From: an uncultured Flavobacteriaceae bacterium
Lineage (GTDB): Bacteria; Bacteroidota; Bacteroidia; Flavobacteriales; Flavobacteriaceae
Length of the DNA stretch: 64,000 nucleotides
NCBI GenBank assembly: GCA_905181835.1
Contig: CAJIZF010000004.1
Location: forward strand, 124,001-188,000
Direction of reading: 5' to 3'
Position numbers and translations under genes: made by a program. Under the pieces are notes generated by a model that saw nothing but the letters and a program-made list of their open reading frames with translations, was not told where the DNA came from and did no database searches. Below, piece by piece: positions 1 to 64,000 of this stretch. Numbering within the stretch: the first letter of the stretch is position 1; each line of letters opens with the position of its first letter.

Positions 1-433
1 ATGGGAGCCATAACCAAAAAATAAAACTATAAAAACTCCCTGTCCAAGTTTGTCGTAAAGCAGTACTTAAGTTATAGTGTTTGGAAGAATGATGAACCAC
101 ATGAGACGCCCAAAAAAATCTATTTTCATGGGAAGTTCTATGAAACCAATAATACGAAAAATCATCTAAAAAAATCAAGATTATAAAACTCCACCAGGTT
201 ATAGGAATCGTAAATACTCGAAAATTTTCATAAACATAATACAGAGCTGCAAAAATAAATAGCTTACTTACAAGGCCAATAAAAACATTTCCTAAGCCCA
301 TTGCTATAGACGAAAAGGCGTCTTTTGCGGTATATGATTTTATGTTTTTAGTAGAGGCAACAAAAAATTCTAGTAGCATTGCTAACACAAAAAAGGGAAT
401 TGCATAAATTATAACAGGTGGAAAGTTTGGCAT
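1..433 (-). CDS. Sterol desaturase / fatty-acid hydroxylase family membrane protein (partial, C-terminus beyond window)
   Basis: The frame reads down from an ATG at 433 and runs off the window start without a stop, so about 144 N-terminal residues are visible. The protein is hydrophobic, with membrane segments near residues 5-22 and 45-65 and around 80-95. These are followed by the histidine boxes HRTSH and HVVHH expected of the di-iron fatty-acid hydroxylase superfamily. Such enzymes hydroxylate or desaturate lipids in the membrane; the substrate cannot be told here. It starts 12 bases after the stop of the TerB/DnaJ gene on the same strand, so the two may be co-transcribed. A second, different family member lies at 44623-45450. 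Confidence 0.85.
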   Translation of the reverse strand, partial: MPNFPPVIIYAIPFFVLAMLLEFFVASTKNIKSYTAKDAFSSIAMGLGNVFIGLVSKLFIFAALYYVYENFRVFTIPITWWSFIILIFLDDFSYYWFHRTSHENRFFWASHVVHHSSKHYNLSTALRQTWTGSFYSFIFWLWLP

Positions 434-445
434 TTTTATTAAATT

Positions 446-1177
446 TTAAAATCCTATTTCTTTTTGAAGCTGTTCATAAGCCTCTTGTACTTTTCTAAAT
501 TTTTGTTCTGCACCTTTTCTGTATACTTCATCCATATGTTGCAACTTATCTGGATGATATTTTTTAACCATGGTTCGGTAGGCTTTTTTAATCTCTGCAG
601 GGGAAGCCGTTTTTTCGACTTCAAGAATCCTATAAGCCCTATCCGGTTTGTTAAAAAACATAGCCTTAATGCTTTCAAAATCTCTTAAGTTAATCGCTAA
701 ATATCCAGCAATTAAGTTAATTTCTTTTACCTCCGGTTCACTTACATGTCCATCAGCATTGGCAATACTAAATAAAAAGTGTAAAATTTGTAAACGAGAT
801 TCATATCTCATTTTACTCCTTAAAAAAGAAGAAATTTTTTGAGCGGATAATTGCTTCTTTTTGATCTCTTCGTTAAATACTTTAAAGATTGCATTTGCAT
901 GTTCCTTTCCATAAGCTTGAACAAAATATTTACGCACAAAATCTAGCTCCTTTTGATTTACAATACCATCAGCCTTAATAACAATAGAGGCTAATGATAA
1001 TAAATTAAGCTCAAATTCAGCCGATGAAACACCTCTCTTGGTTTGTGTGAAAATAGTTCTAGCGCTACTATTTTTTGGATTTACTCTTTCAAAAAAACTA
1101 CCCACCAAAAAACCTAAAACTGCGCCGGGAAATCTAAAAAGAGAATACCCTACTATTGCTGCAACCCATCTAATCAT
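446..1177 (-). CDS. TerB-like / DnaJ domain protein (DjlA-type architecture)
   Basis: A 243-residue protein. Residues 3-25 are hydrophobic and probably form a single N-terminal membrane anchor. Residues about 50-160 resemble the all-helical TerB fold, with acidic ADGI and ADGHV motifs. The C-terminal 65 residues are a J domain with the HPD signature at about 208-210. This order (anchor, TerB, J) matches DjlA-type co-chaperones, which would recruit DnaK to the membrane. The DnaK partner is inferred from the J domain, and no chaperone gene lies nearby. The neighbouring hydroxylase follows after 12 bases. Confidence 0.85.
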
Positions 1178-1300
1178 AATCTTTTACTAATTACTTTTTT
1201 ACCCTACAAAGATAGCAAACCAAAAAAAATGTACTCTTAAATTCGTTATTAAAGAATTCCCAAAGTTAACTTAAGTTATAAATTAAAATTTTTAATTAGT

Positions 1301-1308
1301 TATCTTTG
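1301..1308 (+). promoter_or_regulatory. Bacteroidota -7 promoter element for the bacilliredoxin gene
   Basis: TATCTTTG matches the Bacteroidota -7 consensus TAnnTTTG and lies about 33 bases before the ATG at 1342. No TTG at the ideal -33 distance was seen. Confidence 0.5.
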
Positions 1309-1341
1309 TGAAATTAATGTTATAATCCAAATCAATAAAAA

Positions 1342-1752
1342 ATGTATCCACCAGAATTAGTAAAACCAATGCGTGAAGACCTTACAAAAGTTGGGTTCAC
1401 AGAATTATATAATGCAGAGGATGTAAATAACACATTAAACAAGCCAGGGACTACTTTAGTAGTAGTAAACTCTGTTTGTGGATGTGCTGCTGCCAATGCT
1501 AGACCGGCTGCTGCAATGTCATTACAGAACAAAAAAAAGCCTGACCAAATAGTAACTGTTTTTGCTGGAGTAGATAAGGAAGCGGTAGATGCTGCTAGGA
1601 AGCATATGATTCCTTTTCCTCCAAGTTCACCTTGTATGGCCTTATTTAAAAATGGAGAACTTGTTCATATGCTTGAACGACACCACATAGAGGGTCGTCC
1701 TGCAGATATGATTTCTGATAATTTAAAGAATGCATACAACGAAGTTTGCTAA
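1342..1752 (+). CDS. BrxA/BrxB family bacilliredoxin
   Basis: A 136-residue protein with the family's CGC active-site motif at about residues 46-48, followed by an Ala/Asn/Pro-rich helix (AAANARPAA). Length and motif fit the YphP/YqiW bacilliredoxins, which remove bacillithiol from oxidised protein cysteines in the cytoplasm. Bacteroidota homologues are widespread, and some of these species make bacillithiol, but no bacillithiol synthesis gene is visible here. It has its own -7 element upstream and a strong hairpin terminator directly after its stop, so it is probably monocistronic. Confidence 0.9.
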   Translation: MYPPELVKPMREDLTKVGFTELYNAEDVNNTLNKPGTTLVVVNSVCGCAAANARPAAAMSLQNKKKPDQIVTVFAGVDKEAVDAARKHMIPFPPSSPCMALFKNGELVHMLERHHIEGRPADMISDNLKNAYNEVC

Positions 1753-1759
1753 AACTAAT

Positions 1760-1781
1760 GCCCGCCGCAGCGGGCTTTTTT
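1760..1781 (+). terminator. Rho-independent terminator after the bacilliredoxin gene
   Basis: GCCCGC / GCGGGC stem with loop CGCA, then a T run. It starts 8 bases after the stop codon and ends just before the next ATG at 1782, which argues against the longer in-frame start at 1746 for the acyltransferase. Confidence 0.85.
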
Positions 1782-2528
1782 ATGAAACAAATTTTCTATA
1801 TTTTAAATTATCCTTTTACCGTTTTATTTTATATAATTTTTGGGTTTTGCTTGGTTTTTTTTCATGGAATTCAATGGATTTGTTTTAATGTTTTTGGATA
1901 TCAAGCTCACAAGAAAAGTGTAGATATTCTGAACTTATTTATTCTACTTTGTTTAAAAGTGTTAGGAACTTCGTTTGAGTTTAAAGCACCTAAAAATATT
2001 CCCAGAAATATTCCTATAATAATTGTATCCAACCATCAAAGTTTATGGGATATTCCACCAATTATTTGGTTCTTGCGAAAACTTCATCCTAAATTTGTCT
2101 CCAAGTTTGAATTAGGAAAAGGAATTCCATCGGTGTCTTACAATTTAAGAAATGGTGGATCCATACTTATAAAGCGTAAAAATGCCAAACAAGCTCTTTC
2201 TGAAATGATTAAATTTTCAGAGTACCTTTCAAAAAATAATAGAAGTGGTGTTATTTTTCCGGAGGGAACTCGAAGCCGAACAGGTGATGCAAAAAGATTT
2301 CAAAGAAAAGGGTTGGAGTTATTATTAAAAAATTTGCCGCAAGCACTAGTGTTACCATTAACCATAAATAACTCCTGGAAATTACAACGTTATGGAATGT
2401 TTCCAATGCCTCTGGGGGTAAAAATAAAATATACGCTACACCCTTTAATGAAAGTTTCAGATTTTGAAATGAATGATTTAATTGATAAAATAGAAATACA
2501 AATTAAATCGAATATTTTACCTAAATGA
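1782..2528 (+). CDS. 1-acyl-sn-glycerol-3-phosphate acyltransferase (PlsC family)
   Basis: A lysophospholipid acyltransferase of about 248 residues. A hydrophobic N-terminus (residues 5-35) is followed by the catalytic NHQSLWD motif (H85, D90) and the substrate-binding FPEGTR motif at about 159-164. It would transfer an acyl chain to lysophosphatidate at the inner membrane during phospholipid synthesis. The open frame extends back to 1746, but that stretch encodes the upstream terminator hairpin, so the ATG at 1782 is preferred. Its stop overlaps the next start by four bases, indicating translational coupling with the HD hydrolase. Confidence 0.9.
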   Translation: MKQIFYILNYPFTVLFYIIFGFCLVFFHGIQWICFNVFGYQAHKKSVDILNLFILLCLKVLGTSFEFKAPKNIPRNIPIIIVSNHQSLWDIPPIIWFLRKLHPKFVSKFELGKGIPSVSYNLRNGGSILIKRKNAKQALSEMIKFSEYLSKNNRSGVIFPEGTRSRTGDAKRFQRKGLELLLKNLPQALVLPLTINNSWKLQRYGMFPMPLGVKIKYTLHPLMKVSDFEMNDLIDKIEIQIKSNILPK

Positions 2529-3178
2529 ATGAAGTAAAAATCATTGATCAAACCATAAAGTTTGTTAAAAAAGAATTGCAGAATGCAGAAGGTGGTCATG
2601 ATTGGTTCCATATTGAACGTGTTTACAGAAATGCTTTATTGATCTCAAAAACTGAAAACGTCGATAGGTTTGTGGTTTCTTTAGGTGCGCTTCTCCATGA
2701 CATTGCAGATGCTAAATTTCATAAAGGAGACGAAACAGTTGGACCAAAAAGAGCAAGAGATTTTCTTATTTCTGAAGGGGTTCAAGACGAAATCATTAGC
2801 CAAGTAATTGCAATTATAAAAAATATTTCATTCAAGGGAGGAAACAAAGAACAGACATTTTTCTCAAAAGAATTAAATGTAGTACAAGACGCAGATAGAC
2901 TAGACGCTATTGGGGCAATAGGTATTGCTCGTTGCTTTAATTATGGAGGTTTTAAAAACCGTAAGTTATATGATCCTAAAGTAAAGCCAAATCTAAAAAT
3001 GACTCCAAAAGAGTATAAAAATTCTACGGCTCCTACTATTAATCATTTTTATGAAAAATTACTATTATTAAAAAACAAAATGAATACCGAAACAGGAAAA
3101 AAAATTGCTCAAAAGCGTCACTATTTTATGGAAGAATTTTTAACGCAATTCTATGGAGAATGGGAAAGCAAATTCTAA
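2525..3178 (+). CDS. HD-domain phosphohydrolase
   Basis: A 217-residue protein with the HD-superfamily metal ligands in order: H29 (in HDWFHIERV), the H58-D59 doublet (LLHDIAD) and a later Asp (QDADRLDA, about 122). Length and pattern resemble the small YedJ/YpgQ group of predicted nucleotide phosphohydrolases; the natural substrate is unknown. The ATG overlaps the stop of the acyltransferase gene (ATGA), so the pair is an operon. It converges with the enoyl-CoA hydratase gene with no gap. Confidence 0.85.
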   Translation: MNEVKIIDQTIKFVKKELQNAEGGHDWFHIERVYRNALLISKTENVDRFVVSLGALLHDIADAKFHKGDETVGPKRARDFLISEGVQDEIISQVIAIIKNISFKGGNKEQTFFSKELNVVQDADRLDAIGAIGIARCFNYGGFKNRKLYDPKVKPNLKMTPKEYKNSTAPTINHFYEKLLLLKNKMNTETGKKIAQKRHYFMEEFLTQFYGEWESKF

Positions 3179-3961
3179 TTATTCTCCTGGAAAATCAGCT
3201 CTTCTTTTTTCTAAAAAGGCAGTAGTTCCTTCACGAAAATCTTCAGTTCCAAAGCATTTCCCAAATTGAGAAACCTCCGCATCGTAGCCATTTTGACCAG
3301 CTGTATATCCCGCATTAATTGCTACAATTGCAGACGATATAGCAATCGATGAATTTCTTGTTATTTTTGAAGCAATTTTTTGAGCCAATAACAACAATTC
3401 TTCTTGAGTGGTAATATGATTTACTAATCCGTAATTAAGTGCGGTTGGAGCATCAATCATACCCGCTGTCATAATCATTTCCATAGCACGCCCTTTTCCC
3501 ACTAATTGTGGTAATCGTTGGGTTCCTCCATATCCTGGAATCACTCCCAGAGATACTTCTGGAAGCCCCATTTTAGCTTGATCACAAGCCACTCTAAAAT
3601 GAGCAGCCATAGCTAATTCTAAACCTCCTCCAAGTGCAAATCCGTTGATAGCCGCAATGACTGGAGTGGATAAATTAGCTATAAAATCAAAAAGTAACGT
3701 TTGTCCTTCTAAAGCTAAGTTTTCAGCTTCTGAAACAGAAAAATGTGCAAATTCACTAATGTCAGCACCAGCAACAAAAGCTTTTTCACCGCTACCCGTA
3801 ATTATAATCACTTTCGTATTACTATTCTCTTCTGCATTTTTAAAAGCTAAATGCAGCTCCTGAATAGTTTCTTTATTTAAAGCATTAAGTTTTGTAGGTC
3901 TATTGATGGTTATTGTTGTTATATTATTTAAAGTTTCTGATAAAATATTATTGAATTTCAT
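3179..3961 (-). CDS. Enoyl-CoA hydratase/isomerase family protein
   Basis: A 260-residue crotonase-fold enzyme. The oxyanion-hole segments AGADI (about 65-69) and NGFALGGG (about 106-113) are present. Both catalytic glutamates of true hydratases are kept: E115 in GGGLELAMA and E135 in LPEVSLG. It should hydrate a trans-2-enoyl-CoA, as in beta-oxidation or short-chain acid breakdown. No other beta-oxidation gene is adjacent, so chain length and pathway remain open. Confidence 0.9.
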
Positions 3962-4021
3962 AATAGATAATTTTTAGTCTCAATTTAATTAAAGCACAAT
4001 GCAAATTTACAAAATACGCAT

Positions 4022-5479
4022 TTATTCGAGCGGTATTTTTACTGTAAAGGTAGTTCCATCTTCAATGTTTTCTATAAAATTTATATCTCCCCCATACGTT
4101 TCTACAATCTTTTTTACCATGGCTAAGCCTAAGCCCATTCCGCTAGTTTTAGTAGTAAATTTTGGCTCAAAAACCTTCATTTTATTCTCGTCTTTTATTC
4201 CTATTCCATTATCCATTACAGAAATCATTGCAAAGGAACCTTCTTTATAAACATTCACTTTAATATAGGGATTTTCAGGTTGACTTTCGCTAATAGCTTG
4301 AATACTATTTTTTATTAAATTAGTAATTACTCTTATCAATTGAGTTCTATCAAATTTAATAGTGATTTCGTTATTTTCTGAATTGAAATAAATATAGTCT
4401 TCATTGAAAATATCTAAAGTAAGTTTAGTAATCTTCACAATATTGATTGTTTCATCTTGCTGTGCGGGCATTTTTGCATAGGTTGAAAATGCCGATGCAA
4501 TAGAACTCATCGTATCTATTTGCTGTATAAGACTATGGCTATACTCCTTCATTTTATTAAAAATATCTGGATCTGAAGGATCAAATTTTCTTTCAAAACT
4601 CTGAACGGTTAATCGCATGGGAGTTAACGGATTTTTTATTTCATGTGCAACTTGTTTTGCCATCTCTCGCCATGCTGCTTCACGTTCGTTCGAAGCTAAC
4701 TGAGCAGCACTTTTTTCAAGTTCATCAATCATTTCGTTATAAGCTTCTACTAGGGTTGACACCTCTTGTGACTGAAGGGGAATTAATATCTTTTTATTTT
4801 GTTTATCTAGCCTCGTTTCCTTTATAGTATTCGAAATTGAGTTTAGAGAACGGGTGATGTACTTGGATAAAAAATAAGCTAAAATAATCGCAAAGATTAA
4901 CATTAGCACATAAGCAAATCCTAAGCGCCATAAATATTCTTTTAATTCGTAATTTAAAAATTCATCATCTTCAAAATAAGGTAAGTTTAATATAGCAATA
5001 GGTTTAAATTGATGGTCTGTTATGTAGGTAAAAGAAGATTGGTATTCAAATTTATTTTCTATAAACCTCTCAATGAAATGTTTGTCTGTGGATTTTTTTA
5101 AACCGTCAAGTACTTGACTTGAAATTTTAGAATAAATCGTGTCTTTAATAAAGGAGGCTTTTGAAGAAATCAGAATATTCCCTTCGAGATCGTATAAAAA
5201 GAGATCAATTTTATGGATGTCTTTAATCTCGTATATTTTATTTTTAAAAATCAAAGCAATCTTATTAGTCTCTACTACATAGGTGGTGTTTTTGATGACA
5301 TAGTCAATGTTTTCTCGTATGGCCGTTTCTTTTCTAATTAGACGCTCTCGATGATAATCGTTTGTGTTTTCACGATATTGAAAAACCGTTACTACAACAA
5401 TAAGTATAGATGCTCCAATAACTAGGAGTATCATCGATAAAAATATGCGAGATCTTAGAGACCTATTTAAAAAACCCAT
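4022..5479 (-). CDS. Membrane sensor histidine kinase (HAMP, HisKA, HATPase_c)
   Basis: A 485-residue protein. It has a first transmembrane helix at about residues 12-32, an extracytoplasmic sensor region to about 183, a second helix at about 185-207 and a HAMP linker. The phospho-acceptor H279 lies in VAHEIKNPLTP. The ATPase domain has an N box (NLIKNSIQAI), the G1 box DNGIGI and a Gly-rich G2 box. The layout resembles NtrY-like kinases. No response regulator gene is adjacent, so it is an orphan and its partner is unknown. The signal sensed cannot be inferred. Confidence 0.92.
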   Translation of the reverse strand: MGFLNRSLRSRIFLSMILLVIGASILIVVVTVFQYRENTNDYHRERLIRKETAIRENIDYVIKNTTYVVETNKIALIFKNKIYEIKDIHKIDLFLYDLEGNILISSKASFIKDTIYSKISSQVLDGLKKSTDKHFIERFIENKFEYQSSFTYITDHQFKPIAILNLPYFEDDEFLNYELKEYLWRLGFAYVLMLIFAIILAYFLSKYITRSLNSISNTIKETRLDKQNKKILIPLQSQEVSTLVEAYNEMIDELEKSAAQLASNEREAAWREMAKQVAHEIKNPLTPMRLTVQSFERKFDPSDPDIFNKMKEYSHSLIQQIDTMSSIASAFSTYAKMPAQQDETINIVKITKLTLDIFNEDYIYFNSENNEITIKFDRTQLIRVITNLIKNSIQAISESQPENPYIKVNVYKEGSFAMISVMDNGIGIKDENKMKVFEPKFTTKTSGMGLGLAMVKKIVETYGGDINFIENIEDGTTFTVKIPLE

Positions 5480-5533
5480 TTAACTAAATTAGTGTATTTT
5501 TCTATCGTTATTACAAAGGGAATAATTGGTATT

Positions 5534-8500
5534 CTATTCTACTAACAAATAATTTAAATTTAAAGAATTAAATACAGTATTAAATTCTTTAATTTTAGTG
5601 GACACCAGAATATTAAACTTTTCTAATTCCAAATTTATTTTTAAAGTTAATTCATCTTTAACTGCTATATCTTGTTCTGTTGGCGGAAAATCTCCCATTC
5701 CCACCAGACTATTTAAATGTCCTAGTTTGTTTGTTAGTTTAATTGGGAAATTTAAGGGGTCTTGTCCGCTTTTATTTTGTGTTTGATACATTGCCTTTTC
5801 AATTTTAGAAAATTCTTCACTTAATTGTTTAGCCTTTTTATTTAATTCAGCCACGCGATTATCATCTTTATATTGATTTTGAAATGCTAATAATTGACGG
5901 TCAATAGCCCTTATTTTTTTAATAGACTTGTGCGCATTATTAATTGTAAAATTAATGCCTGTTATAAAATCAAACTGTTTTTGCATTCCAATAGTATCTG
6001 ACTCTGAATTTGGATTTGCCAAAATATTAAACTCCTTTTTATAAACTTCGCCATCAATATTCAAAACTACTTTATAGACTCCCGGAACAGCTCGAGGAGC
6101 TTCCAGGCTTGCCCACCATAATATCATCCCATCAAATTTCTCTGCGGATTCTCCTCGAGTGTTCCAAACATAGGTATTTGATCCCTCGATAACTTTAAAA
6201 TTATCGTTTTTATTTCGAGTGTTCAGAGTTTTAATTGTGTCGTTTTTTGAGTTTAAATAACTCAATTTTATTTCTTTGTCGTTTGGGTTTTTAACATAAA
6301 AATGTGTGATAACTCCTGATGGATGGTTAGTCCCTTTTGTTAGTGATGTAGTGAAAGAACCCCCTCGCATTCGATAAGTATCTTTAGGCTTAAATAATAC
6401 ATTTTCTTCTCCTTTTATTTCAGATGCCTGATGAAGAATACTCAAATCATCAAGAATCCATAGGCTTCGTCCCTGTGTTGCAACTACTAAATTATTATTC
6501 TTGACTGCTAAATCTGTTATTGGAACAATTGGTAAATTAAGTTGGAGAGGTTGCCAATAAGATCCTTCGTTATGAGAGTAATAAAGTCCTGTTTCAGTTC
6601 CTGTATATAAAAACCCTTCTTTTTCTGGATCTTCTCTTAAAACTCTGGTGAAATGTTCACTTGGAATTCCGTTAGTGATTTTTTTCCAAGTTTTTCCGTA
6701 ATCTTTAGTTTTGTACAAATAAGGTGTAAAATCCCCTGTTTTATACTTTGTTCCTGCTATATAACAAGTCCCTTCATCGTAATTTGAAGGCTCAATACTA
6801 TTAATCATCATCCAATCTGGCATTCCTTTAGGAGTGACATTCTCCCAGGTTTCACCAGCATCTTTTGAAAGATGTACCAGTCCATCATCTGAGCCTACCC
6901 ATAACAATCCTTCTTTTAAAGGTGATTCTGCTGCTGCAAAAATAGTGCAGTAATATTCTACAGAAGTGTTGTCTTGAGTGATGGGACCACCAGAGGATTT
7001 TAGCTTTGTAGAATCATTTCTTGTAAGGTCTGGACTTATAACTTTCCAACGGTGTCCTTCATTCTCAGAGACATGTACGTGGTTTGAAAAAGTATATAAT
7101 TTTTTAGGATTATGTTTTGAAAAAAACATTGGAAAATTCCATTGAAAACGATATTTCATTTCCTCAGCGCCGTGTCCCATCGGATTGTCTGGCCAAACAC
7201 TTACACTTCGAAGCGTTTTTGTTTGATGATTATATCTTGTTAAAAACCCATCATAACTTCCCCCATACACAATATCGTTGTTCGTTGGGTCGATTGTTAT
7301 ATGTGCGCTTTCACCACCTGCTGTTTCTTCCCAATCATCTTCACTAATACTCCAGTTTTCATTTCTGTGAGAAATTCGTATGGTGGAATTATCTTGTTGT
7401 GCAGCGTAAATTCTATAAGGAAATGCATCGTCTGTGGTAACCCGGTAAAATTGAGCTGTAGGTTGATTGTGATAAGTGCTCCAGGTCTCACCGCCATCAT
7501 AGGTTATTTGGGCACCACCATCGTCACCCATAATCATTCTTTTTGGATTTTCAGGAGCTATCCACAAATCGTGATGGTCTCCATGAGGTGCGTTATGAGT
7601 ACTATAAGTCTTGCCTCCATCAATACTTTTATGATATCTTACGTTTAAGACATAAACCACCTCAACATCTTGAGGGTCTGCATAAATTCTAGAATAATAC
7701 CAAGCTCTTTGCCTTAATTTACGTTCGCTATTTATATAGGTCCAAGTTGATCCTCCATCCATACTTTTATAAACTCCTCCCTTGTCTTTATTTTCGACAA
7801 TTGCCCAAATAACATCGTTATTTACAGGTGAAATAGCCACGCCAATATTTCCTAAAATTCCTTCTGCAAAACCATCGTTTTTCGATATTTCTATCCAATT
7901 TTCACCACTATCAGTACTTTTCCAAAGTGCAGAGCCCTCTCCACCACTACTTAAACTGTAGGGCGTTCTTCTAACATTCCAAGTGGAGGCATATAAAATT
8001 CTTGGATTGGTTGGGTCCATAATTAAATCAACCGCGCCGGCACTTTCATTAACGAACAGCTTTTTAATCCAAGTTTTTCCTCCATCGGTACTTTTATAAA
8101 TTCCTCTTTCCTTGCTAGGCTTATAGATATTTCCTAAAACAGCTGCGTAAACAGTTTGATGGTCTCTTGGATGAATAACAAGTCTAGGAATGTGACGGCT
8201 ATTTTCTAAACCTACAGACTCCCATGATTTCCCTGCGTTTTCTGTTTTCCATACTCCATATCCGGAAGAAACATTCCCTCTAACAGTTGATTCTCCACCT
8301 CCAACATATATTACATTGGAATCATCTTCACTAACAGCTATTGAGCCGATAGAGCCACCAAAAAATCCATCTGAAATATTTTTCCACTGGCGACCACCAT
8401 CTTCTGTTTTCCAAATTCCACCACCTGTTGCTCCAAAATAAAATAGATTGGGTTTGGTAGAAACTCCCGCAACTGCAGCGCTTCTCCCACCACGAAAAGG

Positions 8501-8629
8501 TCCTAAAAGTCGGTATTCTAAAGAACTAAAATAAGTTTCGTTATTAGATTGTGAAAAGGTCGTTTCAGATTGAAATCCGAATATAAAAAAAATAAAAACC
8601 CCAAATAATTTAAAAGATGTTCTACTCAT
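5534..8629 (-). CDS. Secreted BNR/Asp-box beta-propeller protein (sortilin/VPS10-like, 'glycosyl hydrolase' type)
   Basis: A 1031-residue protein with an N-terminal signal peptide (residues about 1-27). At least nine Asp-box (BNR) repeats of the form S-x-D-x-G-x-x-W are visible across residues 70-720, for example TEDGGRQW, STDGGKTW, SMDGGSTW and KDAGETW. These predict one or two large beta-propellers as in sortilin-type and sialidase-like proteins. The C-terminal 250 residues are not propeller and end in a charged helical region. No obvious T9SS sorting tail is present. Many Bacteroidota homologues are labelled glycosyl hydrolase, but no catalytic residues can be assigned, so function is open. 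Confidence 0.8.
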   Translation of the reverse strand: MSRTSFKLFGVFIFFIFGFQSETTFSQSNNETYFSSLEYRLLGPFRGGRSAAVAGVSTKPNLFYFGATGGGIWKTEDGGRQWKNISDGFFGGSIGSIAVSEDDSNVIYVGGGESTVRGNVSSGYGVWKTENAGKSWESVGLENSRHIPRLVIHPRDHQTVYAAVLGNIYKPSKERGIYKSTDGGKTWIKKLFVNESAGAVDLIMDPTNPRILYASTWNVRRTPYSLSSGGEGSALWKSTDSGENWIEISKNDGFAEGILGNIGVAISPVNNDVIWAIVENKDKGGVYKSMDGGSTWTYINSERKLRQRAWYYSRIYADPQDVEVVYVLNVRYHKSIDGGKTYSTHNAPHGDHHDLWIAPENPKRMIMGDDGGAQITYDGGETWSTYHNQPTAQFYRVTTDDAFPYRIYAAQQDNSTIRISHRNENWSISEDDWEETAGGESAHITIDPTNNDIVYGGSYDGFLTRYNHQTKTLRSVSVWPDNPMGHGAEEMKYRFQWNFPMFFSKHNPKKLYTFSNHVHVSENEGHRWKVISPDLTRNDSTKLKSSGGPITQDNTSVEYYCTIFAAAESPLKEGLLWVGSDDGLVHLSKDAGETWENVTPKGMPDWMMINSIEPSNYDEGTCYIAGTKYKTGDFTPYLYKTKDYGKTWKKITNGIPSEHFTRVLREDPEKEGFLYTGTETGLYYSHNEGSYWQPLQLNLPIVPITDLAVKNNNLVVATQGRSLWILDDLSILHQASEIKGEENVLFKPKDTYRMRGGSFTTSLTKGTNHPSGVITHFYVKNPNDKEIKLSYLNSKNDTIKTLNTRNKNDNFKVIEGSNTYVWNTRGESAEKFDGMILWWASLEAPRAVPGVYKVVLNIDGEVYKKEFNILANPNSESDTIGMQKQFDFITGINFTINNAHKSIKKIRAIDRQLLAFQNQYKDDNRVAELNKKAKQLSEEFSKIEKAMYQTQNKSGQDPLNFPIKLTNKLGHLNSLVGMGDFPPTEQDIAVKDELTLKINLELEKFNILVSTKIKEFNTVFNSLNLNYLLVE

Positions 8630-8700
8630 AACTGCAAATAAATTTATTAAATATATGGAATTTTATATCTTCTAAGTAATTTGACACTTCTATCTAAAAA

Positions 8701-9513
8701 CTAAACGTCGTAATCGACGGGCTTGATAATGTTTAAGTCCTTATTCTCATAAGGAATTTTGCCCAAAATATATTCAATAGCTTCAATTCTTGCCTTTGTT
8801 TTTTTATTAGCTCTAATAATTTTCCAGGGAGCAATTGAAGTATTCGTTTTTAAAAACATATTATCCTTATAATCTGTATAATCCTCCCAAAGTTCTAATG
8901 CTTTTTGATCGATCGCACTGAATTTCCATTTTTTGATAGGACTTCCTATGATATCTTTAAATCGTTTTTCTTGTTCATTTTTAGAAATCGAAAAGTATAA
9001 TTTTATTAAACGAATTCCTGATTCAGTAATCATTCTTTCGTAATCATTTACTTGATTCATAAATATTTCATATTCCTCTTGAGTACAAAATTTGTTTACC
9101 GGTTCTACAATTGCTCTGTTATACCAACTTCTATCAAAAAAAACCATCGTTCCTTTCCTCGGTAATAAATTTGTGTAGCGCTGAAAATACCATTGTCCTC
9201 TTTCTTCGTCTGTTGGTTTGGGTAAAGCGACTACTTTAAATTCCCTTGGGTTTAAATGTTCGGTAACTCTGCGAATTGCACCTCCCTTTCCTGCTGCATC
9301 TCTCCCTTCAAAAACAAAGACTATTTTTTCATTATTTTTTTTAACCCACTTTTGAAGCTTTATCAATTCTTCTTGTAATTGTTTTAATCTATTTTCATAA
9401 CGCATATACCTTAAAACCCTACTGATGTTGATCTTATCTTTTAATAACAACATCTTTAATCCCCTTTTTTTATTTAAAAGCTCGATATCTTTCCCTGTAA
9501 ATTTATCCTTCAT
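8701..9513 (-). CDS. ppk2: Polyphosphate kinase 2 family protein (second of a tandem pair)
   Basis: About 270 residues from the preferred ATG at 9513; the open frame reaches back to 9555 into the preceding gene. Walker A GRDAAGKGG lies at about 70-78 and the Walker B-type FFDRSWYNRA follows, both diagnostic of PPK2. These enzymes move phosphate between polyphosphate and nucleotides; whether it favours GDP/ADP or AMP cannot be read with confidence. It follows its paralogue by about 22 bases, so both are one transcription unit. The two proteins are clearly related but differ along their length, so the duplication is old. Confidence 0.88.
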   Translation of the reverse strand: MKDKFTGKDIELLNKKRGLKMLLLKDKINISRVLRYMRYENRLKQLQEELIKLQKWVKKNNEKIVFVFEGRDAAGKGGAIRRVTEHLNPREFKVVALPKPTDEERGQWYFQRYTNLLPRKGTMVFFDRSWYNRAIVEPVNKFCTQEEYEIFMNQVNDYERMITESGIRLIKLYFSISKNEQEKRFKDIIGSPIKKWKFSAIDQKALELWEDYTDYKDNMFLKTNTSIAPWKIIRANKKTKARIEAIEYILGKIPYENKDLNIIKPVDYDV

Positions 9514-9535
9514 TTTTATCAGTTTTTTTTGAGGT

Positions 9536-10376
9536 TCAGTGATAAGGTTGTACAATATTTGGATCCGGTAAAAGTGTTATTCCTGAATTACCTTTAGCGT
9601 CATAATCAAATCTTGAGAGCACATATCTTAAACTTTCTAATCGAGCTTCTTTTTTATTATTTGTTTTAATGATTATCCAAGGGTTGTAAGTAGTATGCGT
9701 ATGAGCAAACATCTGATCTTTATAATGTGTGTATAAATCCCATTTATTTTGTCCCTCCTGATCAACTTGGCTAAACTTCCACTTTTTTAAAGGGCTGTGA
9801 AGTCGAGATTTAAACCTTCTTAACTGCTCATCTTTGGTGACTGAAAACCAAAATTTAATTAATATAATTCCGTCTTCATTAAGCATCTGTTCAAACTCAG
9901 AGACTTGAATCATAAATTTATTGTATTGTTCTTGGGTACAAAAACCCATGACCGGCTCTACTACCGCTCTATTATACCAACTTCTGTCAAAAAAAACAAG
10001 CTCTCCTGGGTTGGGCATTTCTTTAATATATCTTCTAAAATACCATTGTCCTTGTTCTATTTCTGTAGGCTTCGCTAAAGCCACTACCCGTCTTGATCTA
10101 GGATTTAAATGTTGAGTCATTCTTCTTATAGCGCCTCCTTTTCCAGCTGCATCTCTACCTTCAAATATGATGCAAACTCTCTTTTTATTTTTTGATACCC
10201 ATTCTTGAAGGTTTACCAATTCAGATTGTAACTTATAGAGTTGATCTTCGTATTCTAAATTGTATAAAATTTCCTCTAGCTTATCTAGATGAGCTATTGG
10301 ACTTAATTAATTCTAAGAATTGTTTTTTGGTAATGTCCCCGTTTTCAAGAGATTTAAAATTTTCGATTGTTAACAT
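9536..10376 (-). pseudogene. ppk2: Polyphosphate kinase 2 family protein, frameshifted near its N-terminus (first of a tandem pair)
   Basis: The intact part (9536-10219 and in-frame extension back to about 10306) carries GRDAAGKGG and FFDRSWYNRA, the PPK2 phosphate-binding and catalytic motifs. The proper N-terminus starts at ATG 10376 in another frame (MLTIENFKSLENGDITKKQ...) and ends at TAA 10281-10283. Joining them needs one base removed near 10301. The joined protein then reads ...LELI-PIAHLDKLEE..., with the N-terminal helix length of its paralogue. A sequencing insertion is the simplest cause; otherwise the gene would have to start internally at the TTG at 10219, losing about 50 residues. 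Confidence 0.8.
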
Positions 10377-10530
10377 ATACTATTCTTGTCGATTGTAAAT
10401 GTCTGAATTTTTTGACAAATAAAAACTCAGATAGCTTTTTATTTAAAGAAATACTGTTGTAACATAAATTAAAATTGTTTTTTAATTTTTATTATCTTTA
10501 TAATTCCTCCCCAATTGTAACTAATCAACT

Positions 10531-11244
10531 ATGTTAATAAAAATTAAATTAGAAAACATCCTTTTTCTAGATATTGAAACAGTTCCTTTATTTGCTAAAT
10601 ATTCTGAACTAGATGAAACAGCAAAACTACTTTGGGAGCAAAAAACCAATTATCAAAGAAAAGACGAATTTACACCTGAGGAATTTTACGATAGAGCAGG
10701 TATTTGGGCAGAATTTGGAAAAATTGTCTGCATATCGGTTGGACATTTTGTTTTTACAGGAGATATTCGAAATTTTAGAGTAAAATCTTTTTTTGGAGAA
10801 GAAAAGGATATTCTGAATGACTTTAAAAACCTGCTAGAAACACACTATAGCAAACCTTATAATTTATTGTGTGCTCATAACGGAAAGGAATTTGATTTTC
10901 CATTTATAGCAAGAAGAATGATTATCAATCAGATTGATATTCCTTTTAAACTAAATTTATTTGGAAAAAAACCATGGGAAGTTCCGCATTTAGATACCCT
11001 TGAGTTATGGAAATTTGGTGATTATAAAACCTATACTTCCTTAAAATTAATGGCTCATGTTTTAGGTATTCCATCTCCAAAAGATGATATTGATGGTAGT
11101 GAAGTACGAGATGTTTTTTATATAGATCAAGATATTGATCGCATTATTAGGTATTGCGAAAAAGACACGATAGCGGTTGCACAAATTATATTGAGACTTC
11201 GAAATGAAGAATTACTAGTAGATGATGAAATCCTTACGGTTTAA
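10531..11244 (+). CDS. Predicted 3'-5' exonuclease, PolB-exonuclease-like (RNase H fold)
   Basis: A 237-residue protein with the DnaQ/PolB exonuclease motifs in order: FLDIET (Exo I acidic pair, about residues 12-17), AHNGKEFDFPF (Exo II) and YCEKD (Exo III, YxxxD type, near 212). It is the stand-alone exonuclease group related to the family B polymerase proofreading domain. It probably degrades single-stranded DNA 3' to 5'. It converges with recJ, whose product cuts in the opposite direction; their 3' ends overlap by 11 bases. Confidence 0.85.
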   Translation: MLIKIKLENILFLDIETVPLFAKYSELDETAKLLWEQKTNYQRKDEFTPEEFYDRAGIWAEFGKIVCISVGHFVFTGDIRNFRVKSFFGEEKDILNDFKNLLETHYSKPYNLLCAHNGKEFDFPFIARRMIINQIDIPFKLNLFGKKPWEVPHLDTLELWKFGDYKTYTSLKLMAHVLGIPSPKDDIDGSEVRDVFYIDQDIDRIIRYCEKDTIAVAQIILRLRNEELLVDDEILTV

Positions 11245-12925
11245 TATCTTTTAGCTTTAATTGTAAGCTAACATTCCCGTTCCATTCATTTTCATCGATA
11301 GTATACGCAGCTTTAAATGGTTTCTTATTTTTAATAAGTTCTATATGTTCTCCTAATCCAAAACCAATACCAACAATTTTACCACTTGCATGTTGTGTTG
11401 CCGTAAATCGTAAGTGTGTTTTATCTTCTCCAACTTGTTTTCCATAGCCTGTATCTTGTAAATCTTCCGACATAAAAACGGGTGTCATATTTCCAGGACC
11501 AAAAGGTGCAAACTGACTTAAAATCCTATAAAATTTGGGAGTAATGTCCGAAAGACTAATTTGTGAATCGATACTAATTTCAGGTATGAGCATTTTTGGA
11601 TCGATAGTTTCTTCAACTACCTTTTCAAATTGCGCTTTAAAACTTTTATAATTTTCTGGTTTTAGCGTTAATCCGGCAGCATATTTATGACCCCCAAATT
11701 GTTCTAAATATTCTGAACATTTTTCCAGCGCATTGTATACATCAAAACCTTTTACACTTCTAGCTGAAGCTGCTAGCATTTCACCACTTTTTGTAAAAAC
11801 CAAAGTAGGGCGGTAATAGGTTTCTGTAAGTCTGGAAGCAACAATACCAATAACTCCTTTATGCCAATTTTCATCAAAAACAACAGAGGTAAATCTATCT
11901 TGTTCCTTATTTTCCTCTATTTGAACAAGTGCTTCAATGGTAATTCGTTTATCTGCGTCTCGTCGATCAGTATTGTAAGTATCTATATCAATGGCATATT
12001 CAGCCGCTAAATTGTCATCTGTTTCGCATAGTAACGTAACCGCATGATTACCGTGTTTCATTCTTCCGGCTGCATTAATTCGGGGAGCGATAATGAACAC
12101 GACATCGGTTATGGTTAGTTTTTCTTTTTTTACTTGCTTTAAAATAGCTTCAAATCCTGGACGGGGATTTTCATTTATAACTTTTAACCCATGATAAGCA
12201 AGAATTCTATTCTCTCCTACTATGGGCACAATATCAGCACCAATGGCAGTTGCTACTAAATCTAAATACAAAACTAAATCATTGATAGTTGCCCCTTTTT
12301 TGGATGCCAATGCTTGTATGAGTTTAAAGCCTACTCCACAGCCACATAATTCTTTAAAAGGATAATCACAGTCTTCTTGTTTAGGATCCAAAACTGCCTT
12401 TGCTTTCGGAATTTCAGCTCCCGGTCTATGATGATCACAAATAATAAAATCCACTTCTTTTTTAAAAGCATAAGCTACCTTATCGATGGCCTTAATACCG
12501 CAATCTAAAGCAATGATTAAACTAAAATTATTGTCTTCAGCAAAATCAATTCCTTTATAAGATATACCATAACCTTCCTCGTATCTGTCAGGAATGTATG
12601 TGGCAACATTTGGATAAAATGACAATAAATAAGAAGACATCAAGGCAACACTTGTAGTGCCATCTACATCGTAATCTCCGTACACTAAAATGTTTTCTTG
12701 GTTTTCAACCGCTTCTTCAATTCTTGAAACTGCTTTTTCCATATCCTTCATTAAAAAAGGATCATGCAAGTCGCTTAAATCGGGTCTAAAAAAGTTTTTA
12801 GCTTCCTCAAAAGTCTCAATTCCCCGTTGTGCTAATAAAAAGGAAGTCGTGGAATCGACTGCTAACTCCTTAGATAAACGAGCAACTTTACTTGGATCTG
12901 GTTTTGGTTTAATTGTCCAACGCAT
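11234..12925 (-). CDS. recJ: Single-stranded-DNA-specific exonuclease RecJ
   Basis: A 563-residue DHH-family nuclease of normal length. DYDVDGT at about 84-90 and the DHH triad at about 164-166 give the manganese-binding phosphoesterase centre. A DHHA1-like segment with a GGHKYAAG motif follows in the second half, then the OB-fold region. RecJ degrades single-stranded DNA 5' to 3' in recombination and mismatch repair. It starts independently, with about 120 bases of noncoding sequence between it and rsmI on the same strand. Confidence 0.95.
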   Translation of the reverse strand: MRWTIKPKPDPSKVARLSKELAVDSTTSFLLAQRGIETFEEAKNFFRPDLSDLHDPFLMKDMEKAVSRIEEAVENQENILVYGDYDVDGTTSVALMSSYLLSFYPNVATYIPDRYEEGYGISYKGIDFAEDNNFSLIIALDCGIKAIDKVAYAFKKEVDFIICDHHRPGAEIPKAKAVLDPKQEDCDYPFKELCGCGVGFKLIQALASKKGATINDLVLYLDLVATAIGADIVPIVGENRILAYHGLKVINENPRPGFEAILKQVKKEKLTITDVVFIIAPRINAAGRMKHGNHAVTLLCETDDNLAAEYAIDIDTYNTDRRDADKRITIEALVQIEENKEQDRFTSVVFDENWHKGVIGIVASRLTETYYRPTLVFTKSGEMLAASARSVKGFDVYNALEKCSEYLEQFGGHKYAAGLTLKPENYKSFKAQFEKVVEETIDPKMLIPEISIDSQISLSDITPKFYRILSQFAPFGPGNMTPVFMSEDLQDTGYGKQVGEDKTHLRFTATQHASGKIVGIGFGLGEHIELIKNKKPFKAAYTIDENEWNGNVSLQLKLKDIKP

Positions 12926-13048
12926 AAAAAATGTTCAATCTTAAAAAGGGAAGTTATAGGTAAAAGTAACTAGAAAAATAGAATTCTCAATATCATTTTA
13001 AAAATTAACACCTATATTTATATACCCCTTTTAATTAAAGCTTGTTGG

Positions 13049-13720
13049 TTAACTTGTACCACCAACTACAATCACAATTTCTCCTTTAGGTGGATTTGTA
13101 GTATAATAATTTAATACTTCTTGTAAGGTTCCTCGTATCGTTTCTTCATGAATTTTAGTGATTTCTCTTGACACGGACATTGGTCTTTCCGCGCCAAAAT
13201 ATTCAACGAAATGACTAAGTGTTTTGATTAGTTTATGAGGAGATTCGTAAAAAATCATGGTTCTAGTTTCTTCAGCTAAAAATTTTAGCCTCGTTTGCCT
13301 CCCTTTTTTTACTGGTAAGAAACCTTCAAACACAAATTTATCGTTTGGTAAACCACTATTTACCAATGCAGGGACAAATGCTGTAGCTCCTGGCAGACAG
13401 TCTACCTCAATTTGAGCTTCGACACAAGCTCTAGTTAACAAAAATCCTGGATCACTTATAGCTGGAGTACCAGCATCACTAATTAAAGCTACTGTTTCCC
13501 CATTCAAAATTCTTCTTACTATATGATCTACTGTTTTATGCTCATTATGCATATGATGAGATTGCATGGGTGTGGCAATCGCATAATGCTTTAACAATTT
13601 TCCACTTGTTCGAGTGTCTTCTGCAAGAATGAAGTCTACTTCATTTAAAACTTCAATTGCTCTAAAAGTAATATCCTTTAAGTTTCCTATAGGTGTTGGA
13701 ACTAAATAAAGTTTCCCCAT
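13049..13720 (-). CDS. rsmI: 16S rRNA (cytidine(1402)-2'-O)-methyltransferase
   Basis: A 223-residue tetrapyrrole-methylase-fold enzyme. It has the N-terminal VPTPIGNLKDIT signature, LAEDTRTSGKLL, and the SAM-site segment ISDAGTPAISDPG. It methylates the ribose of C1402 in the decoding centre of 16S rRNA. It is shorter than the E. coli enzyme because it lacks the extra C-terminal region, as is common in Bacteroidota. The start follows the stop of the unknown gene 13723-14433 by two bases, so the two are co-transcribed. Confidence 0.93.
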   Translation of the reverse strand: MGKLYLVPTPIGNLKDITFRAIEVLNEVDFILAEDTRTSGKLLKHYAIATPMQSHHMHNEHKTVDHIVRRILNGETVALISDAGTPAISDPGFLLTRACVEAQIEVDCLPGATAFVPALVNSGLPNDKFVFEGFLPVKKGRQTRLKFLAEETRTMIFYESPHKLIKTLSHFVEYFGAERPMSVSREITKIHEETIRGTLQEVLNYYTTNPPKGEIVIVVGGTS

Positions 13721-13722
13721 TT

Positions 13723-14433
13723 TTAGTTAAAACGTTTTTCGATAATTGATAAAAAACGATCTACATATTCTTCTTTGCCGGCCCAATTATTGTAATCTGG
13801 CTTAATGTTGTTTTCAACAAAAGAAACTGACTCTTGAAATGTAGTCATAGAATTTATCTGAGATAAAACTCTCGTATAATCGTCTGTACTACCATCAAAT
13901 AATTGTTTTATAAAGGCTATTCGATCATTTAATCCAATAGGAAGGCCTGAATTGACTTTGTCATTGATCGACTTTCGTTTTTCCTCAGCTGTTATCTTTT
14001 GTTTTCTTTCAAAAACAGGGTTTTCTCTATAAGATGCGGCAAATTCCTCTAGATCACTGTTAGAAGTTTCTTTTGATGGTATAATTTCTTTTAATAATTC
14101 TTCTATAGCCTCCTCGTTTTCGTTGGGCATATTGGCAACTATATCTTTAATTTTTTCGGTTAAGGGTTCTACTAATTCTTCTTTATGAGGGCTTTGCGGA
14201 ACCGGATCTGGCTCTTTAAACCAGTTTTGTTCTCTATATGTTTTGGAGTCTGTTGCAGATCTTTCTGGTTTTTCAAATTCGGTTTCAACACTAGATTCTA
14301 AGAATTCTAAAATTGTTAGCTTTTCATAAAGCTGCATTAATGAGTTTTTTAATTTGGTAATGTCGATCTCATTTTCTGAGTTAACAATCCCCTGAGCTAT
14401 TGCATTTATTTGGGAAAGGACTTTCTTCTTCAT
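13723..14433 (-). CDS. Uncharacterised acidic helical protein, co-transcribed with rsmI
   Basis: 236 residues with no enzyme motif that I recognise. The N-terminal 60 residues look helical and possibly coiled-coil. The middle (about 60-150) is rich in Glu, Pro and Ser and looks disordered. The C-terminal 90 residues (from KRKSINDKV to the end) look folded and helical, with Trp and aromatic residues. No signal peptide or membrane span. Its stop lies two bases before rsmI, and it is divergent from tdk. I recall similar proteins at this position in other Flavobacteriaceae, but the function is unknown. Confidence 0.75.
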   Translation of the reverse strand: MKKKVLSQINAIAQGIVNSENEIDITKLKNSLMQLYEKLTILEFLESSVETEFEKPERSATDSKTYREQNWFKEPDPVPQSPHKEELVEPLTEKIKDIVANMPNENEEAIEELLKEIIPSKETSNSDLEEFAASYRENPVFERKQKITAEEKRKSINDKVNSGLPIGLNDRIAFIKQLFDGSTDDYTRVLSQINSMTTFQESVSFVENNIKPDYNNWAGKEEYVDRFLSIIEKRFN

Positions 14434-14532
14434 AACTTATTAAAATAAAGCAAATTTTCTATTTTGTTTTTATAAATTTACACAACCTTTATGTAAACGT
14501 CAAAGAATTTAGTTTTAGTTTAAAAAAAATTT

Positions 14533-15171
14533 ATGTTTCTCGAAAATACGGTAAATCAAAAAGAAAAATTTGGATGGATTGAAGTAATCGCTGGTTCAAT
14601 GTTTTCAGGTAAAACAGAGGAATTAATAAGACGTTTAAAACGAGCAAAGTTTGCCAAGCAAAAGGTTGAAATTTTTAAACCCGCTATCGATACCCGTTAT
14701 GATGACAAAAGAGTAATGTCTCATGATAGTAATGAAATTCAATCTACGCCCGTTCCAGCAGCCGCTAACATTCCTATTTTAGCTGATAATTGTGATGTCG
14801 TTGGTATTGATGAAGCTCAATTTTTTGATGATGAAATCGTGAAAGTATGCAATGATCTAGCAAATAGAGGAGTTCGAGTAATTGTTGCGGGATTAGATAT
14901 GGACTTTAAAGGAAATCCTTTTGGTCCTATGCCAGCTCTTATGGCAACCGCTGAATATGTTACAAAAGTTCATGCGGTTTGCACGCGTACTGGAAATCTT
15001 GCAAATTATAGTTACCGGAAGGCTAAGAGTGATGAATTGGTCTTGTTGGGGGAAGTGGATGAGTATGAACCCCTAAGCAGATCTGCTTACTATAAATTAA
15101 TGTTGCGAGAAAAGGTCAAAAACATTAATGTTCAAGAACCTGAAGATATTTCTAAAAAAAAGGAAGCCTAA
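14533..15171 (+). CDS. tdk: Thymidine kinase (type II)
   Basis: A 212-residue protein with P-loop [10 protein letters not shown] at about 21-30, the Walker B-like [10 protein letters not shown], and the lasso region near [16 protein letters not shown]. It phosphorylates thymidine to dTMP in the salvage pathway. Classic type II kinases bind structural zinc with four cysteines in the lasso; only one of these (in AVCTRTG) is visible, and the C-terminal pair is absent. I believe this is usual in Bacteroidota homologues. Alanine racemase follows after three bases, so the two form an operon. Confidence 0.93.
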
Positions 15172-15174
15172 GGG

Positions 15175-16284
15175 ATGTCAAAAACTACTGAAACAATTTT
15201 AGAAATAAATCTTACCGCCCTAGGGAATAACTATCGTTATTTAAAATCTAAATTAAATGATGACACAAAGTTTTTAGGGGTTGTCAAAGCATTTGCTTAC
15301 GGAAGTGATGCTATTGTTGTAGCCAAAGAATTAGAGGTTTTAGGTATTGATTATTTTGCTGTTGCTTATGTTAGCGAAGGGGTCAATCTAAGAAATGCAG
15401 GAATTAAAACCCCTATATTAGTGTTGCATCCTCAGCTTGAAAATTTTGAAACACTCATCGATCGATGCTTAGAGCCAAGTTTATATAGCGGAAGAGCCCT
15501 AAATCATTTCATAAAAATTGCTACAGAAAAGAAACAATCTAACTATCCTGTTCATTTAAAATTTAATACTGGTTTAAATCGATTAGGATTTCATGAACGT
15601 GAGGTAGATAAAATTTTTTCAGTATTAAATACAACAACATCTATAAAGGTTGCTTCGATATTCTCTCACTTAGCGGTTAGTGAAGATTTAAAGGAAAAAG
15701 ATTTTTCAGAAACTCAAATTAATTTATTTACATCTATTTCTAGTAATCTATCTACAAAAATTAACCAGCAACCTAAATTACATATGTGTAACACCTCTGG
15801 ATTGTTAAATTTTCCTGAGGCACAATTTGATATGGTCAGATGTGGTATTGGCTTGTATGGTTTTAGTAATATTACAAAAGAGCAGAAAAATTTTACTCCA
15901 GTCGCCACCTTAAAAACCGTTATATCGCAAATTCATCATATTAACGGTGGTGAAAGTGTTGGATACAATAGATCTTTTAAAAGTACAAGCCCTATAATTA
16001 CTGCCACTTTACCCATTGGTCATGCTGATGGCATTAGTAGGTCTTATGGAAATGGAAAAGGATGGGTCTGGATTCATGGCAAAAAAGCTCCTATAATTGG
16101 AAATGTTTGTATGGATATGTTAATGATAGAGATTACAACTATCGATTGCAAAGAAGGAGACGAAGTAATTGTGTTTGGAGCAGAAAATAGTATAGAAAAC
16201 CTTACGGATAACATCAACTCCATTTCATACGAATTATTAACAGCTATCTCACAAAGAGTAAAACGAGTTATAACTAAAAAATAA
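15175..16284 (+). CDS. alr: Alanine racemase
   Basis: A 369-residue PLP enzyme of normal length. The PLP lysine is K38 in VVKAFAYGSD. The catalytic tyrosine region VGYNRSF and the C-terminal segment GNVCMDMLMIEI are present. The entryway motif usually written GYADG reads GHADG, so the Tyr is His; I recall this as common in Bacteroidota. The product supplies D-alanine for peptidoglycan. It starts three bases after tdk, so expression is coupled to a nucleotide salvage gene. Confidence 0.95.
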   Translation: MSKTTETILEINLTALGNNYRYLKSKLNDDTKFLGVVKAFAYGSDAIVVAKELEVLGIDYFAVAYVSEGVNLRNAGIKTPILVLHPQLENFETLIDRCLEPSLYSGRALNHFIKIATEKKQSNYPVHLKFNTGLNRLGFHEREVDKIFSVLNTTTSIKVASIFSHLAVSEDLKEKDFSETQINLFTSISSNLSTKINQQPKLHMCNTSGLLNFPEAQFDMVRCGIGLYGFSNITKEQKNFTPVATLKTVISQIHHINGGESVGYNRSFKSTSPIITATLPIGHADGISRSYGNGKGWVWIHGKKAPIIGNVCMDMLMIEITTIDCKEGDEVIVFGAENSIENLTDNINSISYELLTAISQRVKRVITKK

Positions 16285-16337
16285 TCGTTGAATAAAATCT
16301 TTTTTTCACTATTAAAAAAGTTTAGACGTCAATGCCT

Positions 16338-16345
16338 TATTTTTG
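16338..16345 (+). promoter_or_regulatory. Bacteroidota -7 promoter element for asd
   Basis: TATTTTTG matches TAnnTTTG about 44 bases before the asd ATG, in the noncoding gap after alr. Confidence 0.45.
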
Positions 16346-16389
16346 CAATTGTATAATCTGAAAGACAAAACTTTCAAATAAACACTTAT

Positions 16390-17397
16390 ATGAAACTAGC
16401 AGTTATTGGTGCTACCGGAATGGTAGGAACCATTGTGATAAAATTATTAGAAGAGCGAAAATTTCCAATTTCAGAACTATTGGTAGTTGCTTCAAAAAAT
16501 TCTATCGGAAACCTGGTTCATTATCAAGGTCGTAGTATCAAAATAATTGGATTGGAAGAGGCAATTTTAAAAAAGCCTGAAATTGCTATATTCTCTGCTG
16601 GAAGTGCCGTCTCTTTAGAATGGGCTCCTAAATTTGCCGGGTTAGGAACTGTGGTAATTGATAATTCTTCTGCTTGGAGAATGGATATAACAAAAAAATT
16701 AATAGTCCCAGAAATTAATGCTTCTGTTTTAACCAAAGAGGACAAAATTATTGCCAACCCAAACTGCTCTACAATACAATTAGTAATGGCATTAGCTCCG
16801 TTACATAATAAATATAAAATGAAACGTGTCATTGTTTCTACCTATCAATCTGTTTCTGGAACAGGTGTTAAAGCTGTTAAGCAATTAGAGAATGAAATTA
16901 AAGGTCTAAAAACCGAAATGGCATATCCCTACCAAATTCATAAAAATGCATTACCTCACTGTGATGATTTTGAAGAGAATGGCTATACTAAAGAAGAAAT
17001 GAAATTGGCTCGTGAGCCTCAAAAAATACTAAATGACGAATCGTTTTCAATTTCTGCAACTGCGGTCCGAATCCCTACATCTAGTGGACATAGTGAATCT
17101 GTAAATGTTGAGTTTGAAAAAAGCTTTAAACTTAGTGAGATTAGAAAGATCCTACACGAAACTCCAGGAATTACCGTTCAGGATAATCCAGTTACCAATA
17201 CCTATCCCATGCCTATCTATGCGCACGATAAAGACGAAGTGTTTGTGGGGCGTATTAGAAAAGACGAGAGCCAAGCCAATTCGTTAAATATGTGGATTGT
17301 TAGTGATAATTTAAGAAAAGGTGCTGCAACCAATGCCATCCAAATTGCTGAATTTATTTTAAACAATTTCTTAAAATCACAATCAAAGAGTAAATAA
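16390..17397 (+). CDS. asd: Aspartate-semialdehyde dehydrogenase
   Basis: A 335-residue protein with the N-terminal NADP-binding GATGMVG, the catalytic Cys126 in NPNCST, and the active-site His segment TSSGHSE. Length is normal. It reduces aspartyl phosphate to the semialdehyde feeding lysine/diaminopimelate, threonine and methionine synthesis. Its place after alr groups two peptidoglycan-precursor enzymes, although a separate -7 element lies upstream. It converges with the GreA-like gene. Confidence 0.95.
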   Translation: MKLAVIGATGMVGTIVIKLLEERKFPISELLVVASKNSIGNLVHYQGRSIKIIGLEEAILKKPEIAIFSAGSAVSLEWAPKFAGLGTVVIDNSSAWRMDITKKLIVPEINASVLTKEDKIIANPNCSTIQLVMALAPLHNKYKMKRVIVSTYQSVSGTGVKAVKQLENEIKGLKTEMAYPYQIHKNALPHCDDFEENGYTKEEMKLAREPQKILNDESFSISATAVRIPTSSGHSESVNVEFEKSFKLSEIRKILHETPGITVQDNPVTNTYPMPIYAHDKDEVFVGRIRKDESQANSLNMWIVSDNLRKGAATNAIQIAEFILNNFLKSQSKSK

Positions 17398-17451
17398 AAT
17401 AGCGGATTAAGTACCTCTGCAATTGGAGCGTTTTTATACTGCTTGTATCAA

Positions 17452-17910
17452 TTAGTAAATTTTTATGATTTTATATACAAGCCCATTAAAATTGAATTGA
17501 TCATTTTTCCCTTTTCCTAAAAGACAACGACCTATTGGTGCTGCTGGAGCTATACCAAGATAGATAATATCATCAACTTGTAATTTGCCTACCGATATAC
17601 TTATAAAAAAATTCGCTTGGTTAGTTTCGATTATGCTTCCTAGACGAATTATTTCTGAAACGTCACTAATAGTTACTTTATCAAGTTGTCGCATTACTTT
17701 TTCGATCTCCCTTAACTGCTTACCAGCTGCTTCTCGTTCAATTTGCAACATGGCACGTTCGGTATGATGTTTGTCACCACTGGTACCTTTTGATTCATCT
17801 CTTAGCGCCTGCTCAATGTCGGTAATAGTCTTATTTATATTTTCATACCTGATCTTAATAAGGTCTTTGCACTGCTGTTGTAATTCAAATTTTAATTCTT
17901 GAGGAGTCAT
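17452..17910 (-). CDS. GreA/GreB-like protein (elongation-factor fold)
   Basis: 152 residues. The N-terminal 90 residues are charged and helical, consistent with the Gre coiled coil, including a HHTERAMLQIEREAAG stretch that parallels the conserved Gre segment. The C-terminal 60 residues contain APAAPIGRCLLGKGKND and a closing YKIIKI, as in the Gre C-terminal FKBP-like domain. The acidic residues at the tip of a working GreA coiled coil are not clear, so cleavage-factor activity is not certain. Homologues are sometimes mislabelled 3-oxoacyl-ACP synthase, which the sequence does not support. It may act on RNA polymerase or ribosomes. Confidence 0.6.
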   Translation of the reverse strand: MTPQELKFELQQQCKDLIKIRYENINKTITDIEQALRDESKGTSGDKHHTERAMLQIEREAAGKQLREIEKVMRQLDKVTISDVSEIIRLGSIIETNQANFFISISVGKLQVDDIIYLGIAPAAPIGRCLLGKGKNDQFNFNGLVYKIIKIY

Positions 17911-17945
17911 TAAATTCTCTGTTTGCTGGTGTTGTTATTAAATAA

Positions 17946-17972
17946 AAACTCCGAACATTAAGTTCGGAGTTT
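17946..17972 (-). terminator. Rho-independent terminator of the fabH-accB-accC unit
   Basis: ACTCCGAAC / GTTCGGAGT, nine perfect pairs with a five-base loop and A/T flanks giving a U run on the minus strand. It starts five bases after the accC stop codon. Confidence 0.85.
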
Positions 17973-17976
17973 CGTA

Positions 17977-19336
17977 TTATTCTTCCTCTTCTATTTCGCT
18001 CATTTCAAAGCTATCCATAAAGGCGGTTGTAAAATTACCTTCTATGAAATCGGGATGGTCCATCAATTGTCTGTGAAAAGGAATGGTCGTTTTAATTCCC
18101 TCTATAACAAACTCATCCAATGCCCTGCGCATTTTACTAATAGCTTCTTCACGTGTTTGTGCCGTAGTGATTAATTTAGCTATCATCGAATCGTAATTTG
18201 GAGGAATTGTGTATCCTGCATAAACATGCGTATCTAATCGAACACCATGGCCTCCTGGAGAATGTAGTTCTATAATTTTTCCAGGGTGAGGTCTAAAATC
18301 ATTAAAGGGGTCTTCTGCATTGATACGACATTCAATAGAATGAAGTTTAGGAAAGTAATTAACCCCCTATAATAGGAATGCCCGCTGCAACTTTTATTTG
18401 TTCTCTTATTAAATCGAAATCAATAATGACTTGTTCTGTAATTGGATGTTCAACTTGAATCCGAGTATTCATTTCCATGAAATAAAAATTTCGGTGCTTA
18501 TCGACTAAAAACTCAACCGTTCCAGCTCCCTCATATTTTATATATTCAGCAGCTCTAACGGCAGCTAGTCCCATTTCTTCACGGAGTTTATCCGTCATAA
18601 ACGGACTTGGAGTTTCTTCGGTTAACTTCTGATGACGTCTTTGTATAGAGCAATCTCTTTCGCTTAAATGACACGCGTTTCCTTTACTATCACCAATGAT
18701 TTGTATTTCGATATGGCGAGGCTCTTCAATAAGTTTTTCCATGTACATATCATCATTCCCAAAAGCAGCTTTACTTTCTGCTCTAGCAGATTTCCAAGCA
18801 TTTTCAAGATCCTCTTCATTCCAAACAGCTCTCATTCCTTTACCTCCACCACCGGCACTTGCTTTAAGCATCACAGGATATCCTGTGTCTTTAGCTACTT
18901 TTATACATGTTTTAAAGTCCGGAATAATACCTTCACTACCTGGAACGCAAGGTACCCCAGCCTCAATCATAGTCGTTTTAGCCATTGCTTTATCGCCCAT
19001 CCGGTTAATCATGTCTTCAGAAGCACCAATAAACTTAATATTGTGCTCTTCACATAATTTAGAAAACTTAGCATTTTCAGAGAGAAAGCCATATCCTGGA
19101 TGAATCGCATCGGCGTTTGTAATTTCTGCTGCTGCTATTATATTGGGTATTTTTAAATAACTTTCGTTACTTGGTGGAGGACCAATACAAACAGCTTCAT
19201 CAGCAAATCTAACATGAAGACTTTCGGCATCCGCAGTGGAATAAACTGCTACAGATTTTATCCCCATTTCTCTGCAAGTACGAATTACTCGTAATGCTAT
19301 TTCTCCTCTATTGGCAATTAATATTTTTTTAAACAT
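17977..19336 (-). pseudogene. accC: Acetyl-CoA carboxylase biotin carboxylase subunit, frame broken near residue 325
   Basis: From the ATG at 19336 the protein shows the ATP-grasp biotin carboxylase motifs [13 protein letters not shown], the Gly-rich loop [12 protein letters not shown] and [13 protein letters not shown], then stops at TAA 18359-18361. The next frame continues as [18 protein letters not shown] and runs to 17977 with the normal C-terminal [10 protein letters not shown]. The two parts join without loss if one base is dropped from the five-G run at 18363-18367. The enzyme carboxylates biotin on AccB in the first committed step of fatty-acid synthesis and is normally essential, so a sequence error is likely. 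accB lies directly upstream. Confidence 0.93.
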
Positions 19337-19416
19337 AATTTCAATAAATTTCAATACGTCAAAAACTTATCCTTAAAATAATGAATTTGAATTTTGACTT
19401 TTTTAGATTTAATTAG

Positions 19417-19902
19417 TTAAGATGGGTCTACCAAAAATAATGGTTGATCAAACTCTACCGGTGTTGCGTCGTCGACTAAAAACTTAATAATTTTTCCAGA
19501 AACCTCACTTTCAATTTCGTTAAAAAGCTTCATTGCCTCGATAATACACAAAACATCCCCTTCTTTAATCGTATCTCCAACCTCTACAAAAGCAGGTTGA
19601 TCTGGTGATGATTTCCTGTAAAAAGTACCAATTATTGGTGACTTTACCGTTATATAATTTGTGTCCTCTGCTGTCTCTAAAGATACTTCAGCAGGTGCAG
19701 AAGCAACTTGAGGTGCAGCCACTGGTGCAGAAGCAACTTGAGGTGCTAAAGCTGGCATTTGTTGAATGTAAGTAGTATCAGCTTTTGTTTTTTCATCAAC
19801 TGTTTTAATTGTAATCTTTACATCATTCATTTCAAGCTTTACTTCTGTAGCTCCAGATTTTGCTACAAACTTGATTAAATTTTGAATCTCTTTTAAATTC
19901 AT
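19417..19902 (-). CDS. accB: Acetyl-CoA carboxylase biotin carboxyl carrier protein
   Basis: A 161-residue protein. The C-terminal biotinyl domain (about 82-160) carries the biotin-attachment motif EAMKLFNEIE, with K125 the modified lysine. A Pro/Ala/Val/Gln-rich flexible linker (about 48-72) contains a near-exact internal repeat (APQVASAP twice), also visible as a DNA repeat. It carries carboxybiotin between AccC and the carboxyltransferase. It sits between fabH and accC, the usual order. Confidence 0.95.
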   Translation of the reverse strand: MNLKEIQNLIKFVAKSGATEVKLEMNDVKITIKTVDEKTKADTTYIQQMPALAPQVASAPVAAPQVASAPAEVSLETAEDTNYITVKSPIIGTFYRKSSPDQPAFVEVGDTIKEGDVLCIIEAMKLFNEIESEVSGKIIKFLVDDATPVEFDQPLFLVDPS

Positions 19903-19928
19903 GGTTTCGGTTTTAATTGTTCTATTTG

Positions 19929-20924
19929 TTAGGAGTCATATGCCCAAGTAAGGTACATGGCTCCCCAGGTAAATCCACCTCCAAAAGCGGCGAATACTAA
20001 TTTATCTCCTTTTTTTAGTTTCTTCTCATAATCCCAAAGACATAAAGGTAAAGTCGCTGAAGTCGTATTCCCATATTTATGAATATTTTTCATCACCTTC
20101 TCTTCTGCTAACTTCATTCTATTTGAAGTTGCGTCTATAATTCTATTATTTGCTTGATGAGGTACCAGCCATTGAATATCATCTCCAGTTAACTGATTTC
20201 TTTCTAATATTTTTTCAGAAACATCCGCCATTCTTGTAACAGCAAATTTAAATACTGTTTTTCCGTCTTGAAAAACAACATGTTGGTTATTTTCAACAGT
20301 TTCTGCAGAAGCTGGAAGCAAAGATCCTCCAGCGTCAATTTTTAAGGATTCTCTTCCTGAGCCATCTGTTCTTAAAAGTTCGTCTTGTACACCGAAACCT
20401 TCATAATTAGGTTCAAAAAGTGCCGCTCCTGCTCCATCGCCAAAAATGATACACGTTGTGCGATCTTTATAATCAATTATGGAAGACATTTTATCGGCTC
20501 CTATCAAAAGTACTTTTTTGTAACGTCCCGATTCAATATATTTTGCTGCTACTGACATTCCGAATAAAAAGCTAGAACAAGCAGCCATCAAATCGTATGA
20601 AAAAGCATTTTCTGCTCCAATTTGAGTTGCTACATAAGATCCGGTCACTGCAACTGGCATATCCGGTGTTGCTGTAGCCATGACGATCATATCTATTTCA
20701 TTGGGGTCGGTGTTATTTTTTTTAAGGAGGTTTTTTGCGGCCTGAATGGCAAGGAAGGATGTTCCCTTATCCTTATCTTTTAATATTCTACGTTCTTTTA
20801 TACCTGTTCGAGCAGTAATCCACTCATCATTGGTATCTACCATAGTTTCCAAAATTTCGTTGGATAAAACGTAATCTGGGACATAGCCTCCTACAGCTGT
20901 AATCGCTGCTGTGATTTTACTCAT
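19929..20924 (-). CDS. fabH: 3-oxoacyl-ACP synthase III (KAS III)
   Basis: 331 residues, typical length. The Cys-His-Asn triad is present: C116 in AACSSF, the His in VPHQANNRI and the Asn in YGNTTSAT. It condenses an acyl-CoA starter with malonyl-ACP, beginning fatty-acid synthesis; in Flavobacteriaceae starters are often branched, which cannot be read here. accB follows after 26 bases. A strong palindromic hairpin separates it from rpmF upstream, suggesting partial transcriptional independence. Confidence 0.95.
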   Translation of the reverse strand: MSKITAAITAVGGYVPDYVLSNEILETMVDTNDEWITARTGIKERRILKDKDKGTSFLAIQAAKNLLKKNNTDPNEIDMIVMATATPDMPVAVTGSYVATQIGAENAFSYDLMAACSSFLFGMSVAAKYIESGRYKKVLLIGADKMSSIIDYKDRTTCIIFGDGAGAALFEPNYEGFGVQDELLRTDGSGRESLKIDAGGSLLPASAETVENNQHVVFQDGKTVFKFAVTRMADVSEKILERNQLTGDDIQWLVPHQANNRIIDATSNRMKLAEEKVMKNIHKYGNTTSATLPLCLWDYEKKLKKGDKLVFAAFGGGFTWGAMYLTWAYDS

Positions 20925-21059
20925 ATTTTTGAATTAATTTATCAAAAAGAGGCAAAATTCCTCTAAATCGGTCGAAAATTACTAAAAATTAGTCAAAAAC
21001 AAGAAAAAAACGCTTAGTTTTTATCTTATTAGAAAAATTAAAAAAAGTATTACAATAAA

Positions 21060-21085
21060 AAACGCTCACATGCATGTGAGCGTTT
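21060..21085 (-). terminator. Perfect palindromic hairpin between rpmF and fabH
   Basis: A 26-base perfect palindrome centred between 21072 and 21073 (AAACGCTCACATG and its complement), with A/T runs at both ends. It lies 21 bases after the rpmF stop and would end or weaken transcription before fabH. Confidence 0.75.
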
Positions 21086-21106
21086 ATTTAATACTGTATT
21101 TAGATA

Positions 21107-21301
21107 CTAAGCTACCTCTTCTACAGAGTCAATAACAATTTGACCACGGTAATATAGCTTTCCTTCATGCCAGTGAGCCCTGTGGTATAAGTGAGACTCT
21201 CCAGTTGTTGGATCTGTAGCTATTTGAGGCGTTGTCGCTTTGTAATGAGTTCTTCTTTTATCTCTTCTAGTTTTTGAGATTTTTCTTTTTGGATGTGCCA
21301 T
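21107..21301 (-). CDS. rpmF: 50S ribosomal protein L32
   Basis: A 64-residue basic protein with the L32 start [17 protein letters not shown]. The zinc-finger cysteines of some L32 proteins are absent, so it is the C-minus form. It follows the YceD-family gene by seven bases, the classical yceD-rpmF-fab arrangement that links ribosome and membrane lipid synthesis. Confidence 0.97.
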
Positions 21302-21308
21302 TACTTTT

Positions 21309-21854
21309 TTATTTGTCTGTTAATAAATTTTTTAATTTGTCCCATCTTGGGTCTATATTTTCGTCTTCCCCGTCTGGGTTACTGCCATCAGTGGTTGGAC
21401 GTAATTCTTCTAGTTTATTGAGAATATCAGATTTTAATGTTCCAGCTTCGATTCCTGGGTGGGTTCTCTTTGTTGGAACCGCAAGAACTATTGTTTCATA
21501 GACGTACTGCTGAATATTAAATTCATAACTTCCATGAGGTATTGTAATTAATTCTTCGTTTTCATCATTAAATTCATCTCCAAATTTTACAATAAAATGA
21601 AAAGAACCTGTAATGTTTTGGTCGTAAGGCTCATTAGTTACATCACAATTTACATTTACGCAGCCTTTAAAGCTTAGGGTAAACTCCAACATGGTGTTTT
21701 TCTTAATCAGCAATACTTCAAGATTAATGTCTGAATTATTAAAGTCTTCATACTCAAAATAATCAAAGAACGTTTTGGTTATCTTAAAGTCAAACGTGTG
21801 CTCTCCTAATTTCAACCCTATAAAAGGGATTACAAATTCTTTCAATTGCTTCAT
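21309..21854 (-). CDS. YceD family protein (DUF177)
   Basis: About 181 residues from the ATG at 21854; the open frame reaches 21875 through a GTG. A cysteine pair in the middle ([10 protein letters not shown]) and an acidic C-terminus match the YceD/DUF177 family, which is genetically linked to L32 and implicated in 23S rRNA handling in plants and bacteria. It is the first gene of the unit with rpmF. The leader from the -7 element at 21901-21908 is about 45 bases. Confidence 0.85.
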
Positions 21855-21900
21855 AATCACACCGCTGTTAAACACATTTAACTTTTCAATAACGCGGCTG

Positions 21901-21908
21901 CAAAGATA
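21901..21908 (-). promoter_or_regulatory. Bacteroidota -7 promoter element for yceD-rpmF
   Basis: On the minus strand TATCTTTG matches TAnnTTTG, about 47 bases before the preferred yceD start. Confidence 0.5.
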
Positions 21909-22015
21909 AAAAAATAATTATACTGCATGTCTATTTTAGGAATTCTTTTTTATGTTCAATTTTTTGAATCCTAAAGAAATCACTAAAAGAGATAAAAAAT
22001 CCATTAAAGTTATTA

Positions 22016-23078
22016 TTAGTTCTTGTTAAATATTCTCTTTTGGGTTGATATTTCTAAAGGATTTTTAGAAAGTAATTGGTATTCTTCTCTTTTTTTGAAT
22101 ATCTCAATTGCATTAAAAAGGGCTGCTTTAAATGAAGTATTGTCTGCTATGTTTTTACCAGCAATATCAAAAGCAGTTCCGTGATCTGGAGATGTTCTAA
22201 TTTTATTTAAACCAGCAGTATAATTTACTCCTCTACCAAATGACAATGTCTTAAATGGCACTAGACCCTGATCATGATAAGATGCTATTATGGCGTCGAA
22301 ATTCTCGTAATTTCCTGAACCAAAAAAACTATCTGCTGCATAAGGTCCGTAAACTAATGTCCCTTCATTAAATAGGTTTTGTAAAGCTGGTCTTAATAAA
22401 GTGTCGTCCTCACTCCCGATTACACCGTGGTCTCCATTATGGGGATTAATACCTAAAACTGCAATTTTTGGCTTTCGAATACCAAAATCTTTGATCAGGC
22501 TATCCTTTATAGTCCTTATTTTTTTCTCTATTAATTCCTTGGTGATTCTTTTCGAAATATCTTTGACCGCTACGTGGTCTGTTAATAATCCAACTCTTAA
22601 TGAATCATTAATCATCAACATTAAACTTTCGCCCTCTAACTCTCTATTTAAAAAATCCGTATGACCTGGGTAATTAAAATCTTCTGATTGAATGTTAGAT
22701 TTATTAATAGGAGCCGTGACCAATACGTCTATTTTATTGCTTTTTAACGCTGCCACCGATGCACTTAAAGATTTTATAGCATACGATCCTATTTTTGGAT
22801 TCTCTGAGTCCAAAATTTATAGCTACAGACTCTTTCCATGTATTAAAAACATTAATTTTTTTATGATTGATGGCCTCTAATTTATCAATCCCAAACAGGT
22901 TGCACTCTAAATGATAGTGAGCTTTAAAGAAATTCATGATTTCAAGAGAAGCAAATATTACTGGTGTGAAAAAGTCAAGAATTCTTGGGTCCTGCAATGT
23001 TTTTAAAACTACTTCGCTACCAATACCATTTAAGTCTCCAATAGAAATTCCAACTACTATTTTATTTTGCTTATTCAT
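22016..23078 (-). pseudogene. pdxA: 4-hydroxythreonine-4-phosphate dehydrogenase, frame broken near residue 90
   Basis: The N-terminal part (from ATG 23078) shows GISIGDLNGIGSEV, the PdxA signature. At about 22800-22818 the frame changes; the second part (22016-22813) continues with SENPKIGSYAIKSL, VTAPINKS, YPGHTDF (metal His) and SYHDQGLVPFK (metal His). Removing one base, for example from the TTTT run, restores a single protein of about 353 residues. The enzyme oxidises 4-phosphohydroxy-threonine in pyridoxal phosphate synthesis. It lies divergent from ribE. With every domain motif conserved, a sequence error is more likely than decay. Confidence 0.9.
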
Positions 23079-23104
23079 TTAACCTAGATCCCTTTTTTTA
23101 TCAT

Positions 23105-23112
23105 TATTTTTG
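23105..23112 (+). promoter_or_regulatory. Bacteroidota -7 promoter element for ribE
   Basis: TATTTTTG, 26 bases before the ribE ATG. The leader is too short for an FMN riboswitch, and none was seen. Confidence 0.5.
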
Positions 23113-23138
23113 TTTTACAAATGTAACTAAATGTAATT

Positions 23139-23726
23139 ATGTTTACAGGAATAATTGAATCAATGGGAGAAATTATTTCCCTAACAAAAGAGGGAACCAA
23201 TATTCATATTGAAGTAAAAAGTTCTATAACCCAAGAATTAAAAATAGATCAAAGTCTCGCCCATAACGGTGTTTGTTTAACTGTTGTTAAAATTAATAAG
23301 GATAACTATGTGGTTACCGCTATAAAGGAAACGCTAGACAAATCGAATATTGGAGATTTAAAAGTAGGAGATTTGGTAAACCTTGAGAGATCCATGAAAT
23401 TACAGCAACGCCTAGACGGTCATATGGTTCAAGGGCATGTAGATCAAACTGGAATATGTACTCTTGTATCTGAAGTAGAGGGAAGCACCTATTTTAGCTT
23501 TAAGTATGATGACGATTATAGTAATATAACTATTGAAAAAGGGTCTATTACAGTAAACGGAGTGAGCTTAACGGTAGTGGACTCTAAAAAAAATGAGTTT
23601 ACTGTTGCTATTATTCCATACACCATCCATCATACTAATTTTAAAGAATTTAATGTTGGTACTCGTGTAAATTTAGAATTTGATGTGGTTGGCAAATATA
23701 TTAAACGACTAACTCAGGGGTATTAA
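23139..23726 (+). CDS. ribE: Riboflavin synthase, alpha subunit
   Basis: 195 residues with the N-terminal MFTGIIE signature and two homologous lumazine-binding domains. The first spans about 1-97 (NGVCLTV); the second runs from HMVQGHVDQTG onward (NGVSLTV). It dismutates two 6,7-dimethyl-8-ribityllumazine molecules to riboflavin. It is monocistronic as far as can be seen, divergent from pdxA and convergent with the carotenoid operon. Confidence 0.96.
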   Translation: MFTGIIESMGEIISLTKEGTNIHIEVKSSITQELKIDQSLAHNGVCLTVVKINKDNYVVTAIKETLDKSNIGDLKVGDLVNLERSMKLQQRLDGHMVQGHVDQTGICTLVSEVEGSTYFSFKYDDDYSNITIEKGSITVNGVSLTVVDSKKNEFTVAIIPYTIHHTNFKEFNVGTRVNLEFDVVGKYIKRLTQGY

Positions 23727-23780
23727 TATTTTTGTGTTTAGCTGTTGTGTGTTTACTCTAAAGTAATTGGTTATAGTATT

Positions 23781-24266
23781 TTAGGAGATTTCAAGGCTTT
23801 TAATTTGCTGTGTTCGGTACTCGAAAATTGACATCAACTGTTTTTTTATAAAAAGCTTGTGACCTAATTTACCAAGTAGCCCGTAGGGTAATTTATAACT
23901 AACAATATCGGTCATTTTACAGTTATTAGCATCAACAGGCTTAAACAAATGCTCATGATGCCACATTTTATAGGGTCCAAATCGTTGTTCGTCTATAAAG
24001 TATTGTTCAAATTCTACCTGAGTTATTTCGGTCACCCAATTCAATCGAAAATACTTTAACACATTAACCTTATAGCTTATAATTTGTCCGGCATATGCTT
24101 TTTTTGGTGGCCCCGAAGTAATTAAAAAGTTCATCTCTGCAGGTGTGATTTTTGAAAGATTATTTGGAGAGCTAAAAAAATCCCAAGCTTTTGAAGTTGA
24201 CATCGGTAAAGTAACTTCCGATTTTAACGTAAAAATATTAGAATGACTTTTAATAAATAGAGACAT
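23781..24266 (-). CDS. SRPBCC-fold (START/PYR-like) ligand-binding protein, last gene of the carotenoid operon
   Basis: 161 residues with the SRPBCC pattern: an N-terminal strand, then AWDFFSSPNNLSKITP, internal strands with W and F residues, and a long C-terminal helix (YRTQQIKSLE). No catalytic motif or signal peptide. It begins one base after the lycopene cyclase stop and so belongs to the crt unit. The fold makes a hydrophobic cavity; binding of a carotenoid or precursor is an inference from position only. Homologues near carotenoid genes in other Bacteroidota are known to me, but not their role. Confidence 0.75.
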   Translation of the reverse strand: MSLFIKSHSNIFTLKSEVTLPMSTSKAWDFFSSPNNLSKITPAEMNFLITSGPPKKAYAGQIISYKVNVLKYFRLNWVTEITQVEFEQYFIDEQRFGPYKMWHHEHLFKPVDANNCKMTDIVSYKLPYGLLGKLGHKLFIKKQLMSIFEYRTQQIKSLEIS

Positions 24267-24267
24267 T

Positions 24268-24960
24268 TTAAGTTGTTTTAAGGAATCTTTTTTTTAAGGT
24301 TTCAAAAATCATAAGATTTCCAAATAGCATTGAAAAAGCGTAGCCAATGTCTTCAATTGGGATCGTAAAAAGGCGAATTCCTAAATTTTCTAAATTATTA
24401 TAACTAACAATAGGAACCTCAATAAAAGAACCTGTTAAAATACCGTTGACTATAAAAAAGGGTATCAAAATAAGAATAAAACTGGCGTAGAACTCTTGAA
24501 GGTGAGTTCTAAAAAACAACAGGCCTAGAAATAATACCATTGCTAAAAGAAGAAAATTAACTGCGGTATAGTACTTTGTAATATTAGCAGCAGCAACCGT
24601 GATAACTAAAGCCATAAGAATTAAAGTAAAGTACAATGAAGCTTTTTTATTAAATTTAAAATTTGGATTTATGGTGATGGCACAATAATGTATAAACAAA
24701 CTACAAAAGGGAATAATTAAAAAGAAAAGCCATTCTTCAATGGGCATCCCAAGCAATTCAATTCCTAAACAGTAATCATAATTAAACGACCAAACACCAA
24801 TTGCTGTAAAATAATAATCCCATATCAAAAAAATTAAGGCTACTACTACTGTGGAAATAGTAAAAAGCTTCCAATATTTTATAAAGTCCTTAAAAATTAT
24901 GGTATAAAGTAAAGGAACAGCTATAGAAAAGAGAAGAATATAGAAATAGAGTGGTGTCAT
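24268..24960 (-). CDS. Lycopene beta-cyclase, fused CrtYc/CrtYd membrane type
   Basis: 230 residues with about seven hydrophobic segments. It is an internal duplication of the small heterodimeric cyclase: the conserved acidic motifs are PIEEW at about 73-77 in the first half and PIEDIG at about 201-206 in the second. It should cyclise the ends of lycopene to beta-carotene in the membrane. Its start overlaps the crtZ stop by four bases, so translation is coupled. Confidence 0.88.
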   Translation of the reverse strand: MTPLYFYILLFSIAVPLLYTIIFKDFIKYWKLFTISTVVVALIFLIWDYYFTAIGVWSFNYDYCLGIELLGMPIEEWLFFLIIPFCSLFIHYCAITINPNFKFNKKASLYFTLILMALVITVAAANITKYYTAVNFLLLAMVLFLGLLFFRTHLQEFYASFILILIPFFIVNGILTGSFIEVPIVSYNNLENLGIRLFTIPIEDIGYAFSMLFGNLMIFETLKKRFLKTT

Positions 24961-25421
24961 TTAATTGAAAAGGGTTTCTTAAAATATTTTTTTGGAACAT
25001 TTAGCATTCCAAAACATTCGCCATCTTCTTTTCCTAGGTGTTTGTGGTGTATTTTATGTGCCTTACGTAAACCTATTAAATAACTGTTTTTTGTGTTTTT
25101 AAACCATTTAAACCGTTGATGAATTAACACATCGTGAACCATAAAATAAGTAATCCCATAAAATAAGATTCCTAAACCAATAAAAAACTTATAATTTAAT
25201 TCTGGATGAACACCAAAATAAAACAGCGCAATACTCGGAATAGCGCCAATCACAAAAAAAGCATCGTTTTTCTCGAAAACATGCTGGTATCTTGGCTGGT
25301 GATGGTCTTCGTGAAGCACCCATAAAAACCCGTGCATTACGTATTTATGGACGAACCAAGTAACTCCTTCCATGCCCGCGTAAGTGATGATAGTTATCAG
25401 TATATAATATGTAATTGTCAT
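24957..25421 (-). CDS. crtZ: Beta-carotene 3-hydroxylase
   Basis: 154 residues of membrane protein with the di-iron histidine boxes HKYVMH (25-30), HEDHH (37-41), HDVLIH and HKIHHKH. Length and box spacing match CrtZ, which adds 3-hydroxyls to beta-carotene to give zeaxanthin. It lies 28 bases after crtB and overlaps the cyclase gene by four bases. Together with crtI, crtB and the cyclase it completes a route from geranylgeranyl diphosphate to zeaxanthin; the GGPP synthase gene is not in the window. Confidence 0.9.
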   Translation of the reverse strand: MTITYYILITIITYAGMEGVTWFVHKYVMHGFLWVLHEDHHQPRYQHVFEKNDAFFVIGAIPSIALFYFGVHPELNYKFFIGLGILFYGITYFMVHDVLIHQRFKWFKNTKNSYLIGLRKAHKIHHKHLGKEDGECFGMLNVPKKYFKKPFSIK

Positions 25422-25449
25422 TTTTTATTAGTTATATTTTTAAAGCTGT

Positions 25450-26289
25450 TTAGACTAAATTAAGTTTGAAATTAAAAAACGAAACTACCAAAAGCGCCAT
25501 TTTTTTTGGGTTGGAAACTCGTATTCGTTTTTCTTTTAATGTTTTTGAAGGAGTTCTTTCTATTTTATGTAACAGATTAAAGTAATATTTGTAGGCAACA
25601 TAAACAGCAAGCTTTGCCTCCTTAGGTAACTTTACAATACCCTTGTAAGCTTCTTCAAAGTCATTATTTATTTCAAGTAGCACCTTAGATTTGTCCTCCT
25701 CAGTAAAATTATTAGGGTTGATGTTTGGAAAATACGATCGATTTAAGTTTTCAAAATCCTCATTTAAATCTCTTAAAAAATTTACTTTTTGAAATGCAGA
25801 ACCTAATTTCATGGCAGGCTCTTTTAGGTTATTGTACTTCTCATCATCACCTTGAACAAAAACTTTTAAACACATTAGCCCAACAACATCAGCTGAGCCA
25901 TAAATATAATTATCTATCTCCTCCTGATTGTCATAATTTTGTTTTTCTAAGTCTGTTCTCATGCTTTTTAAAAAAGAATCCACAAGAGCATGATCAATGT
26001 TATATTTTGACACGGTTCCTTGAAATGCGTTAATAACAGGGTTTGTGCTTATACCAACTTTTAAGGAATATCTATATTCTTCTTCAAATCTATCTAACAA
26101 TTCTTCCTTGGGGTACTCTTCAAAACTATCTACTATTTCATCTGCAACTCTAACAAATCCGTATATGTTATATATCGCCTCACGAATATTAGAAGATAAT
26201 AGATTGACTGCTATAGAAAAGGAAGTGCTGTATTTTTTAGTGATAATTTTTGAACTTTCACTGGAAATACTGTCATATAAATGTTTCAT
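25450..26289 (-). CDS. crtB: Phytoene synthase
   Basis: 279 residues with the two Asp-rich DxxxD motifs of squalene/phytoene synthases: DEIVD at 50-54 and DLNED at 174-178. It joins two GGPP molecules to phytoene. It starts 25 bases after crtI and precedes crtZ on the same strand. Confidence 0.94.
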   Translation of the reverse strand: MKHLYDSISSESSKIITKKYSTSFSIAVNLLSSNIREAIYNIYGFVRVADEIVDSFEEYPKEELLDRFEEEYRYSLKVGISTNPVINAFQGTVSKYNIDHALVDSFLKSMRTDLEKQNYDNQEEIDNYIYGSADVVGLMCLKVFVQGDDEKYNNLKEPAMKLGSAFQKVNFLRDLNEDFENLNRSYFPNINPNNFTEEDKSKVLLEINNDFEEAYKGIVKLPKEAKLAVYVAYKYYFNLLHKIERTPSKTLKEKRIRVSNPKKMALLVVSFFNFKLNLV

Positions 26290-26314
26290 TTGTTGGTTTT
26301 GATTTAGTGTTAGT

Positions 26315-27784
26315 TCAGGATTTAAAGTGCTTTAATATGGATTCTGCTGCTATTTTTCCTGAAATTAATGCGGGTGGCACACCAGGTCCAGGTACTGTTA
26401 ATTGTCCTGTAAAATACAAATTTTTTACTTTCTTACTTTTAATCTTTGGCCTTAAAAATGCCGTTTGTGTAAGTGTGTTGGCTAACCCATAAGCATTGCC
26501 TTTATAAGAGTTATAATCTTCAACAAAATCATTAATGCAGTAAGACTTCACAAACAATACCTCATCTTTTAATTTTTGATTAGTTAATTTTTCTAATCGA
26601 TCGATGATAATATTAAAATATTTTTCTCTGTGAGCTTCAGTATCTTCAATTCCTGAAGCAATAGGTATTAAAAAAGTAGCGGCTTCTTTTTCTTTTGGCG
26701 CAAAGGCATTATCAGAAATACTTGGAAAGCTCGCGTAGAAAAGTGGATCTTTAGGCCAAGAAGGTGTGTCGTATATGTACTCCGCGTGCGAATCGAATTC
26801 TTCATCAAAAAACAAGGTATGATGAGAAACATTCTTGAGTTTTTTATTAAACCCTACGTAAAAAAGTAAGGAAGATGGTGCAAACGTTTTCTTGTTCCAA
26901 TACGCTTCTGAATATTGCCTATATTGATCATCTAATAATGTTTCGGTATGGTGATAATCTGCTCCACTTAGCACGACGTCGGCACTATTGTGAGACTCTC
27001 CGTTTACAACAATACCCTCAACGCTACCATTCACTACCTTAATTTTTTCAACGTTAGCATTTGTTTTAAAAGTAACACCCAGCTCTTTAGCTAAGGACTC
27101 CATCGCTTTTATTACCTCAAACATCCCTCCAGTTGGGTGCCAAGTACCTAAACCAAAATCTGCCCAGTTCATAAAATTATACATGGCAGGAGTGTTTCCG
27201 GGTTTAGCGCCAAGAAACAATACAGGGAACTCTAAAATTTTAATGAGTCGTGGATTGTTAAACCTTTTTTGTATTTGACTACGAATATCAAAAAACAATT
27301 GATTTAACTTGTTTATAGTTTTTGGGGTGATTAATTCTAAGGGGGAAACACCTGGTCTATAAACGAGATCTTTCACTGCGACATTGTAATTGTTTTTTGC
27401 TTGCTTTAAGAATTTTTTTAAATGCAACGACGAGCCTTTTTCTTCTTTCTCAAATAAAGAATAAATTTGATCTAGACTGTCTGGTATAACCGCTGAATCG
27501 CCAATCCCAAAATAAACTTCATATGCAGGATTTAATTTTTCTAATTGGTAATAGTCCGATGGTTTTTTATTAAAGTCGTTAAAAAAGCGCTCAAAAACAT
27601 CTGGCATCCAATACCATGTTGGCCCCATGTCAAACAAAAAGCCATCTTTTTTATATTGTCTTGCCCTTCCTCCTATTTGACTGTTTTTTTCAAAAACGGT
27701 TACTTTGTGACCTGCCTTTGCTAAATAACAAGATGCTGCTAAGGATGAAAATCCAGAACCCAGGATATTTATAGTTTTACTCAT
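26315..27784 (-). CDS. crtI: Phytoene desaturase
   Basis: 489 residues, typical length. The N-terminal FAD-binding segment reads ILGSGFSSLAASCYLAKAG and is followed by GGRARQY and GPTWYWMPDVFE. The C-terminal flavin signature YFTGQLTVPGPGVPPA is conserved. It desaturates phytoene stepwise to lycopene. It is the first gene of the carotenoid operon; a -7 element sits only four bases before its ATG, so its mRNA is probably almost leaderless. Confidence 0.94.
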   Translation of the reverse strand: MSKTINILGSGFSSLAASCYLAKAGHKVTVFEKNSQIGGRARQYKKDGFLFDMGPTWYWMPDVFERFFNDFNKKPSDYYQLEKLNPAYEVYFGIGDSAVIPDSLDQIYSLFEKEEKGSSLHLKKFLKQAKNNYNVAVKDLVYRPGVSPLELITPKTINKLNQLFFDIRSQIQKRFNNPRLIKILEFPVLFLGAKPGNTPAMYNFMNWADFGLGTWHPTGGMFEVIKAMESLAKELGVTFKTNANVEKIKVVNGSVEGIVVNGESHNSADVVLSGADYHHTETLLDDQYRQYSEAYWNKKTFAPSSLLFYVGFNKKLKNVSHHTLFFDEEFDSHAEYIYDTPSWPKDPLFYASFPSISDNAFAPKEKEAATFLIPIASGIEDTEAHREKYFNIIIDRLEKLTNQKLKDEVLFVKSYCINDFVEDYNSYKGNAYGLANTLTQTAFLRPKIKSKKVKNLYFTGQLTVPGPGVPPALISGKIAAESILKHFKS

Positions 27785-27788
27785 GTTT

Positions 27789-27796
27789 CAAATATA
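27789..27796 (-). promoter_or_regulatory. -7 promoter element of the crt operon (near-leaderless)
   Basis: TATATTTG on the minus strand, exact TAnnTTTG, ending four bases before the crtI ATG. A regulator bound over it would directly block crtI; the CarH-like gene at 29787-30713 is the obvious candidate (inference). Confidence 0.55.
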
Positions 27797-27811
27797 GATA
27801 ATTAATTTATT

Positions 27812-27847
27812 AAAAAACCCCTCTAGAAATTGCTTTCAATGAGGGGC
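27812..27847 (-). terminator. Terminator after the DUF4397 genes
   Basis: CCCCTC / GAGGGG stem with a second inner pairing (ATTG/CAAT) and a TTTTTT run on the minus strand. It separates the DUF4397 pair from the crt operon. Confidence 0.7.
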
Positions 27848-27899
27848 TTCAATCAAAACCTAACAACAATTCTTTGTATTTTTAAGTTTTTGTTTATGA

Positions 27900-28911
27900 T
27901 TATTTTTTTAGTAATTTCTTAGTTCCAACTAAATCGTTTCCTTCCATAATTAATACTTGGTATAAACCACTTGATAAATTAGTTACATCCATACTCTGAT
28001 TAGACGCGTTGATGGTATCGGTTGCTAGATACTGTTCTACCCTGCATATCTGTGATAGCAATATTTAATTCGTAAGATTCTAATGTTGGATATTCAAAAT
28101 TTAACTCGCTAACTGCCGGATTCGGATACATCAAAAAGGTGTTGGTGTCAAAATCTTCTACTCCTAGAGTTGCTGATGGTAGCGCTACTAATTCTCCTCC
28201 CGCTGGAAGTGCTACATAAACACCAAAAGCTGGTCCATCTGAATTTTGTGATGGATCTAAAAATCCACTAGCTACCGCTACTAAAGCCGCACCATCTAGT
28301 GCAAGTGTTGCTAATGGCGCCGCATAAGCTACAACTCCTGTAGAACCGTCTGCTGTATTAATTTGTAAAGTGTAGTCAGCTGTAGGTAGTTCCAAATATC
28401 CTTGGAATTCAGTGTATGAAATGTCATCTACGATTGTTCCTGCGCCAACTCCTGTCTCAACAACGTCTACTGTTGGTGCATCTGTTGATCCATGGTGTAC
28501 TAACACATCCGTGTTTGAAGGATCTGTAGCAGATTCTCTACCCATTCCATAAACCTGTAATCCAAATGGTTGTGGTGGATTATATCCTGAACCACTAACA
28601 ATACCATCTGCAACCACAATATATGTTTCGTTTGCAGCTAAAGTTACAGCCGCAGTATAAATTGCCTCTTCTACTCCTGTACTGTTGGGAGGTGCAACTG
28701 ATAACTCAATCTCAATACCAGCTGGAGCATCAACGAATGGAGATGCTGTTCTGAAAGCAAAATTTGGTATTAATAAAATTTCGTTCAAGTATACATCTAC
28801 TGATTCAGCGGCAGCATCTGCAGAATTGTGTATTACTTGTACTCTTGCTGTTTGTGCGTAAAAATATCCTGTTACAGCAAACAGGATCATAAAAACAGTT
28901 AATCTTTTCAT
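27900..28911 (-). pseudogene. Secreted DUF4397 protein with T9SS-type C-terminal tail (tail out of frame)
   Basis: The open frame 28000-28911 starts with a signal peptide (about 1-20) and continues with the DUF4397 fold (QVIHNSADAAA ... VHHGSTDAPTVDVVE). A region with the T9SS type A sorting pattern follows (FLMYPNPAVSELNF) and is cut by TAA at 28000-28002. In the next frame the missing part of the tail is intact (NQSMDVTNLSSGLYQVLI ... KKLLKK) and ends at 27900. Dropping one C at 28020-28021 restores it. The restored product would be exported by T9SS. The biological role of DUF4397 is unknown; similar domains are common in cell-surface proteins. Confidence 0.82.
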
Positions 28912-29587
28912 AGTATGTATTTTTTTCTGGATCTAAAAATCCACTTGCTACTGCAACAAAAGCAGCACCATCTAATCCAAGAGTTGCTAAAGGAGCTGCA
29001 TAAGCTACAACACCTGTAGAACCATCAGCTGTATTAATTTGTAAAGTGTAGTCGGCCGTAGGAAGTTCCAAATATCCTTGGAATTCAGTGTAGGCTAAAT
29101 CGTCAACAATAGTTCCTACACCAACTCCCGTCTCAACAACATCTACAGCAGGTGCATCTGTTGAACCGTGGTGTACTAATACGTCGGTATTTGCTGGATC
29201 TGAAGCAGCTTCTCTACCTAATGGATAAATTTGTAAACCAAAATCTTGTGGCGGATTGTATCCTGAACCACTTACGATTCCGTCTGCAACTACCACATAC
29301 GTTTCTCCTTCTGATAGAGTAACTGGGGCAGTGTAAATAGCTTCTTCAACACCAGAACTATTTGGTGGGGCAACTGATAATTCGATTTCTTCACCAGCAG
29401 GAGCATCTATAAATGGAGATGCAGTTCTAAATTCAAAATTTGGAATTAATAAGACGTCATTTAGATAAACGTCTACAAATTCTGCTGCAGCGTCTGCTGA
29501 ATTGTGAATAACTTGTACTCTTGCTGTCTGAGCGGTAATGGTTATTGTCATAGCAAACAATAACATAGTAATAATTAACTTTTTCAT
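28805..29587 (-). CDS. DUF4397 protein, upstream paralogue, C-terminally truncated
   Basis: The first 215 or so residues, including a signal peptide (MKKLIITMLLFAMTITITAQ), align almost residue for residue with the downstream copy. After VASGFLDPEKN the frame runs over the start of the next gene, reading it out of frame until 28805. About 85 residues present in the sister, including the sorting tail, are missing. The junction looks like a deletion between tandem copies or an assembly collapse. If real, the product could not be anchored by T9SS. Confidence 0.8.
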   Translation of the reverse strand: MKKLIITMLLFAMTITITAQTARVQVIHNSADAAAEFVDVYLNDVLLIPNFEFRTASPFIDAPAGEEIELSVAPPNSSGVEEAIYTAPVTLSEGETYVVVADGIVSGSGYNPPQDFGLQIYPLGREAASDPANTDVLVHHGSTDAPAVDVVETGVGVGTIVDDLAYTEFQGYLELPTADYTLQINTADGSTGVVAYAAPLATLGLDGAAFVAVASGFLDPEKNTYYEKINCFYDPVCCNRIFLRTNSKSTSNTQFCRCCR

Positions 29588-29629
29588 AGTGTTATTTTTA
29601 AGTTTCTACAAATATCTAACAAAAAAACA

Positions 29630-29662
29630 TTTTGTTAAACAAATTTAACGTTTTGTTAAACA
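29630..29662. promoter_or_regulatory. Two 12-bp direct repeats upstream of the DUF4397 pair
   Basis: TTTTGTTAAACA occurs at 29630-29641 and 29651-29662, 21 bases apart (two helical turns). The first copy also forms an inverted GTTAAA-caaa-TTTAAC. The block lies 43-75 bases upstream of the DUF4397 start, a plausible operator. The binding protein is not known. Confidence 0.5.
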
Positions 29663-29738
29663 TTTTGTGTTTACAGAAAATATTACAAATAAAAAAATCA
29701 ATTAATATGCTGTTTTATAATATATTAGGCACAAAAAA

Positions 29739-29759
29739 AAGGATGAAAAATTCATCCTT
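29739..29759 (-). terminator. Terminator after the MerR/CarH-like gene
   Basis: AAGGATGAA / TTCATCCTT, nine perfect pairs, three-base loop, T run on the minus strand. It starts 27 bases after the stop codon. Confidence 0.85.
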
Positions 29760-29786
29760 ATGTAATTCGTAAGAGCTGCGTGTTGT

Positions 29787-30713
29787 TTAAATAACGGAGA
29801 GCTTAACTTCGTTAACTGATACTAATTCTTCTAACTTAGTTTTAAAAATAATTTGGCTGTTGGTATTTGCCTTTTTATAGTCATCCCAAATATTTCCTAC
29901 TATGATACACTTATTCTTGGTGTGTTCTAATAGTTTCGCGACGTTTAAAATAAACTCGTCTTTTTCTTCAACGGTTTTATCGATCATAAAATAGGTAATC
30001 CAAGTAATGTTTTTTATTTGAGAATTCAAGTAAAATAAATTGTCAAACGGAATGCTTTTACCCAAGTAAATAACTTCTTCACCTACTAATTTGAGGTAGT
30101 AATTTAAAAACAAAAGCCCTAATTCGTGAATTTCTCCATAAGGTAAAAACAGTACGTTAATTGGGTTATTTGATTTTTTATTGACTGGAATTTTGGCAAT
30201 ATTAAGTGCAATTTTTTGGTAGATTAAATTGGACACAAAATGTTCATGTGCAGGTTTAAGAGAATCAGTTTGCCAAAGTAAACCTAGGTGGGTAAGTAAT
30301 GGAATATAGGTATTGGTAAATATCTCTCTAAAAGTTATTTTTTTACTTTGTTGATCGTATATTTCATGAAATAAATTTTGATCAAAAGTATACATACAGA
30401 TAATCAAAGAATTGATCTCGTAGGTGTTAGAAAAATCACTTAAAGCGACGGCTTTTGTTTCATCAGCTATCTGATTATCAGATAGTTTAGATATTTTTGA
30501 GATTTTGTAACCACTTTTGTAAAGAAGGCTAACATTTAATATTTTTTGTAAATCTGTGATAGCATAGGTCCTAACATTTCTGTTGAGGCGTGTCGGACTT
30601 AGGAGTTCATAACGCTTCTCCCAAATTCGAATGGTGTGCGCTTTTATTCCAGTCAGAATTTCTAAATCCTGAATGGTGAAAGTGTCTTTAATCTTGTTTA
30701 CCAATTTGTCCAT
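29787..30713 (-). CDS. MerR-family regulator with B12-binding domain (CarH/LitR-like)
   Basis: About 308 residues from the ATG at 30713; the frame reaches a TTG at 30725 inside the promoter. The N-terminal MerR helix-turn-helix (about 10-75) has the typical IRIWEKRYELLSP. The middle four-helix region has a Trp followed ten residues later by Glu-His (W147, E157-H158), the spacing I recall for the adenosylcobalamin cap of CarH. The Rossmann-like part has GEIHELG with a candidate axial His (H196). It may repress the carotenoid genes in the dark and release them in light (family knowledge plus position). It has its own terminator. Confidence 0.82.
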   Translation of the reverse strand: MDKLVNKIKDTFTIQDLEILTGIKAHTIRIWEKRYELLSPTRLNRNVRTYAITDLQKILNVSLLYKSGYKISKISKLSDNQIADETKAVALSDFSNTYEINSLIICMYTFDQNLFHEIYDQQSKKITFREIFTNTYIPLLTHLGLLWQTDSLKPAHEHFVSNLIYQKIALNIAKIPVNKKSNNPINVLFLPYGEIHELGLLFLNYYLKLVGEEVIYLGKSIPFDNLFYLNSQIKNITWITYFMIDKTVEEKDEFILNVAKLLEHTKNKCIIVGNIWDDYKKANTNSQIIFKTKLEELVSVNEVKLSVI

Positions 30714-30722
30714 TTTATCAAA

Positions 30723-30730
30723 CAAAAGTA
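30723..30730 (-). promoter_or_regulatory. -7 promoter element of the CarH-like gene
   Basis: TACTTTTG on the minus strand, nine bases before the ATG at 30713. This supports the downstream ATG over the TTG start. Confidence 0.5.
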
Positions 30731-30864
30731 CTCTTTTTATTTAATAATCAAGAATTTTTTATGTAAATAATTGTAAATTAATGATTTAATAGGTTCATTT
30801 TAATTAAAAGGGTTGTAAGGTTTAGAACTGTTAGGCGCGGACAATTTAATGATGTCCATAAAAA

Positions 30865-30888
30865 AAGGCTTACATTTATGTAAACCTT
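30865..30888 (-). terminator. Terminator after tRNA(CAU)
   Basis: AAGG-x-TTACAT / ATGTAA-x-CCTT hairpin with one mismatch and a T run on the minus strand, 13 bases after the tRNA. Confidence 0.65.
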
Positions 30889-30900
30889 AAATTTTGCTTG

Positions 30901-30974
30901 TGGTCCCACATGGGCTCGAACCATGGACCCCCTGATTATGAGTCAGGTGCTCTAACCAGCTGAGCTATGGGACC
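30901..30974 (-). tRNA. tRNA with CAU anticodon (Met elongator, or Ile2 if lysidine-modified)
   Basis: The 74-base cloverleaf has a GGTCCCA/TGGGACC-type acceptor stem, a D arm (AGCTCAGCTGGTTAGAGC), an anticodon loop CTCATAA and a T arm with GGTTCGAGCCC. CCA is not encoded. A CAU anticodon is shared by elongator Met and Ile2 tRNAs. The C4-C5 acceptor pairs recall Ile2 in other bacteria, so the amino acid is left open. Confidence 0.9.
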
Positions 30975-31029
30975 GACTTTGTTTTTGCAAATTTAGAACT
31001 CTTTATATATTTGACAAGCTATTTTTTTA

Positions 31030-31431
31030 TTATTTTATTTCCTGACATAATTCAATCAAAACTCCATTTGTAGATTTAGGGTGCAAAAAAACCACCCATT
31101 TATTATCGGCTCCTTTTTTTGGTGTTTCGTTCAATACGACAAAACCTTCTTTTTTTAATCTTAAAAGCTCGGATTCAATATCATCAACTAAAAAAGCAAT
31201 GTGGTGCATGCCTTCTCCTCTTTTATCTATAAATTTTGAAATAATGCTTTCTGGATTACTCGCCTCTAAAAGCTCTACTTTACTTTCGCCAATCTTAAAA
31301 AAAGAAGTATGAACTCCTTCGCTTTTTACTTCCTCCATTTTATAGGGCGGGCTTCCCAACAAGCTTTCATAAACTTTATTTGAATTTTTAAGGTTCCTTA
31401 CGGCGATCCCAATATGTTCTATTTTTTTCAT
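31030..31431 (-). CDS. mce: Methylmalonyl-CoA epimerase
   Basis: 133 residues of the VOC (glyoxalase) fold: two beta-alpha-beta3 repeats with metal ligands EHIGIAV at the N-terminus, GMHHIAFLV in the middle and a late Glu (LIELCQE). It interconverts the two methylmalonyl-CoA stereoisomers in propionate metabolism. The mutase genes are not in the window. The gene is alone, between tRNA(CAU) and the divergent rbfA. Confidence 0.9.
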   Translation of the reverse strand: MKKIEHIGIAVRNLKNSNKVYESLLGSPPYKMEEVKSEGVHTSFFKIGESKVELLEASNPESIISKFIDKRGEGMHHIAFLVDDIESELLRLKKEGFVVLNETPKKGADNKWVVFLHPKSTNGVLIELCQEIK

Positions 31432-31524
31432 GATTCCTTATCTATTATTAAACAAAAATAAGAATTCTAATTGCCATACATAGCTTCTGTTTACTTAATT
31501 AAAGTTTCTTTTTTTTAATTGTGG

Positions 31525-31532
31525 TATTTTTG
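31525..31532 (+). promoter_or_regulatory. -7 promoter element of rbfA (leaderless layout)
   Basis: TATTTTTG ends four bases before the ATG at 31537, so the transcript should begin at or next to the start codon. The open frame that begins at 31519 lies inside the promoter. Confidence 0.55.
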
Positions 31533-31536
31533 CAGG

Positions 31537-31932
31537 ATGAATGAAACGAATAGACAAAAGAAGATTGCAGGTGTTTTACAAAACGATCTGGCGGTCGTAT
31601 TACAAAAAATGTTACACGAATCTGGTCAGTTAGGTATTATTATTTCGGTGACCAAAGTGACCGTAACAACAGATTTGTCCTTATCAAAAGTGTATACCAG
31701 TGTTTTTCCAGCAGAAAAATCAGACGATATTGTAAAAGAACTGAACGAATTAAAGCCAAAAATAAAGCATCAAATAGCTCAAAAAACAAAACATCAGTTG
31801 CGAAAAATGCCTGATTTGGCCTTCTATAATGATGATTCTTTAGAGTATATAAACAAACTTGAGGATGCAGTTCAGGAAAAAGAAAACCCCATTATAGATA
31901 CTGATTTACTGGACAAACGAAAAAAAATATAA
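31537..31932 (+). CDS. rbfA: Ribosome-binding factor A
   Basis: 131 residues from the ATG at 31537. The KH-type fold is recognisable: IAGVLQNDLAVVLQK, then ISVTKVTVTTDLSLSKVYTSV and a C-terminal LRKMPDLAFYNDDS. It binds 30S precursors and helps 5' maturation of 16S rRNA. The permease gene starts at a TTG right at its stop, so the two are co-transcribed. Confidence 0.93.
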   Translation: MNETNRQKKIAGVLQNDLAVVLQKMLHESGQLGIIISVTKVTVTTDLSLSKVYTSVFPAEKSDDIVKELNELKPKIKHQIAQKTKHQLRKMPDLAFYNDDSLEYINKLEDAVQEKENPIIDTDLLDKRKKI

Positions 31933-33132
31933 TTGAATTTTCCTTTCTACATTGCAAAGCGATATTTATTTTCAAAAAGCAGCAAAAATGCGATTAACAT
32001 TATTGCTAGAATTGCAGTTACTGCTGCTGCGGTTGGATCTATTGCTTTGTTTATTGTTCTTTCTGGGTTTTCTGGTCTAAGAGAGTTTAGCCTTCAGTTT
32101 ACCAATGTGTTTGATGCTGATCTAAAAGTTTATTCTTACCAAGGTAAAACCATCCTATTTCCAAAGGATTTGGAAAATAGCCTGTCAGAAATTAAAGGAA
32201 TAGAAGCTTATACAAAAACAATAGAGGAAAGAATTTTTATTCAATATCGAGGTAAAAATCATGTAGCAAAAATTAAAGGGGTAGACCAAAATTTTAAAAA
32301 TGTAATCCCTATTGACAGTATTTTGTTTTTAAACGATTGGTTGGTTCCTAATCGCGACGAAGTTGTCGTTGGTTTGGGAATTTCGCAGAAACTTTCTTTG
32401 GGAGTTTTAGACTACGGTAATTTACTTGAAATTTATGTTCCTAAACCCGGAACCGGACAAATTTTAAATCCCACGGATGCTTTTACCAAAAGAAAAGCTG
32501 TTGCGTCAGGTATGTACAGTGTAAATGAAGAGTTGGATAGCGAATATGTTTTCTCTGATATGGACTATGCTAGGTCTTTATTAGCTATGAAAAAAAATGA
32601 GGTAACATCGATAGAAATCAAGCTTTCTTCAAATGCCAACGAAGATTTCGTGCGATCAGAAATTAAATCAATTTTCAATAATAGTGTTACTGTTAAAAAT
32701 AGAATTCAGCAGAACGACGGTTTATATAAAATGTTAAATATCGAAAATTTATTTGTTTACATATTTGTAAGTCTAATCGCTGCAATTGCCATATTTAATA
32801 TCACTGGAACGATAATAATGATCATTATCGATAAACGAAATAATATTAAAACACTTGTTTCATTGGGGCTAACGCTAAAAGAAGTAAGAACAATATTTTT
32901 TTACAATGGATTATTAATGACGTCTACAGGCTTATTCGTTGGTCTTTTCTTTGGAATAGCAGTAATCTTTTTTCAACAAAAATTTGGTTTTGTGTCCATA
33001 GCTCCAAACATGCCTTATCCAGTAAAGCTTGAATTTATAAATGTCGTAATTGTGTTGGTAACTATCCTTTTTTTAGGCGGTGTGGCTTCAAAAATTGCAG
33101 CAACTCGAGTTACAAAAAAGTTAATTGCTTAA
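31933..33132 (+). CDS. FtsX/LolC-E-like ABC transporter permease
   Basis: 399 residues with a TTG start immediately after the rbfA stop. It has the MacB/FtsX layout: one N-terminal transmembrane helix (about 23-45), a large periplasmic domain (about 50-265), then three helices (about 273-297, 318-342 and 365-388). IAKRYLFSKSSKNAINIIARI is the typical N-terminus of LolC/LolE-like proteins in Bacteroidota, which move lipoproteins out of the inner membrane. The partner ATPase is not adjacent. Confidence 0.85.
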   Translation: MNFPFYIAKRYLFSKSSKNAINIIARIAVTAAAVGSIALFIVLSGFSGLREFSLQFTNVFDADLKVYSYQGKTILFPKDLENSLSEIKGIEAYTKTIEERIFIQYRGKNHVAKIKGVDQNFKNVIPIDSILFLNDWLVPNRDEVVVGLGISQKLSLGVLDYGNLLEIYVPKPGTGQILNPTDAFTKRKAVASGMYSVNEELDSEYVFSDMDYARSLLAMKKNEVTSIEIKLSSNANEDFVRSEIKSIFNNSVTVKNRIQQNDGLYKMLNIENLFVYIFVSLIAAIAIFNITGTIIMIIIDKRNNIKTLVSLGLTLKEVRTIFFYNGLLMTSTGLFVGLFFGIAVIFFQQKFGFVSIAPNMPYPVKLEFINVVIVLVTILFLGGVASKIAATRVTKKLIA

Positions 33133-34121
33133 TCAAACTGATAGTCCTTAAATTTTAAAGCTACTTCGTCAATCACATTAAAAACATCAATGGAATCATC
33201 ACTAGTGACCATTTTCATTCTATATTCCTTAAAATGAGGTATTCCTCTAAAATAATTTGTATAATGCCTTCTTGTTTCAAAAACACCTAATTTTTCGCCT
33301 TTCCAATCGATCGCCATTTGCAAATGTCTTCTTGCGGCTTCAATACGTTCGGACATCGTAGGGTTTAATAATTTTTTTCCTGTTTTTAAATAATGTTGTA
33401 CCTCTCTAAAAAACCAAGGGTTACCAATACTCGCTCTACCAATCATTGCGCCGTCAAGACCAAATGAATCTCTCATTTCTTTGGCGCGTTCTGGAGTGTT
33501 AACGTCGCCGTTTCCAAAAACAGGTATGTGCATTCTCGGATTGTTTTTTACCGCTGCAATAGGAGCCCAATCAGCTGCTCCCTTATACATTTGTTTTCTT
33601 GTTCTTCCGTGAATAGCTATTGCTTTGCAGCCTACATCTTGTAATCTTTCGGCTACCTCAACAATTTTTATAGTTTCTTCATCCCAACCCAAACGTGTTT
33701 TAACTGTTATTGGTAAAGAAGTATGTTCAACCATTGCTTTAGTTAAAGAAACCATTAAATCAATATCTTTTAATATCCCGGCACCCGCTCCTTTAGAAAC
33801 AACTTTTTTTACCGGACAACCAAAGTTAATATCAATAATGTCTGGTTTCGAAGCTTCCACTATTTCAACACTTCGTAGCATTGATTCTAAATTTGCGCCA
33901 AAAATTTGAATTCCAACAGGTCGTTCTTTTTCATAAATATCAAGTTTCATAACGCTTTTTGCGGCGTCGCGAATCAAGCCCTCAGACGATATAAACTCCG
34001 TATAAACGACATCTGCCCCTTGTTCTTTGCACAAGGCACGGAACGGAGGATCGCTTACATCTTCCATAGGAGCGAGTAACAGCGGAAAATCTCCTAGTTC
34101 TATAGTGTCTATTTTAACCAT
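33129..34121 (-). CDS. dusB: tRNA-dihydrouridine synthase (DusB-like)
   Basis: 330 residues of the flavin TIM-barrel Dus family: LAPMEDVSDPPFR at the N-terminus, the conserved Cys in NFGCPVKKV, then KTRLGWD, HGRTRKQMY and GNGDV. It reduces specific uridines in tRNA D loops. Its 3' end overlaps the permease gene by four bases on the opposite strand. It is divergent from lepA. Confidence 0.93.
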   Translation of the reverse strand: MVKIDTIELGDFPLLLAPMEDVSDPPFRALCKEQGADVVYTEFISSEGLIRDAAKSVMKLDIYEKERPVGIQIFGANLESMLRSVEIVEASKPDIIDINFGCPVKKVVSKGAGAGILKDIDLMVSLTKAMVEHTSLPITVKTRLGWDEETIKIVEVAERLQDVGCKAIAIHGRTRKQMYKGAADWAPIAAVKNNPRMHIPVFGNGDVNTPERAKEMRDSFGLDGAMIGRASIGNPWFFREVQHYLKTGKKLLNPTMSERIEAARRHLQMAIDWKGEKLGVFETRRHYTNYFRGIPHFKEYRMKMVTSDDSIDVFNVIDEVALKFKDYQFD

Positions 34122-34299
34122 ATGTTTGCAAAAATAAGTAAATTAATGGCTATCTGTATACGCCTGTGTATAAGAGTAATTATTTAGATTTTAATAAACC
34201 GCATAAGCTGGTTTTTTGTAATTATCGTATTGACAATCATTTTAATTAGTTTTTTGAAACGGTTTTTAATTAAGCACTGTAAATTGGTTCCTTTTATTC

Positions 34300-34307
34300 T
34301 ATATTTG
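34300..34307 (+). promoter_or_regulatory. -7 promoter element of lepA
   Basis: TATATTTG, exact TAnnTTTG, 27 bases before the ATG. Confidence 0.5.
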
Positions 34308-34334
34308 CAAACTCAATTAGAGTAGTATTTTTTT

Positions 34335-36131
34335 ATGAAAAACATACGTAATTTTTGCATTATTGCCCATATTGATCATGGTAAAAGTACTCTAGCTGAT
34401 CGTCTTTTAGACGCCACTGGAGCAGTTACTGCACGCGAAAAACAAAACCAATTGTTAGACAGTATGGATTTGGAGCGAGAACGAGGTATTACCATTAAAA
34501 GTCACGCGATACAAATGGAATATGTTTATAAAGGAGAAACGTATGTTTTAAATTTAATAGATACTCCTGGGCATGTTGACTTTTCTTACGAGGTTTCCAG
34601 GTCAATTGCGGCTTGCGAAGGAGCCTTGTTGGTGGTTGATGCTGCTCAAAGTATTCAGGCTCAAACTATATCTAATTTGTATTTGGCACTTGAGAATGAT
34701 CTAGAAATTATCCCTGTGTTAAACAAAGTTGATTTACCATCTGCAAATCCAGAGGTGGTAACTGATGATATTGTTGGACTCTTGGGTTGTGATGCGGAAG
34801 AAGTAATTCCAGCGAGTGCTAAAACAGGTATTGGAATTGAGAATATTTTAGAGGCTATTATTGAAAGAATACCAGCTCCACAAGGAGATGTAAACGAGCC
34901 ATTACAGGCTCTAATATTTGACTCTGTTTACAATCCTTTTAGGGGAGTTGAAACCTATTTCAGGATATTGAACGGGGAAATTAAAAAGGGCCAGCATATT
35001 AAATTTATGGCAACCAATAATGACTATTATGCCGATGAAGTTGGGGCTCTTAAATTAAAACAAGAAATAAAAAGCAGCGTAAAGGCTGGAGATGTGGGTT
35101 ACTTAATCACAGGGATTAAAGAAGCTAAGGAAGTAAAAGTGGGTGATACTATTACCGATTTTAAAAATCCAACTAAAAATAGTATTGATGGTTTCGAAGA
35201 TGTTAAGCCAATGGTGTTTGCAGGGATCTATCCTGTAGACACAGATGATTACGAGGAGTTAAGAAATTCAATGGAAAAGCTTCAGCTTAACGATGCTTCC
35301 TTGGTTTTTCAGCCAGAAAGTTCAGCTGCGCTTGGTTTTGGTTTTCGCTGTGGCTTTTTAGGAATGCTTCATTTAGAAATTATTCAAGAGCGTTTAGAAC
35401 GAGAATTCGGAATGACGGTAATTACGACTGTTCCTAACGTTTCTTATTATGCTTATACCAATAAAGAACCTGACGAAATACTGTTAGTAAATAATCCTTC
35501 CGATTTACCGGAACCATCAAGTTTAAACAGGGTTGAAGAGCCTTATATAAAAGCTTCAATTATCACAAAAGCGGATTTTGTTGGTCCAGTTATGTCGCTA
35601 TGTATTGGGAAACGCGGGCAAATTACCAATCAAACCTATTTAACCCCCGAAAGGGTTGAGTTATCTTTTGATATGCCTCTCGCCGAAATTGTTTTCGATT
35701 TTTATGATCGTTTAAAAACAGTTTCAAAAGGATATGCTTCTTTTGATTATCATCCAATAGGTATGCGAGTTTCTAAACTAGTAAAGGTAGATGTGTTATT
35801 AAACGGTAATCCGGTAGACGCTTTATCTGCTTTATTACATCAAGATAATGCTTATGATGTAGGGAAAAAAATGTGTGAAAAGCTACGCCAACTAATCCCA
35901 AGACAGCAATTTGATATTCCAATTCAAGCAGCGATTGGAGCAAAAATTATTTCAAGAGAAACAGTAAAAGCGCTTCGTAAAGATGTTACTGCAAAATGTT
36001 ACGGTGGTGATATTTCTCGTAAGCGTAAACTGCTTGAAAAACAGAAAAAAGGAAAAAAACGAATGCGTCAGGTAGGGAATGTAGAAATACCTCAGGAAGC
36101 TTTTATGGCGGTACTTAAGTTAAATGATTAA
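34335..36131 (+). CDS. lepA: Elongation factor 4
   Basis: 598 residues, normal length. GTPase motifs: AHIDHGKST (G1), ERGITI (G2), DTPGHVDF (G3), NKVD (G4) and SAKTG (G5). The C-terminal domain unique to LepA is present ([19 protein letters not shown]). It acts on stalled or initiating ribosomes. It is probably monocistronic, and converges with a ferredoxin gene 14 bases after its stop. Confidence 0.98.
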
Positions 36132-36145
36132 AGTGTGAAAGGGAT

Positions 36146-36496
36146 TTACTCTCCGTGCATCCAAGATTTTTTACTGAGCAAGGCGGCTTCTGATTCTATA
36201 TTTTTTTCATCAGGGACACAGCAATCAACAGGGCAAACGGCTGCACATTGAGGCTCTTCGTGAAAACCTTTGCATTCTGTACATTTATCGGTCACTATGT
36301 AATAAAATTCGTCAGAACCTGGTTCGTTTTGTGCGTCAGCATCTGACTTAGAACCGTCAGGCAAGGTGATTAATCCTGTTAAAATTGTTTCATCTGAAAA
36401 AGACCACTCCTGATCTGGTTCATAAATTGCATTATTTGGACATTCTGCAACGCAAGCATCACAATTAATACACTCATCTGTAATTTTAATAGCCAC
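36146..36496 (-). CDS. 4Fe-4S dicluster ferredoxin
   Basis: 116 residues with two cluster-binding motifs: CINCDACVAECP near the N-terminus and CTECKGFHEEPQCAAVCP in the second half. The long loop between CxxC and the following CxxxCP in the second motif is typical of the Bacteroidota form. It carries low-potential electrons. It is divergent from a ferredoxin reductase gene 200 bases away, suggesting a shared redox role. Confidence 0.92.
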   Translation of the reverse strand: MAIKITDECINCDACVAECPNNAIYEPDQEWSFSDETILTGLITLPDGSKSDADAQNEPGSDEFYYIVTDKCTECKGFHEEPQCAAVCPVDCCVPDEKNIESEAALLSKKSWMHGE

Positions 36497-36672
36497 AACT
36501 CAATTTTTAAAAGAACAAAACTAAAATTTATCTGCGTATTATAAAGGATGTATTTTCATAAAGTTATTATAAAATACTCCTAATAATTAAAAAACTCAAT
36601 ACTTTTGACTGTGAATAAGTTTACTTCTATTAGAAAAAATCTTCAAAATCAAGAAAAAAGATAAAAGGTTTG

Positions 36673-36680
36673 TAATTTTG
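36673..36680 (+). promoter_or_regulatory. -7 promoter element for the ferredoxin reductase pair
   Basis: TAATTTTG, TAnnTTTG type, 27 bases before the ATG at 36708. Confidence 0.45.
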
Positions 36681-36707
36681 CGGTTTCAATTTTGAAAAAA
36701 CATTAAC

Positions 36708-37766
36708 ATGATAAAAACGGATATCTTAATCATTGGAGCTGGACCAACAGGTTTGTTTACAGTGTTTGAGGCAGGTTTACTAAAGCTTAAATGCCACCTT
36801 ATAGACGCGCTTCCTCAAGCTGGGGGACAGTGTTCCGAAATTTATCCAAAAAAACCCATCTATGACATTCCTGGTTTTCCAGAAATTCTTGCTGGAGATC
36901 TAACCAATAACTTATTGGAACAATGTAAGCAATTTGAGCCTGGATTTACTCTTGGAGAACGTGCAGAAAAAATTTCCAAAGATGAAAACGGAATGTTTGT
37001 GGTTGTAACAAGTAGCGGAACAAAGCATCAGGCACCCGTAATTGCTATTGCTGGAGGTTTAGGAAGTTTTGAACCTAGAAAGCCCGGTTTGGACAACTTA
37101 AATTTTTACGAGGGTAAAGGGGTGGAATATATTATTAAGGATCCTGCTATTTATAAAAACAAGCGCATTGTTATTGCCGGGGGGGGTGATTCGGCTCTTG
37201 ATTGGAGTATTTATTTGGCGGATATTGCAAAAGAAGTTACGCTTGTTCATAGAAGAAATGAATTTAGGGGGGCTTTAGATTCTCTTGAAAAAGCGAGAGA
37301 ATTAAAAAAACAAAAAAAAATAAATATCATTACTCCAGCTGAGATTACTCAACTTATTGGAAAAGAAAAATTAGAGAGAATTGTCATCACAAAAGATAAA
37401 GTTGATACTAGTATTGACTTAGATCACTTTATTCCGCTTTTTGGTTTATCACCAAGACTCGGACCTATTGCTGATTGGGGATTAGAAATTGAAAAAAATG
37501 CTATTAAGGTAGACACCTTTGATTATCAAACAAACGTTCCTGGTATATTTGCAATTGGCGATATCAACACCTATCCTGGAAAATTAAAACTTATTTTGTG
37601 TGGATTTCACGAAGCAACATTAATGTGTCAATCTGCGTTTAAAATAATAAACCCTGGTAAAAAAAATATTTTTAGATATACTACAGTAAGTGGTATTGAC
37701 GGTTTTGACGGCACTAGGAAGGAAGCCAAAAAACCCGTCATTCAGTCGCTCAATCATGATGATTAA
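36708..37766 (+). CDS. Ferredoxin--NADP reductase, thioredoxin-reductase-like
   Basis: 352 residues. FAD motif IIGAGPTGLF near the N-terminus, a second nucleotide motif IAGGGDSALDW in the middle, and the C-terminal FAD segment AIGDINTYPGK. The redox CxxC of thioredoxin reductase is absent, which fits the ferredoxin/flavodoxin reductase branch. Electrons would pass between NADPH and the 2Fe-2S ferredoxin that follows three bases later, or to the divergent 4Fe-4S ferredoxin. Confidence 0.9.
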   Translation: MIKTDILIIGAGPTGLFTVFEAGLLKLKCHLIDALPQAGGQCSEIYPKKPIYDIPGFPEILAGDLTNNLLEQCKQFEPGFTLGERAEKISKDENGMFVVVTSSGTKHQAPVIAIAGGLGSFEPRKPGLDNLNFYEGKGVEYIIKDPAIYKNKRIVIAGGGDSALDWSIYLADIAKEVTLVHRRNEFRGALDSLEKARELKKQKKINIITPAEITQLIGKEKLERIVITKDKVDTSIDLDHFIPLFGLSPRLGPIADWGLEIEKNAIKVDTFDYQTNVPGIFAIGDINTYPGKLKLILCGFHEATLMCQSAFKIINPGKKNIFRYTTVSGIDGFDGTRKEAKKPVIQSLNHDD

Positions 37767-37768
37767 TT

Positions 37769-38101
37769 ATGTCGGACATTAACATCACTATAAAGGATCG
37801 AGATGGGCATATTCATAAAGTTTTAGCACCAACAGATATGGCCATGAATATTATGGAAATTGTGCGGTCTTATGAGTTAGCTCCAGAAGGTACAATTGGG
37901 GTTTGTGGTGGCATGGCTATGTGTGCATCTTGCCAATGCTATGTTCATTCCAAACACGCTATTCCTAAAAAAGGAGAAGAAGAAGAAGCTATGTTATCTG
38001 AAGCGTTTAATGTTAAAGAAAATAGTAGATTGGGTTGTCAAATATCTATAACGAAAGAGTTAGAGGGCTTGTATTTAGAACTGGCGCCCGAAGAATTGTA
38101 A
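37769..38101 (+). CDS. 2Fe-2S ferredoxin
   Basis: 110 residues. The four cluster cysteines follow the vertebrate/bacterial type pattern: VCGGMAMCASC and a later GCQI. There is also an extra Cys after the third. It starts three bases after the reductase, so the pair is an operon and likely a physical electron-transfer couple. The end user (for example a hydroxylase) is not identified; two membrane hydroxylase families lie elsewhere in the window. Confidence 0.9.
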   Translation: MSDINITIKDRDGHIHKVLAPTDMAMNIMEIVRSYELAPEGTIGVCGGMAMCASCQCYVHSKHAIPKKGEEEEAMLSEAFNVKENSRLGCQISITKELEGLYLELAPEEL

Positions 38102-38137
38102 CCCGAATATTCTAAATCTTAATAATATCTAAAGTTT

Positions 38138-38168
38138 TTGCCCTAATTCATATGTTTAATTATCTTTG
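38138..38168 (+). promoter_or_regulatory. Promoter of the lactamase-fold/subtilase/M1 operon
   Basis: TTG at 38138-38140, 20 bases, then TATCTTTG at 38161-38168: close to the Bacteroidota consensus TTG-N19-TAnnTTTG. The start codon at 38176 is seven bases after it, another very short leader. Confidence 0.65.
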
Positions 38169-38175
38169 TTCGCCT

Positions 38176-39036
38176 ATGGAATTACACCCTATCGAAGCAG
38201 GTAATTTTAAATTAGATGGCGGAGCTATGTTTGGTGTAGTTCCTAAATCAATTTGGTCCAAAACAAACCCAGCTGATAATAACAATATGATAGATATTGC
38301 TGCTCGCTGTCTATTAATTGAGGATGGTAATAGGCTTACCTTAATAGATACGGGTATGGGTAATAAACAAAGTGATAAGTTTTTTGGATATTACTATCCC
38401 TGGGGAAATCATAAGTTGGAGTCTTCATTAAATAACAAAGGTTTTCATAAAGATGATATTACAGATGTGTTTTTGTCTCACCTCCATTTTGATCATTGTG
38501 GTGGTGCCATACAGTGGAATAAAAATAAAACAGGTTATGAGCCTTCCTTTAAAAATGCAACTTATTGGAGTAATGCAAATCACTGGGATTGGGCTACAAA
38601 ACCAAATCGTCGGGAACAAGCGTCTTTTCTAGTCGAAAATATAATACCGATAAAAGAAAGCGGGCAATTAAATTTTGTTGAAAGCCACGATGGTGATTTT
38701 TTAGAGTCAAAAAAAATGAATTTTGATATTTTTTTTGCAAATGGTCATACCGAGAAACAAATGATTCCACATATTAATTACAAAGGAAAAAAGGTAGTCT
38801 TTATGGCAGATTTATTGCCAACCGCTGGACATTTACCCCTACCTTTTGTAATGGGATATGACACAAGACCTTTATTAACTATGTCAGAAAAAGAAAAATT
38901 TCTAAATTTGGCAGCAAACAATAATTACTATTTATTTTTAGAGCATGATGCTCATAATCCAATTATTACTGTAAAACAGACCGAAAAAGGAGTTCGGCTG
39001 GACGAGTGTTTTACGATTAACGAATTTTTTAACTAA
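38176..39036 (+). CDS. MBL-fold metallo-hydrolase
   Basis: About 286 residues from the ATG at 38176; the frame reaches 38152 but that part overlaps the promoter. The metal-binding motif SHLHFDHCGG is clear, with further His ligands in GHTEKQ and near LEHDAHNP. No signal peptide, so it is cytoplasmic. Related proteins include lactonases and various hydrolases; the substrate is open. It is the first gene of a run with a lipoprotein protease (6 bases) and an M1 peptidase (4 bases). Confidence 0.85.
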   Translation: MELHPIEAGNFKLDGGAMFGVVPKSIWSKTNPADNNNMIDIAARCLLIEDGNRLTLIDTGMGNKQSDKFFGYYYPWGNHKLESSLNNKGFHKDDITDVFLSHLHFDHCGGAIQWNKNKTGYEPSFKNATYWSNANHWDWATKPNRREQASFLVENIIPIKESGQLNFVESHDGDFLESKKMNFDIFFANGHTEKQMIPHINYKGKKVVFMADLLPTAGHLPLPFVMGYDTRPLLTMSEKEKFLNLAANNNYYLFLEHDAHNPIITVKQTEKGVRLDECFTINEFFN

Positions 39037-39042
39037 ATAACA

Positions 39043-40707
39043 ATGAAAATATTAAAACCTCTTTTATTCGCAGCTACAACAACTATTTTATTAACAAGTT
39101 GTGGAAGTGCTGTAAGGCCGATTAATGCGGCTCTTTTAAAGAACACAAACGAAAAAACAACTAAAACAACTAAAATTGAAGATGCCCAGCTTAAAAGCTG
39201 GAGCTACACTGATTTAGCCTCTGACACCATACCCGGTATGAGTGTTGATAAAGCTTATGTGGAATTAATTCCAAATCTTAAAGGAACAAAAGTAATCGTT
39301 GCTGTAATTGATAGTGGAGTTGATATTGAGCATGAAGATTTAAAAAACGTAATTTGGACGAATACGAACGAAATTCCAAACAACGGAATTGACGACGATA
39401 AAAACGGATATATAGATGACGTTCATGGATGGAACTTTTTAGGTGATATTGTTGGTGAAAATCTTGAATTTGTTCGTATTATAAAAAGATATAATACTGC
39501 TTTTAATGGAAAAAACAGCACTGATATTGAGGAAAGTGAAAAAGATATTTTTAACCTTTACGAGAGTGCAAAATCAACGTATAATAAGGAACACAAAGAA
39601 ATAAAAGCGAACTTTGATAGGTATAGCCAGATGCTTAATCAAGTAACGGTGTCTCATGACGCTATTTCTAAAAAAGTAGGAAAAGAGGATTACAGCGCTG
39701 AGGATTTAGCTGCTATTTCAGATCCGACAGAAGAAGATCAAAAAAACATTGGTGTTCTTTCTCAAATGCTTTCTTATGGAGGTACAATTCCTGAATTTAA
39801 AGAACGTCTTAATGGAGGGGTTCAATACTTTCAGGGCCGATTAAAAAATCACTTCACAATGGATACCGATTTTAGAGCTGTTCTAAAGGACAATCCTTAC
39901 GATATTAATGATAACGTTTATGGTAATAATGATGTTGATGGGCCAGATCCAAAAAAAGAAGATGCAACACACGGAACTCACGTAGCTGGAATTATTGCAG
40001 CTCAAAGAGGTAATAATATTGGAATGGACGGAGTGGCTCAAAATGTTGAAATCATGGCATTAAGAGCTGTGCCGGATGGCGATGAATATGATAAAGATGT
40101 GGCGTTGGCAATCCGTTATGCTGCTGATAATGGAGCAAAGGTGATCAACACTAGTTTTGGTAAAGCGTTTTCACAAAACCCTGAATGGGTTTGGGATGCT
40201 ATTAGATATGCCGCAAAAAAAGATGTATTAATCGTTAATGCAGCAGGAAACGATGCAAACGATTTAGACGTTGTGGTGAGTTACCCCAACGACGAAATAG
40301 TAAAAGGTGAAGAGATTAGTGATAATTTTATCACAATTGGGGCTTTAAATTATAAGTATGGGAAAGAGATGGTTGCTACTTTTTCAAATTATGGAGTAGC
40401 GAATGTTGATTTATTTTCTCCTGGTGTAAAAATTTGGTCGACAACTCCACTAGATACTTATGAGTATTTACAAGGAACATCAATGGCATCGCCTAACGTT
40501 GCGGGAGTAGCAGCCATGGTTCGCTCTTGTTATCCAAAACTATCCGCTAAACAAGTAAAGCGAGTGTTAATGGATAGTGGCTTAAGTGTTTCTGCCTCAG
40601 TAATTGTTGGCGGAGACGAATCTAATATGCAACCGTTTACTGCTATCTCTAAATCTGGAAAAACAGTAAATTTATACAACGCGCTAATTTTAGCAAGCAA
40701 ACTGTAA
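39043..40707 (+). CDS. S8 family serine peptidase, lipoprotein, with a large insert
   Basis: 554 residues. The lipobox LTSC places the lipidated Cys at residue 20, so it is a membrane-anchored, cell-envelope enzyme. The subtilisin triad is intact: D90 (VIDSGVD), H310 (HGTHVAG) and S480 (GTSMASP). The gap between Asp and His is about 220 residues, against some 30 in subtilisin; the extra part (about 140-295) is helical and charged. It lies between the MBL gene and an M1 aminopeptidase, suggesting joint peptide breakdown at the envelope. Confidence 0.93.
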   Translation: MKILKPLLFAATTTILLTSCGSAVRPINAALLKNTNEKTTKTTKIEDAQLKSWSYTDLASDTIPGMSVDKAYVELIPNLKGTKVIVAVIDSGVDIEHEDLKNVIWTNTNEIPNNGIDDDKNGYIDDVHGWNFLGDIVGENLEFVRIIKRYNTAFNGKNSTDIEESEKDIFNLYESAKSTYNKEHKEIKANFDRYSQMLNQVTVSHDAISKKVGKEDYSAEDLAAISDPTEEDQKNIGVLSQMLSYGGTIPEFKERLNGGVQYFQGRLKNHFTMDTDFRAVLKDNPYDINDNVYGNNDVDGPDPKKEDATHGTHVAGIIAAQRGNNIGMDGVAQNVEIMALRAVPDGDEYDKDVALAIRYAADNGAKVINTSFGKAFSQNPEWVWDAIRYAAKKDVLIVNAAGNDANDLDVVVSYPNDEIVKGEEISDNFITIGALNYKYGKEMVATFSNYGVANVDLFSPGVKIWSTTPLDTYEYLQGTSMASPNVAGVAAMVRSCYPKLSAKQVKRVLMDSGLSVSASVIVGGDESNMQPFTAISKSGKTVNLYNALILASKL

Positions 40708-40711
40708 TTAT

Positions 40712-42520
40712 ATGAAGTTAGTTTTAAATCTTATTTTTTTAATAGTGTTTGGTGTGGGGTTTTCCCAAAACAACACGTCTTACTGGCAACAAAAAGCAGA
40801 CTACAAAATAGCAATAGATTTAGATGTTGAAACCCACCAATATAAAGGTATTCAAGAGCTAACTTACACTAACAACTCACCCGATACTTTATATCGGGTG
40901 TTTTATCATTTATACTTTAATGCCTTTCAGCCTGGGAGCGAAATGGATATTCGTTCGAGGAATATTAAAGATTCAGACAAAAGGGTTGGGGATCGTATTT
41001 CTAAATTGTTACCTTCAGAAATTGGTTTTATAAAACCTCAACGATTAACACAAGATGGAGTTCTTTTGTCTTTTGAAATTGCTGGAACCATATTAGAAGT
41101 TGACTTAAATACTCCTATTTTACCTAACAAATCAACCGTGTTTACAATGGACTGGGACGCGCAGATACCGGTTCAAATAAGGCGATCGGGAAGAAATAAC
41201 GCAGAAGGTGTCGCATATTCTATGACACAATGGTTTCCAAAAATAGCAGAATATGACTTTGAAGGTTGGCACGCGACACCTTACATAGCGCGTGAATTTC
41301 ACAGCGTCTGGGGAGATTACGATGTGCGTATAAAACTTGACGAAAACTATATTATAGGTGGTACTGGGTATCTTCAGAATAGTGATAAAAAAGGCTTGGG
41401 TAAAAAAACTAAGGGAAATACCAGAACTTGGCATTTTAAAGCGCCAAAAGTTCATGACTTTGCTTGGGCGGCGGATAAAGATTTTATCCACGACACTTAT
41501 ACGGGAGCCAATGGGGTTATCTTAAACTTTTACTATAAAAATGATCCTGAAATTATTGAAAATTGGAAACAGCTACAAGAAAAAACAGCGCAACTATTGG
41601 TTTATTTTAATAAACATGTTGGTGATTATCCCTATAAACAGTATTCTGTTATTCAAGGTGGTGATGGGGGTATGGAATATGCAATGTGTACTTTAATTAC
41701 TGGTAAAAGAAAACTAGGAAGTTTAATCGGAGTTACAGCTCATGAATTAGCTCACACATGGTTTCAATTTTTGTTAGCAACAAACGAGAGTAAACACGAG
41801 TGGATGGATGAAGGGTTTACCTCCTACATTTCTAACCTAGCTATGAATGAAATAATGAAGGAAGGAAAAGACAATCCAAATTCAAACTCATACAGAGGAT
41901 ACAATTATATTGCTACCAGCGGTAAAGAGCAACCCCAGTCTACTCAAGCAGATCGTTATACCACCAATACTGGATACGGTGTTGCCGCATATAGTAAAGG
42001 TGCTGTTTTTCTTTCTCAACTTGAATATGTAATAGGTAAAGATAATTTAAACAAGACACTGTTACGATATTATAAAGAGTGGGCTTTTAAACACCCAACA
42101 CCTAACGATTTTATAAGAGTTGCAGAAAAAGTGTCGGGGGCAGAATTAGATTGGTATTTGACGGACTGGACACAGACAACTAATACTATAGATTACGGTA
42201 TCAAGAATATAGTTTCTGAAAAAGAAAAGACAACTATAACTATTGAAAGAATTGGTTTAATGCCTATGCCAATAGATATTAAGGTAACTTATGAAGACGG
42301 TGCGACGGATAACTTTTATATTCCATTACAAATGATGCGAACCAATAAACCAAACCCCCAGCTTAGTGAAAGTTGGAATGTTTTACCGGATTGGGCTTGG
42401 GCTTACCCAAACTACTCCTTTGTTCTTAAAAAAGATAAGAAAATTAAAAGTGTTGCAATTGACGCCTCTAGCTTAATGGCGGATATTAATTTAGAAAATA
42501 ATACTTACAATTTAAAATAG
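40712..42520 (+). CDS. M1 family metallopeptidase
   Basis: 602 residues with a signal peptide (about 1-18). The zinc motif HELAH (344-348) with E367 in WMDEGF gives the HExxH-x18-E pattern. The exopeptidase motif corresponding to GAMEN reads GGMEY (319-323). It should remove N-terminal residues from peptides in the periplasm or at the surface. It starts four bases after the subtilase. A perfect nine-pair hairpin followed by TTTT lies inside the coding sequence at 40878-40904. Confidence 0.93.
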   Translation: MKLVLNLIFLIVFGVGFSQNNTSYWQQKADYKIAIDLDVETHQYKGIQELTYTNNSPDTLYRVFYHLYFNAFQPGSEMDIRSRNIKDSDKRVGDRISKLLPSEIGFIKPQRLTQDGVLLSFEIAGTILEVDLNTPILPNKSTVFTMDWDAQIPVQIRRSGRNNAEGVAYSMTQWFPKIAEYDFEGWHATPYIAREFHSVWGDYDVRIKLDENYIIGGTGYLQNSDKKGLGKKTKGNTRTWHFKAPKVHDFAWAADKDFIHDTYTGANGVILNFYYKNDPEIIENWKQLQEKTAQLLVYFNKHVGDYPYKQYSVIQGGDGGMEYAMCTLITGKRKLGSLIGVTAHELAHTWFQFLLATNESKHEWMDEGFTSYISNLAMNEIMKEGKDNPNSNSYRGYNYIATSGKEQPQSTQADRYTTNTGYGVAAYSKGAVFLSQLEYVIGKDNLNKTLLRYYKEWAFKHPTPNDFIRVAEKVSGAELDWYLTDWTQTTNTIDYGIKNIVSEKEKTTITIERIGLMPMPIDIKVTYEDGATDNFYIPLQMMRTNKPNPQLSESWNVLPDWAWAYPNYSFVLKKDKKIKSVAIDASSLMADINLENNTYNLK

Positions 42521-42643
42521 TTATTGAAAAGTTGTCTCACAACACTAATGCGCCAAAGAAAAAGGAAGTAAAATTCGGGTAGATTTAGATATTGGCTTCT
42601 AATTTTTTACTGATACTCTCCCTTATTTCATACATTTACCAAT

Positions 42644-43000
42644 ATGAATTTTAGTTTTCCAAAATCTGAAAAACTTAAGAGTAAAAAAGCGATTAAGCTT
42701 CTTTTTGCAGAAGGTAACACTGTTATTAAATATCCTATAAAGTTATTTTATCTTCCAGTAGATAGCAGCGATAAAACAAAGGCGGCATTTTCAGTTCCAA
42801 AACACAATTTTAAAAAAGCTGTGAATCGAAATCGTATAAAAAGACAACTAAGAGAGGTATATCGTCATCAAAAACATTTGTTAAAAAATGATGATGATTT
42901 AAAGTATTTGTTGTTCTTTTTATACATTGGAAAAAAAAATTCAACTTACACTACCATTGATGCATCACTTATTAATGTACTTAAAAAAATGAAAAAATGA
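42644..43000 (+). CDS. rnpA: Ribonuclease P protein component
   Basis: 118 residues with the RnpA signature KKAVNRNRIKRQLRE and basic surface. It supports the RNase P RNA in tRNA 5' maturation. In many bacteria rnpA sits with rpmH and dnaA near the origin; here rpmH is not seen next to it, and an S41 protease overlaps its stop by four bases. Confidence 0.93.
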   Translation: MNFSFPKSEKLKSKKAIKLLFAEGNTVIKYPIKLFYLPVDSSDKTKAAFSVPKHNFKKAVNRNRIKRQLREVYRHQKHLLKNDDDLKYLLFFLYIGKKNSTYTTIDASLINVLKKMKK

Positions 43001-44619
43001 AAAAGAAAATTCTTATTCCTTTTCTTGCTTTAGGCATTTTACTTGCGACGGTAAGTTTTAAAAAAGATTTTTTTGAAATCGCCAAGCAAATTGAAATCTT
43101 CACTACCTTATTTAAAGAACTAAACATGAATTATGTAGATGAAACCACTCCTTCTGATTTAATAAACAAGGCGATTAAAGGAATGTTAGATGATTTAGAT
43201 CCATATACGGTTTATTGGAACGAACAAGAGGTTGAAGATGCTCGAATAAACAACTCAGGCGTCTATACTGGTATTGGAGCAACTGTAAGAAATAAAGATG
43301 GAAAAATGGTTGTTTTAGAGCCTTTTAAAGGATTTCCAGCAGATATTGCTGGATTAAAAGCAGGAGATGAAATAATCACTATTAATGATATTAATATAAA
43401 AGATCATGAAGGAGATTCAAGCGAGTTATTGAAGGGAATGGCAGATACAAAAGTGAATCTTACTTATTTACGTCAAGGAAAAAAAGAAGAAACATCTTTA
43501 ATAAGAGGAGCTATAGATGTACATGCGGTTCCTTTTTATCAGTTGATAGGTGATGATATAGGTTATATTGTTTTGTCAAAATTTAATAAGAAGACCACTA
43601 AAGAAACAAAGGCAGCTCTAACAGACTTAAAGAGTCAGGGTGCAACAAAACTAATATTAGATTTGAGAGGTAATCCTGGGGGATTATTAACGGAGGCGGT
43701 AAATATTGTGAATTTATTTGTACCAAAAGGCGAACCTATTGTCACCACTAAATCTGCTGTGAAGAAGTATAATAAAACGTATAAAACTCAAAAAACTGCT
43801 CTTGACTTAGAAATTCCACTAGTGGTTCTTGTTAATGGGCGAAGTGCGTCTGCTAGTGAAATTGTTTCGGGAGGCCTACAGGATTTAGATAGGGCGGTAA
43901 TTGTTGGAGCTCGTAGTTTTGGAAAAGGCTTAGTGCAACGACCAAAAAAATTAACTTATGGCACCCAATTAAAAGTTACTATCTCAAGATACTACACGCC
44001 GAGTGGTAGGTGTATTCAAGCTTTAGATTATTGGAATAGAGATGAAAATGGTGATCCTGTTAGGGTAGATTCAAAAAAATACAATTCCTTTAAGACAAAA
44101 GGGGGAAGAACTGTTTATGATGGAGGCGGTATAATGCCAGACATAGAGCTTGAATCGGGTAAATTTAGCACCATAACAACTGCTCTGTTGAAAAACAACG
44201 TGATTTTTAATTATGCAACTCAATACTATTATTCAAATAAATTAGAAAGTCCCGAAGAGTTTGTGTTTACAGATGCTAATTTTAAAGAATTCTTAATTTT
44301 TATAAAAGAAAACAAGTTTGAGTATGAAACAGAATCTGAAAAATTATTTTCTAAAGCCATGCGTAAAACTTCGGAAGAAAATTTTAAAGATAATATTGAT
44401 TTAAGCTTTAAGCAGCTTATGACTGATATTGATAAGGCTAAAGAAGAAATGCTGGTAGCAAAGAAAGAAGAAATCGTTACTATATTAAGCGACGAAATTT
44501 TAAAGCGTTATTTTTATCGCGAAGGAATGTATTCCTATCAACTTACCCATAGTGCAGAAATTATTAAAGCTGTTTCAGTTCTAAAAAATGAATCTTTATA
44601 TGATAAAATATTAAAATAA
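42997..44619 (+). CDS. S41 family carboxy-terminal processing peptidase
   Basis: 540 residues with an N-terminal hydrophobic export segment (about 5-20) and a PDZ domain (about 85-165, with VYTGIGATV and GLKAGDEI). The tail-specific protease core follows: GNPGG, the Ser in GRSASASEI and Lys310 in SFGKGLVQ form the Ser-Lys pair. It cleaves exported proteins near their C-termini. Its ATG overlaps the rnpA stop, and the sterol-desaturase homologue starts three bases after its stop. Confidence 0.93.
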   Translation: MKKKILIPFLALGILLATVSFKKDFFEIAKQIEIFTTLFKELNMNYVDETTPSDLINKAIKGMLDDLDPYTVYWNEQEVEDARINNSGVYTGIGATVRNKDGKMVVLEPFKGFPADIAGLKAGDEIITINDINIKDHEGDSSELLKGMADTKVNLTYLRQGKKEETSLIRGAIDVHAVPFYQLIGDDIGYIVLSKFNKKTTKETKAALTDLKSQGATKLILDLRGNPGGLLTEAVNIVNLFVPKGEPIVTTKSAVKKYNKTYKTQKTALDLEIPLVVLVNGRSASASEIVSGGLQDLDRAVIVGARSFGKGLVQRPKKLTYGTQLKVTISRYYTPSGRCIQALDYWNRDENGDPVRVDSKKYNSFKTKGGRTVYDGGGIMPDIELESGKFSTITTALLKNNVIFNYATQYYYSNKLESPEEFVFTDANFKEFLIFIKENKFEYETESEKLFSKAMRKTSEENFKDNIDLSFKQLMTDIDKAKEEMLVAKKEEIVTILSDEILKRYFYREGMYSYQLTHSAEIIKAVSVLKNESLYDKILK

Positions 44620-44622
44620 TAT

Positions 44623-45450
44623 ATGGAGCGTTTTTTATTTTTTTTTGAACACTTACCAATATGGTTAAAAGGAAGTTGGATTATTTTCTTTATTTCTTTT
44701 TTTTGGATTATTGAAGGATATTATTCTTTTTACAAAAGTAATTTTAATAAATGGAAGCATGCAAAAACAAATTTATTATTATTGTTAGTTGTTATTCTAA
44801 TCAACTCATTTTTTGGAGTTTTATTAACTTTTATAGATGTCTGGTTAAAGAAAACAGAGTTTGGAATTCTTAATATACTGGATGCTGTTCTTTGGAAAAA
44901 AGTAGTTTTATCTATTGTAGTTCTTGATTTTACCTCTCAATATTTTATTCATTTTTTATTACATAAAGTAAGGTGGATGTGGCGATTACATTTGGTACAC
45001 CACACAGATAAAAATGTTGATGTTACAACAGGAACAAGACACCATCCTTTTGATTTTTTAATACGCGAAAGCATGGCGTTATTGGTAGTTATAATTATGG
45101 GAATGCCGGTCTCTTTTTATTTTTTTTATAGGATGATAACTATTCCTTTTACTTATTTTAATCATGCAGATATTTCCTTACCTCTTTGGGTGGATAAAGG
45201 GTTGAGTTATATAATTGTTTCTCCTAATATGCATAAGTTTCATCATCATTATCAACAACCTTGGACAGATAGTAATTTTGGGAATGTTCTCTCTATTTGG
45301 GACAGATTGTTTGGTACTTTTATATATGAAGATCCTAAAAAAATAAAATATGGTTTAGATTCTTCGAACCACACAGATGATGAAAATTTTATTTTTCAGT
45401 TAAAAGTTCCTTTTAATGAAGATGAAATTAAGTCTATTCCAAAAAAATAA
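44623..45450 (+). CDS. Sterol desaturase / fatty-acid hydroxylase family protein
   Basis: 275 residues of membrane protein with about four hydrophobic segments. The histidine boxes are HFLLH, HLVHH, RHHPFD and HKFHHHYQQ. It belongs to the same superfamily as the partial gene at the window start but is clearly a different subgroup. The substrate is unknown. It is the last gene of the rnpA-S41 unit. Confidence 0.88.
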   Translation: MERFLFFFEHLPIWLKGSWIIFFISFFWIIEGYYSFYKSNFNKWKHAKTNLLLLLVVILINSFFGVLLTFIDVWLKKTEFGILNILDAVLWKKVVLSIVVLDFTSQYFIHFLLHKVRWMWRLHLVHHTDKNVDVTTGTRHHPFDFLIRESMALLVVIIMGMPVSFYFFYRMITIPFTYFNHADISLPLWVDKGLSYIIVSPNMHKFHHHYQQPWTDSNFGNVLSIWDRLFGTFIYEDPKKIKYGLDSSNHTDDENFIFQLKVPFNEDEIKSIPKK

Positions 45451-45453
45451 TAA

Positions 45454-45894
45454 TTAGTTTTTTATCATTTCTATATGTGGTATTCCATCTTCTAAATATT
45501 CGTTTCCAACGCTATAAAAACCAAAATTATTATAAAAAAATTTTAAGTGTGACTGCGCAGATATTATGATAGTTTTAGTTTGATAAAGTGTTTCAATTGC
45601 TTTAATAGAATGAATCATAATTTGATTACCTCTTTTTAATTTCCTTTCAGTTTTTTTTACAACAACCCTTCCTATTGAAGCTTCTTTAAAATACTCACCA
45701 GGCTCAAAACATCTGGTATAAGCAACTATTTTATTTTGAATAACTCCGATAATATGAATCGCTTTTTCATCTTTACCATCAATATCTTGGTAAACACAAT
45801 TTTGCTCTACCACAAAAACTTCTGACCTTAATTGTAAAATTTGATATAATTCTTTAGTTGTTAATTCTGAAAAAGTTTTAAAAGTTACCTCCAT
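45454..45894 (-). CDS. GNAT family N-acetyltransferase (ElaA-like)
   Basis: 146 residues. The N-terminal FSELTTKELYQILQLRSEVFVVEQNCVY and the acetyl-CoA loop region IGRVVVKKTERKLKRG resemble the ElaA group of GNAT enzymes. The acceptor is unknown. Its start lies 13 bases after the rpiB stop on the same strand. Confidence 0.85.
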   Translation of the reverse strand: MEVTFKTFSELTTKELYQILQLRSEVFVVEQNCVYQDIDGKDEKAIHIIGVIQNKIVAYTRCFEPGEYFKEASIGRVVVKKTERKLKRGNQIMIHSIKAIETLYQTKTIIISAQSHLKFFYNNFGFYSVGNEYLEDGIPHIEMIKN

Positions 45895-45907
45895 TTAAAT
45901 TTTATAA

Positions 45908-46339
45908 TTAAAGACAACTAATTTTATCTACTCTTTTTTGATGTCTACCACCTTCAAAATCGGTATTTATAAAAATTTTAACCATAGCAATTGCTTGTGG
46001 TATACTAGTATATCTTGCTGGAATGCTTAATATATTTGCATTATTATGTAATCTTGCTAATTCAGTAATTTCTTTTGTCCAACAAAGCGCCGCTCTTACT
46101 TCTTGGTATTTATTAGCAGTCATAGCGGCTCCATTACCTGAGCCACAAATAATGATACCAAAATCTACCTTACTACTAGCAACATCACTTGCTACAGGGT
46201 GAATAAAATCTGGATAATCAACACTATCGTTAGTATCAGTCCCATAATTAAAAAGTGTAATTTTTTTAGAATTTAAAAAATTTACTATAGCTTCTTTATA
46301 AGCAGGTCCAGCATGATCATTTCCAATAGCTATTTTCAT
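45908..46339 (-). CDS. rpiB: Ribose-5-phosphate isomerase B
   Basis: 143 residues: GNDHAGPAYKEAI at the N-terminus, the catalytic-site loop CGSGNGAAMTANK, then RAALCWT and NANILSIPARY. It interconverts ribose 5-phosphate and ribulose 5-phosphate in the pentose phosphate pathway. It begins at the edge of the very AT-rich gap described separately and is co-directional with the GNAT gene. Confidence 0.95.
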   Translation of the reverse strand: MKIAIGNDHAGPAYKEAIVNFLNSKKITLFNYGTDTNDSVDYPDFIHPVASDVASSKVDFGIIICGSGNGAAMTANKYQEVRAALCWTKEITELARLHNNANILSIPARYTSIPQAIAMVKIFINTDFEGGRHQKRVDKISCL

Positions 46340-46842
46340 AAGAATTAATTTTATTATTAATAAATAAATACATCGTATAAATTTAATAAAATATAAAAGA
46401 GCACGATGCTTTGTATATATGTTTTTTAATAAACTGTTAACTACTGTTTATATATTTGTTATAAATATTTTTTGATGCTACTTAAATTTATTCTATTAAG
46501 TTTTTTTTATAAAAAATCCAATAAAAATAATAACTAATTTTAAACAAGTTATTTATTTATTTATAGCTCTTTTCAACTATTATTAGTAAATTATTTATTA
46601 ATAATACACTACTTATAATACTAGTTAACAGTTGTTAATTAAAAACACTATTTATCTAGTTTTCAATAAATAAAAAGTTTTATATATGTTTATATATTGA
46701 TAATAAAATTAATAAATTAAAAATAAAAATAAATTACAAAAAAGTTATTCTACATATTAACACCTAATAATATTAAGCACTTCTTTTAAAAATTAATTAA
46801 ATAAAATAATAGTATTATTATAATTGTTAATAAGTAAAATTA
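46340..46842. other. 500-bp extremely AT-rich noncoding region; possible replication origin
   Basis: No reading frame is supported on either strand. Base content is extreme: 3 G/C in the 60 bases 46681-46740 and 5 in 46501-46560. It holds an exact 12-bp inverted repeat (AACTGTTAACTA at 46432-46443 and its complement at 46622-46633). TGTTAA hexamers, in both orientations, lie at 46435, 46625, 46633, 46757 and 46825. No exact TTATCCACA DnaA box was found by eye. Origin function is an inference. Confidence 0.35.
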
Positions 46843-47082
46843 TTAAACGATTTCTAATTTAGAAGTGTTATTAAATCCTTTAATTATCTGAATTGCTTTT
46901 TCTTTATCCTTTTGATGTACTTGAAGTCTAATTCCTCCAAAAGCATTAGAATGAAAAGGCATTACATTAATAGCTGTTTCGTTTAAAAAAATAAAATTTA
47001 TAAAAGAGCGTTCTAATAATAATTTAAGAACAGCATACTCACTGGGATATGTAAAACGAGCTATTGTTACAAATTCTTTCAA
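46843..47082 (-). CDS. DUF2007 family protein
   Basis: 79 residues with the small two-layer DUF2007 (putative signal-transducing, PII-like) pattern: VTIARFTYPSEYAVLKLLLE at the start and a LQVHQKDKEKAIQII helix near the end. No catalytic motif. It is flanked by the AT-rich gap and the divergent rnr. Confidence 0.75.
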   Translation of the reverse strand: MKEFVTIARFTYPSEYAVLKLLLERSFINFIFLNETAINVMPFHSNAFGGIRLQVHQKDKEKAIQIIKGFNNTSKLEIV

Positions 47083-47173
47083 TTCATTAAAGTTTTAACA
47101 ATACTAAGATAATTATTTATTAATATCCCTATAAAATTATAAACCTTACATTTACCATTACTAAAAATTAAAA

Positions 47174-49394
47174 ATGTCGAGAAGAAAAAAGAGTAGAAAG
47201 AAATCAAGTAATTCCAATCTTACCCAAAGTATATTAACTACTTTAAGAAAACAAAATGCAAAACCAATTAATTACAAACAAATAGCATCTATTTTAGATA
47301 TTAAAGATACTAATACTAGAAATTTATTAATTAAAAAAATAAAGCAACTTCAGTCTGAAGAAAAAATAGAAGAAGTATCTAGAGGAAAATATATAATAAA
47401 AGCTTCAACAAATTATTACATTGGTATAGCAGATGTAACTTCTAGAGGACAAGCTTATATTGTAATAGACGATTTAGAGGAAGATATTTTCGTTAATCAA
47501 AAAAATATAAATCATGCTTTACATGGTGATACTGTTGAAGTTTATATTTTTAAAAGAAATAGAGGTGGAAAACCAGAAGGGGAAATTACTAAGATTTTAA
47601 AAAGAAAGAAAATAGCTTTTGTTGGAGTAATTAAAATTCAAGAACGATTCGCTTTTGTTGAATGTCAGGATACAAAAATGTATACTGACATATTTGTATC
47701 CAAAGAAAATATAAAAAATGCTAAAAATGGTGATAAAGTATTAGTAGAAATTGAAAGTTGGCCTGAAAAGGCAGGGTCACCTTATGGTAAAGTAATCAAA
47801 ACACTTGGAAAACCAGGAGAGCATAATACTGAAATACACTCTATTTTAGCACAATTTGGTTTACCGTACGAATTTGATAAAGAAGTAGAAGATTATGCTA
47901 ATAATATAGACACCACAATAAAAGAAGAAGAAATAAAAAAACGCCGTGATATGCGTGGTGATTTAACTTTCACAATCGATCCAAAAGATGCTAAAGATTT
48001 TGATGATGCTTTATCTTTTAAGGATTTAAAAGATGGTACCTATGAAATAGGTATACATATAGCTGATGTTGCTCATTATTTAATACCAGGAACTATACTA
48101 GATGATGAAGCCTACGAGCGTGCAACTTCAGTTTATCTTGTAGATAGAGTTGTGCCAATGCTTCCTGAAGTATTATCAAACAACGCTTGTTCTTTAAGAC
48201 CAAACGAAGAAAAGTTTACTTTTTCAGCGGTATTTAAAATAGATAATAAAGCTATAATTATTGATCAATGGTTTGGAAGAACAGTTACTTATAGTGACGC
48301 GCGTTTTGCTTATGAAGAAGCTCAATTTATTATTGAAAAAGAAACAATAAATGAAGGAGAACTTATAAATATTCCCTCTGATATTTCTATTACTGGAAAA
48401 ACATATAAAGTACAGAATGAAATTTCTAAAGCTATCTTAAAATTAGACGAACTAGCTAAAATATTAAGAAGAAAAAGAATGAAACAAGGAGCTATTTCTT
48501 TTGATAAAGTAGAGGTAAAATTCCACTCTAGATAAAGATAATAATCCAGAAGGAGTTTATTTTAAAGAAAGTAAAGATGCTAATAAATTAATAGAAGAAT
48601 TTATGTTATTAGCAAATAGAAGTGTTGCTGAATTTATAGGAAAACAAAGCACAAAAAAAACATTTATTTATAGGGTTCATGATGAACCTAATGATGAGAA
48701 AATTGCAGCTTTACAAAATATTATTAGACAATTTGGATATAAAATAGATACTAGAGACCGAAAAACAACCTCTAACTCTTTAAATAATTTATTAAAAGAT
48801 GTTCAAGGTAAAAAAGAACAAAACTTAGTGGATACACTTGCAATACGCTCTATGAGTAAGGCGGTTTATACTACAGAAAATATTGGTCATTACGGATTAG
48901 CTTTTGATTTTTATACACATTTCACCTCACCTATTAGGCGTTATCCAGATGTAATGGTCCATCGACTTTTGCAATTTTATTTAAACAAAGAAAATAGCGC
49001 AAATAAAGACCAGTTTGAAGAAAAATGTAGACATAGTAGTGAAATGGAAGGTTTAGCAGCCCAAGCTGAACGAGCTAGTATTAAATACATGCAGGTAAAA
49101 TATATGTTTGATCATCAAGATCAAAACTTTTTAGGTGTAATTTCTGGTGTGACCGATTGGGGAATTTATGTTGAAATTATTTCTAATAAATGCGAAGGAA
49201 TGATCAGACTACAAGACATGAAAGATGATCATTATACTTTCTACAAAGAAGAATTTGCAGCTGTTGGTGCTCGAACCAAAAATAGTTATCAGCTCGGAGA
49301 TGAAGTTTATGTACAAGTCAAAAATGCAGATTTAGTAAAAAAGCAACTAGATTTTAAAATGTTAGGACATAAAAAAGATTTCACAACTAATTAA
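47174..49394 (+). pseudogene. rnr: Ribonuclease R, frame broken in the RNB domain
   Basis: The first part (47174-48535) has a basic N-terminus, a helix-turn-helix, cold-shock domains and the RNB metal site DPKDAKDFDDALS. It stops at TAA just after KVEVKFH. The second part (frame +1, recognisable from 48528) continues LDKDNNPEG ... EEFMLLANRSVAEF and ends with the S1 domain at 49394. Dropping the T at 48527 restores one protein of about 740 residues. RNase R digests structured RNA 3' to 5'. The exact fit of the restored LDKDNN to the family points to an inserted base there, not to slippage at the stop. Confidence 0.92.
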
Positions 49395-49450
49395 CCGTTA
49401 GTTTTTCTTTTTCCAATCATTACGTAATGATTTTGTATTTTTACAAACGT

Positions 49451-50135
49451 ATGTTTGATGGTTTATTATATGCTGCCCTTTATGGATTTATACTAGCTTT
49501 TGCTATAGGTCCAGTTTTTTTTACTCTTATAGAGACTAGTATTACTAAAGGAATAAAAGCTGCTGTCTTTTTTGATTTAGGCTCTTTATTTTCCGATGTA
49601 GTTTTTATTATTATTGCATTTTATGGTACTAATAAATTATTAGATAAACTAAAAGACGATCCAGCATTATTAGTATTTGGTGGTATGATATTAATCGCTT
49701 TTGGTTCGATATCTTATATACGTACTTCTAAATCTTTTATAAAAATTGTTAGGGAACATTATTCGGTCGCTACTAAAAAAAACCATGGAGGTCTTTTTCT
49801 AAAAGGATTTTTATTAAACTTTGTAAATTTTGGAGTATTAGCAGGATGGATTGCAACGATTATTATTGCACAAGCCGTAACCACTCATAAAAACGGAGTA
49901 TTATTTTTCTTAGCCACTCGTAATGATTACTTTATTCATAACTGACTTGTTAAAAATTATTTTAGCTAAAAAACTAAAAAGCAACTTAACACCGCGTTTT
50001 ATTATAAAAACAAAAAAATTGGTAAGTATTTTAATTATTGGTTTTGGAGTTTTATTGTTAATACAAGGAGTTTTCCCAGATAATATTCAAGAAGGATTGG
50101 AGTATATTCCTAAAACTAATAAAGGTTTAGAATAA
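49451..50135 (+). pseudogene. LysE family transporter, frame broken in a C-terminal transmembrane helix
   Basis: From the ATG at 49451 the product has five hydrophobic segments, starting FDGLLYAALYGFILAFAIGP, typical of LysE/RhtB exporters. The frame ends at 49945; the continuation in frame +1 starts with MITLFITDLLKIILAKKL (49923) and runs to 50135. Dropping the G at 49920 gives ATLMITLFITD, a natural membrane helix. The family exports amino acids or small solutes; the substrate is unknown. A bidirectional terminator follows. Confidence 0.85.
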
Positions 50136-50186
50136 AAGGAATAGCTTCAAATTGTCCGATAGCTTTTAGAAACGTTTGAACAATAA

Positions 50187-50217
50187 AAAAAGCTTCAGTA
50201 GAATTCTGAAGCTTTTT
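50187..50217. terminator. Bidirectional terminator between the LysE gene and tRNA-Cys
   Basis: AAAAAGCTTCAG / CTGAAGCTTTTT with a seven-base loop. A/T runs on both sides let it serve both the plus-strand LysE gene and the minus-strand tRNA. Confidence 0.85.
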
Positions 50218-50290
50218 GGAGGCGTCGAGCGGATTCGAACCGCTGTAAGAGCTTTTGCAGAGCCCGGCCTAGCCACTCGGCCACGACGCC
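50217..50290 (-). tRNA. tRNA-Cys (anticodon GCA)
   Basis: 71-base cloverleaf at 50220-50290: GGCGTCG/CGACGCC acceptor, anticodon loop CTGCAAA, T arm CGGTTCGAATCCG and U at the discriminator position, as in Cys tRNAs. The next three bases encode CCA (50217-50219), unlike the other tRNA here. Confidence 0.94.
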
Positions 50291-50347
50291 TTAATTATTA
50301 GTAGGCAAATATACTATAAAGTTCAATTTTTTCAATTAAAAACTAAC

Positions 50348-50704
50348 TTATCTTTTAGCGCTCAAAGTTACACTTACCTCTGCTACATCACCACCTATAG
50401 GCGGGTTCACTTTTGCTACCGTCACCTTAACGTAATTTACTAACGGTGCCTTAATAAATATCTTATCAATAATACGATGCCCTACGTGTTCTAATAATTT
50501 GGATCGAATTTCCATTTCTTCCATTACAATCCTTTGTAAGACCACATAATCTATAGTATCTTTTAATTCGTCACTTTTAATGGCTTTATTTAAATTACCT
50601 CTAACTGAAAGATTTACTAAATAATCAGAACCAATCTGCCCTTCTTCTAATAAACAACCATGAAAAGCATAAATTTTAATATTTTTTAATCGTATCGTGC
50701 TCAT
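50348..50704 (-). CDS. folB: Dihydroneopterin aldolase
   Basis: 118 residues with the tunnelling fold: LKNIKIYAFHGCLLEE at the start (FHG motif), the Glu/Lys active-site segment near LLEHVGHRI, and VAKVNPPIGG. It converts dihydroneopterin to hydroxymethyl-dihydropterin in folate synthesis. It stands alone between tRNA-Cys and the divergent glnS. Confidence 0.92.
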   Translation of the reverse strand: MSTIRLKNIKIYAFHGCLLEEGQIGSDYLVNLSVRGNLNKAIKSDELKDTIDYVVLQRIVMEEMEIRSKLLEHVGHRIIDKIFIKAPLVNYVKVTVAKVNPPIGGDVAEVSVTLSAKR

Positions 50705-50778
50705 TTCAACTATTTTTGTAAAGTTACAAATCCTTAATTTACTGTTAAGGTATTTGATTATAAAACTTGATCCTAAAC

Positions 50779-52806
50779 ATGTCAGAAAAACCAGCAGCTC
50801 TTAATTTTATTGAGCACTTAATAGAAGAAGATTTAACGAACGGATTGTCAAAGGAAGACCTACGTTTTCGATTTCCACCTGAGCCAAACGGTTATTTACA
50901 TATAGGACACACCAAAGCTATAGGAATTAGTTTTGGACTGGGCGAAAAATATCAAGCTCCCGTCAACCTTCGTTTTGATGACACGAATCCAGCAAAAGAA
51001 GAGCAAAAATATGTAGACGCCATCAAAGAAGATATTACTTGGATGGGTTACCAGTGGGATCAAGAAGTATATTCCTCCGATTATTTTCAAACTTTATACA
51101 ATTGGGCAATTAGTTTTATTAAAAAAGGGTTGGCCTATATAGATTCTCAATCGAGTGACGACATGAGACTACAAAAAGGGTCTCCAACACGGTTAGGTAC
51201 TAATAGCCCTTACAGAACAAGATCTATCGAAGAAAACTTAGATTTATTCATTAAAATGAAAAACGGTGAATTTAAAGAAGGAACCCATGTTTTGCGGGCT
51301 AAGATTGATATGGAAGACCCAAACATGTTAATGCGAGATCCAATAATGTATCGAATTTTAAAAAAAGCACATCACCGAACAGGTAACGATTGGTGTATCT
51401 ACCCAATGTACGATTGGACGCATGGCGAAAGCGATTACATCGAACAAATTTCACATTCTTTGTGTTCTCTAGAGTTTAAACCTCACAGAAAGCTTTATAA
51501 TTGGTTTAGAGATGAGGTTTATAATGATAATTTTAATCAGCTTCCGTTGGTGCCAAAACAACGAGAATTTGCACGCTTAAACCTAAGCTATACCGTTATG
51601 AGTAAGCGTAAGTTATTACAGTTGGTAAACGAAAAAATTGTTATTGGTTGGGACGACCCAAGAATGCCAACTATTTCTGGCTTACGAAGAAGGGGCTACA
51701 CACCAAATGCTATTAAAAAGTTTATTGAAGCTGTAGGGGTTGCTAAAAGGGAAAATGTTATTGATGTTTCTTTATTAGAATTTTGTATCCGAGAAGATTT
51801 AAATAAAATAGCACCTCGTGTGATGGCAGTTCTAGATCCTATTAAACTTACTATTACAAATTATCCTGAGGGAAAAGAAGAATTTTTAAAAGCTGAAAAT
51901 AATCCTGAAGATGAAACTGCTGGTTATCGAGAAGTACCTTTTTCAAAAGAACTATATATAGAAAGAGAAGATTTTAAAGAAGACGCAAACAGTAATTTTT
52001 TCCGCTTAACTTTAGGAAAGGAAGTTCGGTTAAAAAACGCTTACATTATAAAAGCAGATTCAATTATTAAAGACCCTGAAGGCACCCTTAAAGAAATAAA
52101 ATGCTCTTATGACGCCGACAGTCTTAGCGGAACAGGTACTGTAGCAAGTCTAAGAAAAGTTAAAGGTACACTTCATTGGGTTTCTATTTCTCATGCAATT
52201 AAAGCCGAAGTAAGATCGTATGACCGATTGTTTACAGATGAAGCTCCCGATAGCCATAAAGACAAGACATTTATGGATTTTGTTAATCCAAATTCCTTAA
52301 CTGTTTCACAAGCTTTTGTGGAGCCAAGTTTAGCTTTAGCAAAAAAAAGTAGTAGCTTTCAGTTTCAGCGATTAGGGTATTTTAAAGTTGACGATGACTC
52401 TACGAGTGAAACCCTCGTTTTTAACAAAACAGTTGGTTTACGTGATTCTTGGACCAAGAAAAAACCGGTTAAAAATAAAATATTACCAACGCAAAAAGCT
52501 GAAATTTATCCTTTAAATGAAATTATGCGTTTTGGAAAAAAGTACACTAAATTTCCTGTCGAAAAGCAGCAAGAAACTAAGCTTAGAATACAAGAATTAG
52601 CAAAGAGTATTTCTTACGAAGAGCTAATTCCGTTTTTTGGAACAGCTCTTAAAAAAGTGGGCACACGAATTGTAACAATCATCGCGCTTGGTGTTTTAAT
52701 AAAAAACAATCAAAGAATAACCCCTGAGATTAAAACATTTTTAAGAAAAGCTTTAGAGGATAAAAACGAACTATTAGTTGCTGAGGCAAGTAAAATTAAT
52801 TTATAG
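50779..52806 (+). CDS. glnS: Glutaminyl-tRNA synthetase with an unassigned C-terminal extension
   Basis: 675 residues from the ATG at 50779; the open frame reaches a TTG at 50767. The class I motifs are PPEPNGYLHIGHTKA (HIGH) and VMSKRKL (KMSKS). The core aligns over about 555 residues. The last 120 or so (from IYPLNEIMRFGKKYTKFP) look like paired helices ending LRKALEDKNELLVAEASK, reminiscent of HEAT-type repeats. I cannot assign them to the YqeY domain fused to some bacterial GlnRS. It charges tRNA-Gln directly. Alone on its strand here. Confidence 0.94.
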   Translation: MSEKPAALNFIEHLIEEDLTNGLSKEDLRFRFPPEPNGYLHIGHTKAIGISFGLGEKYQAPVNLRFDDTNPAKEEQKYVDAIKEDITWMGYQWDQEVYSSDYFQTLYNWAISFIKKGLAYIDSQSSDDMRLQKGSPTRLGTNSPYRTRSIEENLDLFIKMKNGEFKEGTHVLRAKIDMEDPNMLMRDPIMYRILKKAHHRTGNDWCIYPMYDWTHGESDYIEQISHSLCSLEFKPHRKLYNWFRDEVYNDNFNQLPLVPKQREFARLNLSYTVMSKRKLLQLVNEKIVIGWDDPRMPTISGLRRRGYTPNAIKKFIEAVGVAKRENVIDVSLLEFCIREDLNKIAPRVMAVLDPIKLTITNYPEGKEEFLKAENNPEDETAGYREVPFSKELYIEREDFKEDANSNFFRLTLGKEVRLKNAYIIKADSIIKDPEGTLKEIKCSYDADSLSGTGTVASLRKVKGTLHWVSISHAIKAEVRSYDRLFTDEAPDSHKDKTFMDFVNPNSLTVSQAFVEPSLALAKKSSSFQFQRLGYFKVDDDSTSETLVFNKTVGLRDSWTKKKPVKNKILPTQKAEIYPLNEIMRFGKKYTKFPVEKQQETKLRIQELAKSISYEELIPFFGTALKKVGTRIVTIIALGVLIKNNQRITPEIKTFLRKALEDKNELLVAEASKINL

Positions 52807-52812
52807 TTTTTA

Positions 52813-53796
52813 TCAATAATCAAAATCTGTTTTTGGCTCTTCTTTTGGTCCTTTACTGGTCGTTTTTTTATTCACAATACCTTTAGCCGCATTGTCTTTT
52901 TTCATTTGCTCACCAATTTGGTTACTCGCTGCAAACGAAGCAATCATATTATTTAACATGTCGCTTCCTGCTTGAGGCGAATTAGGTAGTAATATTAAAT
53001 TGGAGTTAGTAGCTTCTCCCACCGATTGTAAGGTGTCATAATGTTGGGTTACCACAATTAAGGCAGATGCCTCTTGCGAATTAATACCAACATTATTTAA
53101 TACGTCAACACTATCTTCCAGTCCCCGAGCAATTTCTCTACGTTGATCGGCAATACCCAATCCCTGCAAACGTTTGCTTTCAGCTTCAGCTTTTGCTCTT
53201 TCAATAATTAAAATACGCTGTGCATCTCCTTCATGTTGGGCTGCTACCTTTTCTCGCTCTGCAGCATTAATTCGGTTCATGGCAATTTTTACTTTTTGAT
53301 CAGGATCAATATCTGTAACCAGAGCTTTTACAATATCATAACCATAATTAAGCATTGCCTCTTTTAATTCTCGTTGTATTGCTAATGCTATTTCTTCTTT
53401 TTTAACAAAAACGTCGTCTAGAATCATTTTTGGAACTTCTGCACGAACCACATCAAATATAAACGCAGTAATCTGTTCATGTGGGTTTTGTAGCTTATAA
53501 AAAGCGTTATAAACATGCTCCCTCTGAATTTGAAATTGTACTGAAATTTTCAAGTGAACAAAAACATCATCTTTTGTTTTAGTTTCAACAATGACATCTA
53601 ATTGTTGAATCCGCAAACTAACTCTTCCTGCTACTCTATCGATAAATGGAATTTTCATATTGATACCCGCTCCATAATCTCTGGTAAATTTTCCAAACCT
53701 TTCTACAACTGCAATTGTTTGTTGTTTAACAATAAAAAAAGAAGCAAAAACAAGTACTATTAAAATAGTAAAAAAAAGAATCCAAATATAGCTCAT
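52813..53796 (-). CDS. SPFH/Band 7 (stomatin-like) membrane protein
   Basis: 327 residues: one N-terminal transmembrane helix (about 4-24), then the SPFH domain (VVERFGKFTRDYGAGINMKIPF). A coiled-coil region rich in Glu, Ala and Arg follows (about 180-225), with a Gln/Asn-rich tail. Length and order match QmcA-type scaffolds of membrane microdomains. No NfeD partner gene is adjacent. It lies 97 bases after gltX, with a terminator between. Confidence 0.9.
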   Translation of the reverse strand: MSYIWILFFTILIVLVFASFFIVKQQTIAVVERFGKFTRDYGAGINMKIPFIDRVAGRVSLRIQQLDVIVETKTKDDVFVHLKISVQFQIQREHVYNAFYKLQNPHEQITAFIFDVVRAEVPKMILDDVFVKKEEIALAIQRELKEAMLNYGYDIVKALVTDIDPDQKVKIAMNRINAAEREKVAAQHEGDAQRILIIERAKAEAESKRLQGLGIADQRREIARGLEDSVDVLNNVGINSQEASALIVVTQHYDTLQSVGEATNSNLILLPNSPQAGSDMLNNMIASFAASNQIGEQMKKDNAAKGIVNKKTTSKGPKEEPKTDFDY

Positions 53797-53832
53797 AATA
53801 ATTTTTTTAAATTAAATACAATATCAAGATAC

Positions 53833-53859
53833 AAAAAAAGGCTGCTTATAACAACCTTT
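53833..53859 (-). terminator. Terminator after gltX
   Basis: On the minus strand a ten-pair RNA stem (AAAGGUUGUU / AGCAGCCUUU, two G-U pairs, three-base loop) followed by a U run. Confidence 0.7.
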
Positions 53860-53893
53860 AAATTCTTTTATTTAGAAGATATTTACGTTTGTT

Positions 53894-55420
53894 TCAAGAT
53901 AAAAAAGCAATCACTTTGTTTATCCTAGAAATCACCTCTTTTTTACCCAGTATCGCAGCAATTTCAAACACATCGGGACCTTTCATCTCTCCAACAAGCG
54001 CTAATCGTAAAGGCATCATTACGTTGCCAAATCCAATATCATTTTCAGTAATCCAGCTTTTAGTTTTATCAGTTAAATTTTCTGAAGAAAAATCGACACA
54101 CTCCTCTAACAAAACAACCAACTTTGAAAGTAGTTGTGGAGTTTTCTCTTTAAATGCTTTTTTTGCTGCTTTCTCATTGTATATAATTGGCGCTTCAAAA
54201 AAGTAACTTCCTTGTTCCCAAAAATCAGCTATGAAGGATGATCGTTCTTTTATTAAACCAATAATCTTTTCAAGATTTTTATTATGATCAATTCCTTTTT
54301 TAATTAATAAGTTTGTAAATAAAGTCGATAAGCTCTTGTTATCTCTCTCTTGTAAATAATGATGCTGGAACCACTTTGTTTTTTCAGGATCAAACTTTGC
54401 TCCCGCCTTGTTAACCCTTGCTAAACTGAATGATTTTATAAGTTCCTCTAAGTTGAAAATTTCTTGTTCTGTTCCTGGGTTCCACCCTAATAAAGCAAGC
54501 ATATTAACAACAGCCTCAGAAAAATAACCATCTTCTCTATATCCTGAAAAAACCTCCCCTTTTTTTGAATTCCACTGAATTGGAAAAACCGGAAAACCCA
54601 TTTTATCACCGTCACGTTTACTTAATTTTCCTTTACCAACCGGTTTCATAATCAATGGAAGGTGAGCAAATTTTGGAATCTCCCAATCCAGTGCTTTGTA
54701 CAACTCAATATGTAAGGGCACTGAGGGCAACCATTCTTCACCCCTAATAACATGACTAATCTCCATAAAGTGGTCGTCAACTATGTTTGCTAAGTGATAA
54801 GTTGGCATACCATCTTGTTTAAACAAGACTTTGTCGTCAAGTAGTTCTTTTTTAAACGACACATTTCCTCTAATTAAGTCTTCGGCAACAACAACTTCTT
54901 CTGTGTTTTGACCAGGATCATACATTTTAAAACGCACAACGTAATCTTCACCATTTGCTATCTTTTTTTCCACCTCTTCTTTTGTTAAAGAAATTGAGTT
55001 GGTTAGTTTTTCTCTATTATGCCAATTATAAATAAATGTTTTTCCTTTTTTTTCATGGTCTTTTCTGTGAAAGTTAAGCTCATCATTTGTGTCAAAGGCG
55101 TAATAGGCTTTCCCTCTGCTAATTAGTTGTTCTGCATACTGCTGATACATTTTTTTTCGCTCACTTTGTCTGTAAGGGCCATAAAGACCTTCTTTTCCTA
55201 TACCCTCGTCAAAGGGAATATTTAACCAATTTAAGGTTTCGACAATATAAGCTTCAGCACCTTCAACATATCTGTTTTGATCTGTATCCTCAATACGTAA
55301 AATAAACTTTCCACCACATTGTTTAGCAAACAAATAATTAAATAGCGCTGTTCTTACACCTCCTATGTGTAGTGGCCCTGTCGGGCTTGGAGCAAAACGA
55401 ACTCTAACTTTTTTTGACAT
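53894..55420 (-). CDS. gltX: Glutamyl-tRNA synthetase
   Basis: 508 residues. Class I motifs PSPTGPLHIGG (HIGH) and GKLSKRDGD (KMSKS) are present, with the glutamate-specific IEDTDQNRYV. The length is typical. It charges tRNA-Glu and supplies tetrapyrrole synthesis. It is divergent from the DUF4175-like gene. Confidence 0.96.
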   Translation of the reverse strand: MSKKVRVRFAPSPTGPLHIGGVRTALFNYLFAKQCGGKFILRIEDTDQNRYVEGAEAYIVETLNWLNIPFDEGIGKEGLYGPYRQSERKKMYQQYAEQLISRGKAYYAFDTNDELNFHRKDHEKKGKTFIYNWHNREKLTNSISLTKEEVEKKIANGEDYVVRFKMYDPGQNTEEVVVAEDLIRGNVSFKKELLDDKVLFKQDGMPTYHLANIVDDHFMEISHVIRGEEWLPSVPLHIELYKALDWEIPKFAHLPLIMKPVGKGKLSKRDGDKMGFPVFPIQWNSKKGEVFSGYREDGYFSEAVVNMLALLGWNPGTEQEIFNLEELIKSFSLARVNKAGAKFDPEKTKWFQHHYLQERDNKSLSTLFTNLLIKKGIDHNKNLEKIIGLIKERSSFIADFWEQGSYFFEAPIIYNEKAAKKAFKEKTPQLLSKLVVLLEECVDFSSENLTDKTKSWITENDIGFGNVMMPLRLALVGEMKGPDVFEIAAILGKKEVISRINKVIAFLS

Positions 55421-55566
55421 GTGTTTTTATAAAAATAACAAAGCAAAGGTACACACCTAAAGAGGTTTTAAAAAGTAACAGCGCTATAATTTTTACAGTA
55501 AAAAATTAACAGAAAGATTTAAATTAATAATGTATTTTCGAAGATATAATTTTACAGAGCTAATTA

Positions 55567-58500
55567 ATGAGCAGTTTTTCAGAAATCCAGTCAAAGCTGG
55601 AACAGTTTATTAAAAAATACTACACTAGTAAGTTAATAAAAGGGGTCATTCTTTTTTTTAGCATTGGATTAGTATACTTAATTATTACCCTACTTATTGA
55701 ACATTATTTATGGCTAACTCCTGTAGGACGAACTTTACTGTTTTGGGTATTTATAACAGTCGAAGCCTTACTGTTTATAAAACTAATAACTTTCCCTTTA
55801 TTAAAATTATTTAACCTTCAACAAGGAATATCAGATATTGAAGCGTCTAAGTTAATAGGAAATCATTTTCCTGAGGTAAGCGATAAGCTCCTTAATGTAA
55901 TTCAACTAAATCAAAATCAAAGAGAATCAGAGTTATTACTCGCTAGTATCTACCAAAAGGCAGAAGAATTACAACCAGTACCCTTTAAAACTGCAATTAA
56001 CTTCAAAGCAAATAAAAAGTACCTAAAATATGCACTGGTTCCTATCGTTATTTATGTATTGTTTTCTGTACTAGGGGAAAAAGATATCTTTTATAGTAGC
56101 TATAACAGGGTTGTTAATTACAATACCGCTTTTAAGCCCCCCGCGCCATTTAAATTCCAAGTTAAAAACAAATCCCTCACTACTTTAGAAAACAAAAGCT
56201 TTTTATTAAAAATCCAAACAACCGGGAAGTATACGCCTGAAAACGTTAGTATAAAATACAACAAAGAAACTTACTATTTAAATCAAACTTCTCCGGATAT
56301 TTTTGAATACACATTTATTCAGCCCATTAATTCAATTAGTTTTAATTTAACAGCAAACCAGGTTAACTCTAAGGAATACACCCTTAATGTGTTAAAAACT
56401 CCGTCTTTAGTAGGTTTTAAAATGAAGTTAGATTATCCAAACTATATTGGAAAAAAATCTCAGGTTATAGAAAGTACTGGAAATGCCACCATCCCTCAAG
56501 GAACCCTAGTCTCTTGGTTTGTTGAAACTAAAAATACAAATCAAGTACAATTAAAAACTTCAGAAACAGCATATAGTTTACTAAAAGACAAAGAACAATT
56601 CCGCCTTAAAAAAAGAATCTATAAAAATTTAAATTATACACTTACCACTTCCAACGCTAAATTAAAAGAATACGAAAACTTATCTTTTTCTCTATCTGTT
56701 ATAAAAGACCAATATCCTGAAATAAATATAGCAACTCAACAAGATAGTGTCTATTATCAAAAAACCTATTGCTTAGGAACCGTTTCCGATGACTATGGGC
56801 TCACTAAACTACAATTAGTCTATTATCCATCCTCAGATGAAGCCAGTAAAAAAACCATAACCATAGCGTTAAGCGCCTCAAATTTTGATCAATTTACGTA
56901 TGTCTTTCCTGGAAATCTTTCTCTGATGAGCGGCGTCTCTTATAATTATTATTTTGAAGTATTTGACAATGATGCGCTTCAAAATTTTAAGTCTAGCAGG
57001 TCTTCCCTTTTTTCATATAGAAAACAGACTCAGGAAGAGATTGAAAATGAACAACTTCAGAAACAAGAAAATACCATTAAGAGTTTGGATAGGTCTTTGG
57101 AAAACATAAAAGATCAAGACCAAACGTTAAAGGAACTTTCAAAGTCTCAAAAGGAAAGTGAACAACTCAATTGGAATGATAAAAAGAAACTAGAAAAGTT
57201 TCTCATGAAGCAGCAAGAACAAGAAAAAATAATGAAAAACTTCTCGAAAGAATTAAATGAAAATTTAGAAAATTTTCAACCGAAAAATCGAGATAACGAT
57301 CCCTTTAAAGAACAACTGAAAGAACGCTTTCAAGAAAACGAAAAACTATTAGAGAAAAACGAAAAACTTATAAAGGAACTTGAAAAACTTCAAGATAAGA
57401 TACAGAAAGAGGAGCTAACAGAGAAACTAGAACAGCTATCCAAACAAAATAAAAATCAAGAAAAAAACCTGGAGCAACTTTTGGAGTTAACCAAACGATA
57501 TTATGTAACCAAGAAAGCAGAAAAGCTTGCTGAAGAATTAAATAAACTTGCTGAAGAACAGGAAAAATTAACGAATGTTAAAGATGAAAAAAACACCAAA
57601 GAAGCCCAAGAGCGAATAAATAAGAAGTTTAAAGAATACACCGAAGAAAAACAGAAATTAGAAAAGGAAAATAACGATTTAAAAGATCCGTTAGATATAC
57701 CTAATGATCAAAAGGAAGAGGAAAAAGTTAAAGAAGAACAAAAAGAAGCCACAGACAACCTAAAAAACGATAATAAAAATGCTGCAAAACAAAACCAAAA
57801 AGCTGCTGCAAAAAAGATGAAACAAATGGGCCGTAAAATGCAAATGCAAATGCAGTCAGGCCAGATGAAAACAATGGATGAAGATTCGGAAATGTTACGA
57901 CAAATATTAGATAATCTTGTAGTTTTTTCTTTTGAACAAGAAGCACTCATGAAAGATTTTAAAAAAATAGATTATGGTAATGCGCTTTTTGGCAGAAAAT
58001 TAATAAAACAAAATGAATTAAAACAAAACTTTGAACACATAGACGATAGTCTTTTTAGTTTATCCTTAAGACAACCTATGCTGGGCGTTGCTATCAACTC
58101 TTCTTTAACTCGAATTAACTTTAATCTAGATAAAAGTTTAGAAAGAATCGCTGAAAATGAAATGGCAATAGGAGTTTCTAGCCAACAATATACTATTACG
58201 GGCGCCAATGAACTTGCTGTTCTGCTTAGCGATATTTTAAGCGGCATGCAAAATCAAATGAGCAGCATGGGACAAGGCAAAGGTAAAGGTAAAGGTAAAG
58301 GAATGGGAGAGGGTGAAGGTGAAGGCCAGGGATTCCAATTACCAGATATTATAAAAAAACAAGAAAGTCTTACAAAAAAAATGGAAGAAGGTCTTAAAAA
58401 AGAAGGGGCAGACGGCAAAGATAGTAAAGGTCGTGAGTCAAGGTCAAGGTCAAGGTCAAGGTGAAGGTCAAGGAGGTAACGAGGGCTCTTCAGAAAACGG

Positions 58501-58975
58501 AAAAAGAGGTAATAAGGAAAATGGTAACCTAAACAATGAAGAGGGTTATGGAAATACTGAAGATACAAATGGAAAATTATTTGAAATTTATAAACAACAA
58601 CAACAATTACGGCAACAATTACAAAATAAAATTAGTCAACTTGGAGACAAAGCAAATGCGGCAGCTCTGCTTCGTGAAATGGAAAATATAGAACAGCAAT
58701 TGTTAGACAAAGGCTTTAATCAACAAACACTAGAAAGAATGCAAAATTTAAAACATGAATTGTTGAAATTAGATAAAGCAACCTTTGAACAAGGAAAAGA
58801 ATCAAAGAGGGAGTCACGAACAAATAATCAGCAATTTAATAACAACCTAACATTAAGTCCTGCAGAAATAAAAAAATATTTTAATACAACAGAAATCCTT
58901 AATAGAGAATCCTTACCTTTAAACCTAGAATACAAACAAAAGGTCCAAGAATATTTTAAGAATAAAAATGATTGA
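55567..58975 (+). pseudogene. Large DUF4175-like membrane/coiled-coil protein, frame broken in a Gly/Gln repeat
   Basis: The main frame (55567-58464, 965 residues) has hydrophobic helices at about 24-45, 57-77 and 155-172, and a beta-rich middle. A very long charged coiled coil (about 490-770) is followed by a GK/GE/GQ repeat. It then misreads an (SR)n and stops. The +1 frame (58433-58975) continues the natural GQGQ repeat, a Gln-rich coiled coil and a C-terminus ending EYFKNKND. Dropping one base at about 58425-58436 joins them into about 1135 residues, the usual size as I recall for Flavobacteriaceae homologues. The function is unknown; a scaffold across the inner membrane is possible. ybeY overlaps its end by eight bases. 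Confidence 0.8.
58265..58475 (+). repeat. Short tandem repeats (GGTAAA-type and TCAAGG hexamers) in the DUF4175-like gene
   Basis: About four GGTAAA-type units (58278-58301), GGTGAA units to 58326 and about five TCAAGG-type hexamers (58438-58472). All units are six bases, so copy-number change would keep the frame. The frame break lies just before the TCAAGG block. Confidence 0.8.
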
Positions 58976-59384
58976 TTTTTTCTCAGAGACTTCATTTAGT
59001 CTTCAAAACCCAGATGAAATAGCTCGTTGGATATCTAAAATCATCAACGACCAAAAACGGGAAGAGGGAGAAATTAGTTATATTTTTTGCGACGACCAAT
59101 ACCTTCATAAATTAAACCTAGAGTTTTTAAATCACGATACATTAACCGATATTATCAGTTTTGACAACAGTTTAGGGAATCAAATTAATGGAGATATTTT
59201 CATATCTATTGAACGCGTAAAAGAGAATGCGGATACCTATAAAACTAATTTTGAAGACGAATTACATCGTGTAATTATCCACGGAGTTTTACATTATTGT
59301 GGTTTTAATGACAAAAATAAAGCAGAAGCAACCTTGATGAGAAAAAAAGAGGATGAAGCACTTTCTCAAAGGGTATTTTGTTAA
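58968..59384 (+). CDS. ybeY: Endoribonuclease YbeY
   Basis: 138 residues with the zinc site HRVIIHGVLHYCGFND: two His as in all YbeY, while the third ligand position reads Asp instead of His, as I recall for Bacteroidota. LTDIISFDN is the typical upstream motif. It matures 16S rRNA 3' ends and takes part in ribosome quality control. Its start overlaps the end of the preceding gene. Confidence 0.92.
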   Translation: MIDFFSETSFSLQNPDEIARWISKIINDQKREEGEISYIFCDDQYLHKLNLEFLNHDTLTDIISFDNSLGNQINGDIFISIERVKENADTYKTNFEDELHRVIIHGVLHYCGFNDKNKAEATLMRKKEDEALSQRVFC

Positions 59385-59439
59385 TAGTCTAATAATCAGC
59401 AAAATAAACAATAAACGTTTTAATTTTAAGTTAATTACT

Positions 59440-59447
59440 TATATTTG
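59440..59447 (+). promoter_or_regulatory. -7 promoter element of mnmG
   Basis: TATATTTG, exact TAnnTTTG, 69 bases before the ATG. The parS-type palindrome at 59490-59505 lies inside the predicted leader. Confidence 0.55.
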
Positions 59448-59489
59448 CACGCTCTTGTAAAATCAAGAATAAATTAATTTGAAAAGTAA

Positions 59490-59505
59490 TGTTCCACGTG
59501 GAACA
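59490..59505. other. parS-type centromere site (upstream of mnmG)
   Basis: TGTTCCACGTGGAACA, a perfect 16-bp palindrome identical to a known ParB-binding parS variant. It lies 11 bases before the mnmG ATG. No parA or parB gene is in the window. Confidence 0.85.
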
Positions 59506-59516
59506 AATTTAAGTTT

Positions 59517-61388
59517 ATGTTTCCAAATAAATATGATGTTATAGTTGTTGGTGCAGGTCATGCTGGATCTGAGGCGGCCGCTTCTGCCGCGAACTTAGGC
59601 TCTAAAACTCTTCTAATAACCATGAACTTACAAAATATTGCACAGATGTCTTGTAATCCTGCCATGGGCGGAATAGCCAAGGGGCAAATTATTCGTGAAA
59701 TAGATGCTTTGGGTGGTTATAGCGGTATTGTTTCAGATGAAACAGCTATTCAATTTAAAATGCTTAATAAATCAAAAGGCCCTGCTATGTGGAGCCCTAG
59801 AGTTCAAAGTGATCGTATGCGTTTTTCTGAAACATGGAGAGATATGCTAGAAAAGACTCCTAATTTAGATTTTTATCAAGAAATGGTTCTAGGTCTTATC
59901 ACTGAAAACAATAAAATTGTTGGTGTTAAAACGTCCTTAGGCATTGAAATACGTTCTAAAACTGTTGTTCTTACCAATGGAACTTTTTTAAACGGAGTTA
60001 TTCACATCGGAGACAAACAGTTTGGAGGCGGAAGAGCTGGAGAAAGAGCGTCAACAGGTATTACTAAGGATCTTATTCAGCTAGGGTTTGAATCTGGCAG
60101 AATGAAAACCGGAACACCTCCTAGGGTAGACGGACGTTCTTTAGATTTTTCCAAGATGATTGAACAGCCAGGTGACGTACAACCAGAAAAATTTTCCTAT
60201 CTAAATACCACCTCGGCTTTAACTCATCAGCGTTCTTGTTACATGTCATACACAAGTCAAGAGGTGCACGATATTTTAAAAGAGGGATTTGATAAATCCC
60301 CAATGTTTAATGGCGCAATTCAATCCAGTGGCCCAAGATACTGCCCTTCCATAGAAGAAAAAATAAATCGTTTTGCTGACAAAGATCGACACCAACTTTT
60401 TGTTGAGCCTGAGGGCTGGAAAACCATAGAGTATTATATTAATGGTTTTTCTACATCCCTTTCTGAAGAGGTTCAGTACAAGGCCTTAAAGCAAGTTTCA
60501 GGTTTTGAGAATGTTAAATTCTTTCGTCCTGGTTATGCAATCGAATATGATTATTTTCCGCCAACTCAACTAAAACACACTTTAGAAACAAAGCTTATAT
60601 CTGGCTTATATTTTGCAGGACAAATAAATGGAACCACTGGTTATGAAGAAGCTGCATCACAGGGTCTGATAGCAGGGATTAATGCACATCAAAAAGTACA
60701 AGAAAAAGAAGCATTTACATTAAGTCGTGATGAGGCTTATATAGGAGTTTTAATAGATGATTTAATTACTAAAGGAACCAAAGAACCCTATAGAATGTTT
60801 ACTTCAAGAGCAGAATATAGAACTCTACTAAGACAAGACAATGCGGATTTTAGATTAACAAAAAAATCATTTGATCTTGGTTTAGCTTCAGAAAATCGCT
60901 TAATAAACATGGAGAAAAAAAAGAAACAGTCTGAAGATTTGATTCAATTTTTTAAAAACACGAGCGTTAGCCATGCAATTTTAAACCCAATTCTAATCTC
61001 AAAAGAATCTGCTCCAGTGAAACAAATGGACAAATTGTACAAACCGTTCTCACGTCCAAATATTACAATGGATGATATGAGAAAAATTAATGATGTAGAA
61101 GAATATATAACAAAAAATAAACTTGGTAGAGAGGTATTAGAGCAAACAGAAATTCAAATAAAATATGCCGGTTATATTAATAAAGAAAGAGCTAATGCTG
61201 ATAAGTTAAATAGATTGGAAGGAATTAGAATACCTGAAAGCTTCGACTATTCAAAATTAAAATCACTTTCTTATGAAGCTCTTGAAAAACTTCAGTCCAT
61301 TAAGCCGGTTACTGTCTCACAAGCATCAAGAATTAGCGGTGTTTCTCCAAACGACATTTCTGTTTTATTAGTTTACATGGGCAGATAA
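59517..61388 (+). CDS. mnmG: tRNA uridine-5-carboxymethylaminomethyl(34) synthesis enzyme MnmG
   Basis: 623 residues, normal length. FAD-binding VVGAGHAGSEAA at the N-terminus, NPAMGGIAKG, and GTPPRVDGRS. The C-terminal helical domain is complete and ends in SRISGVSPNDISVLLVYMGR. With MnmE it modifies the wobble uridine of several tRNAs. Both ends are marked by parS-type palindromes. The methyltransferase follows after about 64 bases. Confidence 0.97.
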   Translation: MFPNKYDVIVVGAGHAGSEAAASAANLGSKTLLITMNLQNIAQMSCNPAMGGIAKGQIIREIDALGGYSGIVSDETAIQFKMLNKSKGPAMWSPRVQSDRMRFSETWRDMLEKTPNLDFYQEMVLGLITENNKIVGVKTSLGIEIRSKTVVLTNGTFLNGVIHIGDKQFGGGRAGERASTGITKDLIQLGFESGRMKTGTPPRVDGRSLDFSKMIEQPGDVQPEKFSYLNTTSALTHQRSCYMSYTSQEVHDILKEGFDKSPMFNGAIQSSGPRYCPSIEEKINRFADKDRHQLFVEPEGWKTIEYYINGFSTSLSEEVQYKALKQVSGFENVKFFRPGYAIEYDYFPPTQLKHTLETKLISGLYFAGQINGTTGYEEAASQGLIAGINAHQKVQEKEAFTLSRDEAYIGVLIDDLITKGTKEPYRMFTSRAEYRTLLRQDNADFRLTKKSFDLGLASENRLINMEKKKKQSEDLIQFFKNTSVSHAILNPILISKESAPVKQMDKLYKPFSRPNITMDDMRKINDVEEYITKNKLGREVLEQTEIQIKYAGYINKERANADKLNRLEGIRIPESFDYSKLKSLSYEALEKLQSIKPVTVSQASRISGVSPNDISVLLVYMGR

Positions 61389-61394
61389 GTTATT

Positions 61395-61410
61395 TGTTTC
61401 ACGTGAAACA
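61395..61410. other. parS-type centromere site (downstream of mnmG)
   Basis: TGTTTCACGTGAAACA, the canonical 16-bp parS palindrome as in Bacillus subtilis, seven bases after the mnmG stop and 43 bases before the methyltransferase ATG. Confidence 0.9.
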
Positions 61411-61452
61411 TTCATTCATTGAATTACTTTTATCTAACAATTTTACTTTAGA

Positions 61453-62301
61453 ATGCAATTAAAACAAGAAAACTTTCCCTTAACTGTAAAAGACCATTTA
61501 GTGTCTAATGAAGAGTTTACTTTAGATTTTGATGCTGAAAAAGAAATGCTTTTAACAAAACCGCAGCCAGAGGCCAGTAAACTTTCTCAATACTATGAGA
61601 GCGATCAATATATTTCTCACACTGATAACAAAAAAGGCCTCATTCCATTTTTATATCATATCGTAAAAAAAAGATCTCTAAAGAACAAATTAAGTTTAAT
61701 TAACTCGTTAAAAAAGAATGACAAAAGTATCCTTGATATTGGAGCTGGAACTGGAGACTTTTTGAGTTTTATTCAATCTGAATTTAGATCTGTAACAGGA
61801 ATTGAACCCAACCAAAAAGCCAGGGAATTAGCACAAGAAAAAGGAATTTTTTTAGAACAAGACTTAAAAGATGTTAAAGGCAAATTGTTTGACGTAATTA
61901 CAATGTGGCATGTTTTAGAGCACGTTCCAAACTTAGAAGAAACAATTCGAGATGTAGAAGCTTTATTGAAACCGAATGGAATATTAATAATCGCTGTTCC
62001 TAATTTTTATTCTTTTGATGCCGCCTATTATAAAAATTTCTGGGCTGCATTTGATGTGCCCAGACATTTATGGCATTTTTCAAAGGCATCTATGAATAAA
62101 CTCTTCTCCGATAAATTATCACTCTTAAAAATAAGTCCGATGGTTTTCGATTCATTTTACGTAAGTATACTTTCGGAAAAAAATAAGTCAGGAAAATTAA
62201 ATTTATTTAAAGCTTTTTTTGTAGGATTAAGATCAAATATGTATGCTTTGTCTACTAAGGAATATTCATCACTTATTTATTGCTACCAAAAACCCGAATA
62301 A
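61453..62301 (+). CDS. Class I SAM-dependent methyltransferase
   Basis: 282 residues. The SAM-binding motif ILDIGAGTGDFLSFI (about residues 95-109), then VTGIEPNQKA, WHVLEHVPNLEETI and LLKPNGILIIAVPN give a Methyltransf_11/23 fold. The 90 N-terminal residues contain a YYESDQYISH segment often seen in sugar or lipid-linked methyltransferases. The acceptor is unknown. The gap to the convergent holB (62302-62446) holds only a weak AT-rich inverted repeat. Confidence 0.85.
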   Translation: MQLKQENFPLTVKDHLVSNEEFTLDFDAEKEMLLTKPQPEASKLSQYYESDQYISHTDNKKGLIPFLYHIVKKRSLKNKLSLINSLKKNDKSILDIGAGTGDFLSFIQSEFRSVTGIEPNQKARELAQEKGIFLEQDLKDVKGKLFDVITMWHVLEHVPNLEETIRDVEALLKPNGILIIAVPNFYSFDAAYYKNFWAAFDVPRHLWHFSKASMNKLFSDKLSLLKISPMVFDSFYVSILSEKNKSGKLNLFKAFFVGLRSNMYALSTKEYSSLIYCYQKPE

Positions 62302-62446
62302 ATCAAAATAAGCCTTTTTAAGACGGTTTTATAGCTTTAACTAATAAGATTTAGTCTTATTTAGTTATGTGGTATAAAAAGACGCTTTATTTAAAACAAA
62401 ATCAATAAGAAGGATTTATTGTTTAAAAAATTTAAATAGATAATCC

Positions 62447-63601
62447 TTATAAACTTTCTTTTCTATGTATTAACCGTGTCAATCGAATAGACACATCTGT
62501 AAAAATAATTTTTGCATTTCCATTTCTTTCTATATGAAAAATGGCTTTTTCAATCTCTTCTTTTATTTCTAAAATATTATGATGATGAATATATTCCGAG
62601 AACTTATCAAAAGAAAATTTTCCATCATGACTTTGAAAGTAAATTAATGACTCCGCTTTGTAGTTTTTGAGCATTGCTTGCCGAAAGATTTCCAAACAAA
62701 AATTCAAGAATTTCTTTTGGGTTTCGCGCCCTTCTTCTGCCAACCTCTCACTCCAATTAAATAATTCATTTATAGCCTCTTTGTCCTTTTTGGCTTTAAA
62801 AGCGGTACGCACCCAATACACAAAAAGATCTTCAAATAAAACTTCATTACCATTATTTTTTATAAGTTGAAGTGCTTTATTTAAATCTCCATTAGACTGG
62901 TGACTAATTTTTCTTGCTTCATTATTTTTTAAAGCATGAGCCTCCACTAACCTCAGGTAAATCTCCTCTTCAGCTAGAATTGGAATATGTAATTTTTGAC
63001 AACGAGATTGAATGGTTCCCAGGATATTCTCAACATTTTCTGTTAAAAGTAATAGTACTGTTTTATCAGGAGGTTCTTCTATAAGTTTTAACAGTTGATT
63101 CGCACATTCGTTATTCATTTTATCTGCCATCCAAATTATTAGCACCTTATAACCACCTTCATAGGATTTCAATGACAGCTTTTTTGTAATAGAGACCGCT
63201 TCATGCTTACTGATGTTCCCTTGCTTCTTTTCTATTCCTATAAATTGATACCAATTATACAAAGAGGAATAGGAGCTCTGAATTACAAAGTCTCTCCATT
63301 GGCTAGAAAAATTATCAGAGATGGGGTTTTTTTTAACATTCTCGTTGGTATTAACCGGGTAGACAAAATGTAAATCGGGATGCGCTAGTTTTTCAACTTT
63401 AGTTTTACAATTAGTATATGAAACACTTTCCTTTTCATGCGACTGACATAATATTTCATTTGCATAACTTAACGCTAAAGGTAATAACCCAGATCCTGAC
63501 TTTCCAATAAATAGTTGAGTGTGGGGTATTCTGCCATCTTTTACCGTCATGGTTAGATGAGATTTTATGTGTTGTTGCCCTAAAACATTTGAGAAAGTCA
63601 T
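62447..63601 (-). CDS. holB: DNA polymerase III delta' subunit (clamp loader)
   Basis: About 384 residues from the ATG at 63601; a TTG at 63607 also opens the frame. The AAA+ fold is recognisable: FIGKSGSGLLPLALSYA in place of a full Walker A, WMADKMNNECANQLLKLIEE and the SRC motif in IQSRCQKL. The Walker A lacks the final K-S/T pair, consistent with a non-ATP-binding delta'. It helps load the sliding clamp. It is divergent from pgk. Confidence 0.88.
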   Translation of the reverse strand: MTFSNVLGQQHIKSHLTMTVKDGRIPHTQLFIGKSGSGLLPLALSYANEILCQSHEKESVSYTNCKTKVEKLAHPDLHFVYPVNTNENVKKNPISDNFSSQWRDFVIQSSYSSLYNWYQFIGIEKKQGNISKHEAVSITKKLSLKSYEGGYKVLIIWMADKMNNECANQLLKLIEEPPDKTVLLLLTENVENILGTIQSRCQKLHIPILAEEEIYLRLVEAHALKNNEARKISHQSNGDLNKALQLIKNNGNEVLFEDLFVYWVRTAFKAKKDKEAINELFNWSERLAEEGRETQKKFLNFCLEIFRQAMLKNYKAESLIYFQSHDGKFSFDKFSEYIHHHNILEIKEEIEKAIFHIERNGNAKIIFTDVSIRLTRLIHRKESL

Positions 63602-63673
63602 ACACAATATTACGGTTTTTTAGTTAAAAAGAACCTTTCAAAAATAGTATATTTACAGTCCAAAATTCAATTT

Positions 63674-64000
63674 ATGAAAACAGTTAACGACTTTAATTTT
63701 GAAAACAAAAAAGCACTAATTCGAGTAGATTTTAATGTGCCTTTAAATGAGAATTTAGAAGTTGCCGATAGCACTCGAATCTTAGCCGCTAAAAGCACTA
63801 TTATAAAAGTCTTAGAAGATGGAGGTAGTTGTGTTTTAATGTCTCACTTAGGAAGACCAAATGGTGTAGAAGAAAAGTTTTCATTAAAAAATATAGCTTC
63901 TAAAGTAAGTGAAATTATAGGTGTACAGATTCAATTTTCTGAAAATTGTATGGGCGAAAAAGCTGAACAAGCCGTCGCAGAACTGGAAAACGGAGAGATT
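63674..64000 (+). CDS. pgk: Phosphoglycerate kinase (partial, C-terminus beyond window)
   Basis: The first 109 residues are visible. LIRVDFNVPLN at about 15-25, then STRILAA and LMSHLGRP match the N-terminal substrate domain, which binds 3-phosphoglycerate. It makes ATP from 1,3-bisphosphoglycerate in glycolysis. The frame is open to the window end. Confidence 0.95.
   Translation, partial: MKTVNDFNFENKKALIRVDFNVPLNENLEVADSTRILAAKSTIIKVLEDGGSCVLMSHLGRPNGVEEKFSLKNIASKVSEIIGVQIQFSENCMGEKAEQAVAELENGEI

Follow-up and report, generated by a model that had tools for sequence, protein, structure and literature searches.

Origins of chromosome replication in the Bacteroidetes are commonly located far from dnaA, according to DoriC as cited in a Prevotella genome paper (PMC4755523). 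For individual members of the group, genome reports describe an Ori-Finder 2022 origin at mnmG in Algorimicrobium/Bizionia, for which the authors report agreement with GC skew (PMC12843772), and, in Elizabethkingia meningoseptica, a 649-bp Ori-Finder origin that contains three TTATCCACA-like boxes and is remote from dnaA (PMC8994065). In Blattabacterium, neither DnaA boxes nor dnaA were found (PMC2768785). DnaA boxes that are specific to a lineage have been described in cyanobacteria (TTTTCCACA) and Thermotoga (AAACCTACCACC) (PMC10225481), and the DnaA box of epsilonproteobacteria has the core TTCAC (PMC5043019). A basal unwinding system has been defined that consists of a DnaA box, a spacer of at most 16 bp, and at least three trios of the form 3'-NAN-5' (PMC8287927). 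Positions 399, 423, 432-435 and 438-439 of DnaA are base-specific (PMC5043019), and a similar list of base-contacting residues is given in PMC7561715; the recognition helix reads the TnCACA part of the box and R399 reads TTA (PMC5742627).

Here we analyse an intergenic gap between rpiB and rnr in a stretch of 64,000 nucleotides (the window, bases 124001-188000 of contig C4) from a 2.30-Mb flavobacterial genome assembled in 8 contigs. This gap is very probably the chromosomal replication origin (oriC) of the bacterium, located far from dnaA and equipped with altered DnaA boxes.

Results

The gap between rpiB and rnr

The nearest named relatives of the organism are Flavobacteriaceae, and the top match in an RpiB scan was 98% identical. 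The features of the locus are collected in Table 1. The gap had been described as very AT-rich and noncoding, and this was confirmed. Its GC content is the lowest among 7,820 windows of 500 bp in the 400 kb of its own contig that were sampled, and the 300-mers with the lowest stability in that sample, computed from base-stacking energies, also fall within it. The gap thus contains the AT-rich, thermodynamically unstable element that is looked for in an oriC. Up to 500 bases upstream of rpiB were GC-poorer than the locus as a whole in 80 of 80 relatives, two of which (L025 and L082) contributed merely 127 and 274 upstream bases to this comparison.

The neighbours of the gap had been named correctly in part. 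The assignment of rpiB was supported by Pfam, and rnr is present but split into two ORFs (47174-48535 and 48603-49394) by a frame break inside the RNB domain; its counterpart in relative L007 is one 739-aa ORF. The split may reflect either an assembly error or a recent frameshift. The DUF2007 label given to the small ORF next to rnr proved weak, as no DUF2007 match was obtained for the 79-aa protein of the window and the counterpart ORF in L007 matched with E = 0.0083, below the cut-off. Elsewhere in the window, a 965-aa protein encoded at 55567-58464, shortly upstream of ybeY and mnmG, gave a weak DUF4175 match and no NCBIfam match.

Table 1. Coordinates of the features at and near the gap (window numbering).
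Feature	Position	Strand	Remarks
Gap, putative oriC	46340-46842		503 bp, intergenic, 13.1% GC; extends from rpiB to the small ORF adjoining rnr
rpiB	45908-46339	minus	Pfam PF02502 (LacAB_rpiB); anchor gene for the comparison
79-aa ORF flanking the gap	46843-47082	minus	at most weakly DUF2007-like
rnr (RNase R)	47174-49394	plus	two ORFs in the assembly
Least stable 100-mer of the window	46649-46748		stability computation; candidate unwinding element
Box 1, TTATTAACA	46825-46833	minus	variant DnaA box, full 9-mer; forms a conserved inverted pair with box 2
Box 2, TATTAACA	46755-46762	plus	inverted relative to box 1; start-to-start distance 70 bp
Box 3, TATAAACA	46687-46694	minus	box comparison
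Box 4, TATAAACA	46445-46452	minus	box comparison
ACAGTTGTTAAT element	46628-46639	plus	its 10-mers are among the most gap-enriched
Block with 3-nt period beside box 2	46763-46780	minus	3'-TAT-TAT-TRG-TRG-TAA-5' in relatives, DnaA-trio-like; partly kept in the window
parS site TGTTCCACGTGGAACA	59490-59505		exact; upstream of mnmG
parS site TGTTTCACGTGAAACA	61395-61410		exact; downstream of mnmG

Five TGTTAA/TTAACA hexamers are present in the gap, at 46435, 46625, 46633, 46757 and 46825. As had been claimed, this number is above expectation: shuffles that keep the dinucleotide composition contain 1.40 on average, and 12 of 1000 reach five. The 12-bp inverted repeat at 46432-46443 and 46622-46633 was found to be exact, but it was rejected as evidence for an origin because inverted repeats in the gap are no better than chance; the longest exact one measures 16 bp, which 202 of 1000 shuffles match. 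Both strands of the gap fold better than shuffles (z of -2.9 and -3.2), and we read this as a probable effect of inverted AT-rich repeats. An RNA element was rejected, with two tRNAs as the sole Rfam matches in the window at the gathering threshold, and so was an intrinsic terminator, none being found in 45800-47300. Promoter-like matches at the gap were not above chance (10 found, 13.0 expected).

A putative variant of the DnaA box upstream of rpiB

The comparison used the best 80 of 555 relatives from one RpiB scan, together with their flanking DNA. L025 and L082, with fewer than 450 bases upstream, were left out of the box counts, which are therefore based on 78 relatives, or 79 loci with the window. 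Unsupervised counting of 8- to 10-mers in the 79 gaps placed TATTAACA, TATCAACA, CTATTAACA and GTTATTAACA at or near the top, and we read these as what appears to be one motif, with the full form TTATNAACA and the shorter form TATNAACA. Automatic motif fitting ended in a GTTNAAC-like palindrome that had about 31 sites per gap, and it was replaced by counted patterns.

The motif TTATNAACA is the DnaA box TTATNCACA with the C at position 6 changed to A. Exact copies number 148 in the 40,560 gap bases of the 78 relatives versus 157 in 1,083,222 flanking bases, a 25-fold enrichment. The unaltered TTATNCACA was enriched 11-fold in the same set (22 in gaps, 51 in flanks), and boxes with T or G at position 6 were enriched 3- to 5-fold. 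Position 5, at the centre, is free in the 8-mers (T155, A50, C49, G32), as it is in DnaA boxes. Within 630 bp upstream of rpiB, at least three TAT[N][AC]ACA boxes were present in 70 of 79 loci, one or two in 7, and none in 2, so that most loci hold the cluster of DnaA-box-like sites that marks an oriC.

The site searches used the consensus sequences of parS and of the E. coli DnaA box. No TTATCCACA was detected in the window gap even with one mismatch allowed, as the original prediction had it for exact matches, and an E. coli-type box with C at position 6 (CACA core) is thus missing from it. The prediction of unusual initiator boxes was right as to the presence of variant boxes and wrong as to their unit, which is TTATNAACA and not TGTTAA; merely two of the five hexamers fall within a TATNAACA box. 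In the sampled part of its own contig (400 kb), the gap ranked first among the 7,820 windows in TATNAACA count and was the sole place with at least three boxes per 500 bp. In relative G119 (Candidatus Arcticimaribacter forsetii), where the rpiB gap (L036) contains seven, a second place with three TATNAACA per 500 bp was found at 328.7-329 kb (L119), perhaps a secondary DnaA-binding site.

Order, spacing and address of the array

Judged by these sequences, the window gap is a weak case when taken alone and a strong one when compared with relatives. It has one full 9-mer box, a number that 204 of 1000 shuffles have as well, and four 8-mer boxes, as many as are present in 4 of 1000 shuffles. In relatives, the order, strand and spacing of the boxes tend to persist while the centre base varies, and the repeats are conserved in the sense originally asked for. 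The commonest distance from a forward to a reverse box is 71 (26 cases), followed by 70 (13 cases, level with 10). Of the 79 gaps, 42 contain an inverted pair spaced 69-73 bp apart, and when the whole set was shuffled 50 times the pair never appeared; a variant of the count with longer flanks and slightly different limits resulted in 44 of 79. Across 24 whole genomes, the exact 71-bp pair (63 bases between the boxes) occurs in three places, all directly upstream of rpiB, and a reversed control occurs in one place, in another genome. The pair of the window is spaced at 70 and hence missed by this exact pattern.

Box 4 resembles, in its strand relative to rpiB and in its place, a box that many relatives carry between about -80 and -170, counted from rpiB. 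The sequence CAGTTGTTAA was observed 25 times against 0.8 expected and is present in 22 of 79 gaps. The block adjoining box 2 was analysed in the 42 upstream regions that have the pair. Counted from box 2 in the 3' to 5' direction, T is found at positions 5, 8, 11, 14 and 17 in 81-100% of these regions, and A at positions 6, 9, 12, 15 and 18 in 100, 100, 40, 62 and 86%, respectively, with a high chance level in DNA this rich in A and T. The block resembles DnaA-trios, an identity that we do not claim for it.

The array does not depend on adjoining rpiB, since in Winogradskyella eximia (L058) it has stayed beside rnr despite two genes inserted between it and rpiB (5083-7697). These genes encode, to our eye, putative secreted repeat proteins. 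The array of this species adjoins rnr about 3 kb from rpiB and has the usual spacing (4553 to 4624, 71 bases). No box array was found in the 16-kb rpiB locus of Winogradskyella psychrotolerans (L054), where the origin may be located further away. Loci of the family, order and class were also read for boxes; in 7 of these 59, five of them from the window's own family, rpiB was not located. Among 24 loci of the order, arrays are present in several families; families f52 (2 loci) and f60 (1 locus) are without a box and f57 (3 loci) has one. The 28 class loci contain 66 TATNAACA and 16 TATNCACA within 600 bp upstream of rpiB, and 7 of them are without TATNAACA. The location of the array at rpiB may therefore be old in the Bacteroidia, yet it is not universal.

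GC skew, parS and the position of dnaA

For four single-contig relatives, a two-level model of GC skew was fitted to samples of 20 stretches per genome, each 20 kb long; all intervals obtained in this way are rough. The fitted turn lies at or adjoins rpiB in three of the four. In G011 it falls at 800-980 kb, with rpiB at 911 kb and dnaA at 1 kb, and the error is 0.0389 for an origin at rpiB versus 0.1248 at dnaA. The turn in G052 is at 800-1,400 kb (rpiB 1,237 kb, dnaA 1 kb) and that in G033 at 220-380 kb (rpiB 219 kb, dnaA 2,503 kb); for neither genome does a skew model of the right sign fit an origin at dnaA. The fourth relative, G119, has a weak skew and was sampled unevenly, and its best turn at about 240 kb (interval 200-480 kb) is about 60 kb away from rpiB at 180 kb. 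In the sampled part of the window's own contig, the cumulative skew has its minimum at about 158-160 kb, some 10-12 kb from the gap at 170.3 kb.

The putative origin is thus at or near the GC-skew minimum, with the offset in G119 as stated, but the local skew does not show the turn. For 62 relatives, skew was measured out to 8 kb from rpiB in either direction, and farther than 2 kb from the gene it is negative on the two sides alike; genes at 34-45 kb of the window point towards the gap and carry positive skew. Partial stretches around rpiB gave a turn from negative to positive in G106, no clear turn in G017, and the opposite order (positive, then negative) in G099; these three were left out of the fit because their stretches cover the surroundings of rpiB only. 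The skew check that had been proposed for the origin is therefore mostly favourable: on the chromosome scale the turn agrees with rpiB in three of four relatives and lies about 60 kb off in G119, and on the local scale it is not seen. GC skew is too coarse to tell the gap from mnmG and parS 13 kb away.

Two exact parS sites were found at the distance of 13-15 kb that had been stated (Table 1), and the gap has parS in its neighbourhood as is looked for in an oriC. Twenty of the 24 genomes have exact sites at distances of 6-55 kb from rpiB, and four have none; in this survey G019 was judged across contig ends, and G077 contains an additional, distant rpiB-like gene. A third parS-like site, TGTTTCACGTGTAACA, is located at G000:C4:644057-644072, far from the putative origin.

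In contrast to the classical arrangement, dnaA is not adjacent to the gap. It is located on another contig (C6) of the same genome and about 0.9-1.5 Mb from rpiB in G011, G052 and G033. The single contigs of G011 and G052 start at dnaA, whose C-terminal domain is at 1150-1356; the putative origin would be 0.9-1.2 Mb from there.

DnaA residues at box-contacting positions

Residues were read in a subset of the matching genomes, from the DnaA proteins of 30 class loci plus L003, of 30 family loci, and of 29 of 30 further order loci, the window's own genome having been counted already. In an alignment with the DNA-binding domain of E. coli DnaA (1J1V), the protein of the window genome carries P423A and T435A and retains R399, D433 and H434. 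Ala at position 435 was found in all 30 fetched DnaAs of the family, 29 with A423 and one with Y423, and in all 21 that were read in seven further order families. The seven DnaAs of family f2 all have T423/S435. The same T423/S435 combination was observed in G218 (locus L329), which belongs to the window's own family and is thereby a natural test case for co-evolution of box and initiator.

Upstream of rpiB, the seven f2 genomes have 10 TATNAACA and 9 TATNCACA versus 287 and 32 in the window's family (Fisher 9e-5, under an assumption of independent boxes that does not hold); in essence, the comparison amounts to a single evolutionary contrast. Within f2, genome G234 (S435) has three AACA boxes and no CACA. 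The ratio of TATNAACA to TATNCACA is 15:0 and 11:0 in families f56 and f59, both with A435. Outside the order, the regions upstream of rpiB in eleven class genomes with A435 contain 18 TATNAACA and 8 TATNCACA in total, with neither box in three of the eleven; CACA boxes can thus coexist with A435. The corresponding counts in three S435 genomes of the class, likewise outside the order, are 2 and 0. Across the 31 DnaAs of the class set (L003 included), residue 435 is Ala in 18, Ser in 12 and Thr in 1. The altered residues and the altered box thus appear to go together within the order, and the picture is mixed outside it. Co-evolution of initiator and box is only suggested by these data, and our confidence in the oriC assignment does not rest on it.

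Discussion

The proposal that the gap is a replication origin is supported with high confidence by the conserved and ordered box array, the skew turn, the parS sites and the changes in DnaA residues. At such an origin, DnaA would bind an ordered array of TTATNAACA boxes in place of TTATNCACA. An oligomer would be built from the inverted pair of box 1 and box 2 and from the boxes nearer rpiB, and would open the flanking, very unstable AT-rich DNA, upon which the helicase would load and bidirectional replication begin. ParB is captured by parS, by which new origins are segregated, and the two sites 13-15 kb away would serve this role here. The change in the box fits a DnaA without the contacts made by T435 and P423 in E. 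coli; that one change caused the other is our inference, and the comparative support for it is mixed.

As an unlikely alternative, the origin could be at mnmG and parS, and the array at rpiB could be a secondary site of DnaA binding with a role in DnaA titration or in the regulation of initiation. Loci with these functions are known in E. coli as datA and DARS. The parS sites flank mnmG, 13 kb is beyond the resolution of the skew, and mnmG is where Ori-Finder 2022 predicted the origin of a Flavobacteriaceae genome (PMC12843772). Unless set otherwise, that program searches for the E. coli box, and its score includes indicator genes (PMC10225481); this default box, TTATCCACA, together with the scoring could explain why the gap was missed; an origin with altered boxes may escape standard searches. 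The region around mnmG is also poor in boxes. About 1 kb around its 5' end contains one TATNAACA and one TATNCACA and about 1 kb around its 3' end contains none, the two having 31-33% GC, and 5 kb around parS in G119 contain two TATNAACA, whereas the density of boxes in the gap is unique in the sampled part of its contig.

The boxes could also be transcription-factor operators for rpiB or rnr in a long promoter region, a reading that we consider more improbable still. The gap is indeed upstream of rpiB and promoter-like matches are present in it, but at a number that does not exceed chance. The boxes are located on both strands over about 450 bp with a recurrent long spacing, their arrangement is kept where inserted genes separate the array from rpiB (which would be compatible with a role for rnr), and operators would leave the chromosome-wide skew turn and parS unexplained. 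Intergenic DNA is AT-rich in such genomes, and the inverted repeat is not significant, as would be expected if the gap were ordinary intergenic DNA without special function. Against this we can set the 25-fold enrichment of the box, an architecture that recurs throughout the family, and the extreme composition of the gap, and we give this last reading almost no credence.

If the gap is the origin, the box consensus and its recurrent address between rpiB and rnr would be available for locating origins in a large bacterial group, for which the published predictions considered here rely on indicator genes and on the box of E. coli. A proper anchor would then be available for cloning vectors, for work on replication timing, and for estimates of growth rate from peaks in coverage. 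The system would also offer a testable case of an essential protein and its binding site possibly changing together. More tentatively, and as a reading somewhat less likely than not, which the counts outside the order and in G234 weaken, we suggest that much of the Bacteroidia may have re-coded the box (C6 to A with loss of T435 and P423) and kept the origin by rpiB and rnr in many families, away from dnaA; the family with T423/S435 and mixed CACA and AACA boxes might then be an intermediate.

A search of open-access full texts, with DoriC entries outside its scope, returned no paper containing TTATNAACA and none that joins oriC, Flavobacteri and rpiB. The distance from dnaA is shared with the Bacteroidetes origins predicted in DoriC (PMC4755523). 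There, the origin was predicted by a search for the E. coli box with one mismatch allowed, whereas the gap has a variant box found family-wide and a recurrent position between rpiB and rnr. The origin predicted in Algorimicrobium/Bizionia resembles the locus in that mnmG is 13 kb from the gap of the window, and differs in that we place the origin at the box array (PMC12843772). As with the lineage-specific boxes described elsewhere, the consensus has diverged within one lineage. The change in the gap box replaces the C with which the CACA core begins (position 6), a base that the cyanobacterial and epsilonproteobacterial consensus sequences keep. The conserved block with a 3-nt period lies on the 5' tail side of box 2 at a distance of about 4 nt, a placement that may correspond to that in the basal unwinding system (PMC8287927), but some trios lack the middle adenine, and in the window the block is degraded. 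Like the DnaA-dependent origins of the E. coli and B. subtilis type, the putative origin combines an array of boxes with a free centre, unstable AT-rich DNA, a skew turn and parS. Unlike them, it has A in place of C at position 6 of the box and, in three genomes, dnaA 0.9-1.5 Mb away. The locus would therefore be a DnaA-dependent oriC, a known kind of element, built from a box that is a new variant as far as we have searched.
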